In this document: positions 1 through 57,527 of the stretch, piece by piece
Layout: every line of letters starts with the position of its first letter
How positions within the stretch are numbered: position 1 is the stretch's first letter
Assembly (NCBI GenBank): GCA_027420455.1
Contig: DAIBJA010000036.1
Location: 1-57,527, forward strand
Length of the DNA stretch: 57,527 nucleotides
Source: Clostridia bacterium
GTDB taxonomy: Bacteria; Bacillota; Sulfobacillia; JAJZYS01; JAJYTV01
Direction: 5' to 3'
Notes under the pieces: generated by a model
Database searches by the model: none
Seen by the model: the letters and a program-made list of their open reading frames with translations, nothing else
Told to the model about the DNA's origin: nothing
Translations under genes and position numbers: made by a program

Positions 1-375
1 CAGGCGCACGATCGCCAGCTGATCCTCCGTGAACGCGATGAGGCCCACGATGCCGACGGCGGCGCCGTGGAGAAGGATCGGCGCCGCGAAGTCCGCCTGC
101 TCCGGCACGACACCGCCCCGGGAGACGATCGGGTCGTAGGAAGGGTCGCTCGTGTCGAGAGCGGCCTCGGTCATGCCCGACGCCAGGACGCGGCCGTAGA
201 GGCCGCCTCCGACGGCTCCTTCCTCGAAGGCGCCGAGGCGTTGGGCATAGAGACCGGTCCCTGCCACGATCCGCAGCTCGCGGTCGACCACCTCAGCATC
301 GATGCCGAACGCGGCCCGGATCGCTTCGGTGACCTGCTGCGCGTCTTGAGCGATGCGTGCGAGCGGGCCTGTCAC
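1..375 (-). CDS. N-terminal part of a sensor/transcriptional regulator (partial)
   Basis: An open reading frame on the minus strand runs off the left edge, so it is missing from the ORF track; 125 codons are present. It starts at GTG with AAGGGAGG about ten bases upstream. The visible part has a helix rich in Ala/Gln/Ile, then DAEVVDRELRIVAGTG, a GGGLYGRVLASG stretch and AAPILLHGAAVGIVGLIAF. This pattern (a ligand-sensing GAF-like domain with a VDxxLRIVAGTG strand) is what I know from the input domains of sigma-54-interacting regulators of amino acid catabolism in Clostridia. The output domain lies outside the window, so the class is an inference. It lies downstream of, and in the same direction as, the catabolic operon, separated from it by hairpins. 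Confidence 0.6.
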   Translation of the reverse strand, partial: MTGPLARIAQDAQQVTEAIRAAFGIDAEVVDRELRIVAGTGLYAQRLGAFEEGAVGGGLYGRVLASGMTEAALDTSDPSYDPIVSRGGVVPEQADFAAPILLHGAAVGIVGLIAFTEDQLAIVRL

Positions 376-630
376 CGCTCCCGGCCTCCCTTTCCTGCCC
401 TCTTTGTCGTCTTCAGGCGTCCGACAAGGGTCGGCCACCCGAGCGATCGTCGGCCATGCTTTTTTGGGGGCCGACGCTCCAGCTTCGCAGCGCCTTTGGT
501 GCATGCCGCCGCGCCGCATGCTCGAATGCCGGATGCCGGCGACAAGGCGAGGCCCTGATGGCTCGTCCTTGTCGCCGGCAACGTTGTCTTCGCCTGGGGC
601 TGCTTGTGGCCGCAGTTCCTATCCCGCGTC
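376..630. other. Intergenic region with two strong hairpins
   Basis: No gene seen. It holds a perfect 7-bp inverted repeat (GTCGGCC, 449-455, with GGCCGAC, 469-475) around a T-rich loop, and the operon-end hairpin listed separately. The ribosome site of the leftward regulator lies at its left edge. A promoter for the regulator should be here but no convincing -35/-10 pair was recognised. Confidence 0.5.
535..579 (-). terminator. Hairpin at the end of the thiolase operon
   Basis: GCCGGCGACAAGG (535-547) pairs perfectly with CCTTGTCGCCGGC (567-579), and CGAG/CTCG extends the stem inside the loop. It lies about 50 bases after the thiolase stop. There is no T run on either side, so it may be a processing or stability hairpin, not an intrinsic terminator. 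Confidence 0.45.
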
Positions 631-1833
631 TCAGGCGCGCTCGAGGATCGCCGCCACGCCCTGCCCGACGCCGACGCAAAGCGTCGCGGCGGCATGGGTG
701 AGGCTGCGCTCCCGGAACTCGTGCAGCAGGGTGGCCACGAGGCGGGCACCCGACATGCCGAGCGGGTGCCCGATGGCGATCGCGCCGCCGTTCGGGTTCA
801 CGCGCTCGGGATCGAGGCCGAGTTCGCGGATGCAGGCGACGCTCTGCGCGGCGAACGCTTCATTGAGCTCCACCGCGTCGAGCTGCTGCACGCCAAGTCC
901 TGCGCGACCGAGGGCCTTGCGCAGCGCCGGCACCGGACCCATGCCCATGTAGCGCGGGTCGACCCCCACCTCCGCGCCAGCCGTGAGGCGCGCCACGGGC
1001 TTGAGGCCGTAGCGCCTGAGTCCCTCCTCAGACGCCAGCAGGACCATGGCGGCCCCGTCGTTGACCCCTGAGGCGTTGCCCGCCGTGACGGTGCCGCCTG
1101 GACGTACGATCGGCGGCAGGGCGGCGAGCCGCTCGTAGGTGGTCTCCGGCCGCGGGTGCTCGTCGACCGAGATGCTTTCCGACGGCCCTCGCTTCTTCGG
1201 CACCGTGACCGGCACGATCTCGGCCCGGAAGCGGCCGCGCTCCTGCGCCGCCTGCCAGCGCTGCTGGCTCTCGAGCGCGAAGCGGTCCTGGTCTTCGCGG
1301 GAGATTTGGTAGCGGTCGGCCACGTTCTCCGCCGTCTCCGCCATGGATTCGAGGGGGAAGCGCTCGGCGAGCCGCGGGTTCGGGAAGCGCCAGCCGAGGG
1401 TGCTGTCGAAGGCCGTGACATCGCCGCGGGGATAGGCCGAGGCGGCCTTGCCAAAGACGAGGGGGGCGCGCGACATCGACTCGACACCGCCGGCGAGGAA
1501 GATGTCGCCCTCGCCCGCCCGGATGGCGCGGGCTGCGGCGATGATGGCGGAAAGTCCACTGGCGCAGAGACGGTTCACCGTCATGCCGGGAACGGAGTCC
1601 GGCAGGCCCGCGAGCAGGAGCGCCATGCGCGCCACGTTGCGGTTGTCTTCGCCGGCCTGGTTGGCGTCGCCCGCGAGCACGTCGTCGATCGCCTCAGGAG
1701 GAAGGCCCGGCTGGCGCTCGAGCAGGGAAACGATCACGTGCGCCAGCATGTCGTCCGGCCGCACGGCGGCGAGGCCGCCGCCATAGCGGCCGACTGGCGT
1801 GCGCACCGCGTCGACGAGGTAGGCGTCGGGCAC
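631..1833 (-). CDS. Thiolase (acetyl-CoA/3-oxoacyl-CoA acyltransferase)
   Basis: A 400-residue thiolase that cleaves a 3-oxoacyl-CoA with CoA, or runs in reverse. The nucleophile is Cys90 in [12 protein letters not shown]. The C-terminal catalytic motifs [16 protein letters not shown] and LCVGVGQG supply the His and second Cys. The ORF track starts 67 codons too early; the GTG at 1833 has AAAGGAGG seven bases upstream and gives the family's normal N-terminus ([17 protein letters not shown]). It is the last gene of the operon, 22 bases after the aminotransferase. With the CoA-transferase genes just upstream, it likely performs the final cleavage of a 3-oxoacyl-CoA. The exact chain length cannot be read from the sequence. 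Confidence 0.93.
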
Positions 1834-1855
1834 GAGGATTCCTCCTTTAGAGGGG

Positions 1856-3145
1856 TCAGTGGAGGGCGCTGAGTGCCCTGTCAAAGCGGTCGAGGAGTTC
1901 CGAAACCTCCTCGGCCCGGACGATGAGCGGAGGCGCGAGGAGGACGTGGTCGCCCAGGAGGCCTTCGGGGCCGCCCGAGCCTGCGTAGACGATGAGGCCG
2001 GCGTCGAAGGCGATGTCGCTGAGACGCGCGGCACGTGCTCCAGGCCTTTGGTCCGTCTCGAGCACCACGGCCTGCATCAGGCCAAGCCCGCGGACCTCCC
2101 GCATGACCTCATGGCGCGGCAGGAGGTCTTCGAGTCCTGCTCGCAGGAGCTCACCCATGGCGGCTGCGTTCTCGATCAGGCGCTCGCGTTCGAGGATCTC
2201 GAGCGCCTTGGCGCCGGCGGCGCAGGCCACCGGATGGCCGCCGTAGGTGAAGCCGTGCGCAAAGCGTCCGCTGCCGCTCCGAATCGCCTCGTAGACCCGG
2301 TCGGCGGTCACGACAGCGCCGAGGGGCGCGTAGCCGCCCGAGAGCCCCTTGGCCGCCGTGATCATGTCCGGCGCGACCTCGAAGTGCTCCATGCCGAGGG
2401 TGAGGCCGGTGCGTCCGAAGCCCGTCATGACCTCGTCGGCGATCAGGAGGATGCCGTACGCGCGCGCGATGCGCCCTACGGCCTGCATATAGCCGGGGTG
2501 CGGGACAAGTCCGGAGTTGGCCGAGCCCCCGACCGGCTCCATCAGGATGGCGGCCACCGTGTCGGGTCCCGCCTGCTCGATCGCGGCGCGCAGCGCCCGG
2601 GTGCAGCTGCATTCCCCGTCCGGTCCCGGGCCCGGGCAGGCGGGGCCTGGCGGAGCGAAGTGGACGAACGCGGGACTCAGGAGCGGCTCGTACGGGCGGC
2701 GGCGGCCGATGTGGCCGGAGGCCGAGAGCGCGCCGAGCGAGTTGCCGTGGTACGACGCCCAGCGCGTGAGCACCTTGAAACGCTTGGGTTCACCGGTCTC
2801 GAGGAAGTACTGGCGCGCCAGCTTGACGGCCGTCTCGGTGGCCTCTGAGCCACCGGACACCGGGTAGGTGTGGCGCAGGCCGAAGGGCAGGAGCGCGGCG
2901 ATCCGCCGTGCGAGCTCCTCCTGGGCTTCGGATGTGAAGCGCATCGTATGGGCGAACGCGACCCGCTCGGCCTGGGCGGCCATGGCCTGGGCGATCTCCC
3001 GCCGGCCGTGGCCCAGGTTGGCGACGAGAGCGCCGGACGCCCCGTCGAGGTAGCGATGGCCGTCCTTGTCGAAGAGGTAGACGCCTTCGCCATGGTCGAT
3101 GGTCGGGTATGGATTCGCCGGCGCGCGATAGAAAACGTCGGTCAT
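1856..3145 (-). CDS. Class III PLP aminotransferase
   Basis: A 429-residue fold-type I class III aminotransferase. The PLP lysine is in [17 protein letters not shown], the cofactor-binding Asp in [15 protein letters not shown], and [15 protein letters not shown] binds the phosphate. A Cys-rich insert ([17 protein letters not shown]) lies mid-protein. ATG start with GGAGGGGG seven bases upstream; the start overlaps the stop of CoA-transferase B by four bases, indicating translational coupling. Family members act on omega- or beta-amino acids with pyruvate or 2-oxoglutarate. In this operon it probably makes the oxo-acid or semialdehyde used by the neighbouring enzymes; the substrate is unknown. 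Confidence 0.9.
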
Positions 3146-3876
3146 GGTGTGGCCCCCTCCGTGCGCCTGAGCTCCGCGAGCGCCTCGAGTTCCTGCGGCG
3201 TCGGAGGCGGGATCTCCTCGAGGTGGGGCGCGACCCGCATGGGCCAGCCGGTCCTCCCCTGCACCTCCGCGAGGTCGACGCCCTCATGGAGCGCCGTGAG
3301 CCGCATCTCGCCGTCCTCGTCGTAGTCGAAGAGACCGAGGTCGGTCACGACGGCGGCGGGGCCGTTCGGGCGCCGTCGCCCTTCGGGGTGGCCGGGGGAC
3401 GTGACGAAGTCGACGGCGGCGGGGAAGCGCCTCGGATCGTGCGGCATCAGGACGATCGTCCGCCGTGCGAAGGAAGCGATGTCGGCGGCGCCGCCCGAGC
3501 CGGCGAGACGCGCCTTGGGGTGCGCATAGCTGCCGATGACCGTCGAGTTGAGGTTGCCGCGGCGGTCGATCTGGGCGCCGCCGAGAAAACCGACGTCGAT
3601 CCAACCTGTCTGCAGGTACTGGCTGAAGAGATCGTGGATCGGCAGGACGCAGAGCGATGTGCGCACGAGGTCCGGGTCGCCGATCGAGAGGGGGAGCCGA
3701 GGAGGGTAGGCGTCGATCACGCCGGACTCGTAGATGAGGACGAGGCGCGGTGCATGCAGGCGCTTCGCGATGTTGGCGGCGAGATTCGGGGTGCCGACGC
3801 CGACGAGCACCCGCTCGCCGTCCCGCAGCAGGCGAGCGCCGACGATCGCGAGGCGTCCCTGAGCGTCAACCGGCAC
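3142..3876 (-). CDS. CoA-transferase subunit B (glutaconate/3-oxoacid type)
   Basis: A 244-residue beta subunit of a family I CoA-transferase. The segment VLVGVGTPNLAANIAKRLHAPRLVLIYESGVID matches the start of GctB/IpdB-like subunits, where the Glu of the YESG motif is the residue that forms the glutamyl-CoA thioester in active transferases. Further conserved parts are GFLGGAQIDRRGNLNST and GSGGAADIASFARRTIV. GTG start with AAGGAGG nine bases upstream, overlapping subunit A by 11 bases. It works as a heteromer with the adjacent A subunit. A hydrolase role (as for IpdAB) cannot be excluded. Confidence 0.88.
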   Translation of the reverse strand: MPVDAQGRLAIVGARLLRDGERVLVGVGTPNLAANIAKRLHAPRLVLIYESGVIDAYPPRLPLSIGDPDLVRTSLCVLPIHDLFSQYLQTGWIDVGFLGGAQIDRRGNLNSTVIGSYAHPKARLAGSGGAADIASFARRTIVLMPHDPRRFPAAVDFVTSPGHPEGRRRPNGPAAVVTDLGLFDYDEDGEMRLTALHEGVDLAEVQGRTGWPMRVAPHLEEIPPPTPQELEALAELRRTEGATP

Positions 3877-4741
3877 GGCGGGCTGCCTCCTTCAACGCGG
3901 CCAGGCGATCCTGCGGCAGCTGCCGGAGGTAGTCGTCGCGGTCCTTCACGCCGTAGACGAACTGCTCGAGCCAGGCCGCTACGCTGGCAGGGTCGCGCGC
4001 GAGCGCGTCCCATTCGGTGTAGAACGTGGTGTCGCGGTCGTAGAGACCGTGCACGTAGGAGGGGTGCGCCCCCCAAGGGGCGAGGGAGACGTTCGTCACG
4101 CGGAAGCCCGGCAGCAGGAGGTGATCTCGATCTTTCCTCAATTCGGAGGCGGGAAGCACCTCCTCGACCGAGGCGATCACGAGGCGCGCGGCCAGGGCCG
4201 CCTCGCGCACCTCGCCGAGCAGGCCGCGGGCGTAGATGTTGCCGTCCTCGTCCGCGGCATGCGCGTGGAGCAGCGTGACATCCGGGTTGAGGGCGGGCAC
4301 CACCGGGACCTCCTCGTCGCCGAAGGGGCTTCGCACCTTCGGGCGGGGCCTGCGCAGGGAGAGGTCGTTCTCGAGCGAGCGCAGGGGCCAGAACGGCAGG
4401 CCGGCCGCCCCGGCCGCGAGGCGCGCCACGAGCTCGAAGTGGGTGTATTCCTCGATCCCGATCTCGCCCGCCTCGACGACGCGGCGGAAGACCGGCAGGT
4501 TGCCGACGCCGGGGTTGCCGGCGTAGCTGAAGACGACGCGGTCCGCGACGCCCGCCGCCAGCATCTGGTCGTAGAGGAGGTCCGGCGTGGCGCGGCAGAG
4601 GGTCAGGTGCTGGAGCCCCTGGCGGATGATCTCGTGGCCGAAGGCGAAGGGGATCAGGTGCGTGAAGCCGGCGAGATAGAGGACGTCCCCGTCATGCACG
4701 TACTCCCGCACGGCATCCTCGAGCGGCAGGAATCGCGTCAA
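3866..4741 (-). CDS. CoA-transferase subunit A (glutaconate/3-oxoacid type)
   Basis: The alpha subunit partner of the B subunit, about 291 residues. It begins LPLEDAVREYVHDGDVLYLAGFTHLIPFAFGHEIIRQG, the classic opening of GctA/IpdA-like chains, and carries NPDVTLLHAHAADEDGN later on. The track start is a GTG that overlaps the dehydrogenase stop. A TTG three codons in has GGAGTG eight bases upstream and is preferred. Together with subunit B it moves CoA between an acyl-CoA and a free acid, feeding the thiolase at the end of the operon. Confidence 0.88.
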   Translation of the reverse strand: MTRFLPLEDAVREYVHDGDVLYLAGFTHLIPFAFGHEIIRQGLQHLTLCRATPDLLYDQMLAAGVADRVVFSYAGNPGVGNLPVFRRVVEAGEIGIEEYTHFELVARLAAGAAGLPFWPLRSLENDLSLRRPRPKVRSPFGDEEVPVVPALNPDVTLLHAHAADEDGNIYARGLLGEVREAALAARLVIASVEEVLPASELRKDRDHLLLPGFRVTNVSLAPWGAHPSYVHGLYDRDTTFYTEWDALARDPASVAAWLEQFVYGVKDRDDYLRQLPQDRLAALKEAARRAG

Positions 4742-4742
4742 A

Positions 4743-6311
4743 TTACTCACTCCAGGGAATGCGCACCTTCTGGGTGATCGTCTGCGCCTGCAGGAAGAAG
4801 CTCAGGTAGTCCGGCCCCCCGACCTTCGGCCCCGTGCCCGAGAGCTTGTAGCCGCCGAACGGGTGCACGCCGGCCATGGCGCCGGTGGAGCTGCGGTTCA
4901 GATAGAGATTGCCGACGAAGAAGTGGTCGCGCACGTAGTCCATCTCCGAGGGGTCGCGGCTGAAGACCGCTCCCGTCAGGGCGTACTCGACGTTGTTCGC
5001 GAGATCCACCGCCTGGGCGAGGGAGTCGGCGCGCAGCACCGAGAGGAACGGTCCGAAGATCTCCTCCTGCGCGATCGGGCTGTCGATCGAGACGTCGTCG
5101 ATGATGGTCGGCGTGACGAAGTGGCCCCGCTCGCCTGGTGTGCCCTTGCGGATCACGGTGCCGTAGCGCGAGGCGCTCTCGATGTAGTCGGCGATCTTCC
5201 TGGCCGCCGACGCATCGATCACGGGCCCGTACGCGCGGTTCTCCGCGGCGTGGCCCATATCTGCCCCCACGCGGTCCACCTCGGCGACCACGGCGTCCAG
5301 GAACTCGTCGTGTACGTCGTTCGTGACGATGAGCCGCGATGTGGCGGAGCATTTCTGGCCCTGGTAGCCGAAGGCCGAGGTGACGAGCTCGCGGGCCGCC
5401 CAGTCGCGGTCCGCGGCGGCCGTCACGATGGTGGCGTTCTTGCCGCCCATCTCGACCATCACGCGCTTGAGCTGCTTCTGCCCGGCGACGAGACCCGAAG
5501 CCGCCTCGTGGATGTGGGTGCCGACGGCGCGGGAACCGACGAACGCGATGAACTGCACGTCGGGATGGCGGACGAGCGCCTCGCCGAGTTCGCCGCCGCG
5601 GCCCGGCACGAGGTTCAGGACACCGGGCGGAAGCCCCGCGTCCTCGAACACCCGGTAGAGCTCGTGCGCGATGGTCGCGGCCTCGTGGGCGGGCTTGAGG
5701 ACGACGGTGTTGCCCGCGGCGATGGCGGCCACCGTCATGCCGAGCGGCAGCGTCGAGGGGAAGTTGAAGGGGGAGATGACGACGCCGACGCCGAGCGGCA
5801 GGTAGCGGTACTGGTTGATCTCGGTCGAGATCGGCTGGATCTCCTTGCCTTCGCTCCACTTGAGAAGCTGGCGCGCGTTCCACTCGAAGTGGTCGATCGC
5901 CTCGGCGATCTCTCCGTCGGCCTGGTCGAAGTTCTTCCCGACCTCGAACGCCAGCCAGCCCAGGAACTCGCGGCGGCGCTGGCGTAGGATGTCGCCCGCG
6001 CGCAGGAGCAGTGCGGCCCGCTCCCACGGCTCGACCCGCGACCACGTCCCAAAGGCCTCGCGCGCCGCCTTGATGGCGGCGTCGCCCTGGGCCACGGAGG
6101 CCATGTGGATCTCGCCGACGGTGACGGAGGGATCCGCCGGGTCGGTGGAGATGAAGACATGCTCTCCGGCAAGCCGCTGGCCACCGATCCTGAGGGGATA
6201 GCTCCCCCCGAGCTTCGAGCGCACCTTGGCCACTTCTGCCTGCGTCTTCACCTGCTCCGCCGGGTCACGGAAGTTCAGGAACGGCTCGTTCTGGAACGGG
6301 TGCAGGGACAT
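4743..6311 (-). CDS. Aldehyde dehydrogenase, glutamate-5-semialdehyde dehydrogenase type
   Basis: A 522-residue NAD(P)-dependent aldehyde dehydrogenase of the RocA/PutA-C subgroup, which oxidises L-glutamate 5-semialdehyde to glutamate in proline, arginine and ornithine breakdown. The N-terminus (FQNEPFLNF) is typical of RocA. Catalytic residues are Cys321 in GYQGQKCSATSR and Glu287 in VMVEMGGKNA; PFNFPSTLP and FVGSRAVGT form the cofactor site. I place the start at the ATG six bases after AAGGTGA rather than the GTG two codons earlier. It follows the IclR gene by 25 bases. Because of the neighbours, the substrate might be another amino-acid semialdehyde. Confidence 0.9.
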   Translation of the reverse strand: MSLHPFQNEPFLNFRDPAEQVKTQAEVAKVRSKLGGSYPLRIGGQRLAGEHVFISTDPADPSVTVGEIHMASVAQGDAAIKAAREAFGTWSRVEPWERAALLLRAGDILRQRRREFLGWLAFEVGKNFDQADGEIAEAIDHFEWNARQLLKWSEGKEIQPISTEINQYRYLPLGVGVVISPFNFPSTLPLGMTVAAIAAGNTVVLKPAHEAATIAHELYRVFEDAGLPPGVLNLVPGRGGELGEALVRHPDVQFIAFVGSRAVGTHIHEAASGLVAGQKQLKRVMVEMGGKNATIVTAAADRDWAARELVTSAFGYQGQKCSATSRLIVTNDVHDEFLDAVVAEVDRVGADMGHAAENRAYGPVIDASAARKIADYIESASRYGTVIRKGTPGERGHFVTPTIIDDVSIDSPIAQEEIFGPFLSVLRADSLAQAVDLANNVEYALTGAVFSRDPSEMDYVRDHFFVGNLYLNRSSTGAMAGVHPFGGYKLSGTGPKVGGPDYLSFFLQAQTITQKVRIPWSE

Positions 6312-6336
6312 CTTCACTCACCTTCCGCGGTCGGAT

Positions 6337-7131
6337 TTATGCGTTGTACCCGAGCGCCTGGGAGACGGCAGCCGCCGTCTCGATCAGGTGCTGGCGCATG
6401 GGGCCGAGCAGGCGGTCGAGCGGTACCTGGAGGCTGTGGGTGGAGATGTTGACCGCCGCGACGATCGCTCCGCTGGCATCGCGGACGGGGGCCGCGATCG
6501 AGCGCAGACCCACCTCGAGCTCGCCGTCGGCCAGGGCACAGCCGAGCTGGCGTGCCTCTGCGAGATCTGCGAGCAGGCGATCGGGGTCTGTGCGCGTCGT
6601 GTCGGTGTAGCGAGGCCAGGGCGGCTCGCCCAGGATGTCGAGGAGCTCCTGGCGGCTTGCGCCTATCAGGAGCGCCTTACCGAGCGATGTCGCATGCAGC
6701 GGCAGCCTGGAGCCGACGTGGAGGTTAATCTGGAGGATGCGCTGAGCCGCCGCCACGCGCACCACGTAGAGGGCTTCCGCTCCGTCGCGGATGGCGACGT
6801 TGGCGGATTCGTGCGTCGCCTGCGCCAGGTCCGAGACATGGGGCTCGGCCAGATCGGGCAGCGACAGGGCCTGCAGGAACCGACGTCCGAGGTCCAGGAC
6901 CTTGGGCGTCAGGGAGAAGCGACGGCTCTCGTCCTGCCTCAGGTAGCCGAGGTCGCAGAGCGTCAGCGCGATGCGGCGCACCGTAGCCTTGTTGCGCAGG
7001 CTGCGGTCGCTGAGCTCCGTCAGGGTCAGGCGTTCGCGCGATGCGGCGAAGGCCTCCAGCACCTTGAACGCCTTTTCGATGCTGTAAATGAAGTAACGCG
7101 ACGGACTGTCGCCGGACAGGTAGTTAGGCAT
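6337..7131 (-). CDS. IclR-family transcriptional regulator
   Basis: A 264-residue regulator: an N-terminal winged helix-turn-helix (about 15-75, with LTLTELSDRSLRNKATVRRIALTL as the recognition region) and a C-terminal IclR ligand-binding domain (about 80-255, LHATSLGKALL and GLRSIAAPVRDASGAIVAAVNIS). The opening YSIEKAFKVLEAF resembles the PcaR/PcaU/PobR branch, whose members control aromatic and 3-oxoadipate catabolism. It is the first gene of the leftward operon and probably controls it and itself; a palindrome-like ATACGC-TTA-GCGCAT overlaps its start codon. ATG start with GGAGATG further upstream. Confidence 0.92.
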   Translation of the reverse strand: MPNYLSGDSPSRYFIYSIEKAFKVLEAFAASRERLTLTELSDRSLRNKATVRRIALTLCDLGYLRQDESRRFSLTPKVLDLGRRFLQALSLPDLAEPHVSDLAQATHESANVAIRDGAEALYVVRVAAAQRILQINLHVGSRLPLHATSLGKALLIGASRQELLDILGEPPWPRYTDTTRTDPDRLLADLAEARQLGCALADGELEVGLRSIAAPVRDASGAIVAAVNISTHSLQVPLDRLLGPMRQHLIETAAAVSQALGYNA

Positions 7132-7145
7132 ACGCTTAGCGCATC
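7128..7145. promoter_or_regulatory. Candidate operator over the iclR-type start codon
   Basis: ATACGC-TTA-GCGCAT is an imperfect inverted repeat (5 of 6 positions) covering the start codon of the IclR gene. Its core TACGCTTAG occurs again, inverted, upstream of the second aminotransferase at 11493-11501. Assignment to IclR is inference. Confidence 0.35.
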
Positions 7146-7625
7146 TCCATTACGCAGAGCATCTTTGACTTCACGTTGCCATGCTGGAAAGCCCCCGTCA
7201 AGGGGGAGATGCTTGCCCCTTCCACCATCTCGTGGGCCCGCAAGGCGCGGCATCGTGCGTACAATCACGCTTGACGGGAAGAGCCGGCGCATGGCGCCGT
7301 GTGGCGGCGCAGGGGGCAAATCCGGCTTCCTGAGCCAAGCACACGCAGGTTGCTACGGCCACTTGTTGCCGTATGGTTAGGGCAACCACGGAGATTCTGT
7401 TGTGCGGATCGATAGTACGCATGGCGTATGATCTGGGCGGCTCGCGCAGGCAGCCTGGAACACGGGCCGACGGGGGATCGTGGGTGGCCTCGCCGGACGC
7501 GGTGGATCAGTCGCAGAGCGTGTCCTCCAGGCATGTTGGAGGGCTTCAGCGTCGAAGTGGATGGCCTTGTGCACATGGACGCCGATTTTGGCGGATGGAT
7601 CGCAACGAGCTGGGAGGAGACGACA
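7132..7625. other. Divergent intergenic control region
   Basis: About 490 bases between the leftward IclR operon and the rightward M20 gene. No gene is supported; the track ORFs here lack ribosome sites. It contains the IclR-start palindrome, a perfect GTTGCC-N10-GGCAAC repeat (7365-7386) and GTACGC-ATG-GCGTAT (7415-7429). A weak leftward TTGACG is present at about 7197-7205 but without a good -10 box. Confidence 0.5.
7415..7429. promoter_or_regulatory. Candidate operator GTACGC-N3-GCGTAT
   Basis: An inverted repeat with one mismatch, the same layout (six bases, three-base spacer, six bases) as the site on the IclR start codon. It lies about 200 bases upstream of the M20 gene start. A second perfect repeat, GTTGCC-N10-GGCAAC, lies just upstream at 7365-7386. 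Confidence 0.3.
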
Positions 7626-8789
7626 TTGCGGGACGAGGAGATTCTTGAACTTTCCCAGGGCCTCATCGCGATCGAGAGCCACAGCGGCGCTGCCGGGCGG
7701 GAGGCAGAGGTGGCCGCGTTTGCCCGGGACTGGCTCCAGGAGAGAGGCGTCCGAGCCCGCCTCGAAGAAGTCGACGGCGGCCGCTCCAACGTGCTGGCTG
7801 CCGTCGGCAGGACGGGTGGCCCGCGCATCATGCTGAACGGGCATCTCGACACGGTCAGCGGCGAGAACATGGCGTTTCCAGCCTTCCGGCCGTTCGTTCG
7901 CGATGGACGGCTCTATGGGCGGGGCGCCTGCGACATGAAGGGCCCCGTCGCGGCGATGATGGCCGCGCTGGTCGACCTCAAGGATGCGGACTTGGACGGC
8001 GAGGTGCTGTTTGCCGGGGTCGTGGGCGAGGAGGAGCGGAGCGAGGGCACGGAAGCGCTCATCAAGCGTGGTGTGCACGCCGACTTCTGCATCGTCGGCG
8101 AGCCGAGCGACCTTGAGATCCATCTCGGGCACCGCGGGCTCGAATGGCTCGAGGTGCGCTTCCACGGCGTGGCGGCGCATTCGGGTGCTGCGGACAAGGG
8201 GCGCAATGCCATTTCGGCGGCCCAGACCTTCATGTCGCTCTGCGCGTCGCACCTGAATCCCCGCATCGCCGCCCGCCGGCATCCCTTCCTGGGGGAGTCG
8301 ACCATCAACTGGGGCTTCATCCATGGCGGTGAGCAGCCCAGCACCGTCGCGGGGGAATGCCGGCTCCAGCTCGACCGGCGCTGGATTCCCGGGGAGAGCG
8401 TCCAGAGCGTTGTAGGGGAACTCGAAGAGATGCTCGGTGTGGCGCTCCGCCTGCATGAAGGGGTCAGGGGCGAGGTCGTGCGCATGGAGAACAGCATCCT
8501 CACCCTGGACCACGTTCCGACCTATGTGGAGCCGACCCACCCGGGCGTCGTGGCCCTGGCGGGAGCCATTGCCGCGGAGAGCGGCGGGGAAGCGGTCTAC
8601 GAGCGCTTCCCCGCCTGGACCGACGCGGCCCTCCTGTCGGGACACGCGGGCATTCCGAGCGTCGTCTACGGTCCCGGCAGCATCAGGAAGGCGCATGCCG
8701 CCGATGAGTACGTACCGCTCGACGAGCTCTATCTGGCCGCGCGGGTCTATCGCCGGGCGTGCACCGAGTTCCTTGACGGGAAGCAGTGA
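7626..8789 (+). CDS. M20-family metallopeptidase/deacylase (ArgE/DapE type)
   Basis: A 387-residue M20 enzyme of the acetylornithine deacetylase / succinyl-DAP desuccinylase group, releasing amino acids from N-acyl or peptide substrates with two zinc ions. Metal and catalytic motifs are in order: LNGHLDTV (His, Asp), GACDMKG (bridging Asp), GEEERSEG (catalytic and metal Glu), GEPS, and KAHAADEYV near the end. A dimerisation domain begins at VRFHGVAAHSG. The track ORF begins 66 codons earlier; the TTG at 7626 has GGAGGAG six bases upstream and gives the family's usual length. It may release the amino acid processed by the adjacent oxidase and aminotransferases; the substrate is unknown. Confidence 0.9.
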   Translation: MRDEEILELSQGLIAIESHSGAAGREAEVAAFARDWLQERGVRARLEEVDGGRSNVLAAVGRTGGPRIMLNGHLDTVSGENMAFPAFRPFVRDGRLYGRGACDMKGPVAAMMAALVDLKDADLDGEVLFAGVVGEEERSEGTEALIKRGVHADFCIVGEPSDLEIHLGHRGLEWLEVRFHGVAAHSGAADKGRNAISAAQTFMSLCASHLNPRIAARRHPFLGESTINWGFIHGGEQPSTVAGECRLQLDRRWIPGESVQSVVGELEEMLGVALRLHEGVRGEVVRMENSILTLDHVPTYVEPTHPGVVALAGAIAAESGGEAVYERFPAWTDAALLSGHAGIPSVVYGPGSIRKAHAADEYVPLDELYLAARVYRRACTEFLDGKQ

Positions 8790-8804
8790 AGCTCGCCGGT
8801 TGTG

Positions 8805-8859
8805 AGGATCCGCCCAGGGAAAGGGTGACGGCATCGGTCCCCACACCTGGGCGGATCCT
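8805..8859. terminator. Bidirectional hairpin between convergent genes
   Basis: A perfect 14-bp inverted repeat, AGGATCCGCCCAGG (8805-8818) with its complement (8846-8859) and a 27-base loop, sits between the convergent M20 and FAD-oxidase genes. No long T run, but position and stem strength fit a shared terminator. Confidence 0.6.
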
Positions 8860-8870
8860 TGCCAGGAGAG

Positions 8871-10007
8871 TCAGTCGAGCGTGAAGCCGGCCCTGATCTC
8901 GAAGTCGGTCGGGGGGAAGCGGTCCGGACGAAGGTGGGGAGCCTCGGCGAGGCCGAGCGCGATGCGCAGCGCGAACTCGCCGATCGCGGGGCCGCGCATC
9001 ACGCCGAGGCCCTGGTCGCCGGTGGCGACGAAGAGACCCGGCGCGACCTCCCCGACCAGAGGCCGGCGGTCCGGGGTGCCCCCGCATAGGCCCGCCCAGT
9101 TCGAACGCAGGCCGGCGACGTCGCCAAGGCTCGAGAGCTGCATCAGGCGCTCGGCGATGGTCGCCTTGAAATCCTCGTCGCCCATGCGCGGGAAGTTGTC
9201 GGGGTCGAACTCCCGGGTCCTGGTGCCGTCGCCTGCAAGGAAATCTTCCTCGCCATCAGGCACCATGTAGACGTCCGTGGAGAGGTGCCAGACGATCGGG
9301 AGTCCGTGCCTCCTGCGAAGCTCCAGGGAAGAGGCCTGGACGAGGTAGGGCCGCAGCGGGATGTCGACCCCGGCGGTGCGCACGAGCCTGCGCGTCCAGG
9401 TGCCCGCCGTGACGAGGACGCGCCTGGCGGCGAACACCTCGCCGCAGGCCGTCACCAGGACCTTCCCATCCTCCACCCTGATGGACTCCGCACGGCAGGC
9501 GGTGCGCACCTCGAGCCCCTCTGAGCGCGCGTCCTCCTGGACCTGCTGCGCGAAGGCGGTGGCGTTCACGTGCCAGTCGCCCGGGAGCCAGAGGGCGACG
9601 GTATCGGGGTTCAGGCGGTCGAGGGCGGGATAGCGCCTCTCCACCTCGGCCTGGTCGAAGAGTTCATACGGCACCTCGCGTGCTTTGAGATCCTCGGTGC
9701 GGCGGTGGAGGGCGTCGATGTGCTCGCCTTCCGCCAGGGTCAGCATGCCGTAGGGCTGGACGATGGAGACGTCGCCGCTCCGCCTGAGGGCCTCCGTGAA
9801 GAGCTCGCGGCTGCGCTGGACGAATGTCTGGTCCTCCGGGTGCCAGAGAAGGTCGGTCACGATGCCGCCCGACTTCGCGGAACTCTCCTGGGCGAGGCCG
9901 ATATCGGCCTCGAGGAGCAGGGCGGAACGCACGCCTTCCCGCGCCGCCGCGTGCAGGGCACCTGCACCCCAGATCCCGCCACCGACGATCAGGAGGTCAT
10001 AGGTCAA
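8871..10007 (-). CDS. FAD-dependent amino acid/amine oxidase (DAO family)
   Basis: A 378-residue member of the D-amino acid/glycine/sarcosine oxidase family. The N-terminal Rossmann motif is LLIVGGGIWGAGALHAAAREG, followed by a dinucleotide-binding acidic residue in LLLEADIG. The C-terminal FAD contact is GLFVATGDQGLGVMRGPAIGE. TTG start with GGAGGTG five bases upstream. It would oxidise an amine or amino acid to an imine and then a keto compound. It stands alone, convergent with the M20 gene and following the second aminotransferase in the same direction by about 180 bases. It may act on D-amino acids, glycine derivatives or N-methyl compounds; this cannot be settled here. Confidence 0.87.
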   Translation of the reverse strand: MTYDLLIVGGGIWGAGALHAAAREGVRSALLLEADIGLAQESSAKSGGIVTDLLWHPEDQTFVQRSRELFTEALRRSGDVSIVQPYGMLTLAEGEHIDALHRRTEDLKAREVPYELFDQAEVERRYPALDRLNPDTVALWLPGDWHVNATAFAQQVQEDARSEGLEVRTACRAESIRVEDGKVLVTACGEVFAARRVLVTAGTWTRRLVRTAGVDIPLRPYLVQASSLELRRRHGLPIVWHLSTDVYMVPDGEEDFLAGDGTRTREFDPDNFPRMGDEDFKATIAERLMQLSSLGDVAGLRSNWAGLCGGTPDRRPLVGEVAPGLFVATGDQGLGVMRGPAIGEFALRIALGLAEAPHLRPDRFPPTDFEIRAGFTLD

Positions 10008-10187
10008 GGGAACACCTCCGTTCCAGCTGTCGGGTCACGTCGCAAGAAGATCGCCCCGCTCGCATGATGGCTGGGGGGTTCGCGGCCACGCCCAAGTGGC
10101 ACCTCGACGCGCGCGGCGCTCCGGAGCTGGATGGGAGACCGCCTGCCACCGGGCGGCAGGCGGCTTGTGTCCGGGGGACGAGGACCG

Positions 10188-11453
10188 TCAGTTGGCGCTG
10201 CAGACCCGGCGCACGATGGTCGAGAGACGGTCGAGCGCGTCCGCGAAGACGCCCGCCGGGATGTTGAGCGGAGGCATGAGCCGGATCACCTCGTGCTTCA
10301 ATCCGGCCATGTGCAGGATCATGTGGTCGGCGAGAGACTCCGTCACGACCTGCTGCGCGCGGGCGCCGCCTTCGGCGCCGGCGAACTCGACGGCGATCAT
10401 CAGGCCCCGGGCGCGCACTTCCTTGACGCACGGCAACTCCGCGAGCGGCGCCAGCTGGCGCAGGGCCGCTTCTCCGAGCTGCGTGGCGACTTCCATCAGA
10501 GACTCTTCCCGGATCACCTCGAGCGTCGCGAGGCCCGCGGCGCAGGAGACCGGGTTGCCGCCGAACGTGGTGCCGTGCGCGCCGGGCGTCCAGCGGTCGG
10601 CGAGTTCGGTGCGGGCGGCGAGGGCCGAAAGCGGCATGCCGCCGCCGAGCGCCTTGCCCATGATGACCAGGTCCGGCTCGATTCCGCTGTGCTGGTAGGC
10701 GAACATGCGGCCGGTACGGCCCATGCCGGACTGCACCTCGTCCACGGCCAGGAGGATGCCGTGCTTCGCGGTCAGATCCCTGAGCCAGGGCAGGAAGCCG
10801 TCCGGCGGGATGACGTAGCCGCCCTCGCCCTGGATCGGCTCGAGCACGATGGCGGCGACGCGCTCGGGTGCCACGTCCGTTTCAAGGAGGCGTGCGATCT
10901 GCTGCTGCACGTGGGCGAGTGCCTCGTCCGGCGTCATGCCGAGGCGCGTCGGCGCGGGGTAGTCCACGTGGTAGACGGCCGGAAGGAGCGGCTCGTAGGG
11001 GGAGCGGTAGCGGGCGGCCGAGTCAGTCAGGCTCAGGGCGCCCAGCGAGCGGCCATGGAAGCTGCCGCGGAACGCGATCACGGCCGGACGACCGGTGGCG
11101 AAGCGGCTGAGCTTCACCGCGGCCTCCACCGCCTCGGTGCCGGAATTGCCGAAGAAGAGCTTGTACGATGGGCCGATTTCCTTCTGCAGGGCCTCTGCAA
11201 AAGCGACGAGCACCTGCTGGTAGGCTGTTCCGCTGTAGAGGTGGAGGTGACGGTGCACCTGCTCGTCAATGGCTGCCAGGACCTTCGGGTGGCTGTATCC
11301 CACCGCGTTGACGGCGATTCCCGTCGCGAGGTCCAGATAGCGTGTCCCGTCCGGTGTGAACAGATAGGGACCTTCGCCTCGCACCAATTCGAGCTCGGTC
11401 TCCATGGGTTGGACGGGCATCACGGCAGCTGCATGACGCTGGCTGATATCCAA
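10188..11453 (-). CDS. Class III aminotransferase (4-aminobutyrate/ornithine-like)
   Basis: About 421 residues, class III PLP aminotransferase closest in pattern to GabT and ornithine-type enzymes. Visible are FFGNSGTEAVEAAVKLSRFATGR, FRGSFHGRSLGALSLT, LEPIQGEGGY, LLAVDEVQSGMGRTG and the PLP lysine in LVIMGKALGGGMPL. The track start (GTG 11486) lacks a ribosome site. A TTG at 11453 with AGAGGGG seven bases upstream produces LDISQRHAAAVMPVQP, a normal start for the family. It would move the terminal amino group of an omega-amino acid to 2-oxoglutarate, which suits the semialdehyde dehydrogenase in the neighbouring operon. Confidence 0.9.
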   Translation of the reverse strand: MDISQRHAAAVMPVQPMETELELVRGEGPYLFTPDGTRYLDLATGIAVNAVGYSHPKVLAAIDEQVHRHLHLYSGTAYQQVLVAFAEALQKEIGPSYKLFFGNSGTEAVEAAVKLSRFATGRPAVIAFRGSFHGRSLGALSLTDSAARYRSPYEPLLPAVYHVDYPAPTRLGMTPDEALAHVQQQIARLLETDVAPERVAAIVLEPIQGEGGYVIPPDGFLPWLRDLTAKHGILLAVDEVQSGMGRTGRMFAYQHSGIEPDLVIMGKALGGGMPLSALAARTELADRWTPGAHGTTFGGNPVSCAAGLATLEVIREESLMEVATQLGEAALRQLAPLAELPCVKEVRARGLMIAVEFAGAEGGARAQQVVTESLADHMILHMAGLKHEVIRLMPPLNIPAGVFADALDRLSTIVRRVCSAN

Positions 11454-11759
11454 GCTATGACCCCTCTCGTAGGAAGCTGGCCGCACGGCATACTAAGCGT
11501 ACGCATGATCGCACGCCTACAGTGTCCTCGAGTTCTTGGCGCACATGCAAATGCGCGCGCCGACCGTGGCGTCCGCCTATGCCTAGTCGGGCGAAGGGCG
11601 GCGGGCCGCGCGGCCTGCGGCGCCGCGTCTTGCGGGGGTACGCAGTGCGCACGGGCGTAGATCGATGACCGGACGGACGTTGGGCCGCGCGACGGCTTGC
11701 CTGGGCAGGCGCGAGGCCTCGGTTGGCGACGGCCTGTCCTCACACGCGCGACTTGGCCC
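11454..11759. other. Intergenic region upstream of the second aminotransferase
   Basis: About 300 bases without a supported gene. It includes CTAAGCGTA (11493-11501), the inverse of the TACGCTTAG core found at the IclR start, within GCATAC-N5-GTACGC (11488-11504). The Fic gene ends at its right side with no clear terminator. Confidence 0.4.
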
Positions 11760-12923
11760 TTAGAGAGGCTCCAGGCCTTCGTTCAGGACTTTGAGGCAGC
11801 TGGAGTAGGCATACACCCGGTTGCGCCGCTGGCCGGTCACCTCATCCACAATGCCGAGATGCTCGAGCGCTTGCATAGCCTTTGCGGCAGTCGGGAAGGA
11901 AAGCCCCGACCGCTCGGCGGCCGCACGAAGCGACAAGAGGGGGCGGGATTGAAGTGCGGTCAGCACCCGCAAGGCCGAACCGGCCGATCGCCCGCCGGTT
12001 TGAACCCTCACACGGTCACGATCTGCCAGCGCGATCAGTTGCCTCGCGGTGTTCACCGCAGCTGTGGCGGTTTCCGCGACGCCGACCAGGAAGAAGGAGA
12101 GCCATGCTTCCCAGTCTCCGTCGGTGCGGACAAGGTCGAGCAGGCGGTAGTACTCGTCACGGTGTCGCTTGAAGTGAAGGCTGAGGTACAGGATGGGCTG
12201 CGACAGGATGCCGGAGTCCCAGAGGAACAGGCTGATCAGAAGCCGTCCGAGGCGTCCGTTGCCATCCAGGAACGGGTGGATCGTCTCGAACTGCGCGTGA
12301 GCCAGTGCGACGCGAACGAGAGCGCCGAACTCCAGGTCCTGGCGGTGGAGAAAGGTTTCGAGATTCCCCATCGCGCCTCCAACCGCATGGGGCGGTGGTG
12401 GGACGAAGTGTGCATTGCCCGGCCTGGAGCCTCCGATCCAGTTCTGCGATCGGCGAAACTCCCCGGGGAGCTTGTCGCTGCCCCTGCCATGTGCAAGGAG
12501 ATCCGCGTGCATCTCCAAAAGGAGCCGAGAAGAGAGCGGAAAGCCCTCGCGCAGTCGCTGCACGCCGTGCTCAAGCGCGGCCACATACCGCGATGTCTCA
12601 ACGACATCCTGAATGGGAACACCTGGAGCCCCGGACATTTCGAAGAGCAAGAGATCCGACAGCGAGGATTGGGTACCTTCGACTTGAGATGAAAGCACTG
12701 CCTCTTTACGAACGTAGGCATAGAGCAGCAGGTCTGGCTGCGGCAGGAAGGACATGGCGCTGTCAAGGCGCCCCAAGGCCAAGAGCGCCTGTTCCAGCTG
12801 ATCTTGCAGCGTCGGTCCCATGGTGATTGGCGGCGATGGTGGGAGTGGGAACGGGATGAATGCCCTGACCCTCTCCACTCCACCTGGCACAACTTCATAG
12901 AGGCCGCTGGGGCCACGGCGCAA
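11760..12923 (-). CDS. Fic-domain AMP-transferase with C-terminal winged helix
   Basis: A 387-residue Fic protein that would attach AMP (or another nucleotide part) to a protein hydroxyl. The active site HPFLDGNGRLGR begins at His216. The N-terminal inhibitory motif [S/T]xxxE[G/N] is present as SSQVEG (78-83), which in class II Fic proteins folds over the active site and keeps it off without a separate antitoxin. Residues about 310-387 form a winged helix (LSLRAAAERSGLSFPTAAKAMQALEHLGIV), so it can bind DNA. TTG start with AAGGAGGG six bases upstream. Three phased repeats directly upstream suggest autoregulation. The target protein is unknown. Confidence 0.92.
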   Translation of the reverse strand: MRRGPSGLYEVVPGGVERVRAFIPFPLPPSPPITMGPTLQDQLEQALLALGRLDSAMSFLPQPDLLLYAYVRKEAVLSSQVEGTQSSLSDLLLFEMSGAPGVPIQDVVETSRYVAALEHGVQRLREGFPLSSRLLLEMHADLLAHGRGSDKLPGEFRRSQNWIGGSRPGNAHFVPPPPHAVGGAMGNLETFLHRQDLEFGALVRVALAHAQFETIHPFLDGNGRLGRLLISLFLWDSGILSQPILYLSLHFKRHRDEYYRLLDLVRTDGDWEAWLSFFLVGVAETATAAVNTARQLIALADRDRVRVQTGGRSAGSALRVLTALQSRPLLSLRAAAERSGLSFPTAAKAMQALEHLGIVDEVTGQRRNRVYAYSSCLKVLNEGLEPL

Positions 12924-12942
12924 GCGCGTCCCTCCTTATGCA

Positions 12943-12999
12943 CAAACGTTTAATAGCAGCCTACGTTATTAAACGATTCGGCGCAAACGTTTAATAACG
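12943..12999. promoter_or_regulatory. Three phased CGTTTAATA repeats upstream of fic
   Basis: CGTTTAATA occurs at 12947-12955 and 12988-12996 on the plus strand and inverted at 12967-12975; the last two share the 12-mer CGTTATTAAACG. Their centres are 20 and 21 bases apart, about two helical turns, so a bound protein would lie on one face. The AT-rich motif stands out in this GC-rich DNA. It is probably the operator for the Fic protein's own winged helix. Confidence 0.6.
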
Positions 13000-13179
13000 C
13001 GGGATGTTATCTCGAATCTCACGCCCTGGCGAGACAAACGTGAGCCATGGGTCCGTGTAGGGAACGTAGCCTCAAGACGAGGGCACCTTGCGCCTTCCCC
13101 GCGGCTGGCAGGGGCGGACCGGACGACGGTAGGTCGGGCGTCCTTTCGGTTTGCGGGCGTATGCCCGTGCCAGGTCGGC

Positions 13180-13497
13180 TCAACTGTACCCTGACAGCAT
13201 GAGAAGGATGGCACGGACGAGGATCAAGCCCACCACGACGAGACCGAGACCCAGCAGAACGCCGAAGGCGATCGCCACCTTGCGGTAGCGCCGCGTGTGA
13301 AATCCTATACGCGTGCGTTCATAGGCGATTTCCTCACGCAGCGTCTTCACAAGCCACCACTCGTAGATCACGATCACGGCGAGAAGAGCGACGGTCGGCA
13401 GTACGAACACACGGCATGCCCCCATGCACATGGGTATGGCGGTGTACTTCTCCCCGAGTCGCCGCCGCACCCTCCATTTGGCCAGTCCGTCCCTCAT
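13180..13497 (-). CDS. Small two-helix membrane protein, unknown function
   Basis: I do not recognise this protein. The C-terminal 105 codons of the track ORF have two clear membrane helices (VFVLPTVALLAVIVIYEWWLV and KVAIAFGVLLGLGLVVVGLILVRAILLML) separated by a charged loop of about 25 residues, and a basic N-terminus. The upstream 128 residues of the track ORF look like non-coding translation. No good ribosome site precedes the ATG at 13497, so the start could be further in. It lies between the Fic gene and the importer and has no obvious partner. Confidence 0.45.
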   Translation of the reverse strand: MRDGLAKWRVRRRLGEKYTAIPMCMGACRVFVLPTVALLAVIVIYEWWLVKTLREEIAYERTRIGFHTRRYRKVAIAFGVLLGLGLVVVGLILVRAILLMLSGYS

Positions 13498-14166
13498 TGG
13501 ACGCAGGCGCTTCGGACACGTAGTCCAGGGACTCGCGAAGAGAGGCGGATGGTTGAGACAGCGCGTGCGATGTTGCCGGAGAGCCGCCTGAGCTGGCGCC
13601 AAGCACCTGATCCGGCGCCGCACGTTCTTCGCGACCGCGACGGAGGGTCCGAAATGCCCAGCCCGCACATCGTCTGGGCGAACTCCGAGACGAGTGGCCC
13701 AAACGTTCCGAGCCGCAGGTTCATCACGCGTACGTTCTCGCAAAACGGTGCACAGGAATGGCAGAGCCCATGCAGGACCGCTGACGCCGCCTGGCATTGC
13801 GATGGCGCACCACATCCTCTTTGCGGTTGCGTTGCGATCTGTCCAATATAGGGTTAAGAAGTGCGTACACCCAGCACGCACAATGAACCGCTGATCTATC
13901 AGCCCTCCCCACGCTGCAAAGGGGAATCCACTTGCGGGACGGCAACGTGCTCGATCTAGCCGAGGACCCGATGTCTTCTGCGAGCCGGCGGCTGCGCCGT
14001 CATGCCCTATCGGGTCGGGCGTCGCTGGAGGATGGGCAGTGTTGCGCGGGTGGGCGGTGCCCCGTTTGTGCGTATGTGGGCAAGTGCAGGACGCTGACGT
14101 ATCTCAGGTAGATCCAGTCAGCGCGCTCCACCTTTTGCTCTTGGCCGCGACATCGGAGGGATGGTC
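13498..14166. other. Long region without a recognised gene
   Basis: About 670 bases. The overlapping track ORFs in all frames have no ribosome sites, no recognisable motifs and arginine/proline-rich shadow composition. It must contain the promoter of the rightward importer; no convincing -35/-10 pair was found. It may hold decayed coding DNA. Confidence 0.4.
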
Positions 14167-15093
14167 TTGTCGGAGCTGCTCAGCGCACCTGCCCACGATC
14201 CTGAGCGGGTCGTGGCCGAAACCGAGAAGCCGTGGCAGGGCTTCATGCGGCGGTTCGCGCAGCGCCGCCTCGCGGTGTTCGGCCTCGTCCTCGTCGTGTT
14301 GATGGTCTCACTGGCAATCTTCGCGCCCTACCTTGCACCGCACAACCCGACGACCGAGTTTCCGAACGGGCTGAGCGCGGTGGGAGCGCCCTTGCCGCCG
14401 CAGTGGAGTTTCAAAGGCTTCTTCCTGGGCACCGACAACCTCGGCCGGGATGAACTGAGCCAGCTCTTGTACGGGGCCAGGATCTCGATGCAGGTGGGCG
14501 TCATGGGGACCCTCATCACCCTGATCATCGGCACGATCGTTGGCATCGTCGCAGGTTACGCCGGCGGTTGGCTCGACAACGTCCTGATGCGCTTCACCGA
14601 TATCATGCTGGCCTTCCCCTTCATCCTTTTTGTCATCCTGCTCGACTCCGTCATTCCGAACCCCAGCGTGGCCACCGTCTACTCGGTGATCGGCGTGCTC
14701 GGCTGGGCGGGCGTGGCGCGCATCGCGCGCAGCGCCACCCTGTCGATCGCAAAGAACGAGTACGTCACTGCGGCGCGCTCGATCGGCGGCGGCCTGCCAC
14801 GCATCTTGCTGCGCCACGTCCTGCCAAACGCCTTCTCCCCGATCCTCGTCTACGGCACGCTGCAAATCGCCAACTACATCCTCCTGGAGTCTGCGCTCAG
14901 CTTCCTCGGCGCGGGTGTCCCGGACCCGATCCCATCCTGGGGGAAGATGCTGAACGTCGGCTTCAAGTTCTTCCTGGTGGACCCGACACTCGTCGTCTGG
15001 CCCGGGATAATGCTCGTAATCGCCACCCTCGGCTTCAACCTAGTCGGGGATGGCCTCAACGACGCGTTGAATCCACGGGCCATTAGGCGGTGA
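14167..15093 (+). CDS. ABC importer permease, DppC type
   Basis: About 308 residues, an inner-membrane permease of the dipeptide/oligopeptide/nickel importer family. After the first helix (LAVFGLVLVVLMVSLAIFAPYLAP) comes the DppC signature FLGTDNLGRDELSQLLYGARIS, then the permease core with the EAA loop at SIGGGLPRILLRHVLPNAFSPI, which docks the ATPase. The track ATG touches the GGAGGG; the TTG two codons later has six-base spacing and is preferred. First gene of a three-gene unit; the next gene, coding for the binding protein, starts about 60 bases on. Confidence 0.9.
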   Translation: MSELLSAPAHDPERVVAETEKPWQGFMRRFAQRRLAVFGLVLVVLMVSLAIFAPYLAPHNPTTEFPNGLSAVGAPLPPQWSFKGFFLGTDNLGRDELSQLLYGARISMQVGVMGTLITLIIGTIVGIVAGYAGGWLDNVLMRFTDIMLAFPFILFVILLDSVIPNPSVATVYSVIGVLGWAGVARIARSATLSIAKNEYVTAARSIGGGLPRILLRHVLPNAFSPILVYGTLQIANYILLESALSFLGAGVPDPIPSWGKMLNVGFKFFLVDPTLVVWPGIMLVIATLGFNLVGDGLNDALNPRAIRR

Positions 15094-15149
15094 TGACCAC
15101 AGCGACGCGACCCTATCCTCGTCCCGTGCTCAGGCAAGGAGGTAACCGG

Positions 15150-16808
15150 ATGAAGAGTGTGCGGTCTCTTGGCGGCATCATCGCTGCTGCGAGCATCCTC
15201 CTGGCGCTGACCGGCGGCCCCGCCACCGCCAGCGCGAGCGGTGGTCAAAGCTCCGGCGTCTTCACCATGGACTTCGCCAGCGACTTCCCGACCCTCGACC
15301 CCGCCGTCGTGCAGGACGTCCAGTCCAACATCCCGATGGACGGCATCTACGATGGCCTGGTCACCTATGCGACCAACGGCAACACGGCCAAGATCATTCC
15401 GGATCTCGCCACCTGGACAGCATCGACCGACGGCCTCACCTACACCTTCCACCTCAAGCACGGCATCCGCTTCTCGAACGGCGATTCCCTGACCGCCCAG
15501 GACGTCGAGTACTCCATCAACCGTCTGACGTCGTGGGACGCCACCGGCGCGAACGGCCCGTCTCCGTTCGGCAGCGACTTCTCGGACATCGTGGGCTACA
15601 ACCAGTGGTTCAACAATGGCAAGCAGCCCCCCGCGAGCGTCACGGGGCTTTCGGGCATCACCACCCCGGACCCCTACACGGTCGTGATCAAGCTCTCGGC
15701 CCCGCAAGCCTACTTCCTCAACGAGATGGCGCTGCCGAGCGCCTACATTGTCGACCCCAAGGTCACCCAGAAGTACGGGCCCAACCTCTACGCGCAGCAC
15801 GCGGTCGGCACCGGGCCGTACAAACTCCTCTACTGGCACCAGAACAAGCAGATGGTGCTCGTGCCGAACCCATACTACCAGGGCACCCAGAAGGCGAAGC
15901 TGAACAAGATCATCTTCAACGTGAACGTACCGGCGGCGACCCAGTTCCTGCTCTTCGAGAAGGGACAGGTCGACATGATCTTCCAGCCCGACTCCTCCAC
16001 CTACCTCGCTGCCCTGAACAACCCCAGTGTCGCGAAGACCTACATCAAGAACCAGACAAATGCCGTCTGGTACCTGGCCTACAACGTCACGAAGGCGCCC
16101 TTCAACAACGTCAAGGTGCGTCAGGCCGTCAACCTGGCGATTGACCGCCAGCAGATCCTCAAGCTCGTCAACGGGCGCGGCATCATCGAAACGCAGCTCC
16201 TGCCGCCCGCCATGCCGGCCTACGAGAGCTCCATGAAGGGCTACGCGTACAACCCGACCGAGGCAAAGAAGCTGCTTGCGCAAGCGGGATACCCCAAGGG
16301 CTTCACGATCACCTTGGCCTACACGTCTGCGCGGCCGTTTGTCGAGACCGTCATGCAGAACATCCAGGCGCAGCTCGCCAAGGTCGGCGTCAAGGTCAAC
16401 CTGCACAACATCCCTGAGACCGGCACCTACTGGCCGTACACCATGGACAACTCGCAGAACTGGAACCTCTCCTGGACCGACTGGTGGCAGGACTACCCGG
16501 ACCCCCAGGACTTCATGTTCAACCTCGGCAGCGGCCTCAGTTCCAATGAGACCGGCGGCTGGAAGAACACGCAGTTCGAGAACCTTGTCACCGAAGCCGA
16601 CAACCTCCCCGCCTCGCAGAACGCGAAACGCTGGCAGCTCTACGACCAGGCCCAGCAGATCTGGTTCCAGCAGGCACCCTGGGTGCCGCTCTACTACCCG
16701 GTGTGGGATGCCATGGTGCAGCCGTGGGTCGAGCCGCACAACGTCAACGTCCTCCTGCACCCTGTCATCGGTCCGCAGATCCGCCTGTTCTCGGTGAAGA
16801 GCCACTAA
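15150..16808 (+). CDS. Peptide-type ABC importer substrate-binding protein
   Basis: 552 residues of the SBP_bac_5 family (oligopeptide, dipeptide, nickel). The family motif region reads LTYTFHLKHGIRFSNGDSLTAQDVEYSINRL, with TGPYKLLYWHQNKQMVLVPNPYY further on. The start is the ATG six bases after AAGGAGGT; the track start is 20 codons early. The signal peptide ends in an Ala-rich TASASG-type site and has no lipobox cysteine, so the protein would be released or held by other means, unusual for a Gram-positive binding protein. It lies between two permease genes. Confidence 0.92.
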   Translation: MKSVRSLGGIIAAASILLALTGGPATASASGGQSSGVFTMDFASDFPTLDPAVVQDVQSNIPMDGIYDGLVTYATNGNTAKIIPDLATWTASTDGLTYTFHLKHGIRFSNGDSLTAQDVEYSINRLTSWDATGANGPSPFGSDFSDIVGYNQWFNNGKQPPASVTGLSGITTPDPYTVVIKLSAPQAYFLNEMALPSAYIVDPKVTQKYGPNLYAQHAVGTGPYKLLYWHQNKQMVLVPNPYYQGTQKAKLNKIIFNVNVPAATQFLLFEKGQVDMIFQPDSSTYLAALNNPSVAKTYIKNQTNAVWYLAYNVTKAPFNNVKVRQAVNLAIDRQQILKLVNGRGIIETQLLPPAMPAYESSMKGYAYNPTEAKKLLAQAGYPKGFTITLAYTSARPFVETVMQNIQAQLAKVGVKVNLHNIPETGTYWPYTMDNSQNWNLSWTDWWQDYPDPQDFMFNLGSGLSSNETGGWKNTQFENLVTEADNLPASQNAKRWQLYDQAQQIWFQQAPWVPLYYPVWDAMVQPWVEPHNVNVLLHPVIGPQIRLFSVKSH

Positions 16809-16836
16809 CGAACCTGATGGGGGCGGGCACCGGCTC

Positions 16837-17754
16837 ATGCTGCAGTACATTGCGCGTCGACTGCTCTGGGCGCTTCTGGCCGTCCTGGGAATCAGCGCGA
16901 TCACCTACGTCATCGCGTTCGGAATCCCATCCAACCCCGCCAAGATGATCGCCGGCCAGCACGCCACCGCTGCGACGGTGCACGCGGTCTACATGCAGAT
17001 GCACCTGTATCTGCCCCTCTGGGAGCGCTTCCTCCTCTTCCTCTGGGGGATGCTGCACGGCAACTTCGGCTACTCATACGTCTACCACCGCCCTGTGCTG
17101 GACATGGTCGCCGCAGCGGCTCCCGCGACCATGATGCTGGCGCTGGCGGCCATCACGGCGGAGCTCCTGATCGGCATCCCCGTCGGCATCGTGTCGGCTG
17201 CCCGCAAGGGACGCCTAGCGGATTCCGTTTTGACCATCCTCACGCTCGTCGGCATCTCGATGCCCACCTACTGGGTCGGCATGATGCTGCTCCTCGGGTT
17301 CTCGTTCAAGCTTGGCTGGTTCCCGATGAACGGGTACTCGGCGCTCGGAGTCGTGCTGCCGGCCCTGTCGGTCGGGATTACAGGCTCCGCGTACTATGCG
17401 CGCATCCTGCGCTCCACGATGCTCGAGGTGATGCACCTCGACTACGTCCGCACGGCTCGCGCCAAGGGTCTTGGCGAATGGCGGGTACTGCTGCACCACA
17501 CCGTCCGCAACGCCCTCATCCCCGTCGTCACGATGCTCGGCCTCGACTTCAGTAGCCTGCTCGGGGGCCTGATCGTGTCCGAGGTGATCTTCGGCTGGCC
17601 TGGGCTGGGTCTGTTGGCGAACCAGGCCATCGGCAGCCTCGACGAGGCAGTGATCGAAGGGGTCACCCTCTACGCAGCCATTGCGGTGGTCATCGTGAAC
17701 CTCGCCGTAGACGTCGTCTACGCCTTCCTCGACCCGCGCATCACGTACTCCTGA
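16837..17754 (+). CDS. ABC importer permease, DppB type
   Basis: 305 residues. It opens MLQYIARRLLWALLAVLGISAITYVIAF as DppB proteins do, and has six predicted membrane helices with the EAA loop at ARAKGLGEWRVLLHHTVRNALIPVVT. It pairs with the DppC-type permease upstream. The ribosome site is weak (GGGGGCGGG). No ATPase gene (DppD/F) follows: a strong terminator ends the unit. The ATPases must be encoded elsewhere and shared. Confidence 0.92.
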   Translation: MLQYIARRLLWALLAVLGISAITYVIAFGIPSNPAKMIAGQHATAATVHAVYMQMHLYLPLWERFLLFLWGMLHGNFGYSYVYHRPVLDMVAAAAPATMMLALAAITAELLIGIPVGIVSAARKGRLADSVLTILTLVGISMPTYWVGMMLLLGFSFKLGWFPMNGYSALGVVLPALSVGITGSAYYARILRSTMLEVMHLDYVRTARAKGLGEWRVLLHHTVRNALIPVVTMLGLDFSSLLGGLIVSEVIFGWPGLGLLANQAIGSLDEAVIEGVTLYAAIAVVIVNLAVDVVYAFLDPRITYS

Positions 17755-17776
17755 GCCGGGCGCGCGAGGCCCGCCG

Positions 17777-17807
17777 AAAGACCCGCCGCACGACGCGGCG
17801 GGTCTTT
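17777..17807 (+). terminator. Intrinsic terminator of the importer operon
   Basis: AAAGACCCGCCGC and GCGGCGGGTCTTT form a perfect 13-bp stem with a five-base loop, ending in TTT. It starts about 20 bases after the last permease gene. Confidence 0.85.
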
Positions 17808-17963
17808 CCCATGAGCCTCGATCGCTCGGGATGGAGCGGGGGCAGAACGGTGGCTAAGCTGCCACCACAGCGCTGCCGCCAAGGCGCAACCTTTGTATGT
17901 GTCGAGCCTTTTGCGCTGTGACCGTTTCGCGGCACGAACGGGCGCTCGCTGACGGGCTGGTGA

Positions 17964-19492
17964 AGGTCCTGCCACGTTTGCGGGCGATTCTCGGGCGTAG
18001 GCGCTACGAGAGCGAGGCGTTGTCGGCCGGGCAGGCACGTCAAAGCTGGTCGTGGCCGCCACGGCCCGGCCTGCATCAAGTGGCAGGTTCGACGTGTTCA
18101 GGCGACCAGGCTGCGGATCTTGCCCTTCTCGTGCTCACGGATGTGGCCGATCGCCATGGCCAGCATCACACAGAGCGCGAGGCCCACGCGCATCTTCATC
18201 TTGGCGAGGCCGCGGATGGTGTGCAGTTCAAACCCGAACGAGACATCGAGACGGCTGTTCACCCGCTCCACCGCCGTGCGCTCCTTGTAGAGTCGCTGCC
18301 AGACGTAGCTGGAGCGGTCGATCGGTGTGAAGATGCGCCGGTCGATCGCGAGCGGCACGCGCAGGCCCTTGGCGAGCGGACAGGTATCAAGGGCCCGGCA
18401 CGTGATGCCGCTGTGGCGGGCCGGGCAGAGCTTCTTCAAGGTCATGCGGTCCTTCTCGAAACCGCCGTTGGCCATCCGATGCCTCGTGCCCGTCTCGGGC
18501 GCGTAGCAGTCGACGTTGCCGTGCAGGTCGTAAGTCGCGTTCGCATGGCCCGGCAGGAGCCGCGACGTCTCGCCATCCCGCCAGGAGTTGCGGATGTCGT
18601 GTCGATCACCGGCTTGATGCCGTACTGCTCAAAGAACGTCACCGTCAGATCGGTGTCGTCGTAACCCTTGTCCGCTGTGAGGCTCGCCATGCGCTCAAGC
18701 AGCCAGTGCCTGGCGCTCGTCCATCTGCTGCAGCAAGGCCTTGCCGCCGGGTAGGTCCACCGTACTGGCCTTGGTGACGGCGAAGGCGAGCGACAGATCG
18801 TACACCGTGTCCACCACGAGGTGCAGGCGGTAGCCGAACCAGCGGACGACCTTCTCCCACGCCGTACTGTCCTTGTGCTTACCCTTGTAGCTCTTCTTCC
18901 CGTAGTCCCCATCGGTGTCGCGTCGTCCGTCCGGGACATCGCTGCTCGCCTTGTGCTTGGCGAACGAGGGCAGTGCCTTGCCGTCGAGGGCACCGCGCTG
19001 CCCGAAGCCAGGCAGCAACGTTGCCAGTTCCGCAACCATCCGCTCGAACATGGCGTCGATCTCCTCACCATGCCGGACGACACCATGCAGGAAGCGGGTG
19101 TATGCAGCTGCCGATGGCACGCCGCTGAGCCCGCAGAGATAGCGAAGTTGGCCGTTGCGCCCCAATTCCCGCCGTAGGCTCTCGATGCTCGCATGCTGGA
19201 ACACAATGCCCGCCAGCACCGAGTTCCAGATCGCCCGCACCGGATAATCGTCCCGGCCGTGCCCGCGCAGCACCTCAAGCCTCTCCACCAGCGGCCCGTC
19301 GGGCAGGTATTCAAGCGCTAAACGCAAGCGATCGAGATCGCCCAGGGCCTCACCTTGGTCCCACGCAAAGAGCGGAAGTTGTGGTATGATGGCCATGCAA
19401 GTGAGTCCTTCCTTCGGTAGATTTGGTTGTCTTAGCAACTCCCATTCTACCAGATGGCCTCACTTGTGTCTTTATTGCAGGACCTATATGCA
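17964..19492 (-). mobile_element. Degenerate insertion sequence (IS4/IS5-like), ends tentative
   Basis: A transposase pseudogene fills most of this stretch. The nine-base string AGGTCCTGC occurs at 17964-17972 and inverted at 19484-19492, enclosing about 1.5 kb, a normal size for such elements, but the match does not extend further. The true ends and target duplication are therefore uncertain. Confidence 0.4.
18098..19396 (-). pseudogene. DDE transposase with two frameshifts
   Basis: A full-length IS4/IS5-type transposase is spread over three frames. It starts at ATG 19396 (MAIIPQLPLFAWDQ), with the first Asp region in GALDGKALPSF and the YRLHLVVDTVYDL strand. It shifts frame near 18700 to ERMASLTADKGYDD (second Asp). 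It shifts again near 18600 to the C-terminal YKERTAVERVNSRLDVSFGFELHTIRGLAKMK, the Y-R-E signature. The two shifts each look like single-base changes, so the element is probably inactive unless these are sequencing errors. Confidence 0.85.
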
Positions 19493-19864
19493 GACCCAAG
19501 AGATCAAGGGCATGGGGTGAATCTCATGATCCACCCCATGCCCTCGCTGCAAAACGCCTGCATTCTGCTACCTTACTGGGGTAAACAACTTCTTGCCCTA
19601 TTCGCCAGCCCGCTCCCCGAGCGGATCTCACGACAACGGAATTACCTCGTGTCAAGGGATTCGCCCATCAGACCGGCAAGACCTACCCTCCTGCCTTTCG
19701 AGACGCTGCGCAAGGGGGCCGGGGCGTCCGGCACGATCGAAAGGTCCGCGCTCAGCAGGCGGATGACAGTGGCCGTGAGCCGCAGGCCAATCACATCACT
19801 CACTGCGCGCGGATCTCCTTGCCATTCTGCGCCGGCTACGAGCCGCGGCGGGCCTTTCTGGACG

Positions 19865-20128
19865 TTCCGCAACCGACAGGGCGCGAACCTCTCTGAGGTC
19901 TACGTGCGTCGGCTTGTGAGCGACCTGGCGCATCAAGCCGGGATTCGCAAGACGGTGACGCCGCACGTTCTGAGGCACTCCTTCGCCACGCTGATGTTGA
20001 ACGGAGCCGACCTGCTACGCGTCAAGGAGGACCTCGGCAACGGTTCCCTCTCGACCACGGAACGCTACCTGCACGCAGCCAAGAACCTGGAGCAGGGGAG
20101 CGCAGACTTCCTGCCGTTCGCGGTGTAG
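19865..20128 (+). pseudogene. C-terminal remnant of a tyrosine recombinase (XerC/D-like)
   Basis: The last 87 codons of the track ORF match the end of phage-type integrases: LSEVYVRRLVSDLAHQAGI, then the HxLRH box in TPHVLRHSFATLML, and the nucleophile Tyr in STTERYLHA. The usual LGH before STT is LGN here. The N-terminal half and the first catalytic Arg are absent, and the preceding sequence is unrelated, so it is a decayed fragment marking old integration activity next to the IS. Confidence 0.75.
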
Positions 20129-20146
20129 AAGATCAGCGAGCCAGAT

Positions 20147-20193
20147 AAGAAGATCGGCACGGGTGGCGCCAACGCGCTGCCCGTGCTTCTTTC
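20147..20193 (+). terminator. Candidate terminator after the integrase remnant
   Basis: GCACGGG (20157-20163) pairs with CCCGTGC (20180-20186), with GAAG/CTTC-like extension outside and a TTCTTTCT tail. Confidence 0.5.
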
Positions 20194-20349
20194 TCCGGAC
20201 GTTTTTTGAAGAGTCGGTCTCTGATGCGGCTTTAAGTATAGATGGCCTGAAAAGAGGGCGGAAATGCCGTGGATTTAGGCATTCCCTTTGTAGGTAGAAG
20301 GAGTGGTCACTCTCTACGCCACAGCCTCGTGCAGAAGGGAGGTGCGAAA

Positions 20350-20448
20350 GTGCATCTCATAACCCAGATCGCTCTAGGTATCATTGCCTCGCTGATCGCC
20401 GGATGCCTCATCTTGGGCTTCGAGATCCTAACCGGACTCGTGCATTGA
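20350..20448 (+). CDS. 32-residue membrane peptide 1
   Basis: Too short for the track. GTG start with AAGGGAGGT six bases upstream. The peptide is almost one hydrophobic helix (TQIALGIIASLIAGCLILGF) with a short polar end. It starts Met-His-Leu, as does the second small membrane peptide 220 bases downstream. Length and single helix resemble type I toxin peptides and other tiny membrane proteins of Bacillota. I do not recognise a named family. A perfect AATGCC-N9-GGCATT repeat lies upstream at about 20263-20284. Confidence 0.55.
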   Translation: MHLITQIALGIIASLIAGCLILGFEILTGLVH

Positions 20449-20571
20449 GGAGGAGGAGGTGGCGGCCGATGCGTCACCGAAACTTGGCCACGAGGAGCTT
20501 GCCTCCTTGCGAACTCGCCCCCCGCCGCCTTCCAGCGGCCAGTCCGTCGCAAGACGGAACGACGGGGGGTG

Positions 20572-20676
20572 GTGCATCTGGCCATACACCTGGTCCTGTC
20601 CGTGAAGGTCGCCTTGGCGACAATCGCGTTCGCGGGTACTGTGGTCGCGGCAAGGTCCCGAGCAAAACGAAAGTAG
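20572..20676 (+). CDS. 34-residue membrane peptide 2, candidate toxin
   Basis: A short ORF with one membrane helix (HLVLSVKVALATIAFAGTVV) and a strongly basic tail (RSRAKRK), the usual shape of type I toxin peptides. It starts Met-His-Leu like peptide 1. The ribosome site GGGGGG is very close to the GTG, so translation may be weak or the start may differ. The upstream 100 bases can fold: CCGTC-GCAA-GACGG and CCCCCCGCCG with CGACGGGGGG, the latter hiding the ribosome site. A convergent promoter and hairpin on the other strand suggest an antisense RNA over its 3' end. Confidence 0.45.
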   Translation: MHLAIHLVLSVKVALATIAFAGTVVAARSRAKRK

Positions 20677-20695
20677 CCCGTTCGTGGCGGGCTAC
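20673..20695 (-). terminator. Leftward terminator of the antisense RNA
   Basis: An 8-bp perfect stem (GTAGCCCG with CGGGCTAC) and a seven-base loop. The T-rich tail TTTCGTTTT is on the minus strand, so it is oriented leftward; it overlaps the stop codon of peptide 2. Confidence 0.55.
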
Positions 20696-20745
20696 CTAGC
20701 CGGGAAAACCTAGACAGATCACTCTGCGACGGGTCGGACCGCTGG

Positions 20746-20786
20746 CAACTGGGAGCGTTCTTCTTTGCGGGAGGCGCTCCCGGTTG
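20746..20786 (+). terminator. Rightward terminator-like hairpin after peptide 2
   Basis: CAACTGGGAGCG (20746-20757) pairs with CGCTCCCGGTTG (20775-20786) over 12 bases with one G-T pair, followed by TTCT. A transcript of peptide 2 ending here would overlap the leftward RNA by more than 100 bases. Confidence 0.45.
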
Positions 20787-20816
20787 TTCTATGCGGAAAA
20801 CCGCCTTACTACACAC

Positions 20817-20846
20817 ACAGTACCTACCACCGGCCTTGTATGTCAA
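20817..20846 (-). promoter_or_regulatory. Leftward sigma-A-like promoter
   Basis: TTGACA (perfect -35) and TACTGT (-10 with the key T, A and T) separated by 18 bases, on the minus strand. No protein gene follows leftward; it points at the candidate antisense RNA. Confidence 0.5.
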
Positions 20847-20869
20847 CCGGACGACTTGACTCACAATTA

Positions 20870-20916
20870 AAGTACTCGAAACTGAGTCGTTGCCTCAGAA
20901 ACAAAAGGTACTCGAA
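20870..20916. repeat. Direct repeats GTACTCGAA around an inverted repeat
   Basis: AAGTACTCGAA (20870-20880) and AGGTACTCGAA (20906-20916) are 36 bases apart and flank CTGAG-N7-CTCAG. They lie directly upstream of the small ORF at 20932 and look like a repressor binding region of a mobile element. Confidence 0.45.
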
Positions 20917-20931
20917 GGGAGGGTTGTCCCC

Positions 20932-21093
20932 ATGGCGCGAAGTCACGTTCCAGACCTGTCCCGGAGGGAGGTGCTGGACGTGCCCCTCCTGTTCAAGGAA
21001 CGCCAGGTGGTCTGCGTTGCTCGTGATGACCACGTCTGCTGCATGGTCCCGGCGTGTACCTGCGGTGGCGGCCGCCCAGTCCCTTCACAATAG
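20932..21093 (+). CDS. Small Cys-rich hypothetical protein (53 residues)
   Basis: ATG start with GGGAGGG eight bases upstream. The product has a charged N-terminus (DLSRREVLDVPLLFKERQ) and five cysteines, four clustered in HVCCMVPACTC, so it could bind metal. It resembles no family I know. It lies in the accessory island, after the GTACTCGAA repeats and about 430 bases before the serine recombinase. Confidence 0.4.
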   Translation: MARSHVPDLSRREVLDVPLLFKERQVVCVARDDHVCCMVPACTCGGGRPVPSQ

Positions 21094-21301
21094 TCTCCGC
21101 GACAAATTCGGCCAACACCGCCTGGGAGACGATCGGGGCAGAGAACAGCCCGGAGTTGACGAGCAGCTGGCACTGCATGTTGGCCCTGCATGGTCATCCT
21201 CTCGACAGACCTCGCCATTCGACCTTGTCGCCCGCGGGGATGTACATGCCGCGTCCGGACCGGGTGCGGCATAGAATCCCCGAAGGGGGGGTGGCACGTT
21301 C

Positions 21302-21523
21302 ATGGCCGAGATGGATCCTGGCGGTCCGTCCGACGTCGAGTTGGAGCAGGCATGCGAGGTCATCATCAGCCGGCGCGTATCCGCCTTGGGATGCCGCAAC
21401 TGATGGCGGGTGCTGGACTGCGACCCCGAGCTGGTCCATGGAGCCATTCGTGCGTGGGCGAACCACACTCGACCCCTCTCAGATATTGCAGACGACCTCA
21501 GGAGGGCTTTGGGGGAGGGGTAG
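21302..21523 (+). pseudogene. 70-codon ORF interrupted by one in-frame TGA
   Basis: From ATG 21302 the frame encodes 33 residues (ending SALGCRN), then TGA (21401), then continues for 39 sense codons (WRVLDCDPELVHGAIRAWAN, then HTRPLSDIADDLRRALGEG) to TAG, three bases before the serine recombinase ATG. Both halves look protein-like and stay in one frame. Either it is one gene broken by a nonsense mutation, a readthrough case, or two coupled genes with the second starting at GTG 21410. A G-run (GGGGGGG) lies about ten bases upstream of the ATG. Function unknown; the position suggests an accessory protein of the recombinase. Confidence 0.4.
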
Positions 21524-21526
21524 TAC

Positions 21527-23038
21527 ATGCGGGTGGCACTGTACTGCCGAATCTCCACGGATGAGGACCTGCAACGATACTCGCTTTTGAACCAGGAGGC
21601 GTCGTTACGCCGGTACGCCGAAGAACGGGGCTGGGAGATCTCCGGCGTCTTCGTGGATCGGGTCAGTGGCAGCAAGGACAAGCGTCCAGGCCTCAGCCGC
21701 ATTCTCGAGTCGCTGTCGATCGGGGACGCCGACGCGGTAGTGGTCACGGAGCAAGATCGGCTGAGCCGTCTGGACGAGATCCCGTGGGCCCTCCTCAAGC
21801 AAACCTTTCGGGACTCCGGGGCGCGGTTCTTTACCCTGTCGGGCGAAGTGGATTTCCACAACGAGGACGACGAGTTCTCGGCCGACATCATGGCGCTCAT
21901 CGACCGCCGGCGGCGCAAGACCATCGTGAGACAGATGGTTCGCGGCCGGGCGGGAGCGGCCAAGAGAGGGGAGTGGCTAGGACGCCTTCCCTTCGGATAC
22001 CGCAGGAGTCCCGAAACAAAGCATCTTGAGCCTCATCCTGCCGAGTCCCAGATGGTTCGGCAGATCTTTCAGCACTTCAGCCAACAGAAGATGGGCAGCA
22101 TGCGCCTAGCGGCCCTGATGCGGGACCTCATTCCGACAAGACGTGTCGACCAGGCGTTCATCATTCATGTGTTGCGCAACCCGGTATACAGAGGCGACCT
22201 GGTGATGGAGGTCGGTGGGGAAAGCATATGCGTCGAAGGGGCACATGAGCCGATCGTCAGCCGGGATCTCTGGGAGACATGCAACCAGCTAATGAACAGG
22301 AGGAGCGCCGAGAACAAGAAGTCCAGGATCGAGAGCACCGTCGGGCTCGTTGCCGGCATGGTCTACTGCGCCGACTGCGGGCAGATCCTGTCGCCCACCA
22401 CGGCCACGAAACGGGTAGGAGATGAGCTGTTTCGCTACCACTACTACCGGCACGTTCGCCAGCACCGGGACAAGGAGTTGCCTGACGGACGCCTTTGCCG
22501 TGCGGCGCATCGGGCCGAACAGGTAGACGCGAACGTCCGAGCCCAACTGACCCGCATTGCCACCTCGCCGGCCGCAAGGCGCCAGCTGCTCCGCCGCCTG
22601 GGGGACAGCAAGGAGGCAGAGCAGCTCGAAGCGAGGCAGCGGGAATTCAGTGATCAGATTGCGTCCTTGCGCCGAAAGCAGGAGCGACTCCTGCAGCTCT
22701 TCCTCTCGGGGGACTGGGATCGGAGCCGCCTCAACGCGGAGAAGAGAAACCTGGATCGCAGCATCGCGACCCTCGAAGGTGAGCTGAGCGATGTGCAGGG
22801 GAAGCTGCGGCTCGCCCGGGTGGGCGTCTTCAGCCTCGATCTGCTCGCGGAGACGTTCGCGGTGGCGGCGGACATGGCGAGCCTATCCTTCAGCGACCAG
22901 CAAACGGTCGTGCGCGGGCTCGTCGACCGTGTGGAGATCCAGGGCGACGGGCGGGTGAAGGTGATCGCCAAGGTGTCCGTGGCCGCACCTGAGGCAACTG
23001 CGACGCAGTTTGTACACCGTGGCACTGGAGCAGGATAA
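21527..23038 (+). CDS. Large serine recombinase (site-specific integrase)
   Basis: 503 residues. The catalytic domain (about 1-140) starts MRVALYCRISTDEDLQRYSL, with nucleophile Ser10, and has the EQDRLSRL helix. The Recombinase domain (about 150-250) is followed by a zinc ribbon (VYCADCGQ and a later Cys) and a coiled-coil segment rich in Glu/Arg (about 340-420). Such enzymes integrate and excise phages, conjugative elements and sporulation-interrupting elements. ATG start with GGGGAGGGG six bases upstream. All catalytic features look intact. It sits directly upstream of asd, at the right end of the accessory island. Confidence 0.95.
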   Translation: MRVALYCRISTDEDLQRYSLLNQEASLRRYAEERGWEISGVFVDRVSGSKDKRPGLSRILESLSIGDADAVVVTEQDRLSRLDEIPWALLKQTFRDSGARFFTLSGEVDFHNEDDEFSADIMALIDRRRRKTIVRQMVRGRAGAAKRGEWLGRLPFGYRRSPETKHLEPHPAESQMVRQIFQHFSQQKMGSMRLAALMRDLIPTRRVDQAFIIHVLRNPVYRGDLVMEVGGESICVEGAHEPIVSRDLWETCNQLMNRRSAENKKSRIESTVGLVAGMVYCADCGQILSPTTATKRVGDELFRYHYYRHVRQHRDKELPDGRLCRAAHRAEQVDANVRAQLTRIATSPAARRQLLRRLGDSKEAEQLEARQREFSDQIASLRRKQERLLQLFLSGDWDRSRLNAEKRNLDRSIATLEGELSDVQGKLRLARVGVFSLDLLAETFAVAADMASLSFSDQQTVVRGLVDRVEIQGDGRVKVIAKVSVAAPEATATQFVHRGTGAG

Positions 23039-23147
23039 TCCGAATGTCAAACCGAACTCGGTGGCCGCCGATCTGAGCCGGGTTGCCGACACCGTCGTCG
23101 CCGCTCTGGAACATCGGCAGCTCCAGCCTCTCCTTATCGGACGCTGA
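23019..23147 (+). CDS. Possible 42-residue ORF after the recombinase
   Basis: A GTG-started frame overlaps the recombinase end and reads into VKPNSVAADLSRVADTVVAALE, which looks amphipathic. There is no ribosome site. It could be a remnant of the gene once joined to this junction. Low confidence. Confidence 0.15.
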   Translation: MALEQDNPNVKPNSVAADLSRVADTVVAALEHRQLQPLLIGR

Positions 23148-23165
23148 CTTGGACGGAGGATCGCC

Positions 23166-24182
23166 TTGCAAAGCGTTAATATCGTGATCGTCGGGGCCGC
23201 CGGACTGGTCGGCCAGGAGATTGCCGGGGTTCTCGCCGAGCACACAAGTGCGTTGCCCGTGGGAGAGATCCGCCTCGTCGCGAGCGACCGGTCGGCAGGA
23301 CACGAGCTCGTTGCGCTCGGTCGCCGCCTCACCGTCGAGGCCATTTCCGTCGAGAGTTTCCGCGACATGGACTTCGCGTTCTTCGCCGCTCCCAACGACG
23401 TGTCGGCGCATTATGCCCCGATCGCCGCGCAGGCGGGGGCGGTCGCCATCGACAAGTCGAGCCACTTCCGCATGCAGGGCGGCATCCCCCTGGTCGTGCC
23501 CGAGGTGAACTTCGACCACATCGGAGCCGACGACCGCATCATCGCGAGCCCCAACTGCTCGACCATCCAGCTCGTCATGGCCCTCGGGCCGCTCGATCGC
23601 GCGTTCGGGATCACACGGGTCATCGTCAGCACCTACCAGTCTGTCTCAGGCAGCGGCCGCGAGGCGCTCGACGGCCTCGAGGCCGAGACGAGGGCGTGGG
23701 CGGCGGGAGAGGCGACTGAGCCGAGGGCTTATCGCGACCCGATCGCCTTCAACGTGCTGGCGCAGTGCGACGCGTTCCAGTCGGACGGCTTCACCAAGGA
23801 AGAACTGAAACTGCGCCAGGAGACGCGCAAGATTCTGGGCAGGCCCGACCTCCCGCTCGCCGCGACCGCGGTGCGTGTTCCGGTCCGAGTCGGGCACGCG
23901 GAAGCGGTCAGCGTGGAGTTCGCGCGCAAGGTGAGTCCCGAAGAGGCCCGGGAACTTTTGCGAGGCCAGCGCGGGGTGCGCATCGTGGACGATCCGGCGG
24001 CGGAGATCTACCCGACGCCGCTCGCGGCGGCCGGCCAGGATGACGTGCTCGTGGGCAGGATGCGCCAGGATCCCGATCGTGACGATACGCTGCACTTCTT
24101 CGTTGTTGCCGACAACCTGCGCAAGGGCGCGGCGACCAACGCCGTGCAGATCGCGGAGGCGTTATGGCTGAAAAGGAACTGA
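23166..24182 (+). CDS. asd: Aspartate-semialdehyde dehydrogenase
   Basis: 338 residues. It reduces aspartyl phosphate to aspartate semialdehyde with NADPH, on the route to lysine, diaminopimelate, threonine and methionine. N-terminal IVGAAGLVGQEI binds NADP; the catalytic Cys131 is in SPNCSTIQ; the substrate region is TYQSVSGSGREALDGL, and the catalytic His follows in VRVGHAEAV. TTG start with GGACGGAGG upstream. First gene of the asd-dapG-dapA unit, overlapping dapG by 19 bases. In Bacillus the dipicolinate genes dpaA and dpaB precede asd; here the recombinase does. Confidence 0.96.
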   Translation: MQSVNIVIVGAAGLVGQEIAGVLAEHTSALPVGEIRLVASDRSAGHELVALGRRLTVEAISVESFRDMDFAFFAAPNDVSAHYAPIAAQAGAVAIDKSSHFRMQGGIPLVVPEVNFDHIGADDRIIASPNCSTIQLVMALGPLDRAFGITRVIVSTYQSVSGSGREALDGLEAETRAWAAGEATEPRAYRDPIAFNVLAQCDAFQSDGFTKEELKLRQETRKILGRPDLPLAATAVRVPVRVGHAEAVSVEFARKVSPEEARELLRGQRGVRIVDDPAAEIYPTPLAAAGQDDVLVGRMRQDPDRDDTLHFFVVADNLRKGAATNAVQIAEALWLKRN

Positions 24183-25393
24183 TCGTCCAGAAGTTTGGCG
24201 GCACCTCCGTCGTGGACTACGAGCATCGCGCGCGGGTCGCGCAAATCGTGCAGTCCGCCGTGCAGGAGGGCCTGCGCAGTGTCGTCGTCGTATCGGCGCC
24301 CGGCAGACTCGGCGATGCCTACGCCACCGACACCCTGCTGCAGCTGGTGGAAAACGAGGGGGCCAAGGTTCCCGCGCGCGAAACCGATCTCCTTCTGGCT
24401 TGCGGCGAGATCATCTCCGCCGTGGTGATGGCTGGACATCTGCGCAAAGAGGGCGTGCCCGCCCGTGCGCTGACGGGCCCTCAGGCAGGCATCGAGACGG
24501 ACGGCCGCTTCGGAGACGCCAAGATCCTGCGGGTGGACCCCGGGCCGCTCAGCGCTGTGCTGGACGAGGGGCTGGTGCCTGTGGTGGCCGGCTTCCAGGG
24601 CAGGACGCCACAGGGCGAGATCGCGACGCTCGGCCGCGGCGGGTCGGATACGTCCGCAGCTGCGATCGGTGCGGCCTTGGGCGCAGACTATGTCGACATC
24701 TACACGGACGTCGACGGCGTCAAGACGGCTGATCCGCGCATTGTGCCCGAGGCCAGGACGATCAGTGCCCTCGATTACGATGAACTCTTCCAGATGGCAC
24801 AGGCTGGCGCCAAGGTTGTGCATCCGCGCGCGGTCGAGGTGGCCCGCCAGGCCCGTGTGCCCCTGCGCGTCCGCTCGACGGTGGGGGATGAGGCCGGCAC
24901 CGTCATCGGCGGAGCGCGCCTGCAGGACCTGTGGCATGCGCGCAGGCCGGAGAACACCGTCGTCGGCGTCACAGACCGTTCGGATATCGGCGAAGTCATC
25001 GTGGCAACACCGAAGGGTAGCGAGCGCACCGCCATCGAGGCGAAGATCTTTCAGGTTCTGGCCTCGCATGGCATCTCGGCCGACATGATCTCGGTCTCGC
25101 CGGGCCGTGTGGCGTTCATCGTCGCGCAGACGCAGCTTGCCGATGCCGGCCGGCTGGTCGGCGGTCTCGGACTGCCGGTCGAGACGCGGGACGACGTCGC
25201 CAAGGTGGCGATCATCGGCTCGGCCATCGCGGGGCTGCCAGGCGTGATGGCAACCCTGATGGAAGGGCTCCTCGCGGCGGGTGTCGAGATCCTTGAAACG
25301 TCGGACTCCCACTCCTCGATCGCTTGTCTTGTCCCCGAAGGGCGTCGCATCGACGCGGTGCGCACCCTGCACCGCCAGTTCCATCTTTCCTGA
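24164..25393 (+). CDS. dapG: Aspartokinase
   Basis: 409 residues. It phosphorylates aspartate, the first step of the pathway. The kinase domain (about 1-240) opens with QKFGGTSV and holds GRGGSDTSAAAIGAALGADYVDIYTDVDGV. Two ACT regulatory domains follow (about 265-405). The position asd-kinase-dapA matches dapG of Bacillus, the isozyme regulated by diaminopimelate; the allosteric effector here is inferred from position only. ATG start with CGGAGG just upstream, inside asd. Confidence 0.93.
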   Translation: MAEKELIVQKFGGTSVVDYEHRARVAQIVQSAVQEGLRSVVVVSAPGRLGDAYATDTLLQLVENEGAKVPARETDLLLACGEIISAVVMAGHLRKEGVPARALTGPQAGIETDGRFGDAKILRVDPGPLSAVLDEGLVPVVAGFQGRTPQGEIATLGRGGSDTSAAAIGAALGADYVDIYTDVDGVKTADPRIVPEARTISALDYDELFQMAQAGAKVVHPRAVEVARQARVPLRVRSTVGDEAGTVIGGARLQDLWHARRPENTVVGVTDRSDIGEVIVATPKGSERTAIEAKIFQVLASHGISADMISVSPGRVAFIVAQTQLADAGRLVGGLGLPVETRDDVAKVAIIGSAIAGLPGVMATLMEGLLAAGVEILETSDSHSSIACLVPEGRRIDAVRTLHRQFHLS

Positions 25394-25417
25394 CCGACTG
25401 CGGAAGGAGGCATCAGG

Positions 25418-26299
25418 ATGCCGACAGGAAGGCTCTTGACGGCCATGGCCACGCCATTCGACCAGGATCTCGCCGTGGATCTCCGTAAGGTGAAGACCCT
25501 GGCCCTGCAGCTTGTGGAAGACGCGTCGGACGGCATCGTCGTGGCCGGTACGACCGGCGAGTCGCCAACCCTGAGCGAACGTGAGAAGCTCGATCTCTTC
25601 ACGGCGGTCGTGGATGCGGTCGGCGACAGGGCAGACGTCTGGGCGAACACCGGCAACTATGACACGCGAACATCGATCGCGCTCAGCCGCGAGGCCGAGA
25701 AGCTGGGCGTCCATGGGGTCATGCTGGTGGTCCCCTATTACAACAGGCCGCCGCAGGAAGGGCTTTACCACCACTTCCGCGCCATCGCCGAGGCGATCGA
25801 GGTGCCGGCGATGCTCTATAATGTGCCGTCGCGCACGGGACAGAACATGACGGCCGATACGGTGCTCCGCCTTCAGGCGGACTGCCCGAACATCGTGGCC
25901 GTCAAGGAGGCGTCGGGCAACTTCGAGCAGGCGGCCGAGATCGTCAAGGGTTCGCGCCAGGACTTTGCGCTCTACTCCGGTGACGACAAGGCGACACTGC
26001 CGCTCCTCTCCATCGGCGGCATGGGTGTGGTGTCGGTGGCGTCGCACCTCGTTGGCGCACGCATCCGGCGCATGATGGATGCATACCTCACAGGCCAGGT
26101 GCGGGTGGCACAGGAACTGCACCTTTCGCTCCTGCCGCTCTTCACCGGGCTCTTCGTCACGTCGAGCCCAATCCCGCTCAAGTGGGCTATGAAGGCGGTG
26201 GGACGCGACATCGGCGGCGTCAGGCCGCCTCTTGGCCCTCCGAGTGCATCCGAGGAGGCGTTCCTGCACAGCCTTCTCCATGATCAGGGCCTCAGGTGA
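25418..26299 (+). CDS. dapA: 4-hydroxy-tetrahydrodipicolinate synthase
   Basis: 293 residues of the class I aldolase fold. It condenses pyruvate with aspartate semialdehyde, the first committed step to lysine, diaminopimelate and dipicolinate. The Schiff-base Lys163 is in NIVAVKEASGN; Tyr134 in AMLYNVPSRTG; the GTTGESPTL loop is near residue 44. ATG start with GGAAGGAGG seven bases upstream, about 25 bases after the aspartokinase. Confidence 0.96.
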   Translation: MPTGRLLTAMATPFDQDLAVDLRKVKTLALQLVEDASDGIVVAGTTGESPTLSEREKLDLFTAVVDAVGDRADVWANTGNYDTRTSIALSREAEKLGVHGVMLVVPYYNRPPQEGLYHHFRAIAEAIEVPAMLYNVPSRTGQNMTADTVLRLQADCPNIVAVKEASGNFEQAAEIVKGSRQDFALYSGDDKATLPLLSIGGMGVVSVASHLVGARIRRMMDAYLTGQVRVAQELHLSLLPLFTGLFVTSSPIPLKWAMKAVGRDIGGVRPPLGPPSASEEAFLHSLLHDQGLR

Positions 26300-26320
26300 T
26301 AGCCGACGCGGCAGGTTCGG

Positions 26321-26349
26321 TTGCGGCGGTTGGGTCCAGCGGCTATACT
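26321..26349 (+). promoter_or_regulatory. Candidate promoter of the RNase J gene
   Basis: TTGCGG and TATACT separated by 17 bases, good matches to the sigma-A boxes in otherwise GC-rich DNA, about 190 bases upstream of the RNase J start. Confidence 0.5.
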
Positions 26350-26538
26350 GAATCCCAGATACTTGTGTACGGACCTGCGCTGAGGGCATGCGAAGCTGCC
26401 GCGGGGTCGCCAGGACGTCGGGCGACAAGCCGGGGCAGCGGGGCGCTGATGTGCGCCCTTGTTTGCCATAGGCGCTTGCATTGACCGCGCTCGCGGGAGC
26501 GCGCGTCCAGGCCTGCGCACGTGGGAGGTAAAATCAGT

Positions 26539-28242
<1,704 letters not shown>

Positions 28243-28244
28243 GC

Positions 28245-29114
28245 ATGTCCCGTCGTGCGCAGGCCGGCCTAGCCGTCCTGTTCGCGAACCTGGTCTGGTC
28301 CACCACCTATCCTGTCTCGCAACTCGCGCTGTCGATCGGCGCAGGACGCCTTGCCGCCCTGCGCTTCCTCATTTCCGGCGTCATCGCCCTGCCGCTGCTC
28401 TGGGGACAGAGCCTGCCGCGTGGACGCATGCTCCTGGCGGCGGTCGGGCTCGGCCTGCTGGGCTTCAGCGTCGCCTTTTTGCTGCAAATTGAGGGCATCC
28501 GCCTTGCCGGGGCGTCGCTTGCCGCCATCTCGATTGCCCTCGAGCCTCTGGCCACGGTGATCGTCGCGCGGCTCTGGCTCAAGGAGCCTCTGCCGCGTCT
28601 CGCGCCTGTTGGCTTCCTCGTCGCCACGGTAGGCACATGGCTCCTGGCGGGGGCTCCGCGGCCGGGCCACGACGCGAATCTCCCGGGTATTCTCCTGCTC
28701 GTCGCAGCGGCGGCGTGCTTCGGCTTCTACAATGTGTTTTCGAAGCCCGTCACGGAACAGGTGGGCGAGCTGCCCTTGACCGTCATCGGTGCCCTCGCGG
28801 CCGGCGTCGCATTCCTGCCGTGGCTTTGGTTCGGCCCTCCGGTCGTCAGCATGCCGCGCGCTGATGTGCTTTGGGCGGTCTATCTGGCCGTGGGGCCGAC
28901 CCTTCTGGGCTACTTTCTCTGGTTCTACGCGGTGCGGCGCGCCGAAGTCGGATTCGCGGCGCTCTTTCTCTATGTCCAGCCGGTCGTGGGGGCGCTGCTC
29001 AGCTGGCTTTGGCTTGGCCAGGGATTGACGCCGCTCGAGATCGTCGGCGGCGTCGCCGTGCTCGCGGCGGTCTATCTCGGCGTGCGGCCGGAGCGTGTCA
29101 TCGAACGCACGTGA
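28245..29114 (+). CDS. EamA-family (DMT) transporter
   Basis: 289 residues with about ten membrane helices in two EamA repeats: VLFANLVWSTTYPVSQLAL begins the first and LLLVAAAACFGFYNVFSKPV the second. Members export amino acids and other metabolites. It begins three bases after the RNase J stop, so it is co-transcribed. It is an insertion relative to the Bacillus order, where tepA follows RNase J directly. The substrate is unknown; an amino acid of the local pathway is possible. Confidence 0.9.
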   Translation: MSRRAQAGLAVLFANLVWSTTYPVSQLALSIGAGRLAALRFLISGVIALPLLWGQSLPRGRMLLAAVGLGLLGFSVAFLLQIEGIRLAGASLAAISIALEPLATVIVARLWLKEPLPRLAPVGFLVATVGTWLLAGAPRPGHDANLPGILLLVAAAACFGFYNVFSKPVTEQVGELPLTVIGALAAGVAFLPWLWFGPPVVSMPRADVLWAVYLAVGPTLLGYFLWFYAVRRAEVGFAALFLYVQPVVGALLSWLWLGQGLTPLEIVGGVAVLAAVYLGVRPERVIERT

Positions 29115-29155
29115 AGCGCGTGCGGGCATGCTAGTGGGCGAGGAGGAACGCCCAG

Positions 29156-29977
29156 GTGACGAAGCCCGCCGAGGACTCCGAGGAGGCCAAAGAGGCCGCG
29201 CGTGCCCAAGACAACATTACGTCGCTGGGCACGTCCGACGTGCCCAGGGCCCGCAGTCCGATCCACTGCCTGACGGTGATCGGCCAGGTGGAGGGGCATA
29301 TCCTTCTGCCGAGCCAGAACAAGACGACGAAGTACGAGCACGTGATCCCGCAACTCGTGGCCATCGAGGAGGATCCTGACGTCAAGGGACTTCTCATTGT
29401 GCTGAATACGGTGGGCGGCGACGTCGAGGCAGGGCTCGCCATCGCCGAGCTGATCGCCGGGCTCAGCAAGCCTACGGTGAGCCTGGTGCTTGGCGGCGGA
29501 CACTCGATCGGCGTGCCGATCGCCGTCGCTGCGGACTGCGCCTACATCGCGCCGACGGCGACGATGACCGTGCACCCACTGCGACTGAACGGCCAGGTGA
29601 TCGGCGTACCGCAGACGTACGAGTACATCGATCGCATGCAGGACCGCGTCATCCGCTTCATCGCGCGTCATTCGCGAATCGGCGAGGCGCACCTCAAGGA
29701 GCTCATGCTGCGCACAGGGGAATTGGCGCGCGATGTGGGCACGGTGCTCGTAGGCCAGGAGGCTGTTCGCGAGGGCATCATCGACCGGGTGGGCACCCTG
29801 CAGGATGCCATGGCGGAGGTGGGGCGCCGCATCCGCGAGCGAGAGACAGGGGGTGGGACAATTGATGTGGACGATCGTGGCTCCGGAGATCATCTGGCAG
29901 CAGCTGTCGGAGGAGAGCGTGAGGGTGCGTACGCACCAGCAGGGCTTCGTCGTCGTCCGCGCAAGTCGCGATGGTGA
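29156..29977 (+). CDS. tepA: ClpP-like serine protease TepA
   Basis: 273 residues, the Bacillus translocation-enhancing protein family, a ClpP-fold protease on the cytoplasmic side. Conserved parts are [36 protein letters not shown] and [20 protein letters not shown], with the nucleophile Ser in GGHSIG, and [14 protein letters not shown] start with GAGGAGG upstream. The last 45 residues overlap the ylzJ-like gene and look less conserved. The tepA-ylzJ pair is a hallmark of Bacillota. Confidence 0.92.
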
Positions 29978-30065
29978 CGAGGTGCTGGAACGCCTGATCG
30001 CGACCGATCCCCAACTCTACCTCGATCCCGCGCTTCAGCCGGGGGGGCCGCCGCCAGGCCCCTGA
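29865..30065 (+). CDS. ylzJ: YlzJ-like protein
   Basis: 66 residues. It begins [13 protein letters not shown], matching the short YlzJ family found after tepA in Bacillus and relatives, and ends in a Pro/Gly tail. The start is taken as ATG 29865 (TTG 29862 is possible); GGGGGTGGG lies eight bases upstream. The gene overlaps the end of tepA. Function unknown. Confidence 0.8.
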
Positions 30066-30122
30066 CCGGGAGGAAAGGGACCGCCGGCGCCAGAAACTCC
30101 TCCTGAGAGGGAGGCCGAAGCG

Positions 30123-31007
30123 TTGCTCGACGTGCACCATTTCTCTGTGCCCCTTTCCGACGGTCGGGAACTCGAGGTCTTCGAGGCCGGCGAGCGGGAT
30201 TGGCCGCTCGTGCTGATCCACAATGGTACGCCCACCGGCGGCGGTCTATTGACGATGCATATCGTCGACGCTGAAGCCCGTCACCTGCGCCTTGCGAGCT
30301 ACAGCCGTCCAGGCTACGGCGGATCGACCAGGTTGCCGGGGCGCAGCGTCGCCCAGGCTGCAGCTGACGCCCTATCGATCGCCGACCATCTCGGCGCCGA
30401 GCGCTTCGCCACGTGGGGCATTTCAGGCGGCGGACCGCACGCCCTGGCCTGTGCCGCCCTTCTGCCCGACCGCGTCGTCGCGGCTGCATCGCTGGCCGCC
30501 GTCGCGCCCCATGAGCTGCTCGAGAACGATTTCCTCGTGGGCATGGGCCAGGAGAACATCGATGAGTTCTCCGCGGCCCTGGCTGGCGAGACAGCCCTGA
30601 CAGCCCACATCGCGGCAGCGAACGAGGGGATGCGCGAAGCCGGCGTCGCGGAGGCGGTCGAGGCCATGCGCTCGCTCTTGAGCCCCGAGGATCTTGCGGT
30701 CTTCACGGGGGAGTTCGGGCAAGAGCTGGTGCAGACGATGCGAGATGGACTCGCACCCGGCTTCTACGGCTGGCTGGATGACGACCTCGCCTTCGTGCGT
30801 CCCTGGGGGTTTGACCTGCAGGACATCCGGGTACCGCTGCAGATCTGGCAGGGCAGGCGCGATCTCATGGTGCCGTACGAGCACGGGCGACGCATCGCGC
30901 AGGCTCTGCCCGATGCGCAGCGCCACCTCTCGGAGGTGGACGGGCATCTGACGCTCTACGCCCGCCGCGTGCCAGAGGTGCACGCCTGGATCGCGCAGCA
31001 CTTCTGA
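30123..31007 (+). CDS. Alpha/beta hydrolase
   Basis: 294 residues. The oxyanion region is LVLIHNGTPTGGG, the nucleophile Ser101 lies in TWGISGGGPHAL, and the catalytic Asp and His are likely in GRRDLMVPYEHG and VDGHLTLYA. TTG start with GGGAGG eight bases upstream, about 60 bases after ylzJ and so possibly the end of that operon. In Bacillus spoIIIE follows at this point; it is absent here. The substrate cannot be inferred. Confidence 0.88.
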   Translation: MLDVHHFSVPLSDGRELEVFEAGERDWPLVLIHNGTPTGGGLLTMHIVDAEARHLRLASYSRPGYGGSTRLPGRSVAQAAADALSIADHLGAERFATWGISGGGPHALACAALLPDRVVAAASLAAVAPHELLENDFLVGMGQENIDEFSAALAGETALTAHIAAANEGMREAGVAEAVEAMRSLLSPEDLAVFTGEFGQELVQTMRDGLAPGFYGWLDDDLAFVRPWGFDLQDIRVPLQIWQGRRDLMVPYEHGRRIAQALPDAQRHLSEVDGHLTLYARRVPEVHAWIAQHF

Positions 31008-31044
31008 TCGCTCAGTTCTTGTGATGTATGGGAAGCAGGGAGGA

Positions 31045-31593
31045 TCATAGAGAGGTAAGGTCTGCCCACCCATAACCCAGTTCGTCCAGCTCAGTTCCAC
31101 CTATTTCGGTGGTCTTATGGTTGACGAGTCGCCCACCCAGCGCTTCGTAGAAATGGCGAGACCCGTTGGCTGCGAGGACCCAAACGAGCATCGATTTGAA
31201 CCCGCCGGCGCGAAGGTCCGCAGCTAAAGCTCGGACCAGGCCGCTGCCCAAGCGCTGACCCTGGTGACCGGCGAGAACATAGATCGCGTACAATTCGCTG
31301 TCGAATGACGAAGTCTTGCCTCCACTACGTATGGCGCCGCCAACAACAAAGCCCACGATACGTCCATCAGACTCGGCGACATGGACGAACTTTTGCTCTC
31401 CCGAAGAAAGAGTGCCCTCATTCGCCAAGATGCCGCGCCATCGCTGCTCACGCGAGTCATATGATAAAGAATCCAAGTACGGTTGCGGAACGATGCCTCG
31501 GTACGTTGTTCGCCATGTGTCAACTAGGACTTCGGCAATGCCACGGGCATCCTGCAGTAGACCGCGACGAACCAGCGCTGTATTTATGTCCAT
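31045..31593 (-). CDS. GNAT-family N-acetyltransferase
   Basis: 182 residues. The acetyl-CoA binding motif A is LYAIYVLAGHQGQRLGSGLVRALAADL and motif B is VLAANGSRHFYEALGGRLV. The N-terminal DARGIAEVLVDTWRTTYRGIVP is typical of the family. The GGGGG before the ATG has no spacer, so the start may be slightly different. Its GC content looks lower than the neighbours' and it opposes them, which suggests acquisition. Such enzymes often acetylate small amines or antibiotics; no target is evident. Confidence 0.88.
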   Translation of the reverse strand: MDINTALVRRGLLQDARGIAEVLVDTWRTTYRGIVPQPYLDSLSYDSREQRWRGILANEGTLSSGEQKFVHVAESDGRIVGFVVGGAIRSGGKTSSFDSELYAIYVLAGHQGQRLGSGLVRALAADLRAGGFKSMLVWVLAANGSRHFYEALGGRLVNHKTTEIGGTELDELGYGWADLTSL

Positions 31594-31757
31594 CCCCCGG
31601 AGCCAAAAATACGCCAGATCGTTTCAAGACTCAAGGTTCTAGCCCTACACATCGCCTGAACAGGGACTTTCGGATCCGTGCATCGAGTCTCCCTGGCAGG
31701 AACCGCGCCCGGCCAGGACGAAGGCGCAGCTGTTCCAACGCAGGGAGGCGTTTTTGC

Positions 31758-33743
31758 GTGCCAAAGGGGCCTGTGACCGCCCGGGACATCTTGCGCATCC
31801 GCCTTGGCTCCAACGTGGAGATCGCTCCGGACGGGGAGCTTGTCGTCTTCGAAGAGGTCCGCCAGGACGAGGAGAGCAACGAGACCCGCAGCCGCATCCG
31901 GGGACTGAGGCCGGGCCAGGAGCCTCGGGACCTCACGTCGGGAGAACGTGACCGTCAGCCGCACTTCTCTCCGGACGGCTCGCGACTGGCCTTCCTGCGC
32001 AAGGGCCGGCAGGAGCCGCAGATCTGGATCCTGCCGATGGCCGGCGGCGAGGCGTGGCAGCTGACCTCGGTGGCCGGCGGCGTATCCGAATTCTGCTGGT
32101 CGCCCGACGGGGACGTTATCGCCTTTACGACGCCGCTCGGCCCTGAGGGCATCAAGGCCGAGCCCCGCCCGGAGGAGAAGGATCCGCAGAGTCGCTTCAC
32201 GGCCGACGTCAAGGTGATCGAGGAACTTGCGCACAAGCTGGACGGCGAAGGCTACTTCAAGGACCCGCCATGCCTTTGCACGATCGAGGCGCGGCAGGAC
32301 GCGGAGCCGGTCGCGCTCACTGCGCCCCCCTATCGTGTGCATGACGTGGGCTTCGCGGCCGACGGCAGGTCCATCTACTTCCTCTCACGCCGCGGCGAGG
32401 ACTATGACCGGGAGCTCTTCGACCTCCTCCTCTACCGCATCGCGGTCGAGGGAGGCGAGGTGACGGAGATCGCCCCTCCAGGCACGGAGGGATTCGCCGC
32501 AGGCAAGGACCGCCTTGCGATCGCCGTGAGCGATCCCAAGGAGATGGGCTACGACAATGCGAGGCTACTCGTCGCGAATCTCGACGGAGGCCCAAGACAC
32601 TCCCCAGCACCGGACTTCGACCGGACGCTCGGCAACGCTGCGATCACCGACGTGCCGGCCACCGGCTTCACGGGTCTCAGCTGGGCGGAGGGTGACGAGG
32701 CGGTCTATGGCATCTACAGCGACGAGGGCACGTGTCAGCTTGGACTCTTCCACCTCGACGGACGTGTGGAGCCTTTGACCGAGGGACGCCATGTGGTCTA
32801 CGGCTATAGTGTCGCGCGTGAGGGCGGGCGCATCGCGCTGCTCATCTCGAGCCTCGGGGACCCGGGCAATGTCTACCTGCTGGACCAGGGACGCCTCACG
32901 CGCCTCACAGACCTGAACCGGGACTTCTTCGCGGAATTCGAGCTCGCCGAGACCGAGTTCTTCCAGGCGGAGGACGCGGACGGGCACAAGGTCGACACCT
33001 GGGTCGTGCCGCCGCTCACGCCGCCCGGGTCCGGCAAGGCGCCGACGGTCCTGATGATCCACGGCGGACCGATGAGCATGTATGCGCACACGTACTTCTT
33101 CGAGTTCCAGCTGCTCGCGGCACAGGGCTTCGGGGTCGTCTACACGAACCCGCGCGGCAGCCAGGGCTACGGCTTCCAATTCTGTCAGGCCATCCAGCGG
33201 GAGTGGGGCAATCTCGATCTCAAGGACATCTATCTCGGACTCGACGCCGCCATCGCCCGCTATCCCTTCATCGACCCGGACTGCCTCGGAGTAGGCGGAG
33301 GCTCCTACGGCGGCTACATGACGAACTGGATCATCGGTCACACCGATCGCTTCAGAGCCGCCGTCAGCGGACGCTCGGTGGTGGACTGGCGCGCGATGGT
33401 GGGTAGCGGCGACGGCGGCTGGAGCTGGGTGGATCGCGCAGGCGGCGTACCGCCGTGGCGGGATGACAGCTGGTATCGCCAGCAGAGTCCGATCACCTAT
33501 GTCGACCATATCGTCACCCCGCTCCTGATCGAGAACCAGGAGGGCGACCTGCGTTGCCCGATCGAGCAGGGCATGATGCTCTACTCGGCCGTGAAGTGGC
33601 TGGGCAAGGCACCTGTGCGCTTTGTGCGCTACCCCGACGAGTTCCACGGCATGAACCGCAGCGGCAAGCCGTGGCACAGGGTACACCGCCTGGAGGAGAT
33701 CGTGCGCTGGTACCAGCTCTACCTCTGCCCTGAGGGACGCTGA
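31758..33743 (+). CDS. S9-family prolyl-oligopeptidase-like peptidase
   Basis: 661 residues. An N-terminal beta-propeller (about 15-400) has repeats such as PHFSPDGSRLAFLRKG and EFCWSPDGDVIAFTT. A C-terminal alpha/beta hydrolase domain (about 415-661) has the nucleophile Ser516 in GGGSYGGYM and His630 in DEFHGMNRSG. It cleaves short peptides or acylaminoacyl peptides in the cytoplasm; no signal peptide is seen. The track ORF starts 151 codons too early; GTG 31758 has GGGAGG nine bases upstream and gives a normal N-terminus (ARDILRIRLGSNVEIAPDG). It fits the peptide-degrading theme of the window. Confidence 0.93.
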   Translation: MPKGPVTARDILRIRLGSNVEIAPDGELVVFEEVRQDEESNETRSRIRGLRPGQEPRDLTSGERDRQPHFSPDGSRLAFLRKGRQEPQIWILPMAGGEAWQLTSVAGGVSEFCWSPDGDVIAFTTPLGPEGIKAEPRPEEKDPQSRFTADVKVIEELAHKLDGEGYFKDPPCLCTIEARQDAEPVALTAPPYRVHDVGFAADGRSIYFLSRRGEDYDRELFDLLLYRIAVEGGEVTEIAPPGTEGFAAGKDRLAIAVSDPKEMGYDNARLLVANLDGGPRHSPAPDFDRTLGNAAITDVPATGFTGLSWAEGDEAVYGIYSDEGTCQLGLFHLDGRVEPLTEGRHVVYGYSVAREGGRIALLISSLGDPGNVYLLDQGRLTRLTDLNRDFFAEFELAETEFFQAEDADGHKVDTWVVPPLTPPGSGKAPTVLMIHGGPMSMYAHTYFFEFQLLAAQGFGVVYTNPRGSQGYGFQFCQAIQREWGNLDLKDIYLGLDAAIARYPFIDPDCLGVGGGSYGGYMTNWIIGHTDRFRAAVSGRSVVDWRAMVGSGDGGWSWVDRAGGVPPWRDDSWYRQQSPITYVDHIVTPLLIENQEGDLRCPIEQGMMLYSAVKWLGKAPVRFVRYPDEFHGMNRSGKPWHRVHRLEEIVRWYQLYLCPEGR

Positions 33744-33795
33744 GTTCCGGGTTGTCGAAACCGTAACCTGACCTTCCCAAGCCCATAATGGACTC

Positions 33796-33834
33796 TGGAG
33801 TGACCCCGGTTTAGTGGACAGGTCGGGGGATTGG
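33796..33834. repeat. Possible IS-end fragment
   Basis: A TGACCCCGGTTTAGTGGACA-like stretch resembles the terminal repeats of IS3/IS481-type elements. No transposase is nearby. Very tentative. Confidence 0.2.
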
Positions 33835-33894
33835 CTACGAAGCGCGTGATTGGCGATCAGACATGGTTCATGGCATAGAGGCGATGCTCGTGCG

Positions 33895-36501
33895 TCAGGC
33901 CGTGCGCGCTGCCGGATCGAGCCTCCGCAGAAGGGCGATGGGCGTCTGCTCGTGCCCCTGGCCAAGCGGATTGTCGTAGAGCAGCTGGCGGACGAGTTCC
34001 TGGTCTACATCCTCCGTTGCGCCGAGGACGTTCACCGAGATGTCGTTCGCGTCGATGATGGCGACGCCGATTCCTTCACCAAGCGCTTGGGCGAGTTCTC
34101 GCGCGACGCCCTGAGGGTTCAGGGGCGCCAGCTTGGCATGCGTGTTGTAGGGGGGGATCGTGCCGCGCGTCGGACCGTCGATAGCCGATGCCTGCGGGCC
34201 GAGGATGTCGTAGAAGACGCCCTTGCGGCCGAAGACGCGTGCGACAGCCGCGGCCGCCGCTGCAAACAGGATGCGTGCGGCCCCGACCTCCCGCACCGCG
34301 AGTTCCATCGTTTCCGGTATGCCCAGCCCGATGCCGTGCGGCGTCTTGCGGACGAAGCGGGTGAGCAGCCGCGCGAGGGGGCGCGGGCGGATCTCGGCGA
34401 CGGGGTAGGAGCGGCCCTGGCTGATCGCGACGATCTTCTCGCTCACGGCGATGACATCGCCCGGCTTGAGATCGCCCGATATCGCCTCCTGCACGATCGC
34501 CAGGAGGTCGTCGCCCTTTTTGACGAGCGGGGTCTTGACCGGGGCGCGCAGGAAGGCGCGTCCATCCGCCTGCGCGAAGAGGTGGCGGCCCCAGTTCGGC
34601 GTGTACCGAGCGAGCGCCGCCCTGGCGTCATCGCCGCCCGTGGCCGCGAACTGCCGGTCCCCGACCTCCGTGAAGTGTGTGCCTGCGGTGGTGGAGCGGC
34701 CGCCGCCCTCGAAGAAGACGCGAAGCCAAAGCTCCATGTTGATCACCCGCCAGAATAGGAGGCTCGACGGTGAGCGGCCCTGTGCGGCGTCGCGAAAGGC
34801 CCGGGCGACGCGCTCGCCCTGCCAGTATGGCCGGCTTTGGAAGAGCGGCGAGCGGAACAGGCTTTCGAACACGGCCCGGCGCGCGAAGAGCCAGCGCGAC
34901 TCGGGTGTCGTGAAGCCCACTTTCCAGCGCCGTAGGCGGATCTTGTCCGGCAGCAGGCTCTGCATAGACTGGCGCAGGATGATGCGGCTCCAGCCGTCGC
35001 GGATGATCTCTGATTCGGGCAGCCCGAGGATTGCCTCCACGAGTTCCTGGTCGAGGTAGGGCACGCGCGACTCGATCGAGTGGGCCATCGAGTTGCGGTC
35101 CTCGTAGCGCAGGAGAGCAGGCAAGCTGTAGGTGGTGAGGTCCTGCCGCAGCCGCTCCTTGAGGTCGTCGTCGGGCCGGGTGTCCGGGGCTGGCTGGTGG
35201 GCTCGCAGGAAATCCTCGTGCAGCAGGGAGCGGGCAGGGATCGCCCGGCGCCGTTCGCGCAGCGTGCGTCGCACGACCGGCCAGATCACGTCCCGGGCCA
35301 GAGCGGCCTCACGCAGGAACGTGGCGATCTTGCGCTCACGCCACAGCTGGCGGAGGTAGACCATCTGGTAGGGCACGTAGCCTGCAAGAAGCTCGTCGCC
35401 GCCCTGACCGTCCAGAACAACCTTGACCTGATCCTTGGCGATGCGCATCACGCACCACTGGGCGTAAGGGCCCGTGCTGACGACGGGTTCGTCAAGATGC
35501 CACACCATGTCTTCCATCTCGTCGACGAACTGCTTCGAGTTCGGACTCGTGTACGTGGTGTCGGCGCCTGTCCTCTCGATCGCCGTCTCGATGTAGGCCC
35601 GCTCGTCGATGGGATCGCCGTCGAAGACGGCGGAGAAGGTCTTCACGTGGCCGCGCAGCGATGCGGCGTCCGGCAGGTGCTCGCGCAGAAGGTCGGTCAT
35701 CAGGGCGACGATCGTCGTAGAGTCGAGGCCGCCAGAAAGCGCCGCGCCCACAGGCACGTCGCTGATGAGCCGCCGCGCGACCGAGGTCTTGAAGAGATCG
35801 TGGAACGCTTCGGGCGTCATGCCGCCGTCCCGGCGCAGCTGCGGCTGCCAGTAACGCACCGGCTCGCCGATCCGTTCGCCCTCGATTACGAGGTAGCTCG
35901 CGGCGGGCACGTGCCGCACGCCCTGGAAGAACGTCTCCTGGCTGTGGTCGTGCAGGCCCTGCGCAAGGTACTCGTAGACCATGCGGTCGTTCACTGCCCG
36001 CGGCAGGTCGGGGTCTTGCCAGAGCGACTTGATCTCCGATCCGAACAGGACGCGATCGCCAGATTGCGCGTAGTAGAGCGGCTTGATGCCGAAATGGTCG
36101 CGGCAGAGCACGAGCCGGTTCTGACGCTGGTCGGCGATGGCCACAGCCCACATGCCGTTGAGGCGCCGGAAGCAGTCGGTGTCCCACGCGGCATACGCCT
36201 GGAGCAGGACTTCCGTGTCGCTCTCCGTATGGAAGCGCCGACCCATGGCCAGGAGCTCCGCGCGCACTTCGCGGAAGTTGTAGATTTCGCCGTTGTACAC
36301 GATGCGGATCTGCCCATCCTCGGTCTCCATGGGCTGATGCCCGCCCGCGACATCGATGATGCTCAGTCTGCGCATGCCTATGCTCATGCTGGGACTCTCG
36401 CTGATGCCGTGGTCGTCCGGGCCGCGATGCCGGATCGCCGCAGTCATACGCTCGAGCAGCGCGTGATCCGGAGGTCCGAAGAAGCCGGCGATGCCGCACA
36501 C
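33895..36501 (-). CDS. Asparagine synthetase fused to a CofE-like gamma-glutamyl ligase domain
   Basis: 868 residues in one frame. Residues 1 to about 605 are a glutamine-hydrolysing asparagine synthetase: Cys2 (after Met1) as amidase nucleophile, RHRGPDDHG, VYNGEIYNF, then the ATP domain with ALSGGLDSTTIVALM and DGQGGDELLAGYVPY. After a linker, residues about 656-868 match the coenzyme F420-0:L-glutamate ligase (CofE) family: GDVIAVSEKIVAISQGR, then PHGIGLGIPETMELAVREVG and IIDANDISVN. Normal AsnB is about 615 residues, so the extra domain is real and unusual. GTG start with AGGAGGG ten bases upstream. No F420 genes are nearby. The combined role is unknown; an amide or gamma-glutamyl ligation on a shared product is possible. 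Confidence 0.9.
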   Translation of the reverse strand: MCGIAGFFGPPDHALLERMTAAIRHRGPDDHGISESPSMSIGMRRLSIIDVAGGHQPMETEDGQIRIVYNGEIYNFREVRAELLAMGRRFHTESDTEVLLQAYAAWDTDCFRRLNGMWAVAIADQRQNRLVLCRDHFGIKPLYYAQSGDRVLFGSEIKSLWQDPDLPRAVNDRMVYEYLAQGLHDHSQETFFQGVRHVPAASYLVIEGERIGEPVRYWQPQLRRDGGMTPEAFHDLFKTSVARRLISDVPVGAALSGGLDSTTIVALMTDLLREHLPDAASLRGHVKTFSAVFDGDPIDERAYIETAIERTGADTTYTSPNSKQFVDEMEDMVWHLDEPVVSTGPYAQWCVMRIAKDQVKVVLDGQGGDELLAGYVPYQMVYLRQLWRERKIATFLREAALARDVIWPVVRRTLRERRRAIPARSLLHEDFLRAHQPAPDTRPDDDLKERLRQDLTTYSLPALLRYEDRNSMAHSIESRVPYLDQELVEAILGLPESEIIRDGWSRIILRQSMQSLLPDKIRLRRWKVGFTTPESRWLFARRAVFESLFRSPLFQSRPYWQGERVARAFRDAAQGRSPSSLLFWRVINMELWLRVFFEGGGRSTTAGTHFTEVGDRQFAATGGDDARAALARYTPNWGRHLFAQADGRAFLRAPVKTPLVKKGDDLLAIVQEAISGDLKPGDVIAVSEKIVAISQGRSYPVAEIRPRPLARLLTRFVRKTPHGIGLGIPETMELAVREVGAARILFAAAAAAVARVFGRKGVFYDILGPQASAIDGPTRGTIPPYNTHAKLAPLNPQGVARELAQALGEGIGVAIIDANDISVNVLGATEDVDQELVRQLLYDNPLGQGHEQTPIALLRRLDPAARTA

Positions 36502-36718
36502 GGCGAAGAATCCCTCCTAATGCATCCTGCAAGAAGGCAGGTCCCATCCAGGATAGCGCTTACCGGCCCAATGTGCATCCCGTAGCGCCATGGTCGCCCC
36601 GGTTGGACGTCATTCACACGCCGTCGGCTTGAAGGATGCAGAATTGGCCGCTTGCGGCCTTGAGGGATGCAGTGTAGTGTATTGGACGTCCTTTCCGGGT
36701 TGCTGGGGGAGGGAGTTC

Positions 36719-38287
36719 GTGGCTCAGCCCGAAGAAGCCGGCGCGCTGCGGCGGGATGTCACCGTCTGGGGTTCGTTCATGTGGGGGTACGCCGACGTCG
36801 GAGCCGACATCTACACGGCTCTCGGCCTGGTTGCCGGCGCCGCGATGGGCGCGACGCCCGTCGCGTTTGCTGTAGCAGGCATCGTCTACCTTCTGGTCGG
36901 GCTCGCCTATACGGAGCTCGCGTCGAGCTATCCCGTGGCGGGTGGCGGCCAGTATTTCACCCTGCGCGGACTTGGCGACGTCTGGGGCTTTGTCTGCGGC
37001 GCCGCCCTCCTGCTTGACTACACGATCGACATCTCGCTCTTCGCGGTATCCTCGTCCGGCTATTTCAACTTCTTCCTGCCTGCGCTCGGCGTGAACATCC
37101 ACGCCTTCGTCGTATCGATCGGGCCCTTCGTCGGCGTCAACGTTCTGTGGATGACCGAGACGCTCGTCATTATCGCCTTCCTGATCGCTATCAACTATGT
37201 CGGCATCCGCATCTCCTCGCGCATCAACGAGGTGCTGGGCGTTGTCGCCATCCTCGGCCAGGTCGTGATCGTCGTCTTCGGCTTCGTCTTCGCCTGGGAT
37301 CCGAATCTCATGCTGCTGCAGATGCGGCTGCAGTTCCCGGACATGCACAATTTCATGTACGGCTCGTCCCTGGCCATCATCTCGTTCGTCGGCCTCGAGT
37401 CGATCTCGCAGGTTTCCCAGGAGACCAGGCGCCCCGCCACGATCGTGCCCCGGACGTCCATCTCCCTCGTGCTCAACGTCCTCATCTTCGCCCTCGCCTT
37501 CTCCGTCCTGGGCATGGGCCTTCTGCCATGGCAGGTCCTCGGTGCGCACCCTGGCGATCCGATCGCCATCGTGGCGCAGAGGATCCCGATCATCGGCGCC
37601 ATCGCCGCTCCCATGACGGCACTCATCGGCGGCGTGATCGTGCTCATCTCGTCGAACTCCGGTGTCATGAGCGCGTCGCGCCTCACCTACTCGATGAGCA
37701 CCTTCCACCTGCTGCCGGAGTGGTTCAGCGCCGTGCATCCGCGCTATCACACGCCCCACCGGACGATCATCGTCTTCTCCGGCGTCGCGGTCGTGCAGGC
37801 GATCCTTGCCTTCCTGACCGGCGAAGGCGCCATGAACACACTTGCGAACATGTACGCCTTCGGTGCGACGTTTGGCTACCTGCTCGTCTTCATCTCGCTG
37901 ATCGTCCTGCGCTTCAAGGATCCCTACACGCCGCGCCCCTACCGGATGCCCATCAACATCGCGCTGAAGGCGAAGGATGACGGGGGGCCGCAGGTGGCGT
38001 TCCCGATCCTCGCCGTGATCGGCTTCCTCGGCGTCGGCACGATCCTCTTCGAGGTGATCCTGACGCACGCGATCGGACGCATCGCCGGCCCCGCCTGGGT
38101 CATCGCGATGCTCATCCTCTACTACATCTACCGCCGCCGGGCCGGTCTTCCGCCCTGGCGCGCCCTGCCGCGCGACTGGGAGAGTCAACAGCGCAAGACG
38201 CTGCGCGAGGCGGAGGAGTACGAGCTTCTCGCCGAGTATGAGGCGGCGCTGGAGGACAAGGCGGCCAGGGGAGGGCGCGCGACATGA
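36719..38287 (+). CDS. APC-family amino acid permease
   Basis: 522 residues with about 12 membrane helices of the amino acid-polyamine-organocation family. It starts VWGSFMWGYADVGADIYTALGLVAG and contains the conserved ELASSYPVAGGGQYF and EVLGVVAILGQ segments. A charged cytoplasmic tail of about 45 residues follows the last helix. The track start is 43 codons early; GTG 36719 has GGGGGAGGGAG just upstream. It heads a unit with a small membrane protein and a stress protein. Divergent from the AsnB fusion gene across about 220 bases. The substrate is unknown. Confidence 0.92.
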   Translation: MAQPEEAGALRRDVTVWGSFMWGYADVGADIYTALGLVAGAAMGATPVAFAVAGIVYLLVGLAYTELASSYPVAGGGQYFTLRGLGDVWGFVCGAALLLDYTIDISLFAVSSSGYFNFFLPALGVNIHAFVVSIGPFVGVNVLWMTETLVIIAFLIAINYVGIRISSRINEVLGVVAILGQVVIVVFGFVFAWDPNLMLLQMRLQFPDMHNFMYGSSLAIISFVGLESISQVSQETRRPATIVPRTSISLVLNVLIFALAFSVLGMGLLPWQVLGAHPGDPIAIVAQRIPIIGAIAAPMTALIGGVIVLISSNSGVMSASRLTYSMSTFHLLPEWFSAVHPRYHTPHRTIIVFSGVAVVQAILAFLTGEGAMNTLANMYAFGATFGYLLVFISLIVLRFKDPYTPRPYRMPINIALKAKDDGGPQVAFPILAVIGFLGVGTILFEVILTHAIGRIAGPAWVIAMLILYYIYRRRAGLPPWRALPRDWESQQRKTLREAEEYELLAEYEAALEDKAARGGRAT

Positions 38288-38454
38288 AGCGCGGCTTCGC
38301 CCTGGTGATCGGCGGCATAGCTCTCGTGCTGGGCGTGATCATCATCGTGCGCGGCATCGCGGAGCACGGCAGCCTGCTCTACGACCTCATGGGCGTCCTG
38401 TTTGTCGCCCTGGGCGCCGCACGCATCTACGAAGCGCGGCGGAGGAGAAGCTGA
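38284..38454 (+). CDS. Small two-helix membrane protein (56 residues)
   Basis: Too short for the track. The ATG overlaps the permease stop (ATGA), and the stop is one base before the stress-protein ATG, so it is translationally coupled on both sides. Two hydrophobic segments (FALVIGGIALVLGVIIIVRGI and LLYDLMGVLFVALGAARIY) flank a short polar turn, with a basic end. I do not recognise the family; it may be an accessory subunit of the permease. Confidence 0.8.
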   Translation: MKRGFALVIGGIALVLGVIIIVRGIAEHGSLLYDLMGVLFVALGAARIYEARRRRS

Positions 38455-38455
38455 C

Positions 38456-39043
38456 ATGGCGCTTCACGTTCGCCTGCTTGGTACGATCATCTCCGTCGTC
38501 TTCCTCGTGCTGCTCACCCTCGTCTTCCGCTGGATGTTCCGCGTCCCCCGCCAGCTGCCGTACGAGGTGGCCAAGATCCGGCGCACCGTGAACCAGCTGC
38601 GGACGCTGGTGGTGCCCGTCGTCGCGGCGATGTCCTCGGAGCGCGCGGTGGAACTCGCGTGCCGGCTCGCCGAACCGCAGCAGGCGCAGATCATCCTGGT
38701 GCATGTCCTCGAGGTCCCGCTTTCCTTGCCGCTGGACGCCGCGATGCCGGTCCAGCGCGCGGCCGGCGATGCGTCGATCTCGGTCGGCGTGACGATCTGC
38801 GAGACGCACGAACTGCCCTGCGAGGGGGTCATCGTGCCTGCGCGCAGCGCTTGGGAGGGTATTCTGCGGGTAGCCCGCGAGCGCCACGCGGATCTGATCG
38901 TGCTCGGTCTCGACGCCAAGATGCGCCGGCCGGGCGAGGAACTCAGCCGCAACGTGGCGCAGGTGGTGCGCCGCGCTTCGTGCGAGGTTCTCGTCGACCG
39001 GCCCGCTGCCGGAACGATCGAAGAGGTGCCGTCGGCGACCTGA
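38456..39043 (+). CDS. Membrane-anchored universal stress protein
   Basis: 195 residues. An N-terminal membrane helix (LLGTIISVVFLVLLTLVFRWMF) is followed by a UspA domain (about 45-180): VVPVVAAMSSERAVELACRLAE and ADLIVLGLDAK, ending with a SCEVLVDR strand. The typical ATP motif GxxG(9)G(S/T) is only partly kept. Most UspA proteins are soluble or fused to a transporter; here the anchored domain is a separate gene right after a permease, so it may regulate transport. ATG start with GGAGGAG upstream. Confidence 0.85.
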   Translation: MALHVRLLGTIISVVFLVLLTLVFRWMFRVPRQLPYEVAKIRRTVNQLRTLVVPVVAAMSSERAVELACRLAEPQQAQIILVHVLEVPLSLPLDAAMPVQRAAGDASISVGVTICETHELPCEGVIVPARSAWEGILRVARERHADLIVLGLDAKMRRPGEELSRNVAQVVRRASCEVLVDRPAAGTIEEVPSAT

Positions 39044-39077
39044 GCAATTGGTGATGCTAGACGCGGAGGTGGCCTCA

Positions 39078-39977
39078 ATGCCCCACGCGTCTTGGCCTTT
39101 TTTGGCCCTGCTGATGCTTTCGTTCTGGCCGCCCAGGTTCGCTGCCGCACCGGGCGAAACCGTGCGCCAGGCGGCGACCACGTCGCCGCCCGCCCTTGCG
39201 GCGGTGCCGGGCTGCCAGCCGACCGCACCTGACGGCACCGACGCCGCGTGGGGCCTCATCGGTCACATGACGACCGACTTCCCGACATCGGCGCCGGGGC
39301 GCAACTTCAACATGGCACTGGCGACAAGGCGCCTCTGCGGCACCGTGATCCCGGCAGGCGGAGTCTTCTCGTTCAACGGGCAGCTCGGGCAGGCCAGCCG
39401 GGCCGAGGGCTACCAGGTAGGGCGCGTGTTCATCGGAGACCGCATTGTGCCTGGCTACGGCGGCGGCGTCTGCCAGGTGGCGTCGACGATCTACAACGCG
39501 GCGCTCCGTGCCGGCCTGCCGATAGCGGAACGCCACCAGCATGGCCTGACGGTGCCCTACCTCCTGCCTGGGGAAGACGCCACCATCTCCTACGGCTACC
39601 TCGATCTGCGCGTAGAGAACGATACGGGCGAGCCCATCCGCCTTGTCACGAGGGCTCAGGGCGGGCGCGTCACGGCCGAATTCTTCGGCACGCGCCAGCC
39701 GCCGGAGGTGCGCTGGATCCACAAGGAGATGAGCCGCACGCCTTTCTACACAGTGCGCAGAAACGACCCTAGCCTCCCTGCGGGCAGTGAGGAAGTCGAT
39801 GCGCCGGGTCAGGAGGGTGTAGTCGTCCGCTCCTGGCTCGAGCGGCGGTGGCCCGACGGCCGCCAGGAGACATTCGACATGGGTGTCGACAGTTATCGCC
39901 CCAGTCCGCGCATCGTCCGGGTGGGCACCGGCCAGGCGCTTGGCGAGAAGGGCCGGCTCCGGCCGGTTGACAGTTGA
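39078..39977 (+). CDS. VanW-family protein
   Basis: 299 residues. A signal peptide (WPFLALLMLSFWPPRFAAA) precedes a VanW domain with the signatures RNFNMALATRRLCGTVIPAGGVFSFN and VPGYGGGVCQVASTIYNAALRAGL, the latter with the conserved Cys. The C-terminal part (about 215-299) has a G5-like beta-rich segment. VanW proteins of Bacillota act at the cell wall; the biochemical role is unknown. The ATG at 39078 is seven bases after CGGAGGT; the track start at 39048 is less likely. Confidence 0.9.
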   Translation: MPHASWPFLALLMLSFWPPRFAAAPGETVRQAATTSPPALAAVPGCQPTAPDGTDAAWGLIGHMTTDFPTSAPGRNFNMALATRRLCGTVIPAGGVFSFNGQLGQASRAEGYQVGRVFIGDRIVPGYGGGVCQVASTIYNAALRAGLPIAERHQHGLTVPYLLPGEDATISYGYLDLRVENDTGEPIRLVTRAQGGRVTAEFFGTRQPPEVRWIHKEMSRTPFYTVRRNDPSLPAGSEEVDAPGQEGVVVRSWLERRWPDGRQETFDMGVDSYRPSPRIVRVGTGQALGEKGRLRPVDS

Positions 39978-40015
39978 GGCCGCTCTGCTAGCCTTGTTGC
40001 GGGAGGCGGTCTGAG

Positions 40016-41308
40016 CTGGCAGCCGAGGAGAGTCAGGGTCTGCGTCGGGTACTTGGCTGGCAGGAAGGCACGGCGCTGACGGTCGCCTCGGTGCTCGGCT
40101 CCGGTGTGCTCTACCTTCCGGCGCTAACGGCGCAGGAGGCCGGGCCCGGCGGCATTCTGGCCTGGGTGGCCATGGGTCTTCTCATCATTCCGCTCGCCTT
40201 CACCCTGGCGCGGCTTGCGACCAGGTTTCCGGACGCCGGCGGCATCGCCGCGTTCGCGCGCGCGGCGTTCGGCCCGGCCGGCGGCGCGGCGGCGGGTTGG
40301 CTGTTCCTGGGCACGGTGCCTTTGGGTGCTCCGATCGCCGCACTGATCGGCGCCGGCTATCTCGCGGCGGCGTTCGGCCTGTCGCACCTCGGCATGATCG
40401 CGGTGGCGGGGGCTCTCCTGGCGCTCGCCATCGTGCTCAACGCGCTGGGCGTGGAGATTTCCGGCCGTGCCGCGACCGGCGTGGTGGGGCTGATCGCACT
40501 GCTTCTGCTGGCCGCCGTCCTGGTCGGGTTCATGCATCTCAGGGCCGCCGACTTCGAGCCGGTGCTGCCGCATGGCATCATGCCCGTCGGACTCGATCTG
40601 GCGCTTCTCTTCTGGGCCTTCGTCGGCTGGGAGGCGGTCGCCAACTACGCCGAAGAGTTCGCCGAGCCCGAGCGAGACCTCAGGCGCGCCATGATCACGA
40701 GCATCGCCCTGATCGATGGCCTCTACATCCTCCTGGCTGTCGTGACCGTAGGCACGGGCGCCTACATCGGCGGCGGCAGCCGGGATGCTCTGGCGGTCAT
40801 GCTGGGTCAGGGCGGAGGACGCGTCGGGGTGCTGGCCACATCCCTCCTGGCCCTGCTCGTCACCTACGGCACCATCCACGCCTATGTGGGCAGCTTTGTC
40901 CGACTCGTCTATGCCCAGGCGAGGGCAGGGGACTTTCCCGCCTACTTCGCGCAGCTCCACCCGGAGACGCGCACGCCCCTCAGGGCGATCTGGAGTCTGG
41001 CCGTCGTGTTCCTGCTGGTGCTCGGGTTGGAGGCAGTCCATCCCGTGGGCCTTGAGGGCCTCGTGGCCTGGTCCTCTGCTGTTTTCATCGCGCTCTACGT
41101 GCTGGCGCTCTGGTCGGGCCTGCGCCTCCTGACGGCACGGGGCGAACGCCTGACCGCTTTCGTGGCCATGCTCGTCTGCCTCGGCACCTTGCCGTTTCTC
41201 GGCTGGGGCGCGCTCTACCCCCTGGCGCTCGCGGGGATCGGTGTGGCCGTGCGCCTTGCGCGCGGGGATGGGCAAACCCTCTGGCAGGGCCTGAAGACCA
41301 GGGGATAG
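40016..41308 (+). CDS. APC-family amino acid permease with a CTG start
   Basis: 430 residues with about 12 membrane helices. The track ORF begins inside the first helix (GTG 40091). Reading back in frame gives LRRVLGWQEGTALTVASVLGSGVLYLP, the usual APC opening, but no ATG, GTG or TTG occurs before the upstream TAG. A CTG at 40016 with GGGAGG nine bases upstream is the best start. FVGWEAVANYAEEFAEPERDL is the conserved central loop. It begins 38 bases after the VanW gene. Likely an amino acid exporter or importer; the substrate is unknown. Confidence 0.88.
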   Translation: MAAEESQGLRRVLGWQEGTALTVASVLGSGVLYLPALTAQEAGPGGILAWVAMGLLIIPLAFTLARLATRFPDAGGIAAFARAAFGPAGGAAAGWLFLGTVPLGAPIAALIGAGYLAAAFGLSHLGMIAVAGALLALAIVLNALGVEISGRAATGVVGLIALLLLAAVLVGFMHLRAADFEPVLPHGIMPVGLDLALLFWAFVGWEAVANYAEEFAEPERDLRRAMITSIALIDGLYILLAVVTVGTGAYIGGGSRDALAVMLGQGGGRVGVLATSLLALLVTYGTIHAYVGSFVRLVYAQARAGDFPAYFAQLHPETRTPLRAIWSLAVVFLLVLGLEAVHPVGLEGLVAWSSAVFIALYVLALWSGLRLLTARGERLTAFVAMLVCLGTLPFLGWGALYPLALAGIGVAVRLARGDGQTLWQGLKTRG

Positions 41309-41406
41309 GCGGGGTGCGGACCGGCAGGAAGCGGCCGCTCCGATGGTAAACTTCCCGACAGGAATCGACGTAATCGCATCCGGCCCGGCCCTAAGGAGGT
41401 CCCTGC

Positions 41407-42033
41407 TTGGAGTTCACGCGCGTAGACCATCCGATCGTGCAGGAGAAACTTCGTCTCCTGCGGGACGTCGCCACACCACCCAAGGAGTTCCGCGCCCTGC
41501 TTGCACAGGTCTCGGTGCTTCTGGCGTTCGAGGCCCTGCGCGACCTGCCGGTCGAGGAGGTGGGCGTAGAGACGCCGATCGCGCATGCCAGCGGCGTGCG
41601 CCTCGCGCACGGCCAGCCGGTGCTGGTGCCGATCCTGCGTGCCGGCCTCGGCATGTCCGACGGGATTCTCAAGCTCCTGCCCGAAGCCGCGGTGGGGCAC
41701 ATCGGCCTCTACCGGGACCACGAGACGCACCAGCCCGTCGAGTACTATCGCAATCTCCCGGCCGATATCGCGCAGCGCGACGTGCTGCTGCTGGATCCGA
41801 TGCTGGCGACGGGCGGATCGGCGGTGGCCGCGCTCGACATGCTCAAGTCCCTGGGGGTTGCGAGCCTCCGCCTCATCTGTCTCGTCGCGGCGCCCGAGGG
41901 CGTCGCGGCGGTGGCGGCCAGGCATCCCGACGTGCCGATGTTCGGTGCGGCGCTCGACAGCCATCTCAACGAACACGCCTATATCGTTCCTGGCCTGGGA
42001 GACGCGGGCGACCGCCTGTTCGGAACGCTCTGA
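41407..42033 (+). CDS. upp: Uracil phosphoribosyltransferase
   Basis: 208 residues. It makes UMP from uracil and PRPP in pyrimidine salvage. The PRPP loop is VLLLDPMLATGGSAVAALDML; PILRAGLGMSDGILKLLP and the C-terminal uracil-binding YIVPGLGDAGDRLFGT are typical of Upp. TTG start with AAGGAGGT six bases upstream. Length matches the family (about 209). Ends in a strong shared terminator. Confidence 0.97.
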   Translation: MEFTRVDHPIVQEKLRLLRDVATPPKEFRALLAQVSVLLAFEALRDLPVEEVGVETPIAHASGVRLAHGQPVLVPILRAGLGMSDGILKLLPEAAVGHIGLYRDHETHQPVEYYRNLPADIAQRDVLLLDPMLATGGSAVAALDMLKSLGVASLRLICLVAAPEGVAAVAARHPDVPMFGAALDSHLNEHAYIVPGLGDAGDRLFGTL

Positions 42034-42047
42034 CCCGCCGGGCGCAT

Positions 42048-42096
42048 GAACATGAGAAAGCCGGCCAGCGATCTGCTGGCCGGCTTTCTCATGTTC
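42048..42096. terminator. Bidirectional terminator between upp and ilvE
   Basis: A perfect 22-bp inverted repeat (arms 42048-42069 and 42075-42096) with a five-base loop. The stem begins with an A-rich arm and ends with TTTCTCATGTT, so it can stop transcription from both convergent genes. It abuts the ilvE stop codon. Confidence 0.88.
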
Positions 42097-42969
42097 TCAG
42101 ATGTGCACTCCGTTCGTCGGGGCGTAGGCGCGGAACCTCTGCGCGAGATCCTTGGTGACGGGACCCGGCTTGCCGTCGCCCACGCTGCGCTCGTCGACCT
42201 TGACCACGGGGACGATCTCGGCGGCGGATCCCGTGAGGAACACCTCGTCCGCGTTCCACAGCTCGTGACGCGTGAAGGTGGTCTCGAGCGTCTCGTAGCC
42301 GGCCTCGCGGGCGAGGTCCAGCACAGTCGCGCGCGTGATGCCGAGCAGGATGCCGAGGTGGGGGGCCGGCGTGACAAGGACGCCCCTGCGCACCATGAAG
42401 ATGTTGTCGGCGCTGCACTCGGCGACGAAGCCCTCCTCGCTCAGCATCAGGACCTCGCCCCAGCCGTGCTGGTTGGCCTCGAGCTTCGCCAGGATGTTGT
42501 TGAGGTAGTTGAGCGACTTGATCTGCGGATTGATGATTTCTGCGCGTGACCGGCGGGTGGAGCCGGTGCCGATGCTCATGCCGTTCTCGTACAGCTCGGG
42601 CGGGTACAGGGAGATCCTGTCGGCGATGACGACGACGGTGGCGCGACCGCACTTGCGGGGATCCAGCCCGAGGTCACCCGGGCCGCGGGAGACCACCAGG
42701 CGGATGTAGGCGCTCTCAAGGCCATTCTCGCGGCAGCTCTGGCGCACGATCTCACGCATCTCGTCACGGCTGTAGGGGATCTCCAGCATGATCGTCTTGG
42801 CCGATGCGTAGAGGCGCTCCAGGTGCTCTTCAAGCTTGAAGACGACGCCGTCGTACACGCGGATGCCTTCAAACACGCCGTCGCCGTAGAGCAGGCCATG
42901 ATCGAAGACTGAAACCTTGGCATCTTCCCGGGGGACAAACGTTCCGTCGAGGAAAATCTTCTGACTCAC
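42097..42969 (-). CDS. ilvE: Branched-chain amino acid aminotransferase (class IV)
   Basis: 290 residues of the fold-type IV aminotransferases. The PLP Lys151 is in NPQIKSLNYLNNILAK; GDGVFEGIRVYDG and EGFVAECSADNIFMV are the family motifs. It transfers amino groups between leucine, isoleucine or valine and 2-oxoglutarate; D-amino acid transaminase is the main alternative. GTG start with AGGAGGT eight bases upstream. Monocistronic by context. Confidence 0.92.
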   Translation of the reverse strand: MSQKIFLDGTFVPREDAKVSVFDHGLLYGDGVFEGIRVYDGVVFKLEEHLERLYASAKTIMLEIPYSRDEMREIVRQSCRENGLESAYIRLVVSRGPGDLGLDPRKCGRATVVVIADRISLYPPELYENGMSIGTGSTRRSRAEIINPQIKSLNYLNNILAKLEANQHGWGEVLMLSEEGFVAECSADNIFMVRRGVLVTPAPHLGILLGITRATVLDLAREAGYETLETTFTRHELWNADEVFLTGSAAEIVPVVKVDERSVGDGKPGPVTKDLAQRFRAYAPTNGVHI

Positions 42970-43114
42970 GTGCGTAGACCTCCTGCAAGCGAGCGCGGAT
43001 GGACACTCCCCCTGAGCCCACGCCTAGATTACCACGTTGGACAGGTTGCTTCCTACGGTGGCAGGGTGCCACCTGTCCCAGGGCGAACCCCGGACATGGT
43101 GGAGGGGGTACGAG

Positions 43115-46009
43115 GTGCAGGAGGCCCTGCTTGGCCGTCTGGTCGCGAGATTGGGTTACGAGCCGTTCGGCCCCGAGCTGCGCGTGGTGACAGCGCCGGC
43201 CGCCACCCTGCAGTGGGAGCGCGAGACCCTGCGAGCCCTGGGCGGAGGCAGCCTGCGCCTGCGCGTCGAGACCCCCTCGCGCTTGGCCGCGGAGATCCTG
43301 GCGGACCTGGGCGAGATGTCAGCGTCCCTCAGCCGCGCGCAGACGCGAGCGCTCGTGCGCATTGTGGCGGCCCGCCAAGCGACGCTGGGCGCCTTCGGTG
43401 ATGCAGAAGGCGGGCGCCACGGGGCAGAGTCGCTCCTGACCGAGACGCTGACCGCCGCCTGGCGGCAGACACCCTCCCTGCCGGAGGCTCTGGCGCAGGT
43501 GCTCGGCGGGCGAACTTTCGCAGCGCTTTGCGCGGCCGAGCGCGGTGTGCGCCAGATGGCCGCCGAGGCAGGCCTCGTCCCCGAGTCCCATCTCATCTGG
43601 CGTGCAGCGGAGCGAGCGCAAGACCTCGCGTGGGAGAGCGAGAGCATCTTCTGGCCGGAGGGGCCTCTTCTGGAGCCCGAAAAGGCGCTCCGGCAGGCAC
43701 TTGAGACGAAGGGTCTCCTGGCGAAGCTGCCGCTGATGCCACATGACGCGCCTCGACCCGAGGTCGCCGTCGAGGTGCGGGGGGCGCCTGACATGCGCAC
43801 GGAGGTGCATGAGGCCGCCAGGCGCTGCCTTGATCTCGTCCGCGACGGTGTGGCACTGGAGGAGATACTCATCGGCTGCGGCGATTTCGGGCAGCAGGAG
43901 CGGCTGCTGCGCTCCGCTCTTCGCGAGGCTGGCATCGCCGCCGACGCCGGCCCGGAGCCGAGCGAGGGCGAGCCCATCATGCTCTGCTGCACTGGCATTC
44001 TGGAGCTGGCGCGCGGCGAGGTCCGCGATGCTCTCCACCACCTGCTTGGCAGCGGCATGCTGCCCCGGCCGGGTTCCTTGCGCGACAGCCTCGTGCGCCA
44101 TCTGCGCGACGGTCACGCCGCATCGGGCGAAGCTCAGGAGTTTCTTGCGCGCCTGAGTCAGGCCGTCGACGCCTGGCCGCGCGTGGCAAGCTTTGCGGAG
44201 CACTGCAGGCAGTTCCGGGCCATCGTGGAGATCGCCAACCTCGAAGACCGGCTGCAGGACCCTGCCATGGCCCGTCAGGCGGCCATCGCGGGCTCCATCG
44301 ACGAGCAGATCGATGCGATCGCCGCCGTGGCGGGCGAGGGTGCATTCGAACGCCCCCTTGCCCTGCGCCTTCTGGGCGATGCCCTCGCGGCGGCGCGCCC
44401 TGGCTACGAGCCGAGGCGCGAAGCGGTTCGCATTGTACCGGTGGGGGAGATGCACGGGCTCGAGGCGGACCATGTCCTCCTGCTCGGGCTCGCAGAGGGG
44501 AGATTCCCGCCGCTCGCGCCCAGCCAGAGCATTTTGCGGGCGGGTGAGATGCTCGAGGCCGAGGCGATGGGATTTCCGCTCGCGGAGCCCCTCCCGGAGC
44601 GCAGGCAGCGCGGGCTTCTGGCGGTGGCGGCAGCCCTCGGCGCCGCGCGGCGAAGTCTCTATCTCAGCTTCGCGGAGATCGACGGAGAAGGCGGGGTACA
44701 AGCGGCGGCCATCCGCCTGCGCCATCTGGGCGAGCCGCTTCCCTATGCTCCAGGGCGGGCCGCAAAGGCGGCCGCGCGCGCCCTGTCACGCCAGGAGGCA
44801 GGCGAACTGCTGGCGGAGGCGGCCGGGCGCCAGCGCGACATCGGCCGCCCACAGGAGGCATTGCTTTCGCTGCTCGCAGTGCATCGGGAGGCGTGCGGCG
44901 AAGGGGCACACCTCTACGGACTGCGGCCCGCTCCCCCCGAGGAGAGACTCGGGCCGATGCCCTTGACGTTCACCGTGACAGGGCTCGAGCGCAGGGCGGC
45001 CTGCCCTTTCATCTCCTTCGCGCATGATGTCCTCAGGGTGGAACGGGAGGAGAGAGCCGGCTTCGATCCGGCGGCGCGTGGCGCTTTGGTGCATCAGGTG
45101 CTCAAGGAATTGCCCGCTGCGGCCCCGCCCGCGGACGAGCAGGCGAGGCTCGTCCAAGAGCTCGTGGAACAGGCGGCGCAGGCATTTGGCGTCCTGCCCC
45201 TGGACACGCCGCAGGGGCTCAGCCTGAGGCAGGAGCTCGCGACGGAGGTGGCGCGGACGGCGCGGCTCGTGTGGGAGGAGACGCGCCGCTCCGGCTTCAC
45301 GGCGGCCGGACGGGAAGTGGCGTTCGGCCGTCGCGGCGACCTGCCGCCGCTTACGGTGATAGGACGTGATGGTCAGGATATCGCCATCGAAGGGCGCATC
45401 GACCGGCTGGACCGCCTGGGCAGGCAGCTGCGCGTCGTGGACTACAAGGTGCGGCGGCGCCAGCCCTTCAGCTTCGCGCGGGTCTACCATGGCCTCGACC
45501 TGCAGATCGGCGCCTATGCCCTGGCGGCCAGGCTTTCGGGCGGCGATCCGGTCGCGATGACCTATTGGCCTGTGCGGTTGGGTCAGAGCTGGGTGGTCGA
45601 CGAGGGTGAAGACGATCCTGACGGCACGTGGCGCCAGCAGCGGCCGCGCGGTCTCTACCTCGCCGATCCGGAACTGCCCAGTGCGCTCGACCGCGAGGCA
45701 CCGGACGGCGGTTCGCCCTTCCACCCGCTGCGGCGCAAGAAGAACGGCGAGCTGCAGCGCTCGGAGTGGGCGCTGGCGGAAGATCGCTGGCAGGCGCTGC
45801 TCGGCCGTGTCGAAAGGCGGCTTGCCGAACTCGTGCAGGAGGCGCAGGACGGGCGTTGGTCTCCGGCGCCGTTTGCTCTCGGACGACAGACGGCGTGCGA
45901 CGGCTGCAGCCTGCGGCCGGCCTGCCGCCACGTTCCAGCCCGCGATGGCTACCGATGGCTGCGAAACGTCGCGCAGGAGGTGCTGGACGATGCCTCGACT
46001 GACGACTGA
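43115..46009 (+). CDS. addB: AddB-type helicase-nuclease subunit
   Basis: 964 residues. The partner of AddA in the Bacillota double-strand-break resection complex. The C-terminal nuclease has GRIDRLDRLGRQLRVVDYK, the PD-(D/E)xK core, and cysteines for an iron-sulphur cluster in CDGCSLRPACRH with a first Cys in RRAACPF. The N-terminal helicase-like domain is degenerate, as usual, without a clear Walker A. Shorter than typical AddB (about 1150). GTG start with GGAGGGGG six bases upstream; the track start is earlier. Overlaps addA by 20 bases. Confidence 0.88.
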   Translation: MQEALLGRLVARLGYEPFGPELRVVTAPAATLQWERETLRALGGGSLRLRVETPSRLAAEILADLGEMSASLSRAQTRALVRIVAARQATLGAFGDAEGGRHGAESLLTETLTAAWRQTPSLPEALAQVLGGRTFAALCAAERGVRQMAAEAGLVPESHLIWRAAERAQDLAWESESIFWPEGPLLEPEKALRQALETKGLLAKLPLMPHDAPRPEVAVEVRGAPDMRTEVHEAARRCLDLVRDGVALEEILIGCGDFGQQERLLRSALREAGIAADAGPEPSEGEPIMLCCTGILELARGEVRDALHHLLGSGMLPRPGSLRDSLVRHLRDGHAASGEAQEFLARLSQAVDAWPRVASFAEHCRQFRAIVEIANLEDRLQDPAMARQAAIAGSIDEQIDAIAAVAGEGAFERPLALRLLGDALAAARPGYEPRREAVRIVPVGEMHGLEADHVLLLGLAEGRFPPLAPSQSILRAGEMLEAEAMGFPLAEPLPERRQRGLLAVAAALGAARRSLYLSFAEIDGEGGVQAAAIRLRHLGEPLPYAPGRAAKAAARALSRQEAGELLAEAAGRQRDIGRPQEALLSLLAVHREACGEGAHLYGLRPAPPEERLGPMPLTFTVTGLERRAACPFISFAHDVLRVEREERAGFDPAARGALVHQVLKELPAAAPPADEQARLVQELVEQAAQAFGVLPLDTPQGLSLRQELATEVARTARLVWEETRRSGFTAAGREVAFGRRGDLPPLTVIGRDGQDIAIEGRIDRLDRLGRQLRVVDYKVRRRQPFSFARVYHGLDLQIGAYALAARLSGGDPVAMTYWPVRLGQSWVVDEGEDDPDGTWRQQRPRGLYLADPELPSALDREAPDGGSPFHPLRRKKNGELQRSEWALAEDRWQALLGRVERRLAELVQEAQDGRWSPAPFALGRQTACDGCSLRPACRHVPARDGYRWLRNVAQEVLDDASTDD

Positions 46010-49000
46010 GCAGGAGACCGCCTGCGCCTTCGCGGGAGGCAGCGTGCTGGTCTCCGCGGCGGCGGGCGCCGGCAAGACGACGACGCTGAGCGAGCGGGTG
46101 GTCCGGCGCTGCCTGGATCCTGCCGATCCGGTGGAGATCGATCGCTTCCTGCTGGTCACGTTCACGGAGAAGGCGGCGCTGGAGATGCGCATGCGCATCT
46201 CGGCGGACCTCGGGCGGCGGGCGCTCGCCGGCGACAGCCGGGCGCAGGCGCAGCTCGAAAGGCTGCCTCTGGCGCACATCTCGACCATTCACGGCTTCTG
46301 CCTCAGACTCATCCGCGAGGAATGGCAGGCCCTAGGTCTCGATGCGGAAGCAGCTCTGATGGACGAGCGGCAGGCGGAGGTCCTGCGCCGGCAGGCCCTG
46401 GACTCCACGCTCGGGGCCGCCTATGCGGAGCGGTCTTCTATGGCTCGGCTCGTCGCCTACTTCGGCGGTATGGGCGAGGATGACGGTTTGCGCGAGGCCG
46501 TGCTCAAGGCGCTGAAATTCCTCGACACGGTGCCGGACCCTGAGGGCTTTCTCTCCGATGCGGCCCAGCGCCACATGCGTGACGATGAACTGCAGTCGGC
46601 GCTGCGGCGGGTCATGGCAGAGAACGTCCGACAGGTGGAGGAGGCGGCGAGCCTCCTGCGTCAGGCTGCGGCGGCGGCAAGGGAACTCGAGGGTCAGAAC
46701 GCGTATGTCGAGGCGCTCGAAGGCGAAGCCACACAGCGCGAGGCAGCGGCCCTTTCCACCGGCCTCGGTTGGGACCAGCACCGGCATCTGCTCCAGGATG
46801 CCGCTCTCTTTGCGCCCCTGCGCGGCAACAGCGCCCCCGGGCGGGAGACTGCCCACAGGCTGCGCGAGAAGGCGAAGAGGGTTCTAGCGCGGCTGTCGGG
46901 CGGGATCGCGAGTCTCGATGAAGCGGAGGTGCAGCGCCGGACCAGGGCGACGGATCCCATCCTGGCGGACTTTCTCGCGTTGCTCAGGGGGGCGATGGAC
47001 GACTACCGTCACCTCAAGCGGCAACGTGGGGTCCTCGATTTCGCGGACCTCGAACAGGAGGCGTATCGCCTGCTCACGGCAGGTGACAGCACGATCGGCG
47101 AGGGCGTGCGTCGGCGCTTCAGGGAGGTGCTGGTGGACGAGTTCCAGGATGTGAATCCGCTCCAGGCGGCGATCGTCGACCACGTCAGCCGCTTGGGCAA
47201 GGGAGGCAACCTCTTTGCCGTGGGCGATGTCAAGCAGAGCATCTACGGCTTCCGCCACGCCGCCCCCGGTATCTTCCTCGAACGCGAGCGCGAGGCGGCC
47301 GAGCGACGCGCGGCGCTCGGGCTCCGGCAGAATTTCCGCAGCAGGGCCGAAATCGTGGACGTGGTCAACGCGGTCTTCCGCGCGCTCATGCAGGAAGAAG
47401 CGTCGCCGCTCTACGATGCGCGCGCGGAGCTTGTGGCCGGCCGCGACCCGGACACCGTGCCTCCCGACCCCGACCCTCGCGTGCGGTTCGTCGAAGTCCG
47501 GGGCGTGGAGAGCGACGAGGAGGGCGACGAGCAACCCGCGCTGGTGCAGGAGGCCACCTGGATCGCGGCGGAGATTGCGCGGCTGATGGCAGCGGAGCAT
47601 CCCGTCTGGGACGCCGCGGCAGAGAAGGTGCGCCCTGTGCGCTACGGCGACTGCGCGGTGCTCTTGCGCGGGCTGCAGAGTGCGGCTGCGGTGTTCGACG
47701 ACGTCTTCGCGCTGCGAGGGATTCCTGCGATGATCCAGCGCAGCCAGGGCTACCTTGGCGGCCAGGAGCTGCAGACCCTCTTGAGCCTCCTGCGGACCAT
47801 CGAACTGCCGGAGCGCGATTGGGACCTTCTGGTGACACTGCGCGCGCCGTGGTTCGACCTGTCACTTGCGGACGCGGTGAGCCTTCGGCAAGCCGCCGCA
47901 GGCGCGCCTCTCTTCGATGGCTTGCGCTCACTTGGCCAGAGCGACGGCCGCATGCGTACGATCCTCGACCGCATCGAGCTCTGGCGGCAATGGTCCCTCA
48001 CGATGCCGCTCGACCGCCTGGTGGAGAGACTCCTCCAAGACACCGAGTACGGCGCGCATGTGGCGGGGCTGCCGCGTGGCGCGCAGCGCCGGCGGGACAT
48101 TCTCGCCTTCCAGGAGGCGGCTGAGCGCCTGGCGAGACAGGGCCCCGCGAGCATCGGCGCCTTTCTTGCCGTCTTTGAGGAACTGTCGCGCCAGCATCTC
48201 GACGTTGCGCCGCCCGATGTCGACATGGGCGATGCCGTGCGCGTCACCACCATCCACCGCAGCAAGGGCCTCGAATTTCCCGTCGTCTTCGTGGCCGGGC
48301 TGGGCCGCAGGCTTGGCGGCAAGCAGGAGCGCGACCGCATCCGGCTGCATCGGAGCCTCGGAGTGGCGGCGGCGTTCCCGGACGACGCGGGCGGCCTCCA
48401 CCCTACGCCTTTTTGGCGGGCGATCGAGGCGGAGGAACGACAGGAGGCGCTCTATGAGGAGATCAGGCTCCTCTACGTGGCGATGACGCGCGCTCGCGAC
48501 CGCCTTTACCTCACTGCGACCGGGGAGGCCCCGGCGTACGGCGGTGCCGTGAGTCCCGCCCGCATCAGGGCGGCGACGAGGCCCGTCGAGTGGCTGGCTG
48601 CCCCGCTCCTGGCGAAGGGCCTGCCGGTCGTCCGGATGGTGGAGACGGCAGGTGAGAAAGGGGACGTGGAGCGCGGCGTTGAGGCCGCGACGTTCGATGA
48701 CCGCGAGGCGGCGAGCGCGTTCGCGGCCCTGCCGGACCGCAGAGCCGAGGAGCCCGGGACGCCGCCCCTGCGCCTGAGTGCCAGCAGCCTGGCGGAAGCC
48801 GAACAGGGCTATGGTGCCCTCCTGCGCCTCCGGCGACGGCAGCGCGGCGCCAGGTCGCCGGAGGCGGCACGCGCCGCGGGCGTCTACACGCACCGCCTGC
48901 TCGAGTGCATCGATCTCATGAACCCGCCGCCTGATCTTGCGGCGGCGCTCGATGATCTGATCGGGCGGGGTCTCATGCCCAAAGCCGCCGCCGGCGTCGT

Positions 49001-49358
49001 TGACCTCGCGGCGGTGGGCCGTTTCCTCGCCTCTCCGACCGCCGCCCGCATCCGCGGCGCGCATCGCCTCGAGCGCGAACTTGCCTTCAGCGTGCTCGCG
49101 GACGCCTCGGGACGTCCCGAGACGGACGGACGCACTGTGCTGCAGGGCAAGATCGACCTTCTGCTTGAAGATGACGAGGGCTGGATGATCGTCGACTTCA
49201 AGACCGATCACGTCACGCGGGCAAGGGTACCGGAGGCGGCGCAGGCGTACCGCGCCCAGGTCGAGGCCTATCGGCAGGCTTTGCGGGCGATCGCGGGGGT
49301 GGAGGCGCAGGCCGTGCTCTATTTCCTTGCACCTGGCGTCGCCGTGCCGATGGCTTAG
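45990..49358 (+). CDS. addA: AddA-type helicase-nuclease subunit
   Basis: 1122 residues, a UvrD-like superfamily 1 helicase with a C-terminal nuclease. The Walker A is SAAAGAGKTTTLSERV (about 22-37). Further helicase motifs are LLVTFTEKAALEMRMRI, HISTIHGFCLRLIREEW, VLVDEFQDVNPLQ, VGDVKQSIYGFRHA, TIHRSKGLEFPVVFVAGL and RLLYVAMTRARDRLYLT. The nuclease has LQGKIDLLLEDDEGWMIVDFKTD. The track ORF begins inside addB; the ATG at 45990 has AGGAGG nine bases upstream. Works with AddB in recombination repair. Confidence 0.96.
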   Translation: MPRLTTEQETACAFAGGSVLVSAAAGAGKTTTLSERVVRRCLDPADPVEIDRFLLVTFTEKAALEMRMRISADLGRRALAGDSRAQAQLERLPLAHISTIHGFCLRLIREEWQALGLDAEAALMDERQAEVLRRQALDSTLGAAYAERSSMARLVAYFGGMGEDDGLREAVLKALKFLDTVPDPEGFLSDAAQRHMRDDELQSALRRVMAENVRQVEEAASLLRQAAAAARELEGQNAYVEALEGEATQREAAALSTGLGWDQHRHLLQDAALFAPLRGNSAPGRETAHRLREKAKRVLARLSGGIASLDEAEVQRRTRATDPILADFLALLRGAMDDYRHLKRQRGVLDFADLEQEAYRLLTAGDSTIGEGVRRRFREVLVDEFQDVNPLQAAIVDHVSRLGKGGNLFAVGDVKQSIYGFRHAAPGIFLEREREAAERRAALGLRQNFRSRAEIVDVVNAVFRALMQEEASPLYDARAELVAGRDPDTVPPDPDPRVRFVEVRGVESDEEGDEQPALVQEATWIAAEIARLMAAEHPVWDAAAEKVRPVRYGDCAVLLRGLQSAAAVFDDVFALRGIPAMIQRSQGYLGGQELQTLLSLLRTIELPERDWDLLVTLRAPWFDLSLADAVSLRQAAAGAPLFDGLRSLGQSDGRMRTILDRIELWRQWSLTMPLDRLVERLLQDTEYGAHVAGLPRGAQRRRDILAFQEAAERLARQGPASIGAFLAVFEELSRQHLDVAPPDVDMGDAVRVTTIHRSKGLEFPVVFVAGLGRRLGGKQERDRIRLHRSLGVAAAFPDDAGGLHPTPFWRAIEAEERQEALYEEIRLLYVAMTRARDRLYLTATGEAPAYGGAVSPARIRAATRPVEWLAAPLLAKGLPVVRMVETAGEKGDVERGVEAATFDDREAASAFAALPDRRAEEPGTPPLRLSASSLAEAEQGYGALLRLRRRQRGARSPEAARAAGVYTHRLLECIDLMNPPPDLAAALDDLIGRGLMPKAAAGVVDLAAVGRFLASPTAARIRGAHRLERELAFSVLADASGRPETDGRTVLQGKIDLLLEDDEGWMIVDFKTDHVTRARVPEAAQAYRAQVEAYRQALRAIAGVEAQAVLYFLAPGVAVPMA

Positions 49359-49397
49359 CAGTCGCGGAGTTCATCGAAGGAGCAAGGAGGCGCAGCA

Positions 49398-50441
49398 TTG
49401 GCGCAGGAGAGAAAGCGGCTTAGGGATCTCGGCATCCGGATCGGCGTGCTGCAGCCGGGCAGTTGGAACGCCATCACGGACGTCCCGGGCGTTCGCGTGG
49501 GCCATGTGACGCTGGGATCCGGGTCGGCGCCGGAGGATGGAATCTGCACCGGCGTGACCGCTATCGTGCCGCACGACGACGCGATGCCTGACCGAAAGCT
49601 CAGAGCGGCCAGCCACGTGATCAACGGCTTCGGCAAGACGGCGGGACTCGTGCAGCTCGCGGAACTGGGCGAGATGGAGACGCCCATCCTCCTGACCAAT
49701 ACGTTCTCGGTGGGCGCCGCCCTCGAAGGCGGCATCCGCTACCTGATCGAGCACGGCAGCGGCGTAGGGGACGGCAGGCCAACGCCGAACGTCGTCGTGG
49801 GCGAGTGCAACGACGGTTACCTCAACGATCTGCGCGCGTTCGCCGTCCGTCCCGAGCACGCAGTGCAGGCGATCGAGCTTGCGGCGGCTGGTCCGGTGGC
49901 GGAAGGGGCCGTCGGCGGCGGCCGGGGCATGGTCTGCTGTGGCTGGAAGGGAGGCATCGGCACCGCCTCGCGGAAGGTGCCGGAGAGCGACTTCAGCGTC
50001 GGGGTGCTGGTGCAGGCCAACTTTGGCGCGGCAGCCGACCTCACCATCCTGGGCGTGCCCGTCGGACGTCACCTGAGGCCTGCCGACTTCAGGCCGCCGG
50101 ATGGATCGATCATCATGGTCGTGGCCACGGACCTGCCCTGGGAAGCGCGAGCGCTTGAACGGCTGGCCCGCAGGACGACCTTCGGGCTCGCGCGCCTGGG
50201 CTCGGTGGCGTCCCACGGCAGCGGCGACATCGCGATCGCCTTCTCGACCTCCGCGGACGTCACGGGCGCCCATCAAGACGGCGGGCACCTGGCGACGGCT
50301 GCGTTCCATGCCGTCGCGGAGGCGACCGAAGAGGCGATCCTCAACGCACTCGCCATGGCCGAGACGACTCGCGGGCGCTTGGGGCGCATCGTGCCGGCGC
50401 TGCCGCTCGCGAAGACGCTGGCCCTGCTGCCCCGGGAATAG
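49398..50441 (+). CDS. P1-family (S58) aminopeptidase / D-esterase
   Basis: 347 residues, the DmpA/BapA family that removes N-terminal residues, including D- or beta-amino acids, from short peptides. The precursor is expected to cut itself before Ser237 in PPDGSIIMVVATD, making that Ser the nucleophile. ITDVPGVRVGHVTLG at the start and SHGSGDIAIAFST near the end are family motifs. TTG start with AAGGAGG seven bases upstream, about 40 bases after addA. Ends in a hairpin shared with the convergent zinc-ribbon gene. Confidence 0.9.
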   Translation: MAQERKRLRDLGIRIGVLQPGSWNAITDVPGVRVGHVTLGSGSAPEDGICTGVTAIVPHDDAMPDRKLRAASHVINGFGKTAGLVQLAELGEMETPILLTNTFSVGAALEGGIRYLIEHGSGVGDGRPTPNVVVGECNDGYLNDLRAFAVRPEHAVQAIELAAAGPVAEGAVGGGRGMVCCGWKGGIGTASRKVPESDFSVGVLVQANFGAAADLTILGVPVGRHLRPADFRPPDGSIIMVVATDLPWEARALERLARRTTFGLARLGSVASHGSGDIAIAFSTSADVTGAHQDGGHLATAAFHAVAEATEEAILNALAMAETTRGRLGRIVPALPLAKTLALLPRE

Positions 50442-50451
50442 ATCGCCATGT

Positions 50452-50481
50452 CGCCCTCATCCCTGGCAGGGGATGAGGGCG
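50452..50481. terminator. Bidirectional terminator hairpin
   Basis: CGCCCTCATCCC and GGGATGAGGGCG pair perfectly over 12 bp with a six-base loop, between the convergent P1 peptidase and zinc-ribbon genes. Confidence 0.7.
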
Positions 50482-50528
50482 GCGGGAAGGAAGTCATCTG
50501 CTCGGCGCACGGCCGGCCCCTTGGCTCA

Positions 50529-50699
50529 TCAGGTGCAGGGCGGGGCGGTTGTGAAGCCGCAGAGCGGACAGCTCACCTGGCCGCGCGGCTCCGCGACGAG
50601 ACGGGCGAGCTGGCAGTTGGGGCAGAGCTGACCCGCGGCGAGAACCGACGGAAGATCATGGTTCGGGAGCGAAACCCCGGGCTTGTCCAGAGACATCAT
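50529..50699 (-). CDS. Small zinc-ribbon protein (56 residues)
   Basis: Hidden in the track as the end of a 372-residue shadow ORF. The last 56 codons have their own ATG with AGGAG upstream and encode two CxxC pairs, QLCPNCQLARLVAEPRG then SCPLCGF, a classic zinc ribbon. Codon pattern and motif support it as a real gene, divergent from the M32 carboxypeptidase by 66 bases. Function unknown. Confidence 0.75.
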   Translation of the reverse strand: MMSLDKPGVSLPNHDLPSVLAAGQLCPNCQLARLVAEPRGQVSCPLCGFTTAPPCT

Positions 50700-50765
50700 C
50701 GCATCTCTCCTGTTGTCGAAGGTATCCCGGGTGCGCTCCGAAGACAAGCGGAAGGAGCGACCGTA

Positions 50766-52268
50766 TTGACTGAGCGGCTTTCGGCGTTGACAAAGAGGCT
50801 CGAGGAGATCGACGACATCCAGCGTGCGGCGGCGGTGCTCGGGTGGGACCAGATGACCTATATGCCGCGGGGCGGGAATGCGGGTCGCGGCGAGCAGCTT
50901 GCGACGCTTGCCTCGCTGGCGCACGAGCGGCTCGTGAGTCCGGCCTTCGGGGCGGCGCTCGCGGCGTTCGCCGAGGAGGCGCAGGGGGCACCCGCGGATG
51001 ACATCCGGCACGCGCTCCTGCGCACCGTGCAGCGCGCCTACGACCAGGCGACGAAGCTGCCTCAGGAGCTCGTCGCCCGCCAGATGCGCCTCACCGTCGA
51101 GGCGTACGAGTCTTGGGTGGCCGCGAGGGCGGCCAAGGACTTCGCCGTGTTTGCGCCGGCCTTCGCCAAGATGGTCGAGATCAGCCGTGAGATCGGCGAG
51201 GCCCTCGGTTATCCCGATGAGCCCTACGACGCCCTCCTGGACCTCTCGGAGCCAGGCATGACGGCAAAGGCGGGCGCCGAGCTTCTGGGCGAGCTCAAGG
51301 CGCATCTCGTGCCGCTGGTGCAGGAGATCGCCGCGCGCAAGGATCGGGTGGACCGCAGCTTCCTGTACGGCCACTTCGCGGACGAGAGCCAGTGGCAGCT
51401 TGGCCTCGAAGCGATCGAGGCCTTCGGCTTCGACTTCGGCCGCGGCCGTCAGGACCGGTCGATCCATCCCTTCACGACATCGTTCGGCGTGGGCGATGTC
51501 CGCATCACGACCCGCATCAGCGAGGAGTCGTTCGCATCCGCGTTCTTCAGCACGCTGCACGAGGGCGGCCACGGGCTCTACGAGCAGGGACTTCCGGCCG
51601 AGTGGGCCCGCACGCCGCTCGGGCAGGCCATCTCGAGCGGTGTGCACGAGTCCCAGTCGCGGCTCTGGGAGAATCTCGTCGGACGCTCGCGGGCTTTCTG
51701 GCGCTACTTCCTGCCGAGGGCCAAGGCAGTCTTCCCCGCTCAGTTCGGCGAGAACGGCGTCGAGGAGATCTACCGGGCGGTCAACTACGTCGAGCCGTCA
51801 CTCATCCGCGTCGACGCCGACGAGGTCACGTACAACCTCCACATCGCCGTGCGCTTCGAGCTGGAACGTGCCCTGATGCAGGGAGAACTCAAGGCCAAGG
51901 ACGTGCCGGAGGCGTGGCGGGCCAAGATGCAGCAGTACCTCGGCGTCACGCCGCCCGACGACCTTGAGGGTGCCCTGCAGGACATCCACTGGACCGGCGG
52001 CCTGGGCGGCTTCATCGGCTACACCGTCGGCAACGTGGTCTCGGCCCAGCTCTGGGAGGCGGCAGGGCGCACGATCCCGGACCTCACCGAGCGCATCACC
52101 CAGGGCGACTTCGCGCCGCTTCTCGGGTTCCTGCGCCGGGAGCTCCACCAGCTCGGCTCGCAAGAGAAGACCGAAGGGTTCCTGCGCAAGGCAACGGGCG
52201 AGGGACTCACGACGCGGCCATACCTTGGCTACATCACGGGCAAGTACCGCGAGATCTACGGACTCTAG
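50766..52268 (+). CDS. M32-family metallocarboxypeptidase
   Basis: 500 residues, a Taq-type zinc carboxypeptidase that trims C-terminal residues from peptides. The HExxH motif is HEGGH (265-269) in [15 protein letters not shown], with the downstream Glu in [17 protein letters not shown]. The opening [27 protein letters not shown] is characteristic. The track ORF starts 106 codons early; TTG 50766 has GGAAGGAG eight bases upstream. Confidence 0.94.
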
Positions 52269-52314
52269 AACCCGCTTCCGGGCTTGAAGCCCCAGGCGGG
52301 AACAGGGCACATGA

Positions 52315-52357
52315 AAGGCGCTGGCGCCGGCGGATTCTCCGCGGGCGCCAGCGCCTT
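52315..52357. terminator. Bidirectional terminator hairpin
   Basis: AAGGCGCTGGCGCC and GGCGCCAGCGCCTT pair perfectly over 14 bp with a 15-base loop, ending TT, between convergent genes. Confidence 0.75.
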
Positions 52358-52367
52358 GCGATGCCGC

Positions 52368-52976
52368 TCAGTCGATCAGATGGAATCCAGCGCCCGTCAG
52401 GGCCGCCCGCGCGGACGAAGCCGCGTCGTCGGGCACGTAGATGGTGCCGAGGCGCTGGTCGCCGTGGGGGTGGGAGAGGTAGGTGGCCTGGACATTGGCG
52501 CCGGTCGCAGCGACCGCGGCGAGGGCGCGCGCCATTTCGCCGGGCCGGTCGCCGACATGGAAGTGCAGGCGCGTGGCGTAGTCGATATCGAGGATTTCGT
52601 CGAAGAAGTGGTTGAGCTGCGGCCAGCCGACCAGCCCGACAACCTCGCCCTGATCGTCGGCGACGAGGACGGCCCGGCTCGGTCGACGCCAGAGGGCCTT
52701 GGCGGCATGTTCGATCGGAGCGGATTGCGGCAGGGTCTCCACATGCTCCGCGATGGTGGCGATGGGTCGGTTCGGGTCTGCCTTCATGCCGTGCATGACC
52801 GAGCCGGCGAGATGCTCGAGGATGCTGCGCATGCGCACGATGCGGCCGCGAGGCTGCTCGTCGAGCACAAGGCAGGTGAGCTGTGCGTCCAGGAGCTGTG
52901 TGTAGGCTTCGCTCAGAGTGGCAAGAGGTGAGATGAGCGAGCGGTCCAGGGGCAGCATAAGTGATCCGAGCAACAT
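52368..52976 (-). CDS. CBS-pair plus ACT domain protein (AcuB-like)
   Basis: 202 residues. Two CBS motifs (about 7-60 with PLATLSEAYTQLLDAQLTCLVLDE and about 75-125 with APIEHAAKALWRRPSRAVLVADDQGEVVGLVGW) are followed by an ACT-like domain (about 135-200, HFHVGDRPGEMARALAAVAATGANV). This is the AcuB layout, a nucleotide- or amino-acid-sensing regulator. ATG start about 11 bases after GGGAGG. About 25 bases downstream of the EamA exporter gene and the dehydratase, probably the same leftward operon. Confidence 0.85.
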   Translation of the reverse strand: MLLGSLMLPLDRSLISPLATLSEAYTQLLDAQLTCLVLDEQPRGRIVRMRSILEHLAGSVMHGMKADPNRPIATIAEHVETLPQSAPIEHAAKALWRRPSRAVLVADDQGEVVGLVGWPQLNHFFDEILDIDYATRLHFHVGDRPGEMARALAAVAATGANVQATYLSHPHGDQRLGTIYVPDDAASSARAALTGAGFHLID

Positions 52977-53001
52977 CAGGCATCCGGCCTCCCGACTGCA
53001 G

Positions 53002-53910
53002 CTATTGGGGGGGTTCGGCTTTGCTCGCTGCGCTCCTGCCGGTCTGGCGCGCGAGCGTCAGCATGGCGGCGACGATCAGGGCTCCGCCGAGATATTGTAG
53101 CCAGGTGAGGACCTGGCCCAGGATGAGAAACGCGCTGATTGCGGCTGAGAGCGGTTCTGCCGTCGCGGCGATGCCCACCGTCGTGGGGCGCAGGCGCGTC
53201 AGGGCCATGACGTAGAGGGCGAACGGCACCAAGGTGCCGAAGACGACGACGAAGGCGACGAGCAATGCGCTTTCCGAGTTGAGGCGGCCCACGCCGTGCA
53301 CCCAGAGCGGCCAGGGCAGAGTAGCCGCAATAGCGCCGAAGAGGAAGCCGTACGCCGTGGTCACGAGGGGCCCGTGCCGCTGCACGAGGTCTCTAGGGTA
53401 GACGGTATAGAAGGCGAGGCTGAGGGCGGAGAGGATTCCGAACACGACGCCGAGGGCCTCGAGGTGCAGACCGCCGTGGCCGAGCACCAGGAGCAGGGTG
53501 CCGAGGAGCGCGAGGCTGAGGGCCAGGGATTCAGCGCGTGCAGGGAGCCTGTGCTCCGTCAGGACGACATATGCGGCGATCAGGGGCGGTCCGAGGTACT
53601 GCAGGAAGGTCGCCATGGCGACGCCCACGCTCGCGATTGCGGCGAAGTAGGAGAACTGCACGAGCAGAAAGCCGAAGGCGCCGAAGATGGCCAGCCGCCC
53701 GAGGTCCCGCCAGGAAACGCGCAGCTGGCGCCGGTCGCGCCCCGCGAGTACGAGCAGGAGGATCAGCGCGGCGCCCCAGAGCCGCACCACGACCAGCAGG
53801 AGCGGGCTGAAGGCGAAATGCTGGAAGAGGATCTGCGCCACGGCGCCGCTGAGTCCCCAAAGGGCCGCCGCCACCAGCACCAGCAGGACGTTGAAGAGGC
53901 TCCTAGGCAC
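53002..53910 (-). CDS. EamA-family (DMT) transporter
   Basis: 302 residues with about ten membrane helices and two EamA repeats (LVLVAAALWGLSGAVAQILF and GVVFGILSALSLAFYTVYP). The GTG start is two bases downstream of the dehydratase stop, so it is translationally coupled. Such proteins often export amino acids; with threonine dehydratase upstream, threonine or homoserine export is a guess. Confidence 0.9.
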   Translation of the reverse strand: MPRSLFNVLLVLVAAALWGLSGAVAQILFQHFAFSPLLLVVVRLWGAALILLLVLAGRDRRQLRVSWRDLGRLAIFGAFGFLLVQFSYFAAIASVGVAMATFLQYLGPPLIAAYVVLTEHRLPARAESLALSLALLGTLLLVLGHGGLHLEALGVVFGILSALSLAFYTVYPRDLVQRHGPLVTTAYGFLFGAIAATLPWPLWVHGVGRLNSESALLVAFVVVFGTLVPFALYVMALTRLRPTTVGIAATAEPLSAAISAFLILGQVLTWLQYLGGALIVAAMLTLARQTGRSAASKAEPPQ

Positions 53911-53912
53911 CT

Positions 53913-54869
53913 TCAGGCGATGACCTGCCGCAGATAGTCGAGCGCTATGTTGCCACCCGAGAGCACCGCGGCGCTGGGCACGTCGCGGGAGACCTTATGG
54001 GACATGAACGCGGCGTAGGCGACGGCGCCCGAAGGCTCCACAACGAGCTTCTCCCGCCAGAGCAGGGAGCGCACGGCCGCCATGATCTCCTCTTCCGCGA
54101 CCGTGACCACTTCGTCGACCACCTGGCGCAGGATGGCGTAGTTCAGGTTGCCGACCGACTGGGTGCGCAGGCCGTCGGACGCGGTGTCGATCGTGGCGAG
54201 CGAGACGTGCTCGCCGCGGGCGAAACTGAGGAAGAGGTCGTTGGCACCCTCCGGCTCGACGCCCACCACTCTGACGTGGGGCAGGAGCGCCTTCAGCGCG
54301 AGCGCGCTGCCGCCGAGGAGGCCACCGCCCCCGACCGGGACCAGGACCTGCTCGACGTCGGGGAACTCCCGCGCGATTTCGAGCCCGACACTGGCCTGTC
54401 CGGCGATGATGTCGAGATCGTCGTAGGGTGGGACGAGGACGAGACCGTGCCGTTCGGACAGCTCCTCGGCGATCCGCCGGCGCTCGTCGGAACCGCCCGC
54501 GCAGAGCACGACCTTGCCGCCGTACGACTCGACGCCACGCCGCTTCTCGACGACTCCGCCCTCCGGCATGACGATGGTGGCCCGGCAGCCGAGCAGCGCC
54601 GCAGCGCAGGCCACGGCCTGGCCATGGTTGCCGGAAGAATAGGCGACCACGCCGCGGTCCTTGGCGTCCGCAAGGGAGCGGGTGAGCTTGTGATAGGCGC
54701 CGCGGATCTTGAAAGAGCCGGTACGCTGCAGGTTCTCAGGCTTGAGGCGCAACTCGCCGAGTCCGTCGGCGCGCGCCCTGAGGAGAGGGGTGGGCAACAG
54801 CACCGGGGCGATCAGTCGAGCTGCGGCTTCGATGCTGGTCAGCGAGGGCGCAATGGGATTATCAGGCAT
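53913..54869 (-). CDS. Threonine/serine dehydratase (PLP fold type II)
   Basis: 318 residues. It deaminates threonine or serine to the 2-oxo acid; serine racemase is a close alternative. The PLP lysine is in RTGSFKIRGAYHKL, the Asn loop in SSGNHGQAVA, and the phosphate-binding glycines in VPVGGGGLLGG. No C-terminal ACT domain, so it is the short catabolic type. The start is ATG 54869 (MPDNPIAPSLTS); the AAGGAGGT ribosome site is 25 bases away but a hairpin lies between (see its entry). First gene of a leftward operon with EamA and the CBS-ACT protein. Confidence 0.92.
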   Translation of the reverse strand: MPDNPIAPSLTSIEAAARLIAPVLLPTPLLRARADGLGELRLKPENLQRTGSFKIRGAYHKLTRSLADAKDRGVVAYSSGNHGQAVACAAALLGCRATIVMPEGGVVEKRRGVESYGGKVVLCAGGSDERRRIAEELSERHGLVLVPPYDDLDIIAGQASVGLEIAREFPDVEQVLVPVGGGGLLGGSALALKALLPHVRVVGVEPEGANDLFLSFARGEHVSLATIDTASDGLRTQSVGNLNYAILRQVVDEVVTVAEEEIMAAVRSLLWREKLVVEPSGAVAYAAFMSHKVSRDVPSAAVLSGGNIALDYLRQVIA

Positions 54870-54875
54870 GAGCGG

Positions 54876-54903
54876 GCGCGCCCAGGGGGCGCGCACCTCC
54901 TTT
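54876..54903 (-). promoter_or_regulatory. Ribosome site separated from the ATG by an 8-bp hairpin
   Basis: On the minus strand AAAGGAGGT is followed at once by GCGCGCCC-CCT-GGGCGCGC, a perfect 8-bp stem, then six bases (CCGCTC) and the ATG. Folding the hairpin restores normal spacing. No other in-frame start codon lies between. Confidence 0.6.
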
Positions 54904-54937
54904 CGGGAAGTTCCGAAGGGAGTTCTCGTGCGGGATC

Positions 54938-54971
54938 TGCGCATCCTGCCGCCTCGGACGCAGGATGCGCA
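54938..54971. promoter_or_regulatory. 12-bp inverted repeat upstream of pepF
   Basis: TGCGCATCCTGC and GCAGGATGCGCA pair perfectly with a ten-base loop, about 45 bases before the PepF start. No T run follows on either strand, so an operator or 5' leader hairpin is more likely than a terminator. Confidence 0.45.
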
Positions 54972-55015
54972 CGCACTTGGTGGAAGAATGTCAAAGATGA
55001 TGGAGGAGGCTGGAT

Positions 55016-56815
55016 ATGGCGACGGTTGACGTCAAGCAGCGTGGCGAGATGGATTCTGCGCTGCAGTGGAAGCTCGAGGACCTTTACCCGACCTATGACG
55101 ACTGGCAGGCAGCGCTCGCGGAAGTGCAGGAGCTCTGCAGCCGGTTTGCCGACCACCGCGGCACATTGGGCGAAAGCGGCGCGAACCTGCTCGCTGCGCT
55201 CAAGGCGGAGGACGAGATAGGTCGTCGCCTGGAGCGGATCTGGGCGTACGGCATGTTCCAGCACGACCAGGATACGCAGGACCCGCGCGGGACCGAGATG
55301 GTGGCGAAGGCGCAGACGCTGGCGGCCCAGGCTGGCGAGGCGACTGCATTCCTGGTGCCGGAACTCGTGGCTCTGCCTAGCGGCCGGCTCGACGCGATGC
55401 AGCGGGAAGAGCCCGAACTTTCGGCGTACGCCCACACCCTGAAGGAGATCGAACGACAGCGCCGGCACGTCCTCGCCCCGGGCGAGGAGGCCATCCTCGC
55501 CGCATTCTCGCCTGTCCTGGGGAATGCAGACAACATCGCGGGCCAGCTGGCGAACGCCGACCTCAGCTTCAAGGACGCGGAAACGAGCCAAGGCGAGGCG
55601 ATGGCCTTGAGCCATGGCCGGTACGGCCAGTACATGGAGTCCAGCGATCGGCGGCTGCGCCAGACGGCCTACCTTCACATGCACGCAGCCTACGAGGAGC
55701 ATCGCCACACCTTCGCGGCGACCCTGGACCAGCAGATGAGAACCGCCGTGACGGGCGCGCGCGTGCGCCACTACGGCTCGGCGCTCGAGGCGGCCCTCGA
55801 TGGGCGCAACCTGCCACGGGAGCTCTACTTCCGCCTGATCGACGCCGTACACACATCCCTGCCATCCCTCCACCGCTACATGGCCTGGCGCGCAGGGAAG
55901 CTCGGCGTCGACCGCATGCATTTCTACGACATCTACCCGCCCGTGATCGAGCTGCCTGAGCGGCGTCACAGCTGGCAGGAAGCCAAGGACATGGCCCGTG
56001 CGGGCCTTAGCCCCCTCGGCGACCACTATCTCGAAGGGCTTTCGCACATCCTGCACGACCGCTACGTCGACGTGTACGAGAACCGCGGCAAGCGCTCGGG
56101 CGCCTACTCGATGGACGTGTACGACGTCCATCCGTTTATCCTGATGAGCTATACGGGCACGCGGGACAGCGTCTTCACGCTGGTGCACGAGGCGGGTCAC
56201 TCGATGCACTCGATCCTGTCGCGCGAGAACCAGACCTTCCGCAATGCGCAGTATCCGATCTTCCTGGCGGAGATCGCGTCGACCACGAACGAGCATCTTC
56301 TCTTGCAGCACCTTCTGCGCACGACAGAAGACGAACGCGAGCAGACGGACCTGCGCGACGACCTCGCGCAGAAGTTCCTCGGCACCGTGTTCCGCCAGAC
56401 GCTCTTCGCCGAGTTCGAGCTCAAGGCGCACGAGCAGGTCGAGGCGGGCGGCGCCCTGACCGCCGAGTTCCTGCAGGAGACGTACAGGGATCTCCTGCGC
56501 CTCTACTACGGTCCGGACCTCGAGATCGACGAGACGGGGACGTTCGAGTGGGCGCGCATTCCCCACTTCTACATGGGTTACTACGTCTTCCAGTACGCCA
56601 CGGGGTTCATTGCGGCGGCTGCCCTTTCCCGTGCGATCCTGAAGGAAGGCGCGTCGGCAGCGGAACGCTATCTCAGGTTCCTTTCCTCGGGCGGCAGCGA
56701 CGATCCCTTGCCGATCCTGCGCCGCGCCGGCGTCGATCTGACGGACGAGGCCAGCCTGACGCAGGGCCTGACGAGCTTCGAAGCCGTCGTAGACGAACTC
56801 GCAGCGCGCAGCTAG
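55016..56815 (+). CDS. pepF: Oligoendopeptidase F (M3B)
   Basis: 599 residues, a cytoplasmic zinc oligopeptidase that cuts short peptides internally. The HExxH motif is HEAGH (391-395) in LVHEAGHSMHS, and the downstream metal Glu is in FLAEIASTTNEHLL. The N-terminal SALQWKLEDLYPTYDDWQ opening and the C-terminal FYMGYYVFQYATGF segment are typical. ATG start with GGAGGAGG six bases upstream. Divergent from the dehydratase operon. Confidence 0.96.
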   Translation: MATVDVKQRGEMDSALQWKLEDLYPTYDDWQAALAEVQELCSRFADHRGTLGESGANLLAALKAEDEIGRRLERIWAYGMFQHDQDTQDPRGTEMVAKAQTLAAQAGEATAFLVPELVALPSGRLDAMQREEPELSAYAHTLKEIERQRRHVLAPGEEAILAAFSPVLGNADNIAGQLANADLSFKDAETSQGEAMALSHGRYGQYMESSDRRLRQTAYLHMHAAYEEHRHTFAATLDQQMRTAVTGARVRHYGSALEAALDGRNLPRELYFRLIDAVHTSLPSLHRYMAWRAGKLGVDRMHFYDIYPPVIELPERRHSWQEAKDMARAGLSPLGDHYLEGLSHILHDRYVDVYENRGKRSGAYSMDVYDVHPFILMSYTGTRDSVFTLVHEAGHSMHSILSRENQTFRNAQYPIFLAEIASTTNEHLLLQHLLRTTEDEREQTDLRDDLAQKFLGTVFRQTLFAEFELKAHEQVEAGGALTAEFLQETYRDLLRLYYGPDLEIDETGTFEWARIPHFYMGYYVFQYATGFIAAAALSRAILKEGASAAERYLRFLSSGGSDDPLPILRRAGVDLTDEASLTQGLTSFEAVVDELAARS

Positions 56816-56853
56816 TAACCGTGCAGCCGCCGCAGGGAGGAATCGGTGGTCTG

Positions 56854-57527
56854 GTGGGCGCGCATGGAGACGGCGGAACGTGGCGGCGCGCCGTCATCCG
56901 CACGCCGCGCGGCAGCTTCGAGGTGTTCAGGCAGGGACGCGGACAACCGCTTGCCGTGACGCATCTCTACTCAGCCTACAACGAGACAGGCGACCGCTTT
57001 GCGGCCGCCTTCGTCCCTTTCCGCGAGGTCTTCCTGGTGAATCTGAGCGGTGCGGGCGCATCCAGCTGGTCTGGTAATCCCGAGGAACTCAGTATGGCCG
57101 CGGCGGTGAAGGATCTTGAGGCGATCCGGATGGAGCTTGGTCTTGACCAGTGGGACTTCGCCGGCCATTCCACGGGCGGCATGCTCGGCCTGCAATACGC
57201 GGTGGAGGCACAGAAGGGTCTTGCGCGCCTCGTCGTGGTGGGTGCGGCGGCATCGCGCGACTATAGCCGCGGCCCGGATTGCATCTACCACCCCGCGCAT
57301 CCGCGCTTTGCGGAGATGCAGGACCTGATCGAACGGTTGAAGGCGGAGAAACTTTCGTCCGATGAACGGGCATGCCTGACCGAGAGGCGCACATCGCTGT
57401 CGCTCCGCCACCCGGAGCGCTACACCGACTACTTCAGAGGAGAAGGCACGAAGGCGATGGCTGTCGCCAGGCTCGAGTACTTCTCGCGGGTCGACTATGC
57501 CTCGTTCGACCTGCGCGACGAGTTGCC
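56854..57527 (+). CDS. Alpha/beta hydrolase (partial, 5' part)
   Basis: Runs off the right edge, so it is absent from the track. It has the nucleophile elbow FAGHSTGGMLG and oxyanion-region VNLSGAGASSWSG of alpha/beta hydrolases. The start is uncertain: GTG 56854 (13 bases after GGGAGG) or an in-frame GTG at 56821 without a ribosome site. It follows pepF by about 40 bases and may be co-transcribed. The catalytic Asp and His should lie beyond the window. Confidence 0.8.
   Translation, partial: MGAHGDGGTWRRAVIRTPRGSFEVFRQGRGQPLAVTHLYSAYNETGDRFAAAFVPFREVFLVNLSGAGASSWSGNPEELSMAAAVKDLEAIRMELGLDQWDFAGHSTGGMLGLQYAVEAQKGLARLVVVGAAASRDYSRGPDCIYHPAHPRFAEMQDLIERLKAEKLSSDERACLTERRTSLSLRHPERYTDYFRGEGTKAMAVARLEYFSRVDYASFDLRDEL

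What the first reader, a model, noticed from the sequence alone, without database searches (positions are those of the whole stretch)
20350..20846. Candidate type I toxin-antitoxin: basic membrane peptide with a convergent antisense RNA
Within the accessory island a 34-residue one-helix peptide with a RSRAKRK tail (20572-20676) is followed by a rightward hairpin (20746-20786). On the other strand a TTGACA-N18-TACTGT promoter (20817-20846) faces it, and a leftward hairpin with a TTTCGTTTT tail (20673-20695) overlaps its stop codon. The two transcripts would overlap by over 100 bases at their 3' ends, the layout of txpA/RatA in Bacillus. The toxin leader can also fold so that CCCCCCGCCG pairs with CGACGGGGGG and hides the ribosome site, as in several type I toxins. 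The peptide sequence is not one I recognise.
Basis: partly seen in the sequence, partly recalled or inferred. Interest (0 to 1): 0.7.

Follow-up and report, generated by a model that had tools for sequence, protein, structure and literature searches.

The report
New BsrG-like type I toxin-antitoxin family
A 360-base DNA unit carries a tiny membrane peptide gene and, on the opposite strand, the signals for an RNA that would silence it; it recurs at unrelated sites in related uncultured bacteria, so it is very probably a new family of a known kind of bacterial toxin-antitoxin pair.

Summary
Window 20488-20846 is a conserved ~360-bp unit, found in 8 of the 10 held genomes of its family (up to five copies each, unrelated flanks), cut off in a ninth, and in no other genome searched. 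Conserved are a leader that folds over the ribosome site, a 34/35-residue one-helix basic peptide, a hairpin over its stop codon, a rightward terminator, and a leftward TTGACA promoter. The peptide frame is under purifying selection (pN/pS 0.44; 0 of 400 column shuffles as low). Peptide and RNA match no Pfam, NCBIfam, PHROG, PADLOC or Rfam family, yet the layout equals that of Hol_Tox/BsrG/TxpA loci. A-rich codons of the peptide tail also supply the U-tract of the antisense terminator. Best explanation: a type I toxin-antitoxin family of the txpA/RatA-bsrG/SR4 kind with unrelated sequence. Toxicity and transcription are untested; no toxin promoter was recognised; 5'-3' pairing of the mRNA is suggestive only. 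Several copies are decayed, including this genome's second one. The upstream peptide (20350-20448) is not part of the unit.

The parts
20488..20846 (+). whole conserved unit, from leader hairpin to the -35 box of the antisense promoter
   Evidence: homology to other full-length copies begins at 20471-20505 and ends at 20765-20825 with unrelated flanks; alignments A1 and A6
20491..20509 (+). 5' leader hairpin CGAGGAG-CTTGC-CTCCTTG
   Evidence: 7 bp in the window; kept with changed sequence in other copies, e.g. CGAGGGGACAACCCTCG
20516..20571 (+). 12-bp stem (20516-20527 with 20560-20571) closing a three-way junction; hides the ribosome site GGGGGG at 20564-20569
   Evidence: RNAalifold on 8 copies; 96.9% of cells paired, one pair changed on both sides; ribosome site unpaired probability near 0
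20569..20676 (+). peptide ORF; GTG 20569 or GTG 20572, possibly CTG 20578 as start; stop TAG 20674-20676
   Evidence: frame conserved in 5 other intact copies, pN/pS 0.44 over 5 gapless frames; hydropathy 2.1 over 19 residues, tail charge +5
20671..20697 (-). hairpin over the stop codon; leftward terminator of the antisense RNA, with U-tract given by the A-rich codons of the peptide tail
   Evidence: 8-bp core in all 11 copies with one covarying pair; A = 52% in the last 15 nt against 13% in the rest of the frame
20746..20785 (+). rightward terminator hairpin of the toxin mRNA
   Evidence: conserved and covarying in A5; MFE fold
20817..20846 (-). antisense promoter TTGACA-N18-TACTGT
   Evidence: TTGACA or TTGGCA with a TAnnnT-like box at the same place in six other copies
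20671..20811 (-). predicted antisense (antitoxin) RNA, about 140 nt, overlapping the toxin mRNA 3' end by about 120 nt
   Evidence: inferred from promoter and terminator positions; no transcript data
20532..20554 (+). leader arm of the possible 5'-3' pairing of the toxin mRNA
   Evidence: 22 positions paired with 20723-20745, 96% of cells paired, slid controls 26-40%; but not above letter shuffles (153/500)
20723..20745 (+). 3' arm of the possible 5'-3' pairing; lies inside the region covered by the antisense RNA

Best explanation
A type I toxin-antitoxin module. A rightward mRNA of about 300 nt encodes a 32-35 residue one-helix basic membrane peptide (toxin, inferred). Its leader folds into a three-way junction whose 12-bp stem hides the ribosome site (supported by predicted fold and conservation). 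A leftward RNA of about 140 nt starts at the conserved TTGACA promoter and ends at the hairpin over the toxin stop codon (signals shown, transcript inferred). It pairs with the 3' part of the toxin mRNA over about 120 nt, and would cause RNase III cleavage and/or keep the leader closed (inferred from txpA/RatA and bsrG/SR4). The 3' part of the mRNA that the antisense covers is also largely complementary to the inside of the leader. So a plausible but unproven step is that without antisense the 3' end pulls the leader open, and with antisense it stays shut. The unit would act as an addiction module of islands, or remain as a decaying relic.
For: Conserved ~360-bp unit in most held genomes of the family, 1-5 copies each, unrelated flanks. 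Purifying selection on the frame: pS 0.57, pN 0.25, ratio 0.44 against 1.02 and 1.65 in the other frames; 0/400 column shuffles as low. Leader fold hiding the ribosome site in 8 copies. Stop-codon hairpin kept in all 11 aligned copies with a covarying pair, followed on the minus strand by a T-tract encoded in the peptide tail. Conserved minus-strand TTGACA. One hydrophobic segment plus basic tail in each peptide. Accessory neighbourhoods: transposases, PIN and HepT toxins, a TraG-type ATPase; in the window a phage-type integrase fragment, an IS transposase and a serine recombinase. The layout matches Hol_Tox/BsrG loci read side by side and the described txpA/RatA and bsrG/SR4 systems (PMC6562991).
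Against: No RNA or toxicity data. No sigma-70-type toxin promoter, and no other significant conserved motif, upstream of the leader. A conserved lysine sits within the hydrophobic segment. Several copies are frame-shifted or cut (G000:C42, G007:C8, G005, G001, G007:C62, G007:C89, G009), so the module is not under constant selection. SD-to-GTG spacing is only 2 nt, and the upstream GTG/ATG start is missing in two copies, so the true start is uncertain. The 5'-3' pairing is not the MFE state (-137.2 against -144.9 kcal/mol) and is not above letter shuffles.
Confidence: 0.82

Rival explanations
1. A true sequence member of the Hol_Tox/BsrG family that has drifted beyond recognition in a GC-rich genome (still a type I module, but not a separate family).
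For: Same order of parts. The 3'-RNA model of this family finds two Hol_Tox loci exactly behind their ORFs (L099 20.8 bits, L094 16.1 bits). Leader-to-3' pairing also occurs in 22 of 27 Hol_Tox loci and in the Rfam BsrG consensus.
Against: No Hol_Tox hit by Pfam at E<=10, by my own profiles in either direction, or by hhalign (probability 0.4-1.9%). No Rfam BsrG hit even at E<=10, although the model rings on five Hol_Tox loci. The L094 match is equally strong on the wrong strand, so generic hairpins explain part of it.
Confidence: 0.25
2. A regulatory small protein (not a toxin) under antisense RNA control, or a translated leader with a structured RNA as its main product.
For: Lysine within the helix; strong RNA conservation; no assay of toxicity.
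Against: Intergenic multicopy scatter next to mobile genes and other toxin genes, and decay of copies, fit addiction modules better than a fixed regulator. Selection acts on the peptide.
Confidence: 0.12
3. A small non-autonomous mobile repeat whose open frame is incidental.
For: Up to five copies per genome at unrelated sites; some copies are truncated.
Against: Coding constraint in one frame only. No terminal inverted repeats seen in the alignment. Copies within G007 are about as far from each other as copies between species.
Confidence: 0.04

Closest known systems
txpA/RatA, bsrG/SR4, bsrE/SR5 of Bacillus subtilis (Rfam BsrG RF01412; PMC6562991)
   Same: Small one-helix toxin, ribosome site hidden in the leader, antisense RNA overlapping the toxin mRNA 3' end by 100-140 bp, 5'-3' helix in the BsrG consensus.
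   Different: No sequence match of peptide or RNA. Leader stem of 12 bp in a three-way junction instead of the four or five GC pairs reported for txpA, bsrE and bsrG. No sigma-A-type toxin promoter recognised. The possible 5'-3' pairing lies inside the leader stem rather than 5' of it.
Hol_Tox putative holin-like toxin family (Pfam PF16935)
   Same: Peptide of about 25-35 residues ending in KK/KRK, hairpin over the stop codon, downstream terminator, leader hairpin CCTCC...GGAGG.
   Different: Lacks the Hol_Tox pattern seen in the fetched members ([EQ]-x-[LM]-x-LM-x-x-F-[GA]). The invariant residues here are L3, H6, S10, K12, V13, A14, A19, G22.
Convergent type I pairs of Clostridioides difficile (CD2517.1-RCd8 and others; PMC6563280)
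   Same: [quoted passage not shown] toxins without homology to known ones.
   Different: Those toxins have 50-53 residues; no sequence comparison was made here.

Membership tests
Type I toxin-antitoxin system (general) | small hydrophobic peptide gene that is really coding | tested here: met
   pN/pS 0.44, 0/400 shuffles; hydropathy and basic tail
Type I toxin-antitoxin system (general) | antisense RNA gene overlapping the toxin mRNA | tested here: inconclusive
   promoter and terminator signals conserved; no transcript data
Type I toxin-antitoxin system (general) | peptide toxic when expressed, neutralised by the RNA | not testable with these tools
   needs induction experiments
txpA/RatA - bsrG/SR4 kind | antisense at the toxin mRNA 3' end, about 100-140 bp overlap | tested here: inconclusive
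   signal positions predict about 120 nt, within the published range (PMC6562991); transcript ends not measured
txpA/RatA - bsrG/SR4 kind | ribosome site sequestered in the leader | tested here: met
   predicted fold, conserved in 8 copies
Rfam BsrG (RF01412) | covariance model match | tested here: not met
   no match at E<=10 for the window or L022; model rings on L071, L077, L083, L091, L099
Rfam BsrG (RF01412) | 5'-3' long-distance helix | tested here: inconclusive
   96% of cells paired, slid controls 26-40%, two compensatory pairs in L011, but 153/500 letter shuffles reach the score and it is not the MFE
Hol_Tox (PF16935) | profile match of the peptide | tested here: not met
   none of 6 members at E<=10; own profiles and hhalign negative; no Hol_Tox in 101 relatives

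The most novel reading that the evidence does not exclude
An independent evolution of the BsrG-type architecture with an unrelated peptide, in which the mRNA 3' end pairs with the inside of the SD-hiding leader. The antitoxin would then control translation by capturing the 3' end and letting the leader close (an antisense-operated 5'-3' switch).
Probability: 0.25. Interest if true: 0.6.

Novelty: new member of a known kind. Interest (0 to 1): 0.45.

Why it matters
It adds an undescribed toxin family and RNA family, absent from Pfam, NCBIfam, PHROGs, PADLOC-DB and Rfam, to the convergent type I kind, in an uncultured lineage of Bacillota. It shows two constraints that are easy to test: the basic tail is partly dictated by the antisense terminator, and the mRNA 3' end may pair with its own leader. 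Because copies range from intact to decayed inside one family, it is also a tractable set for watching type I modules arise and die.

Tried and rejected
Pfam, NCBIfam, PHROGs and PADLOC for the peptide: nothing credible (TIGR04207 at E 0.0038 is below its cut-off). Rfam over the window: no match at gathering score. Phage and plasmid records by distant blastn and viral contigs by pattern: none. Weak RNA-model hits outside the family (L033-L035, L043-L046) were inspected and rejected: no peptide frame of this kind, several inside or beside ordinary coding genes. Weak peptide-profile hits outside the family lie mostly in long frames and were not credited. Upstream peptide 20350-20448 as part of the unit: rejected, found only in the window and in the near-identical G003 contig. 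Toxin promoter search: negative. The 5'-3' pairing first looked decisive, but strict alignment and letter shuffles do not separate it from chance in this GC-rich sequence, so it is kept as a hypothesis. One genome contigs pattern scan gave six stretches in five Bacillota MAGs plus five hits in unrelated phyla, of the order I estimate for chance with such a pattern; these five were not inspected.

Full report
What is there. The window is contig C13 of a 1.98-Mb, 87-contig genome judged 77% complete. The peptide is VHLAIHLVLSVKVALATIAFAGTVVAARSRAKRK (20572-20676; a further in-frame GTG lies at 20569). The stop codon lies inside a leftward hairpin (20697-20671) followed by TCGTTTTGC on that strand. 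A rightward terminator hairpin follows at 20746-20785. Minus-strand TTGACA-N18-TACTGT ends at 20817.

Conservation. A blastn search of 151 relatives with 20552-20846 found the unit in the same genus and family, with four copies in G007. A covariance model of the 3' part (R1) found 13 copies in eight genomes of the family at 48 to 134 bits: two in the own genome, five in G007, one each in G001, G004, G005, G006, G008 and G009. Outside the family it found only weak hits, which I rejected on inspection, among 154 genomes of the class and 399 of the phylum. G003 carries a contig that is 99.9% identical to window 15500-20582 and breaks inside the unit, so it is not independent. With the flanks compared, homology in the full-length copies covers only about 20488-20846, so the unit is about 360 bp and sits in unrelated surroundings. 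A named-genome scan placed copies in five MAGs titled 'Bacillota bacterium' (DX1.bin42 and others).

Coding. Five intact frames align without gaps. Pooled pN/pS is 0.44 in the peptide frame, against 1.02 and 1.65 in the other two, and none of 400 column shuffles was as low. Invariant residues are L3, H6, S10, K12, V13, A14, A19 and G22. Each peptide has one hydrophobic segment (mean hydropathy 2.1-2.4 over 19 residues) and a tail charge of +2 to +5. The exact start is uncertain. The SD-like GGAGG lies only 2 nt before the GTG/ATG and 8 nt before a CTG/TTG that is present in eight of nine copies (sequences). Several copies are dead: this genome's second copy (C42) has lost the leader and carries a one-base deletion in the frame, and G007:C8, G005, G001, G007:C62, G007:C89 and G009 are shifted, cut or without peptide.

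RNA signals. The leader folds as a 5' hairpin followed by a three-way junction closed by a 12-bp stem that covers the ribosome site (96.9% of cells paired). The predicted probability that the site is unpaired is near zero. The stop-codon hairpin has eight core pairs in all 11 aligned copies, one of them covarying. The last 15 nt before it are 52% A, against 13% in the rest of the frame (copies are related, so the nominal P of 5e-20 overstates it). On the minus strand this is the U-tract of the antisense terminator, so the lysine-rich tail serves two ends. Best sigma-70-like scores on the minus strand behind the unit sum to 110 over 13 copies, against a shuffle mean of 91.5 and maximum of 99; TTGACA or TTGGCA sits at a similar place in seven copies including the window. 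Upstream of the leader there is no such signal (59 against 61.7) and no other significant conserved block. The toxin promoter is therefore unknown.

Comparison with known systems. The peptide has no credible match in Pfam, NCBIfam, PHROGs or PADLOC-DB, and neither the window nor a second copy matches Rfam even at E<=10 beyond noise. I fetched 30 Hol_Tox (PF16935) loci from other Bacillota. Read side by side, most show the same order of parts: leader hairpin CCTCC..GGAGG, short peptide ending in KK or KRK, hairpin over the stop codon, rightward terminator. Rfam BsrG rings on five of the eight scanned, and its consensus has a 5'-3' helix; 22 of 27 loci show leader-to-3' complementarity above shuffles. 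R1 finds L099 and L094 exactly behind their Hol_Tox frames (20.8 and 16.1 bits), but L094 scores as well on the wrong strand, so this is weak evidence of common descent. Direct profile comparison of the two peptide families is negative. Published txpA/RatA and bsrG/SR4 have the antitoxin at the toxin mRNA 3' end with 100-140 bp overlap, ribosome sites hidden by four or five GC pairs, and in bsrG an antitoxin-induced extension of that stem (PMC6562991). Convergent type I pairs with unrelated toxins are also described in C. difficile (PMC6563280).

Mechanism. Shown by sequence: conserved frame, predicted leader closure, two terminators, minus-strand promoter. Inferred: an antisense RNA of about 140 nt that pairs with the toxin mRNA over about 120 nt and silences it by RNase III decay and/or by keeping the leader closed. 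Hypothesis only: 20532-20554 in the leader and 20723-20745 in the 3' part can form 21 pairs. 96% of cells are paired over eight copies, slid controls give 26-40%, and L011 shows two compensatory changes. But letter shuffles reach the same score in 153 of 500 cases, and the paired state is 7.7 kcal/mol above the free fold. If real, the antisense would control the leader by taking the 3' arm away from it.

Verdict. A type I toxin-antitoxin module by anatomy and conservation, of the convergent BsrG/TxpA kind, but a new family by sequence. Function is untested. Interest is moderate: solid and new as a family, not new as a kind.

Noticed in passing
window 20350-20448: Second hydrophobic one-helix peptide (MHLITQIALGIIASLIAGCLILGFEILTGLVH) with a good ribosome site AGGGAGGTG; no relative found except the near-identical G003 contig.
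   Followed up: partly
window 15500-20582 and G003:C206: A contig of a genome listed as another species of the genus is 99.9% identical to the window over 5.1 kb and breaks inside the unit; mis-binning, a very close strain, or a recently shared island.
   Followed up: partly
window 18442-20128: Broken IS transposase (DUF772/DDE, split over two frames) next to a C-terminal phage-integrase fragment.
   Followed up: partly
window 21527-23038: Large serine recombinase (resolvase, recombinase and zinc-ribbon domains) directly upstream of what look like asd, lysC and dapA genes (by eye, not scanned); possible integration site of the island.
   Followed up: partly
L071-L099 (Hol_Tox loci): Leader-to-3' complementarity above shuffles in 22 of 27 Hol_Tox loci, so the 5'-3' helix of the Rfam BsrG consensus seems general in the family.
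   Followed up: partly
G007:C62 (L024), G009:C155 (L032): Copies that keep only the 3' RNA half without the peptide; solitary antitoxin-like remnants or decay.
   Followed up: partly

Follow-up and report, generated by a model that had tools for sequence, protein, structure and literature searches.

Asparagine synthetase B of E. coli (AsnB, TIGR01536) combines a glutaminase (GATase) domain with a PP-loop synthetase domain and carries a nucleophilic Cys2, an SGGLDS motif and K449. Some relatives of this enzyme act alongside other ligases, as in NAGGN synthesis, where an AsnB-like amidotransferase with Gln at position 348 stands beside an amide ligase, Ngg, encoded by a separate gene. The fold of Ngg is different from that of the CofE-like domain described below. 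The WbpS and XrtA-system (eps_aminotran_1) amidotransferases are likewise AsnB-like and act on non-aspartate carboxylates, and in P. gingivalis an AsnB-like amidotransferase acts on the linking sugar, an amino-acid-bearing uronamide (PMC7468200). In the AsnB enzymes that amidate mDAP (LtsA, B. subtilis AsnB), the Asp-binding D and R are lost and the substrate site has an extra loop (PMC8554201). CofE (2PHN, TIGR01916) belongs to another ligase family, and its mechanism of carboxylate activation and amino acid coupling has been worked out (PMC10861534). Members of this family can be recruited outside F420 synthesis, as illustrated by the unfused FolC2 of Chlamydia (CT611, COG1478; PMC1971073).

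We examined a gene that joins these two families in a single chain, located in a 57,527-nucleotide stretch of DNA from a Clostridia bacterium bin (hereafter the window). Its frame starts with a GTG at 36501, ends with a stop codon at 33895-33897 and stays open in between, with Cys as residue 2 after the GTG-encoded initiator; a plus-strand reading of the same interval was dropped, as it contains in-frame stops. Pfam searches identify GATase_7 (2.6e-46, aa 44-160), Asn_synthase (9.4e-76) and F420_ligase (2.4e-14, 53.8 bits vs a cut-off of 25) in one chain, each above its own cut-off. The uninterrupted AsnB–CofE-like frame of 868 codons reported in a preliminary description of this DNA is thus borne out, as are the motifs quoted there. 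No signal peptide or membrane segment is evident in the fusion protein, which is best read as cytosolic. The full-length structural model is confident (pTM 0.85), consistent with a defined arrangement of both halves.

Table 1. Features of the fusion gene and its neighbours (positions are those of the window).
Feature	Position	Strand	Basis
Fusion gene (asnB-type amidotransferase + CofE-like ligase), 868 aa, GTG start	33895..36501	minus	
N-terminal class II GATase (glutaminase), aa 1-200 approx., nucleophile Cys2	35902..36501	minus	GATase_7, C2 conserved
Asn_synthase domain (AMP-forming amide synthetase), aa 233-594, PP-loop SGGLDS	34720..35805	minus	Pfam
Motif D364-G-Q366-G-G-D-E370; Q366 aligns with E. 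coli AsnB E348 / human ASNS E364	35392..35412	minus	Alignment
CofE-like (PF01996) domain, aa 640-868; Pfam profile covers aa 655-815	33898..34584	minus	Pfam, AlphaFold, Foldseek
Asp817, aligned to CofE Asp150 (2g9i chain numbering)	34051..34053	minus	HMMER alignment with 2phn/2g9i
Asp775, invariant I-D motif; probable counterpart of Asp in CofE AG[VI]D.SN	34177..34179	minus	Motif order
Amino acid permease (AA_permease_2), divergent neighbour, conserved in genus and family	36590..38287	plus	
Universal stress protein-domain protein, conserved neighbour	38402..39043	plus	
VanW + G5 domain protein, conserved neighbour; directly adjoins the fusion in L030	39048..39977	plus	
Second amino acid permease, conserved neighbourhood	40091..41308	plus	

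The same architecture occurs at about 55-100% identity in many genomes. An identical junction is present in a contig of another assembly (L024, 99.86% identity), and the junction recurs in over 20 divergent fusions from several families and three phyla, with identity as low as about 55%; no join was found near codon 620, where the preliminary description had considered one. In a genome survey of the host's class, 21 of 154 genomes contain the fusion, counting matches within open frames at least about 830 residues long. The CofE-like family itself is present in 113 of the 154, and also in Clostridia, Patescibacteria and others. Beyond Bacillota, fusions were found in Actinomycetota, including a Frankiaceae MAG, and in one genome that shares its class with the Chloroflexota MAG L071. 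Records bearing names are mostly 'Bacillota bacterium' MAGs, with one Symbiobacterium sp., and a plasmid search with the whole fusion protein returned no record covering 80% of it, indicating no plasmid-borne fusion.

The bin is 77% complete with 4.46% contamination, and it holds a second syntenic copy of the locus (contig C15, G000) at about 81% DNA identity to the window copy. Since a 20-kb alignment of the window contig (C13) with contig C268 of G003, a separate genome of another species, shows 99.86% identity, and C15 matches G002/G004 at 92-95%, the bin is probably mixed. We attribute the two copies to this mixture and rejected the idea of two paralogues in one genome. These same features of the bin could point to an assembly or frameshift artefact, but this explanation is refuted by the occurrence of the same fusion, with conserved motifs in both halves, in many independent assemblies, and we regard its probability as negligible. 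Two longer fusions, L058:8069-10864 (931 aa) and L079:7766-10741 (991 aa), carry sequence that the window protein lacks. Elsewhere in the window, positions 19454-23519 are weakly coding and include an ORF (21527-23038) that resembles a site-specific serine recombinase; this segment is possibly a mobile element.

The AsnB half passes the asparagine synthase equivalog TIGR01536 with 442.2 bits against a cut-off of 267.1 (NCBIfam). Its Cys2 and SGGLDS PP-loop are intact, the C2 is conserved across all intact fusions in the alignment, and a K449 equivalent is present. It falls below the cut-offs for the NAGGN amidotransferase (TIGR03104, 312.2 vs 570.1 bits), from which it is also separated in the AsnB tree, and for the WbpS/XrtA group (TIGR03108, 378.5 vs 816.9 bits), whose members are without a fused ligase. 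Unlike E. coli AsnB, the fusion has an extra C-terminal CofE-like domain of 230 aa and a Gln in place of E348. This Gln is found in every intact fusion aligned (DGQGGDE) and in the split AsnB of L071 (DGQGADE), whereas E. coli AsnB and the other aligned AsnB paralogues of the host's class have Glu, including the bin's own paralogues on contigs C11 (SGESADE) and C81 (SGEGADE). Gln also occupies this position in the NAGGN amidotransferase (SGQGADE) and in an Azospirillum AsnB of an exopolysaccharide locus (DGQGADE). The equivalent human ASNS variant, E364Q, is inactive with aspartate (PMC6748925). Because this essential Glu is replaced, the AsnB half probably amidates a substrate other than aspartate and is probably not a true asparagine synthetase; a single residue is a strong indication against Asn synthesis but does not prove it. 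The Asp two residues past GQG is retained, a comparison made with the mDAP-type AsnB features as described in the literature. The 'complete AsnB' of the preliminary description therefore stands with regard to its two domains, Cys2 and SGGLDS, while the identity of an asparagine synthetase is improbable given the Glu-to-Gln change.

We weighed whether the protein might still be an ordinary asparagine synthetase to which the CofE-like domain is a regulatory or independent accessory. The TIGR01536 score and the divergent amino acid permeases that adjoin the fusion fit such a role. It is contradicted by a substitution, common to all intact fusions, that corresponds to the inactive human variant, by the two further Glu-containing AsnB paralogues in the bin and by the separate pairing of an asnB with a CofE-like gene in L071, and we consider it quite unlikely. 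In a separate case, L065:6648-9101 (= L343), the AsnB half is degenerate (C2 replaced by G, SGGLDS missing) and the CofE-like half is kept; because of this degeneration, either this copy is decaying or its amidotransferase step can be dispensed with.

The C-terminal part of the fusion is a whole domain, as standalone relatives begin at the equivalent 'PN.GK.L...R.PVKT'. Its AlphaFold model has a pLDDT of 85.9 and a pTM of 0.82, and the sole confident PDB matches in Foldseek are CofE structures (TM by query 0.55-0.61), with 2phn at E 4.4e-10 and TM 0.61. Compared as profiles, the domain and canonical CofE match at 97.9% probability (E 4e-13). Nevertheless, the fusion scores only 33.1 bits against the TIGR01916 CofE equivalog, below its cut-off of 180.65, where the canonical CofE of L126 served as a positive control with 292 bits; it is also below the threshold of PRK13293 (24.5 vs 274 bits). 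The sequence resembles CofE strongly only across the first third of the domain, including the N-terminal motif, and around D150. We take CofE Asp109 and Asp150 to be metal ligands. Asp817 aligns with the latter and is invariant among 28 diverse members from several phyla, while Asp775 in the I-D motif probably stands in for Asp109. The CofE motif AG[VI]D.SN is changed to AIDGPT and DTFGR.WR to DANDI..N.LG, and no counterpart was mapped in the fusion for the other metal- and nucleotide-binding residues of CofE or its F420-binding hairpin. Because the typical CofE motifs are replaced, the domain represents a distinct subfamily with the CofE fold, not a CofE. The earlier assignment as CofE-like holds in the PF01996 match and the fold, and the subfamily is its own. 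Some standalone CofE-like genes (L249:5368-7847, L037, L038) occur as tandem or fragmented copies.

This partial match to the CofE active site, together with the fusion of the domain to partners as different as TPR, Amidase_3 and AsnB, would also fit a non-catalytic binding or oligomerisation module, leaving the amidotransferase half as the sole enzyme. Against this, positions D and R and the DNP..Q....TP motif, including the D150 counterpart, are invariant across the 28 members, and we find such a module improbable.

We also asked how the fusion relates to F420 and folate. Canonical CofE was not found in the bin (77% complete) or in the near-complete genomes G002, G005, G029, G037, G056 and G057. 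CofD matches beyond the YvcK type are likewise absent from the bin and these six genomes, with the exception of a 30-position edge fragment in G005. All genomes searched, including the E. coli control, have PF01933 matches because this family includes YvcK-type proteins; second, weaker CofD-type matches occur only in G011, G061 and G062, besides the edge fragment. The same three genomes contain an intact canonical CofE; in G007, CofE is represented by no more than a small fragment. The bin and every fusion-bearing Bacillota genome tested have a folC that scores above cut-off. With canonical CofE not found and folC present, F420 and folate roles of the fusion are unlikely. Gamma-glutamylation of F420 or folate by a CofE- or FolC2-like activity could be argued from the PF01996 match and from CT611, a CofE homologue that replaces FolC in Chlamydia (PMC1971073). 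However, the fusion lies far below the equivalog cut-off that true CofE exceeds, the bin and its six near-complete relatives have no canonical CofE or CofD, folC is present in every Bacillota genome tested, unlike the Chlamydia situation, and G011 has canonical CofE and CofD in addition to the fusion. Such an activity is therefore very unlikely, in keeping with the original remark that no F420 role is implied: F420 genes are missing nearby, from the bin and from several near-complete fusion-bearing relatives.

Phylogenetic analysis places all 27 fused domains in one clade of the CofE-like tree (SH-aLRT 98). The fused domains also form one clade in the AsnB tree (SH-aLRT 99), to which L071 is sister (98) and the Azospirillum exopolysaccharide-locus AsnB the nearest outgroup; the AsnB paralogues of the bin fall outside it. 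L071 has an asnB gene (624 aa) and a CofE-like gene that overlap but are read in different frames; the second gene begins with an ATG of its own, and less sequence separates the domains than in the fusions. We rejected the interpretation of L071 as a mere frameshifted fusion on account of this ATG, the shorter gap and the position of both genes outside the fusion clade. Since L071 falls outside that clade in both trees, the simplest account is that pairing of the two domains probably preceded their fusion, as judged from one genome with a split pair and from quick trees with SH-aLRT support and no bootstrap. WOR-3 genomes with close standalone CofE-like relatives contain AsnB, none of it fusion-type (29-34% identity).

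Taken as a whole, our best reading, to which we give an even chance, is that the fusion is a cytosolic bifunctional amide synthase acting in two steps, with a ligase and an amidotransferase. This retains the 'two-step enzyme' of the preliminary description, strengthened by the separate gene pair of L071. The C-terminal domain would use GTP and a divalent metal to activate a carboxylate, as CofE does, and would join this carboxylate to the amine of glutamate or a similar amino acid; gamma-glutamylation specifically is one inferred form of this step. The AsnB part would hydrolyse glutamine and pass ammonia to the synthetase site, where a carboxylate, either of this product or of its precursor, would be converted via acyl-AMP to a carboxamide, giving an amide-capped aminoacyl compound. 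Aspartate, F420 and folate are probably not substrates. The NAGGN amide gene pair and the amino-acid-bearing uronamide sugars offer analogous precedents for this logic.

The gene context of this putative two-step enzyme was also compared. Within the genus and family, an amino acid permease gene lies divergently beside the fusion, and Usp, VanW-G5, the second permease and upp come next; beyond the family the neighbours of the fusion differ, and no pathway is indicated. Other CofE-like genes of the host's class have different partners, namely Amidase_3 fusions, TPR proteins and adjacent Amidase_3 or M23 genes. At 56 CofE-like loci of this class, the adjacent genes include 13 Amidase_3, 5 PBP and 2 M23, so that 20 of 112 adjacent genes belong to these types as compared with 0 of 451 other genes of the same loci (Fisher p 2e-15, a value that is indicative only: the related loci are uncorrected for kinship and were selected for spread across genera, and some of them supplied the query set). 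Two Amidase_3–CofE-like fusions were found (L242:6007-7590 and L243:6111-7757). Same-strand amidases that overlap or nearly abut CofE-like genes are mostly without an obvious signal peptide; Amidase_3 genes in this arrangement occur in several families (L244:5354-6956, L329, L331, L332, L334, L336, L338). TPR–CofE-like genes lie directly beside a PBP (transpeptidase domain) gene in L234:3842-7013, L236, L237, L238 and L340, and in L234 a sigma factor gene follows the pair.

These associations suggest a more specific form of the two-step amide synthase, in which an amino acid is ligated to a peptidoglycan or glycopolymer building block, for instance at a lactyl or uronyl carboxylate, and the block is amidated. 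The CofE-like family would then be GTP-dependent amide ligases acting on carboxylates of envelope blocks, of which the muramic acid lactyl group, chemically like the phospholactyl of F420-0, would be one example, and the fusion would carry out both steps, aminoacylation and amidation, on such a precursor in a single chain. The enrichment at the 56 loci, the two Amidase_3 fusions, the mostly signal-less amidases and the VanW/G5 gene conserved near the window fusion and adjoining it in L030 all favour this form, as does the amidation of mDAP (PMC8554201) and uronic acids (PMC7468200) by AsnB-like enzymes. On the other hand, a single VanW is the only peptidoglycan gene among 43 genes adjacent to the AsnB fusion, the CofE-like genes that do have peptidoglycan links sit for the most part on deep and divergent branches of the CofE-like tree, and such links are scarce among the closest standalone relatives (Clostridia, Patescibacteria, WOR-3), with 2 M23 among 112 adjacent genes. 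Because only VanW recurs beside the AsnB fusion itself, we hold both the envelope role of the family and that of the fusion to be doubtful, a tentative refinement of the two-step amide synthase.

Both parent families are known. Within open-licence papers, we found no description of the fusion, of the role of the CofE-like subfamily or of its cell-wall associations. The CofE-like family is common, and its Pfam name would be misleading for the organisms without F420 that carry it. Testable routes to function are offered by the fusion, by the split pair and by the linkage of cousins of the CofE-like domain to amidase and PBP genes; they may lead to a new amide modification of the cell wall or of a small molecule.
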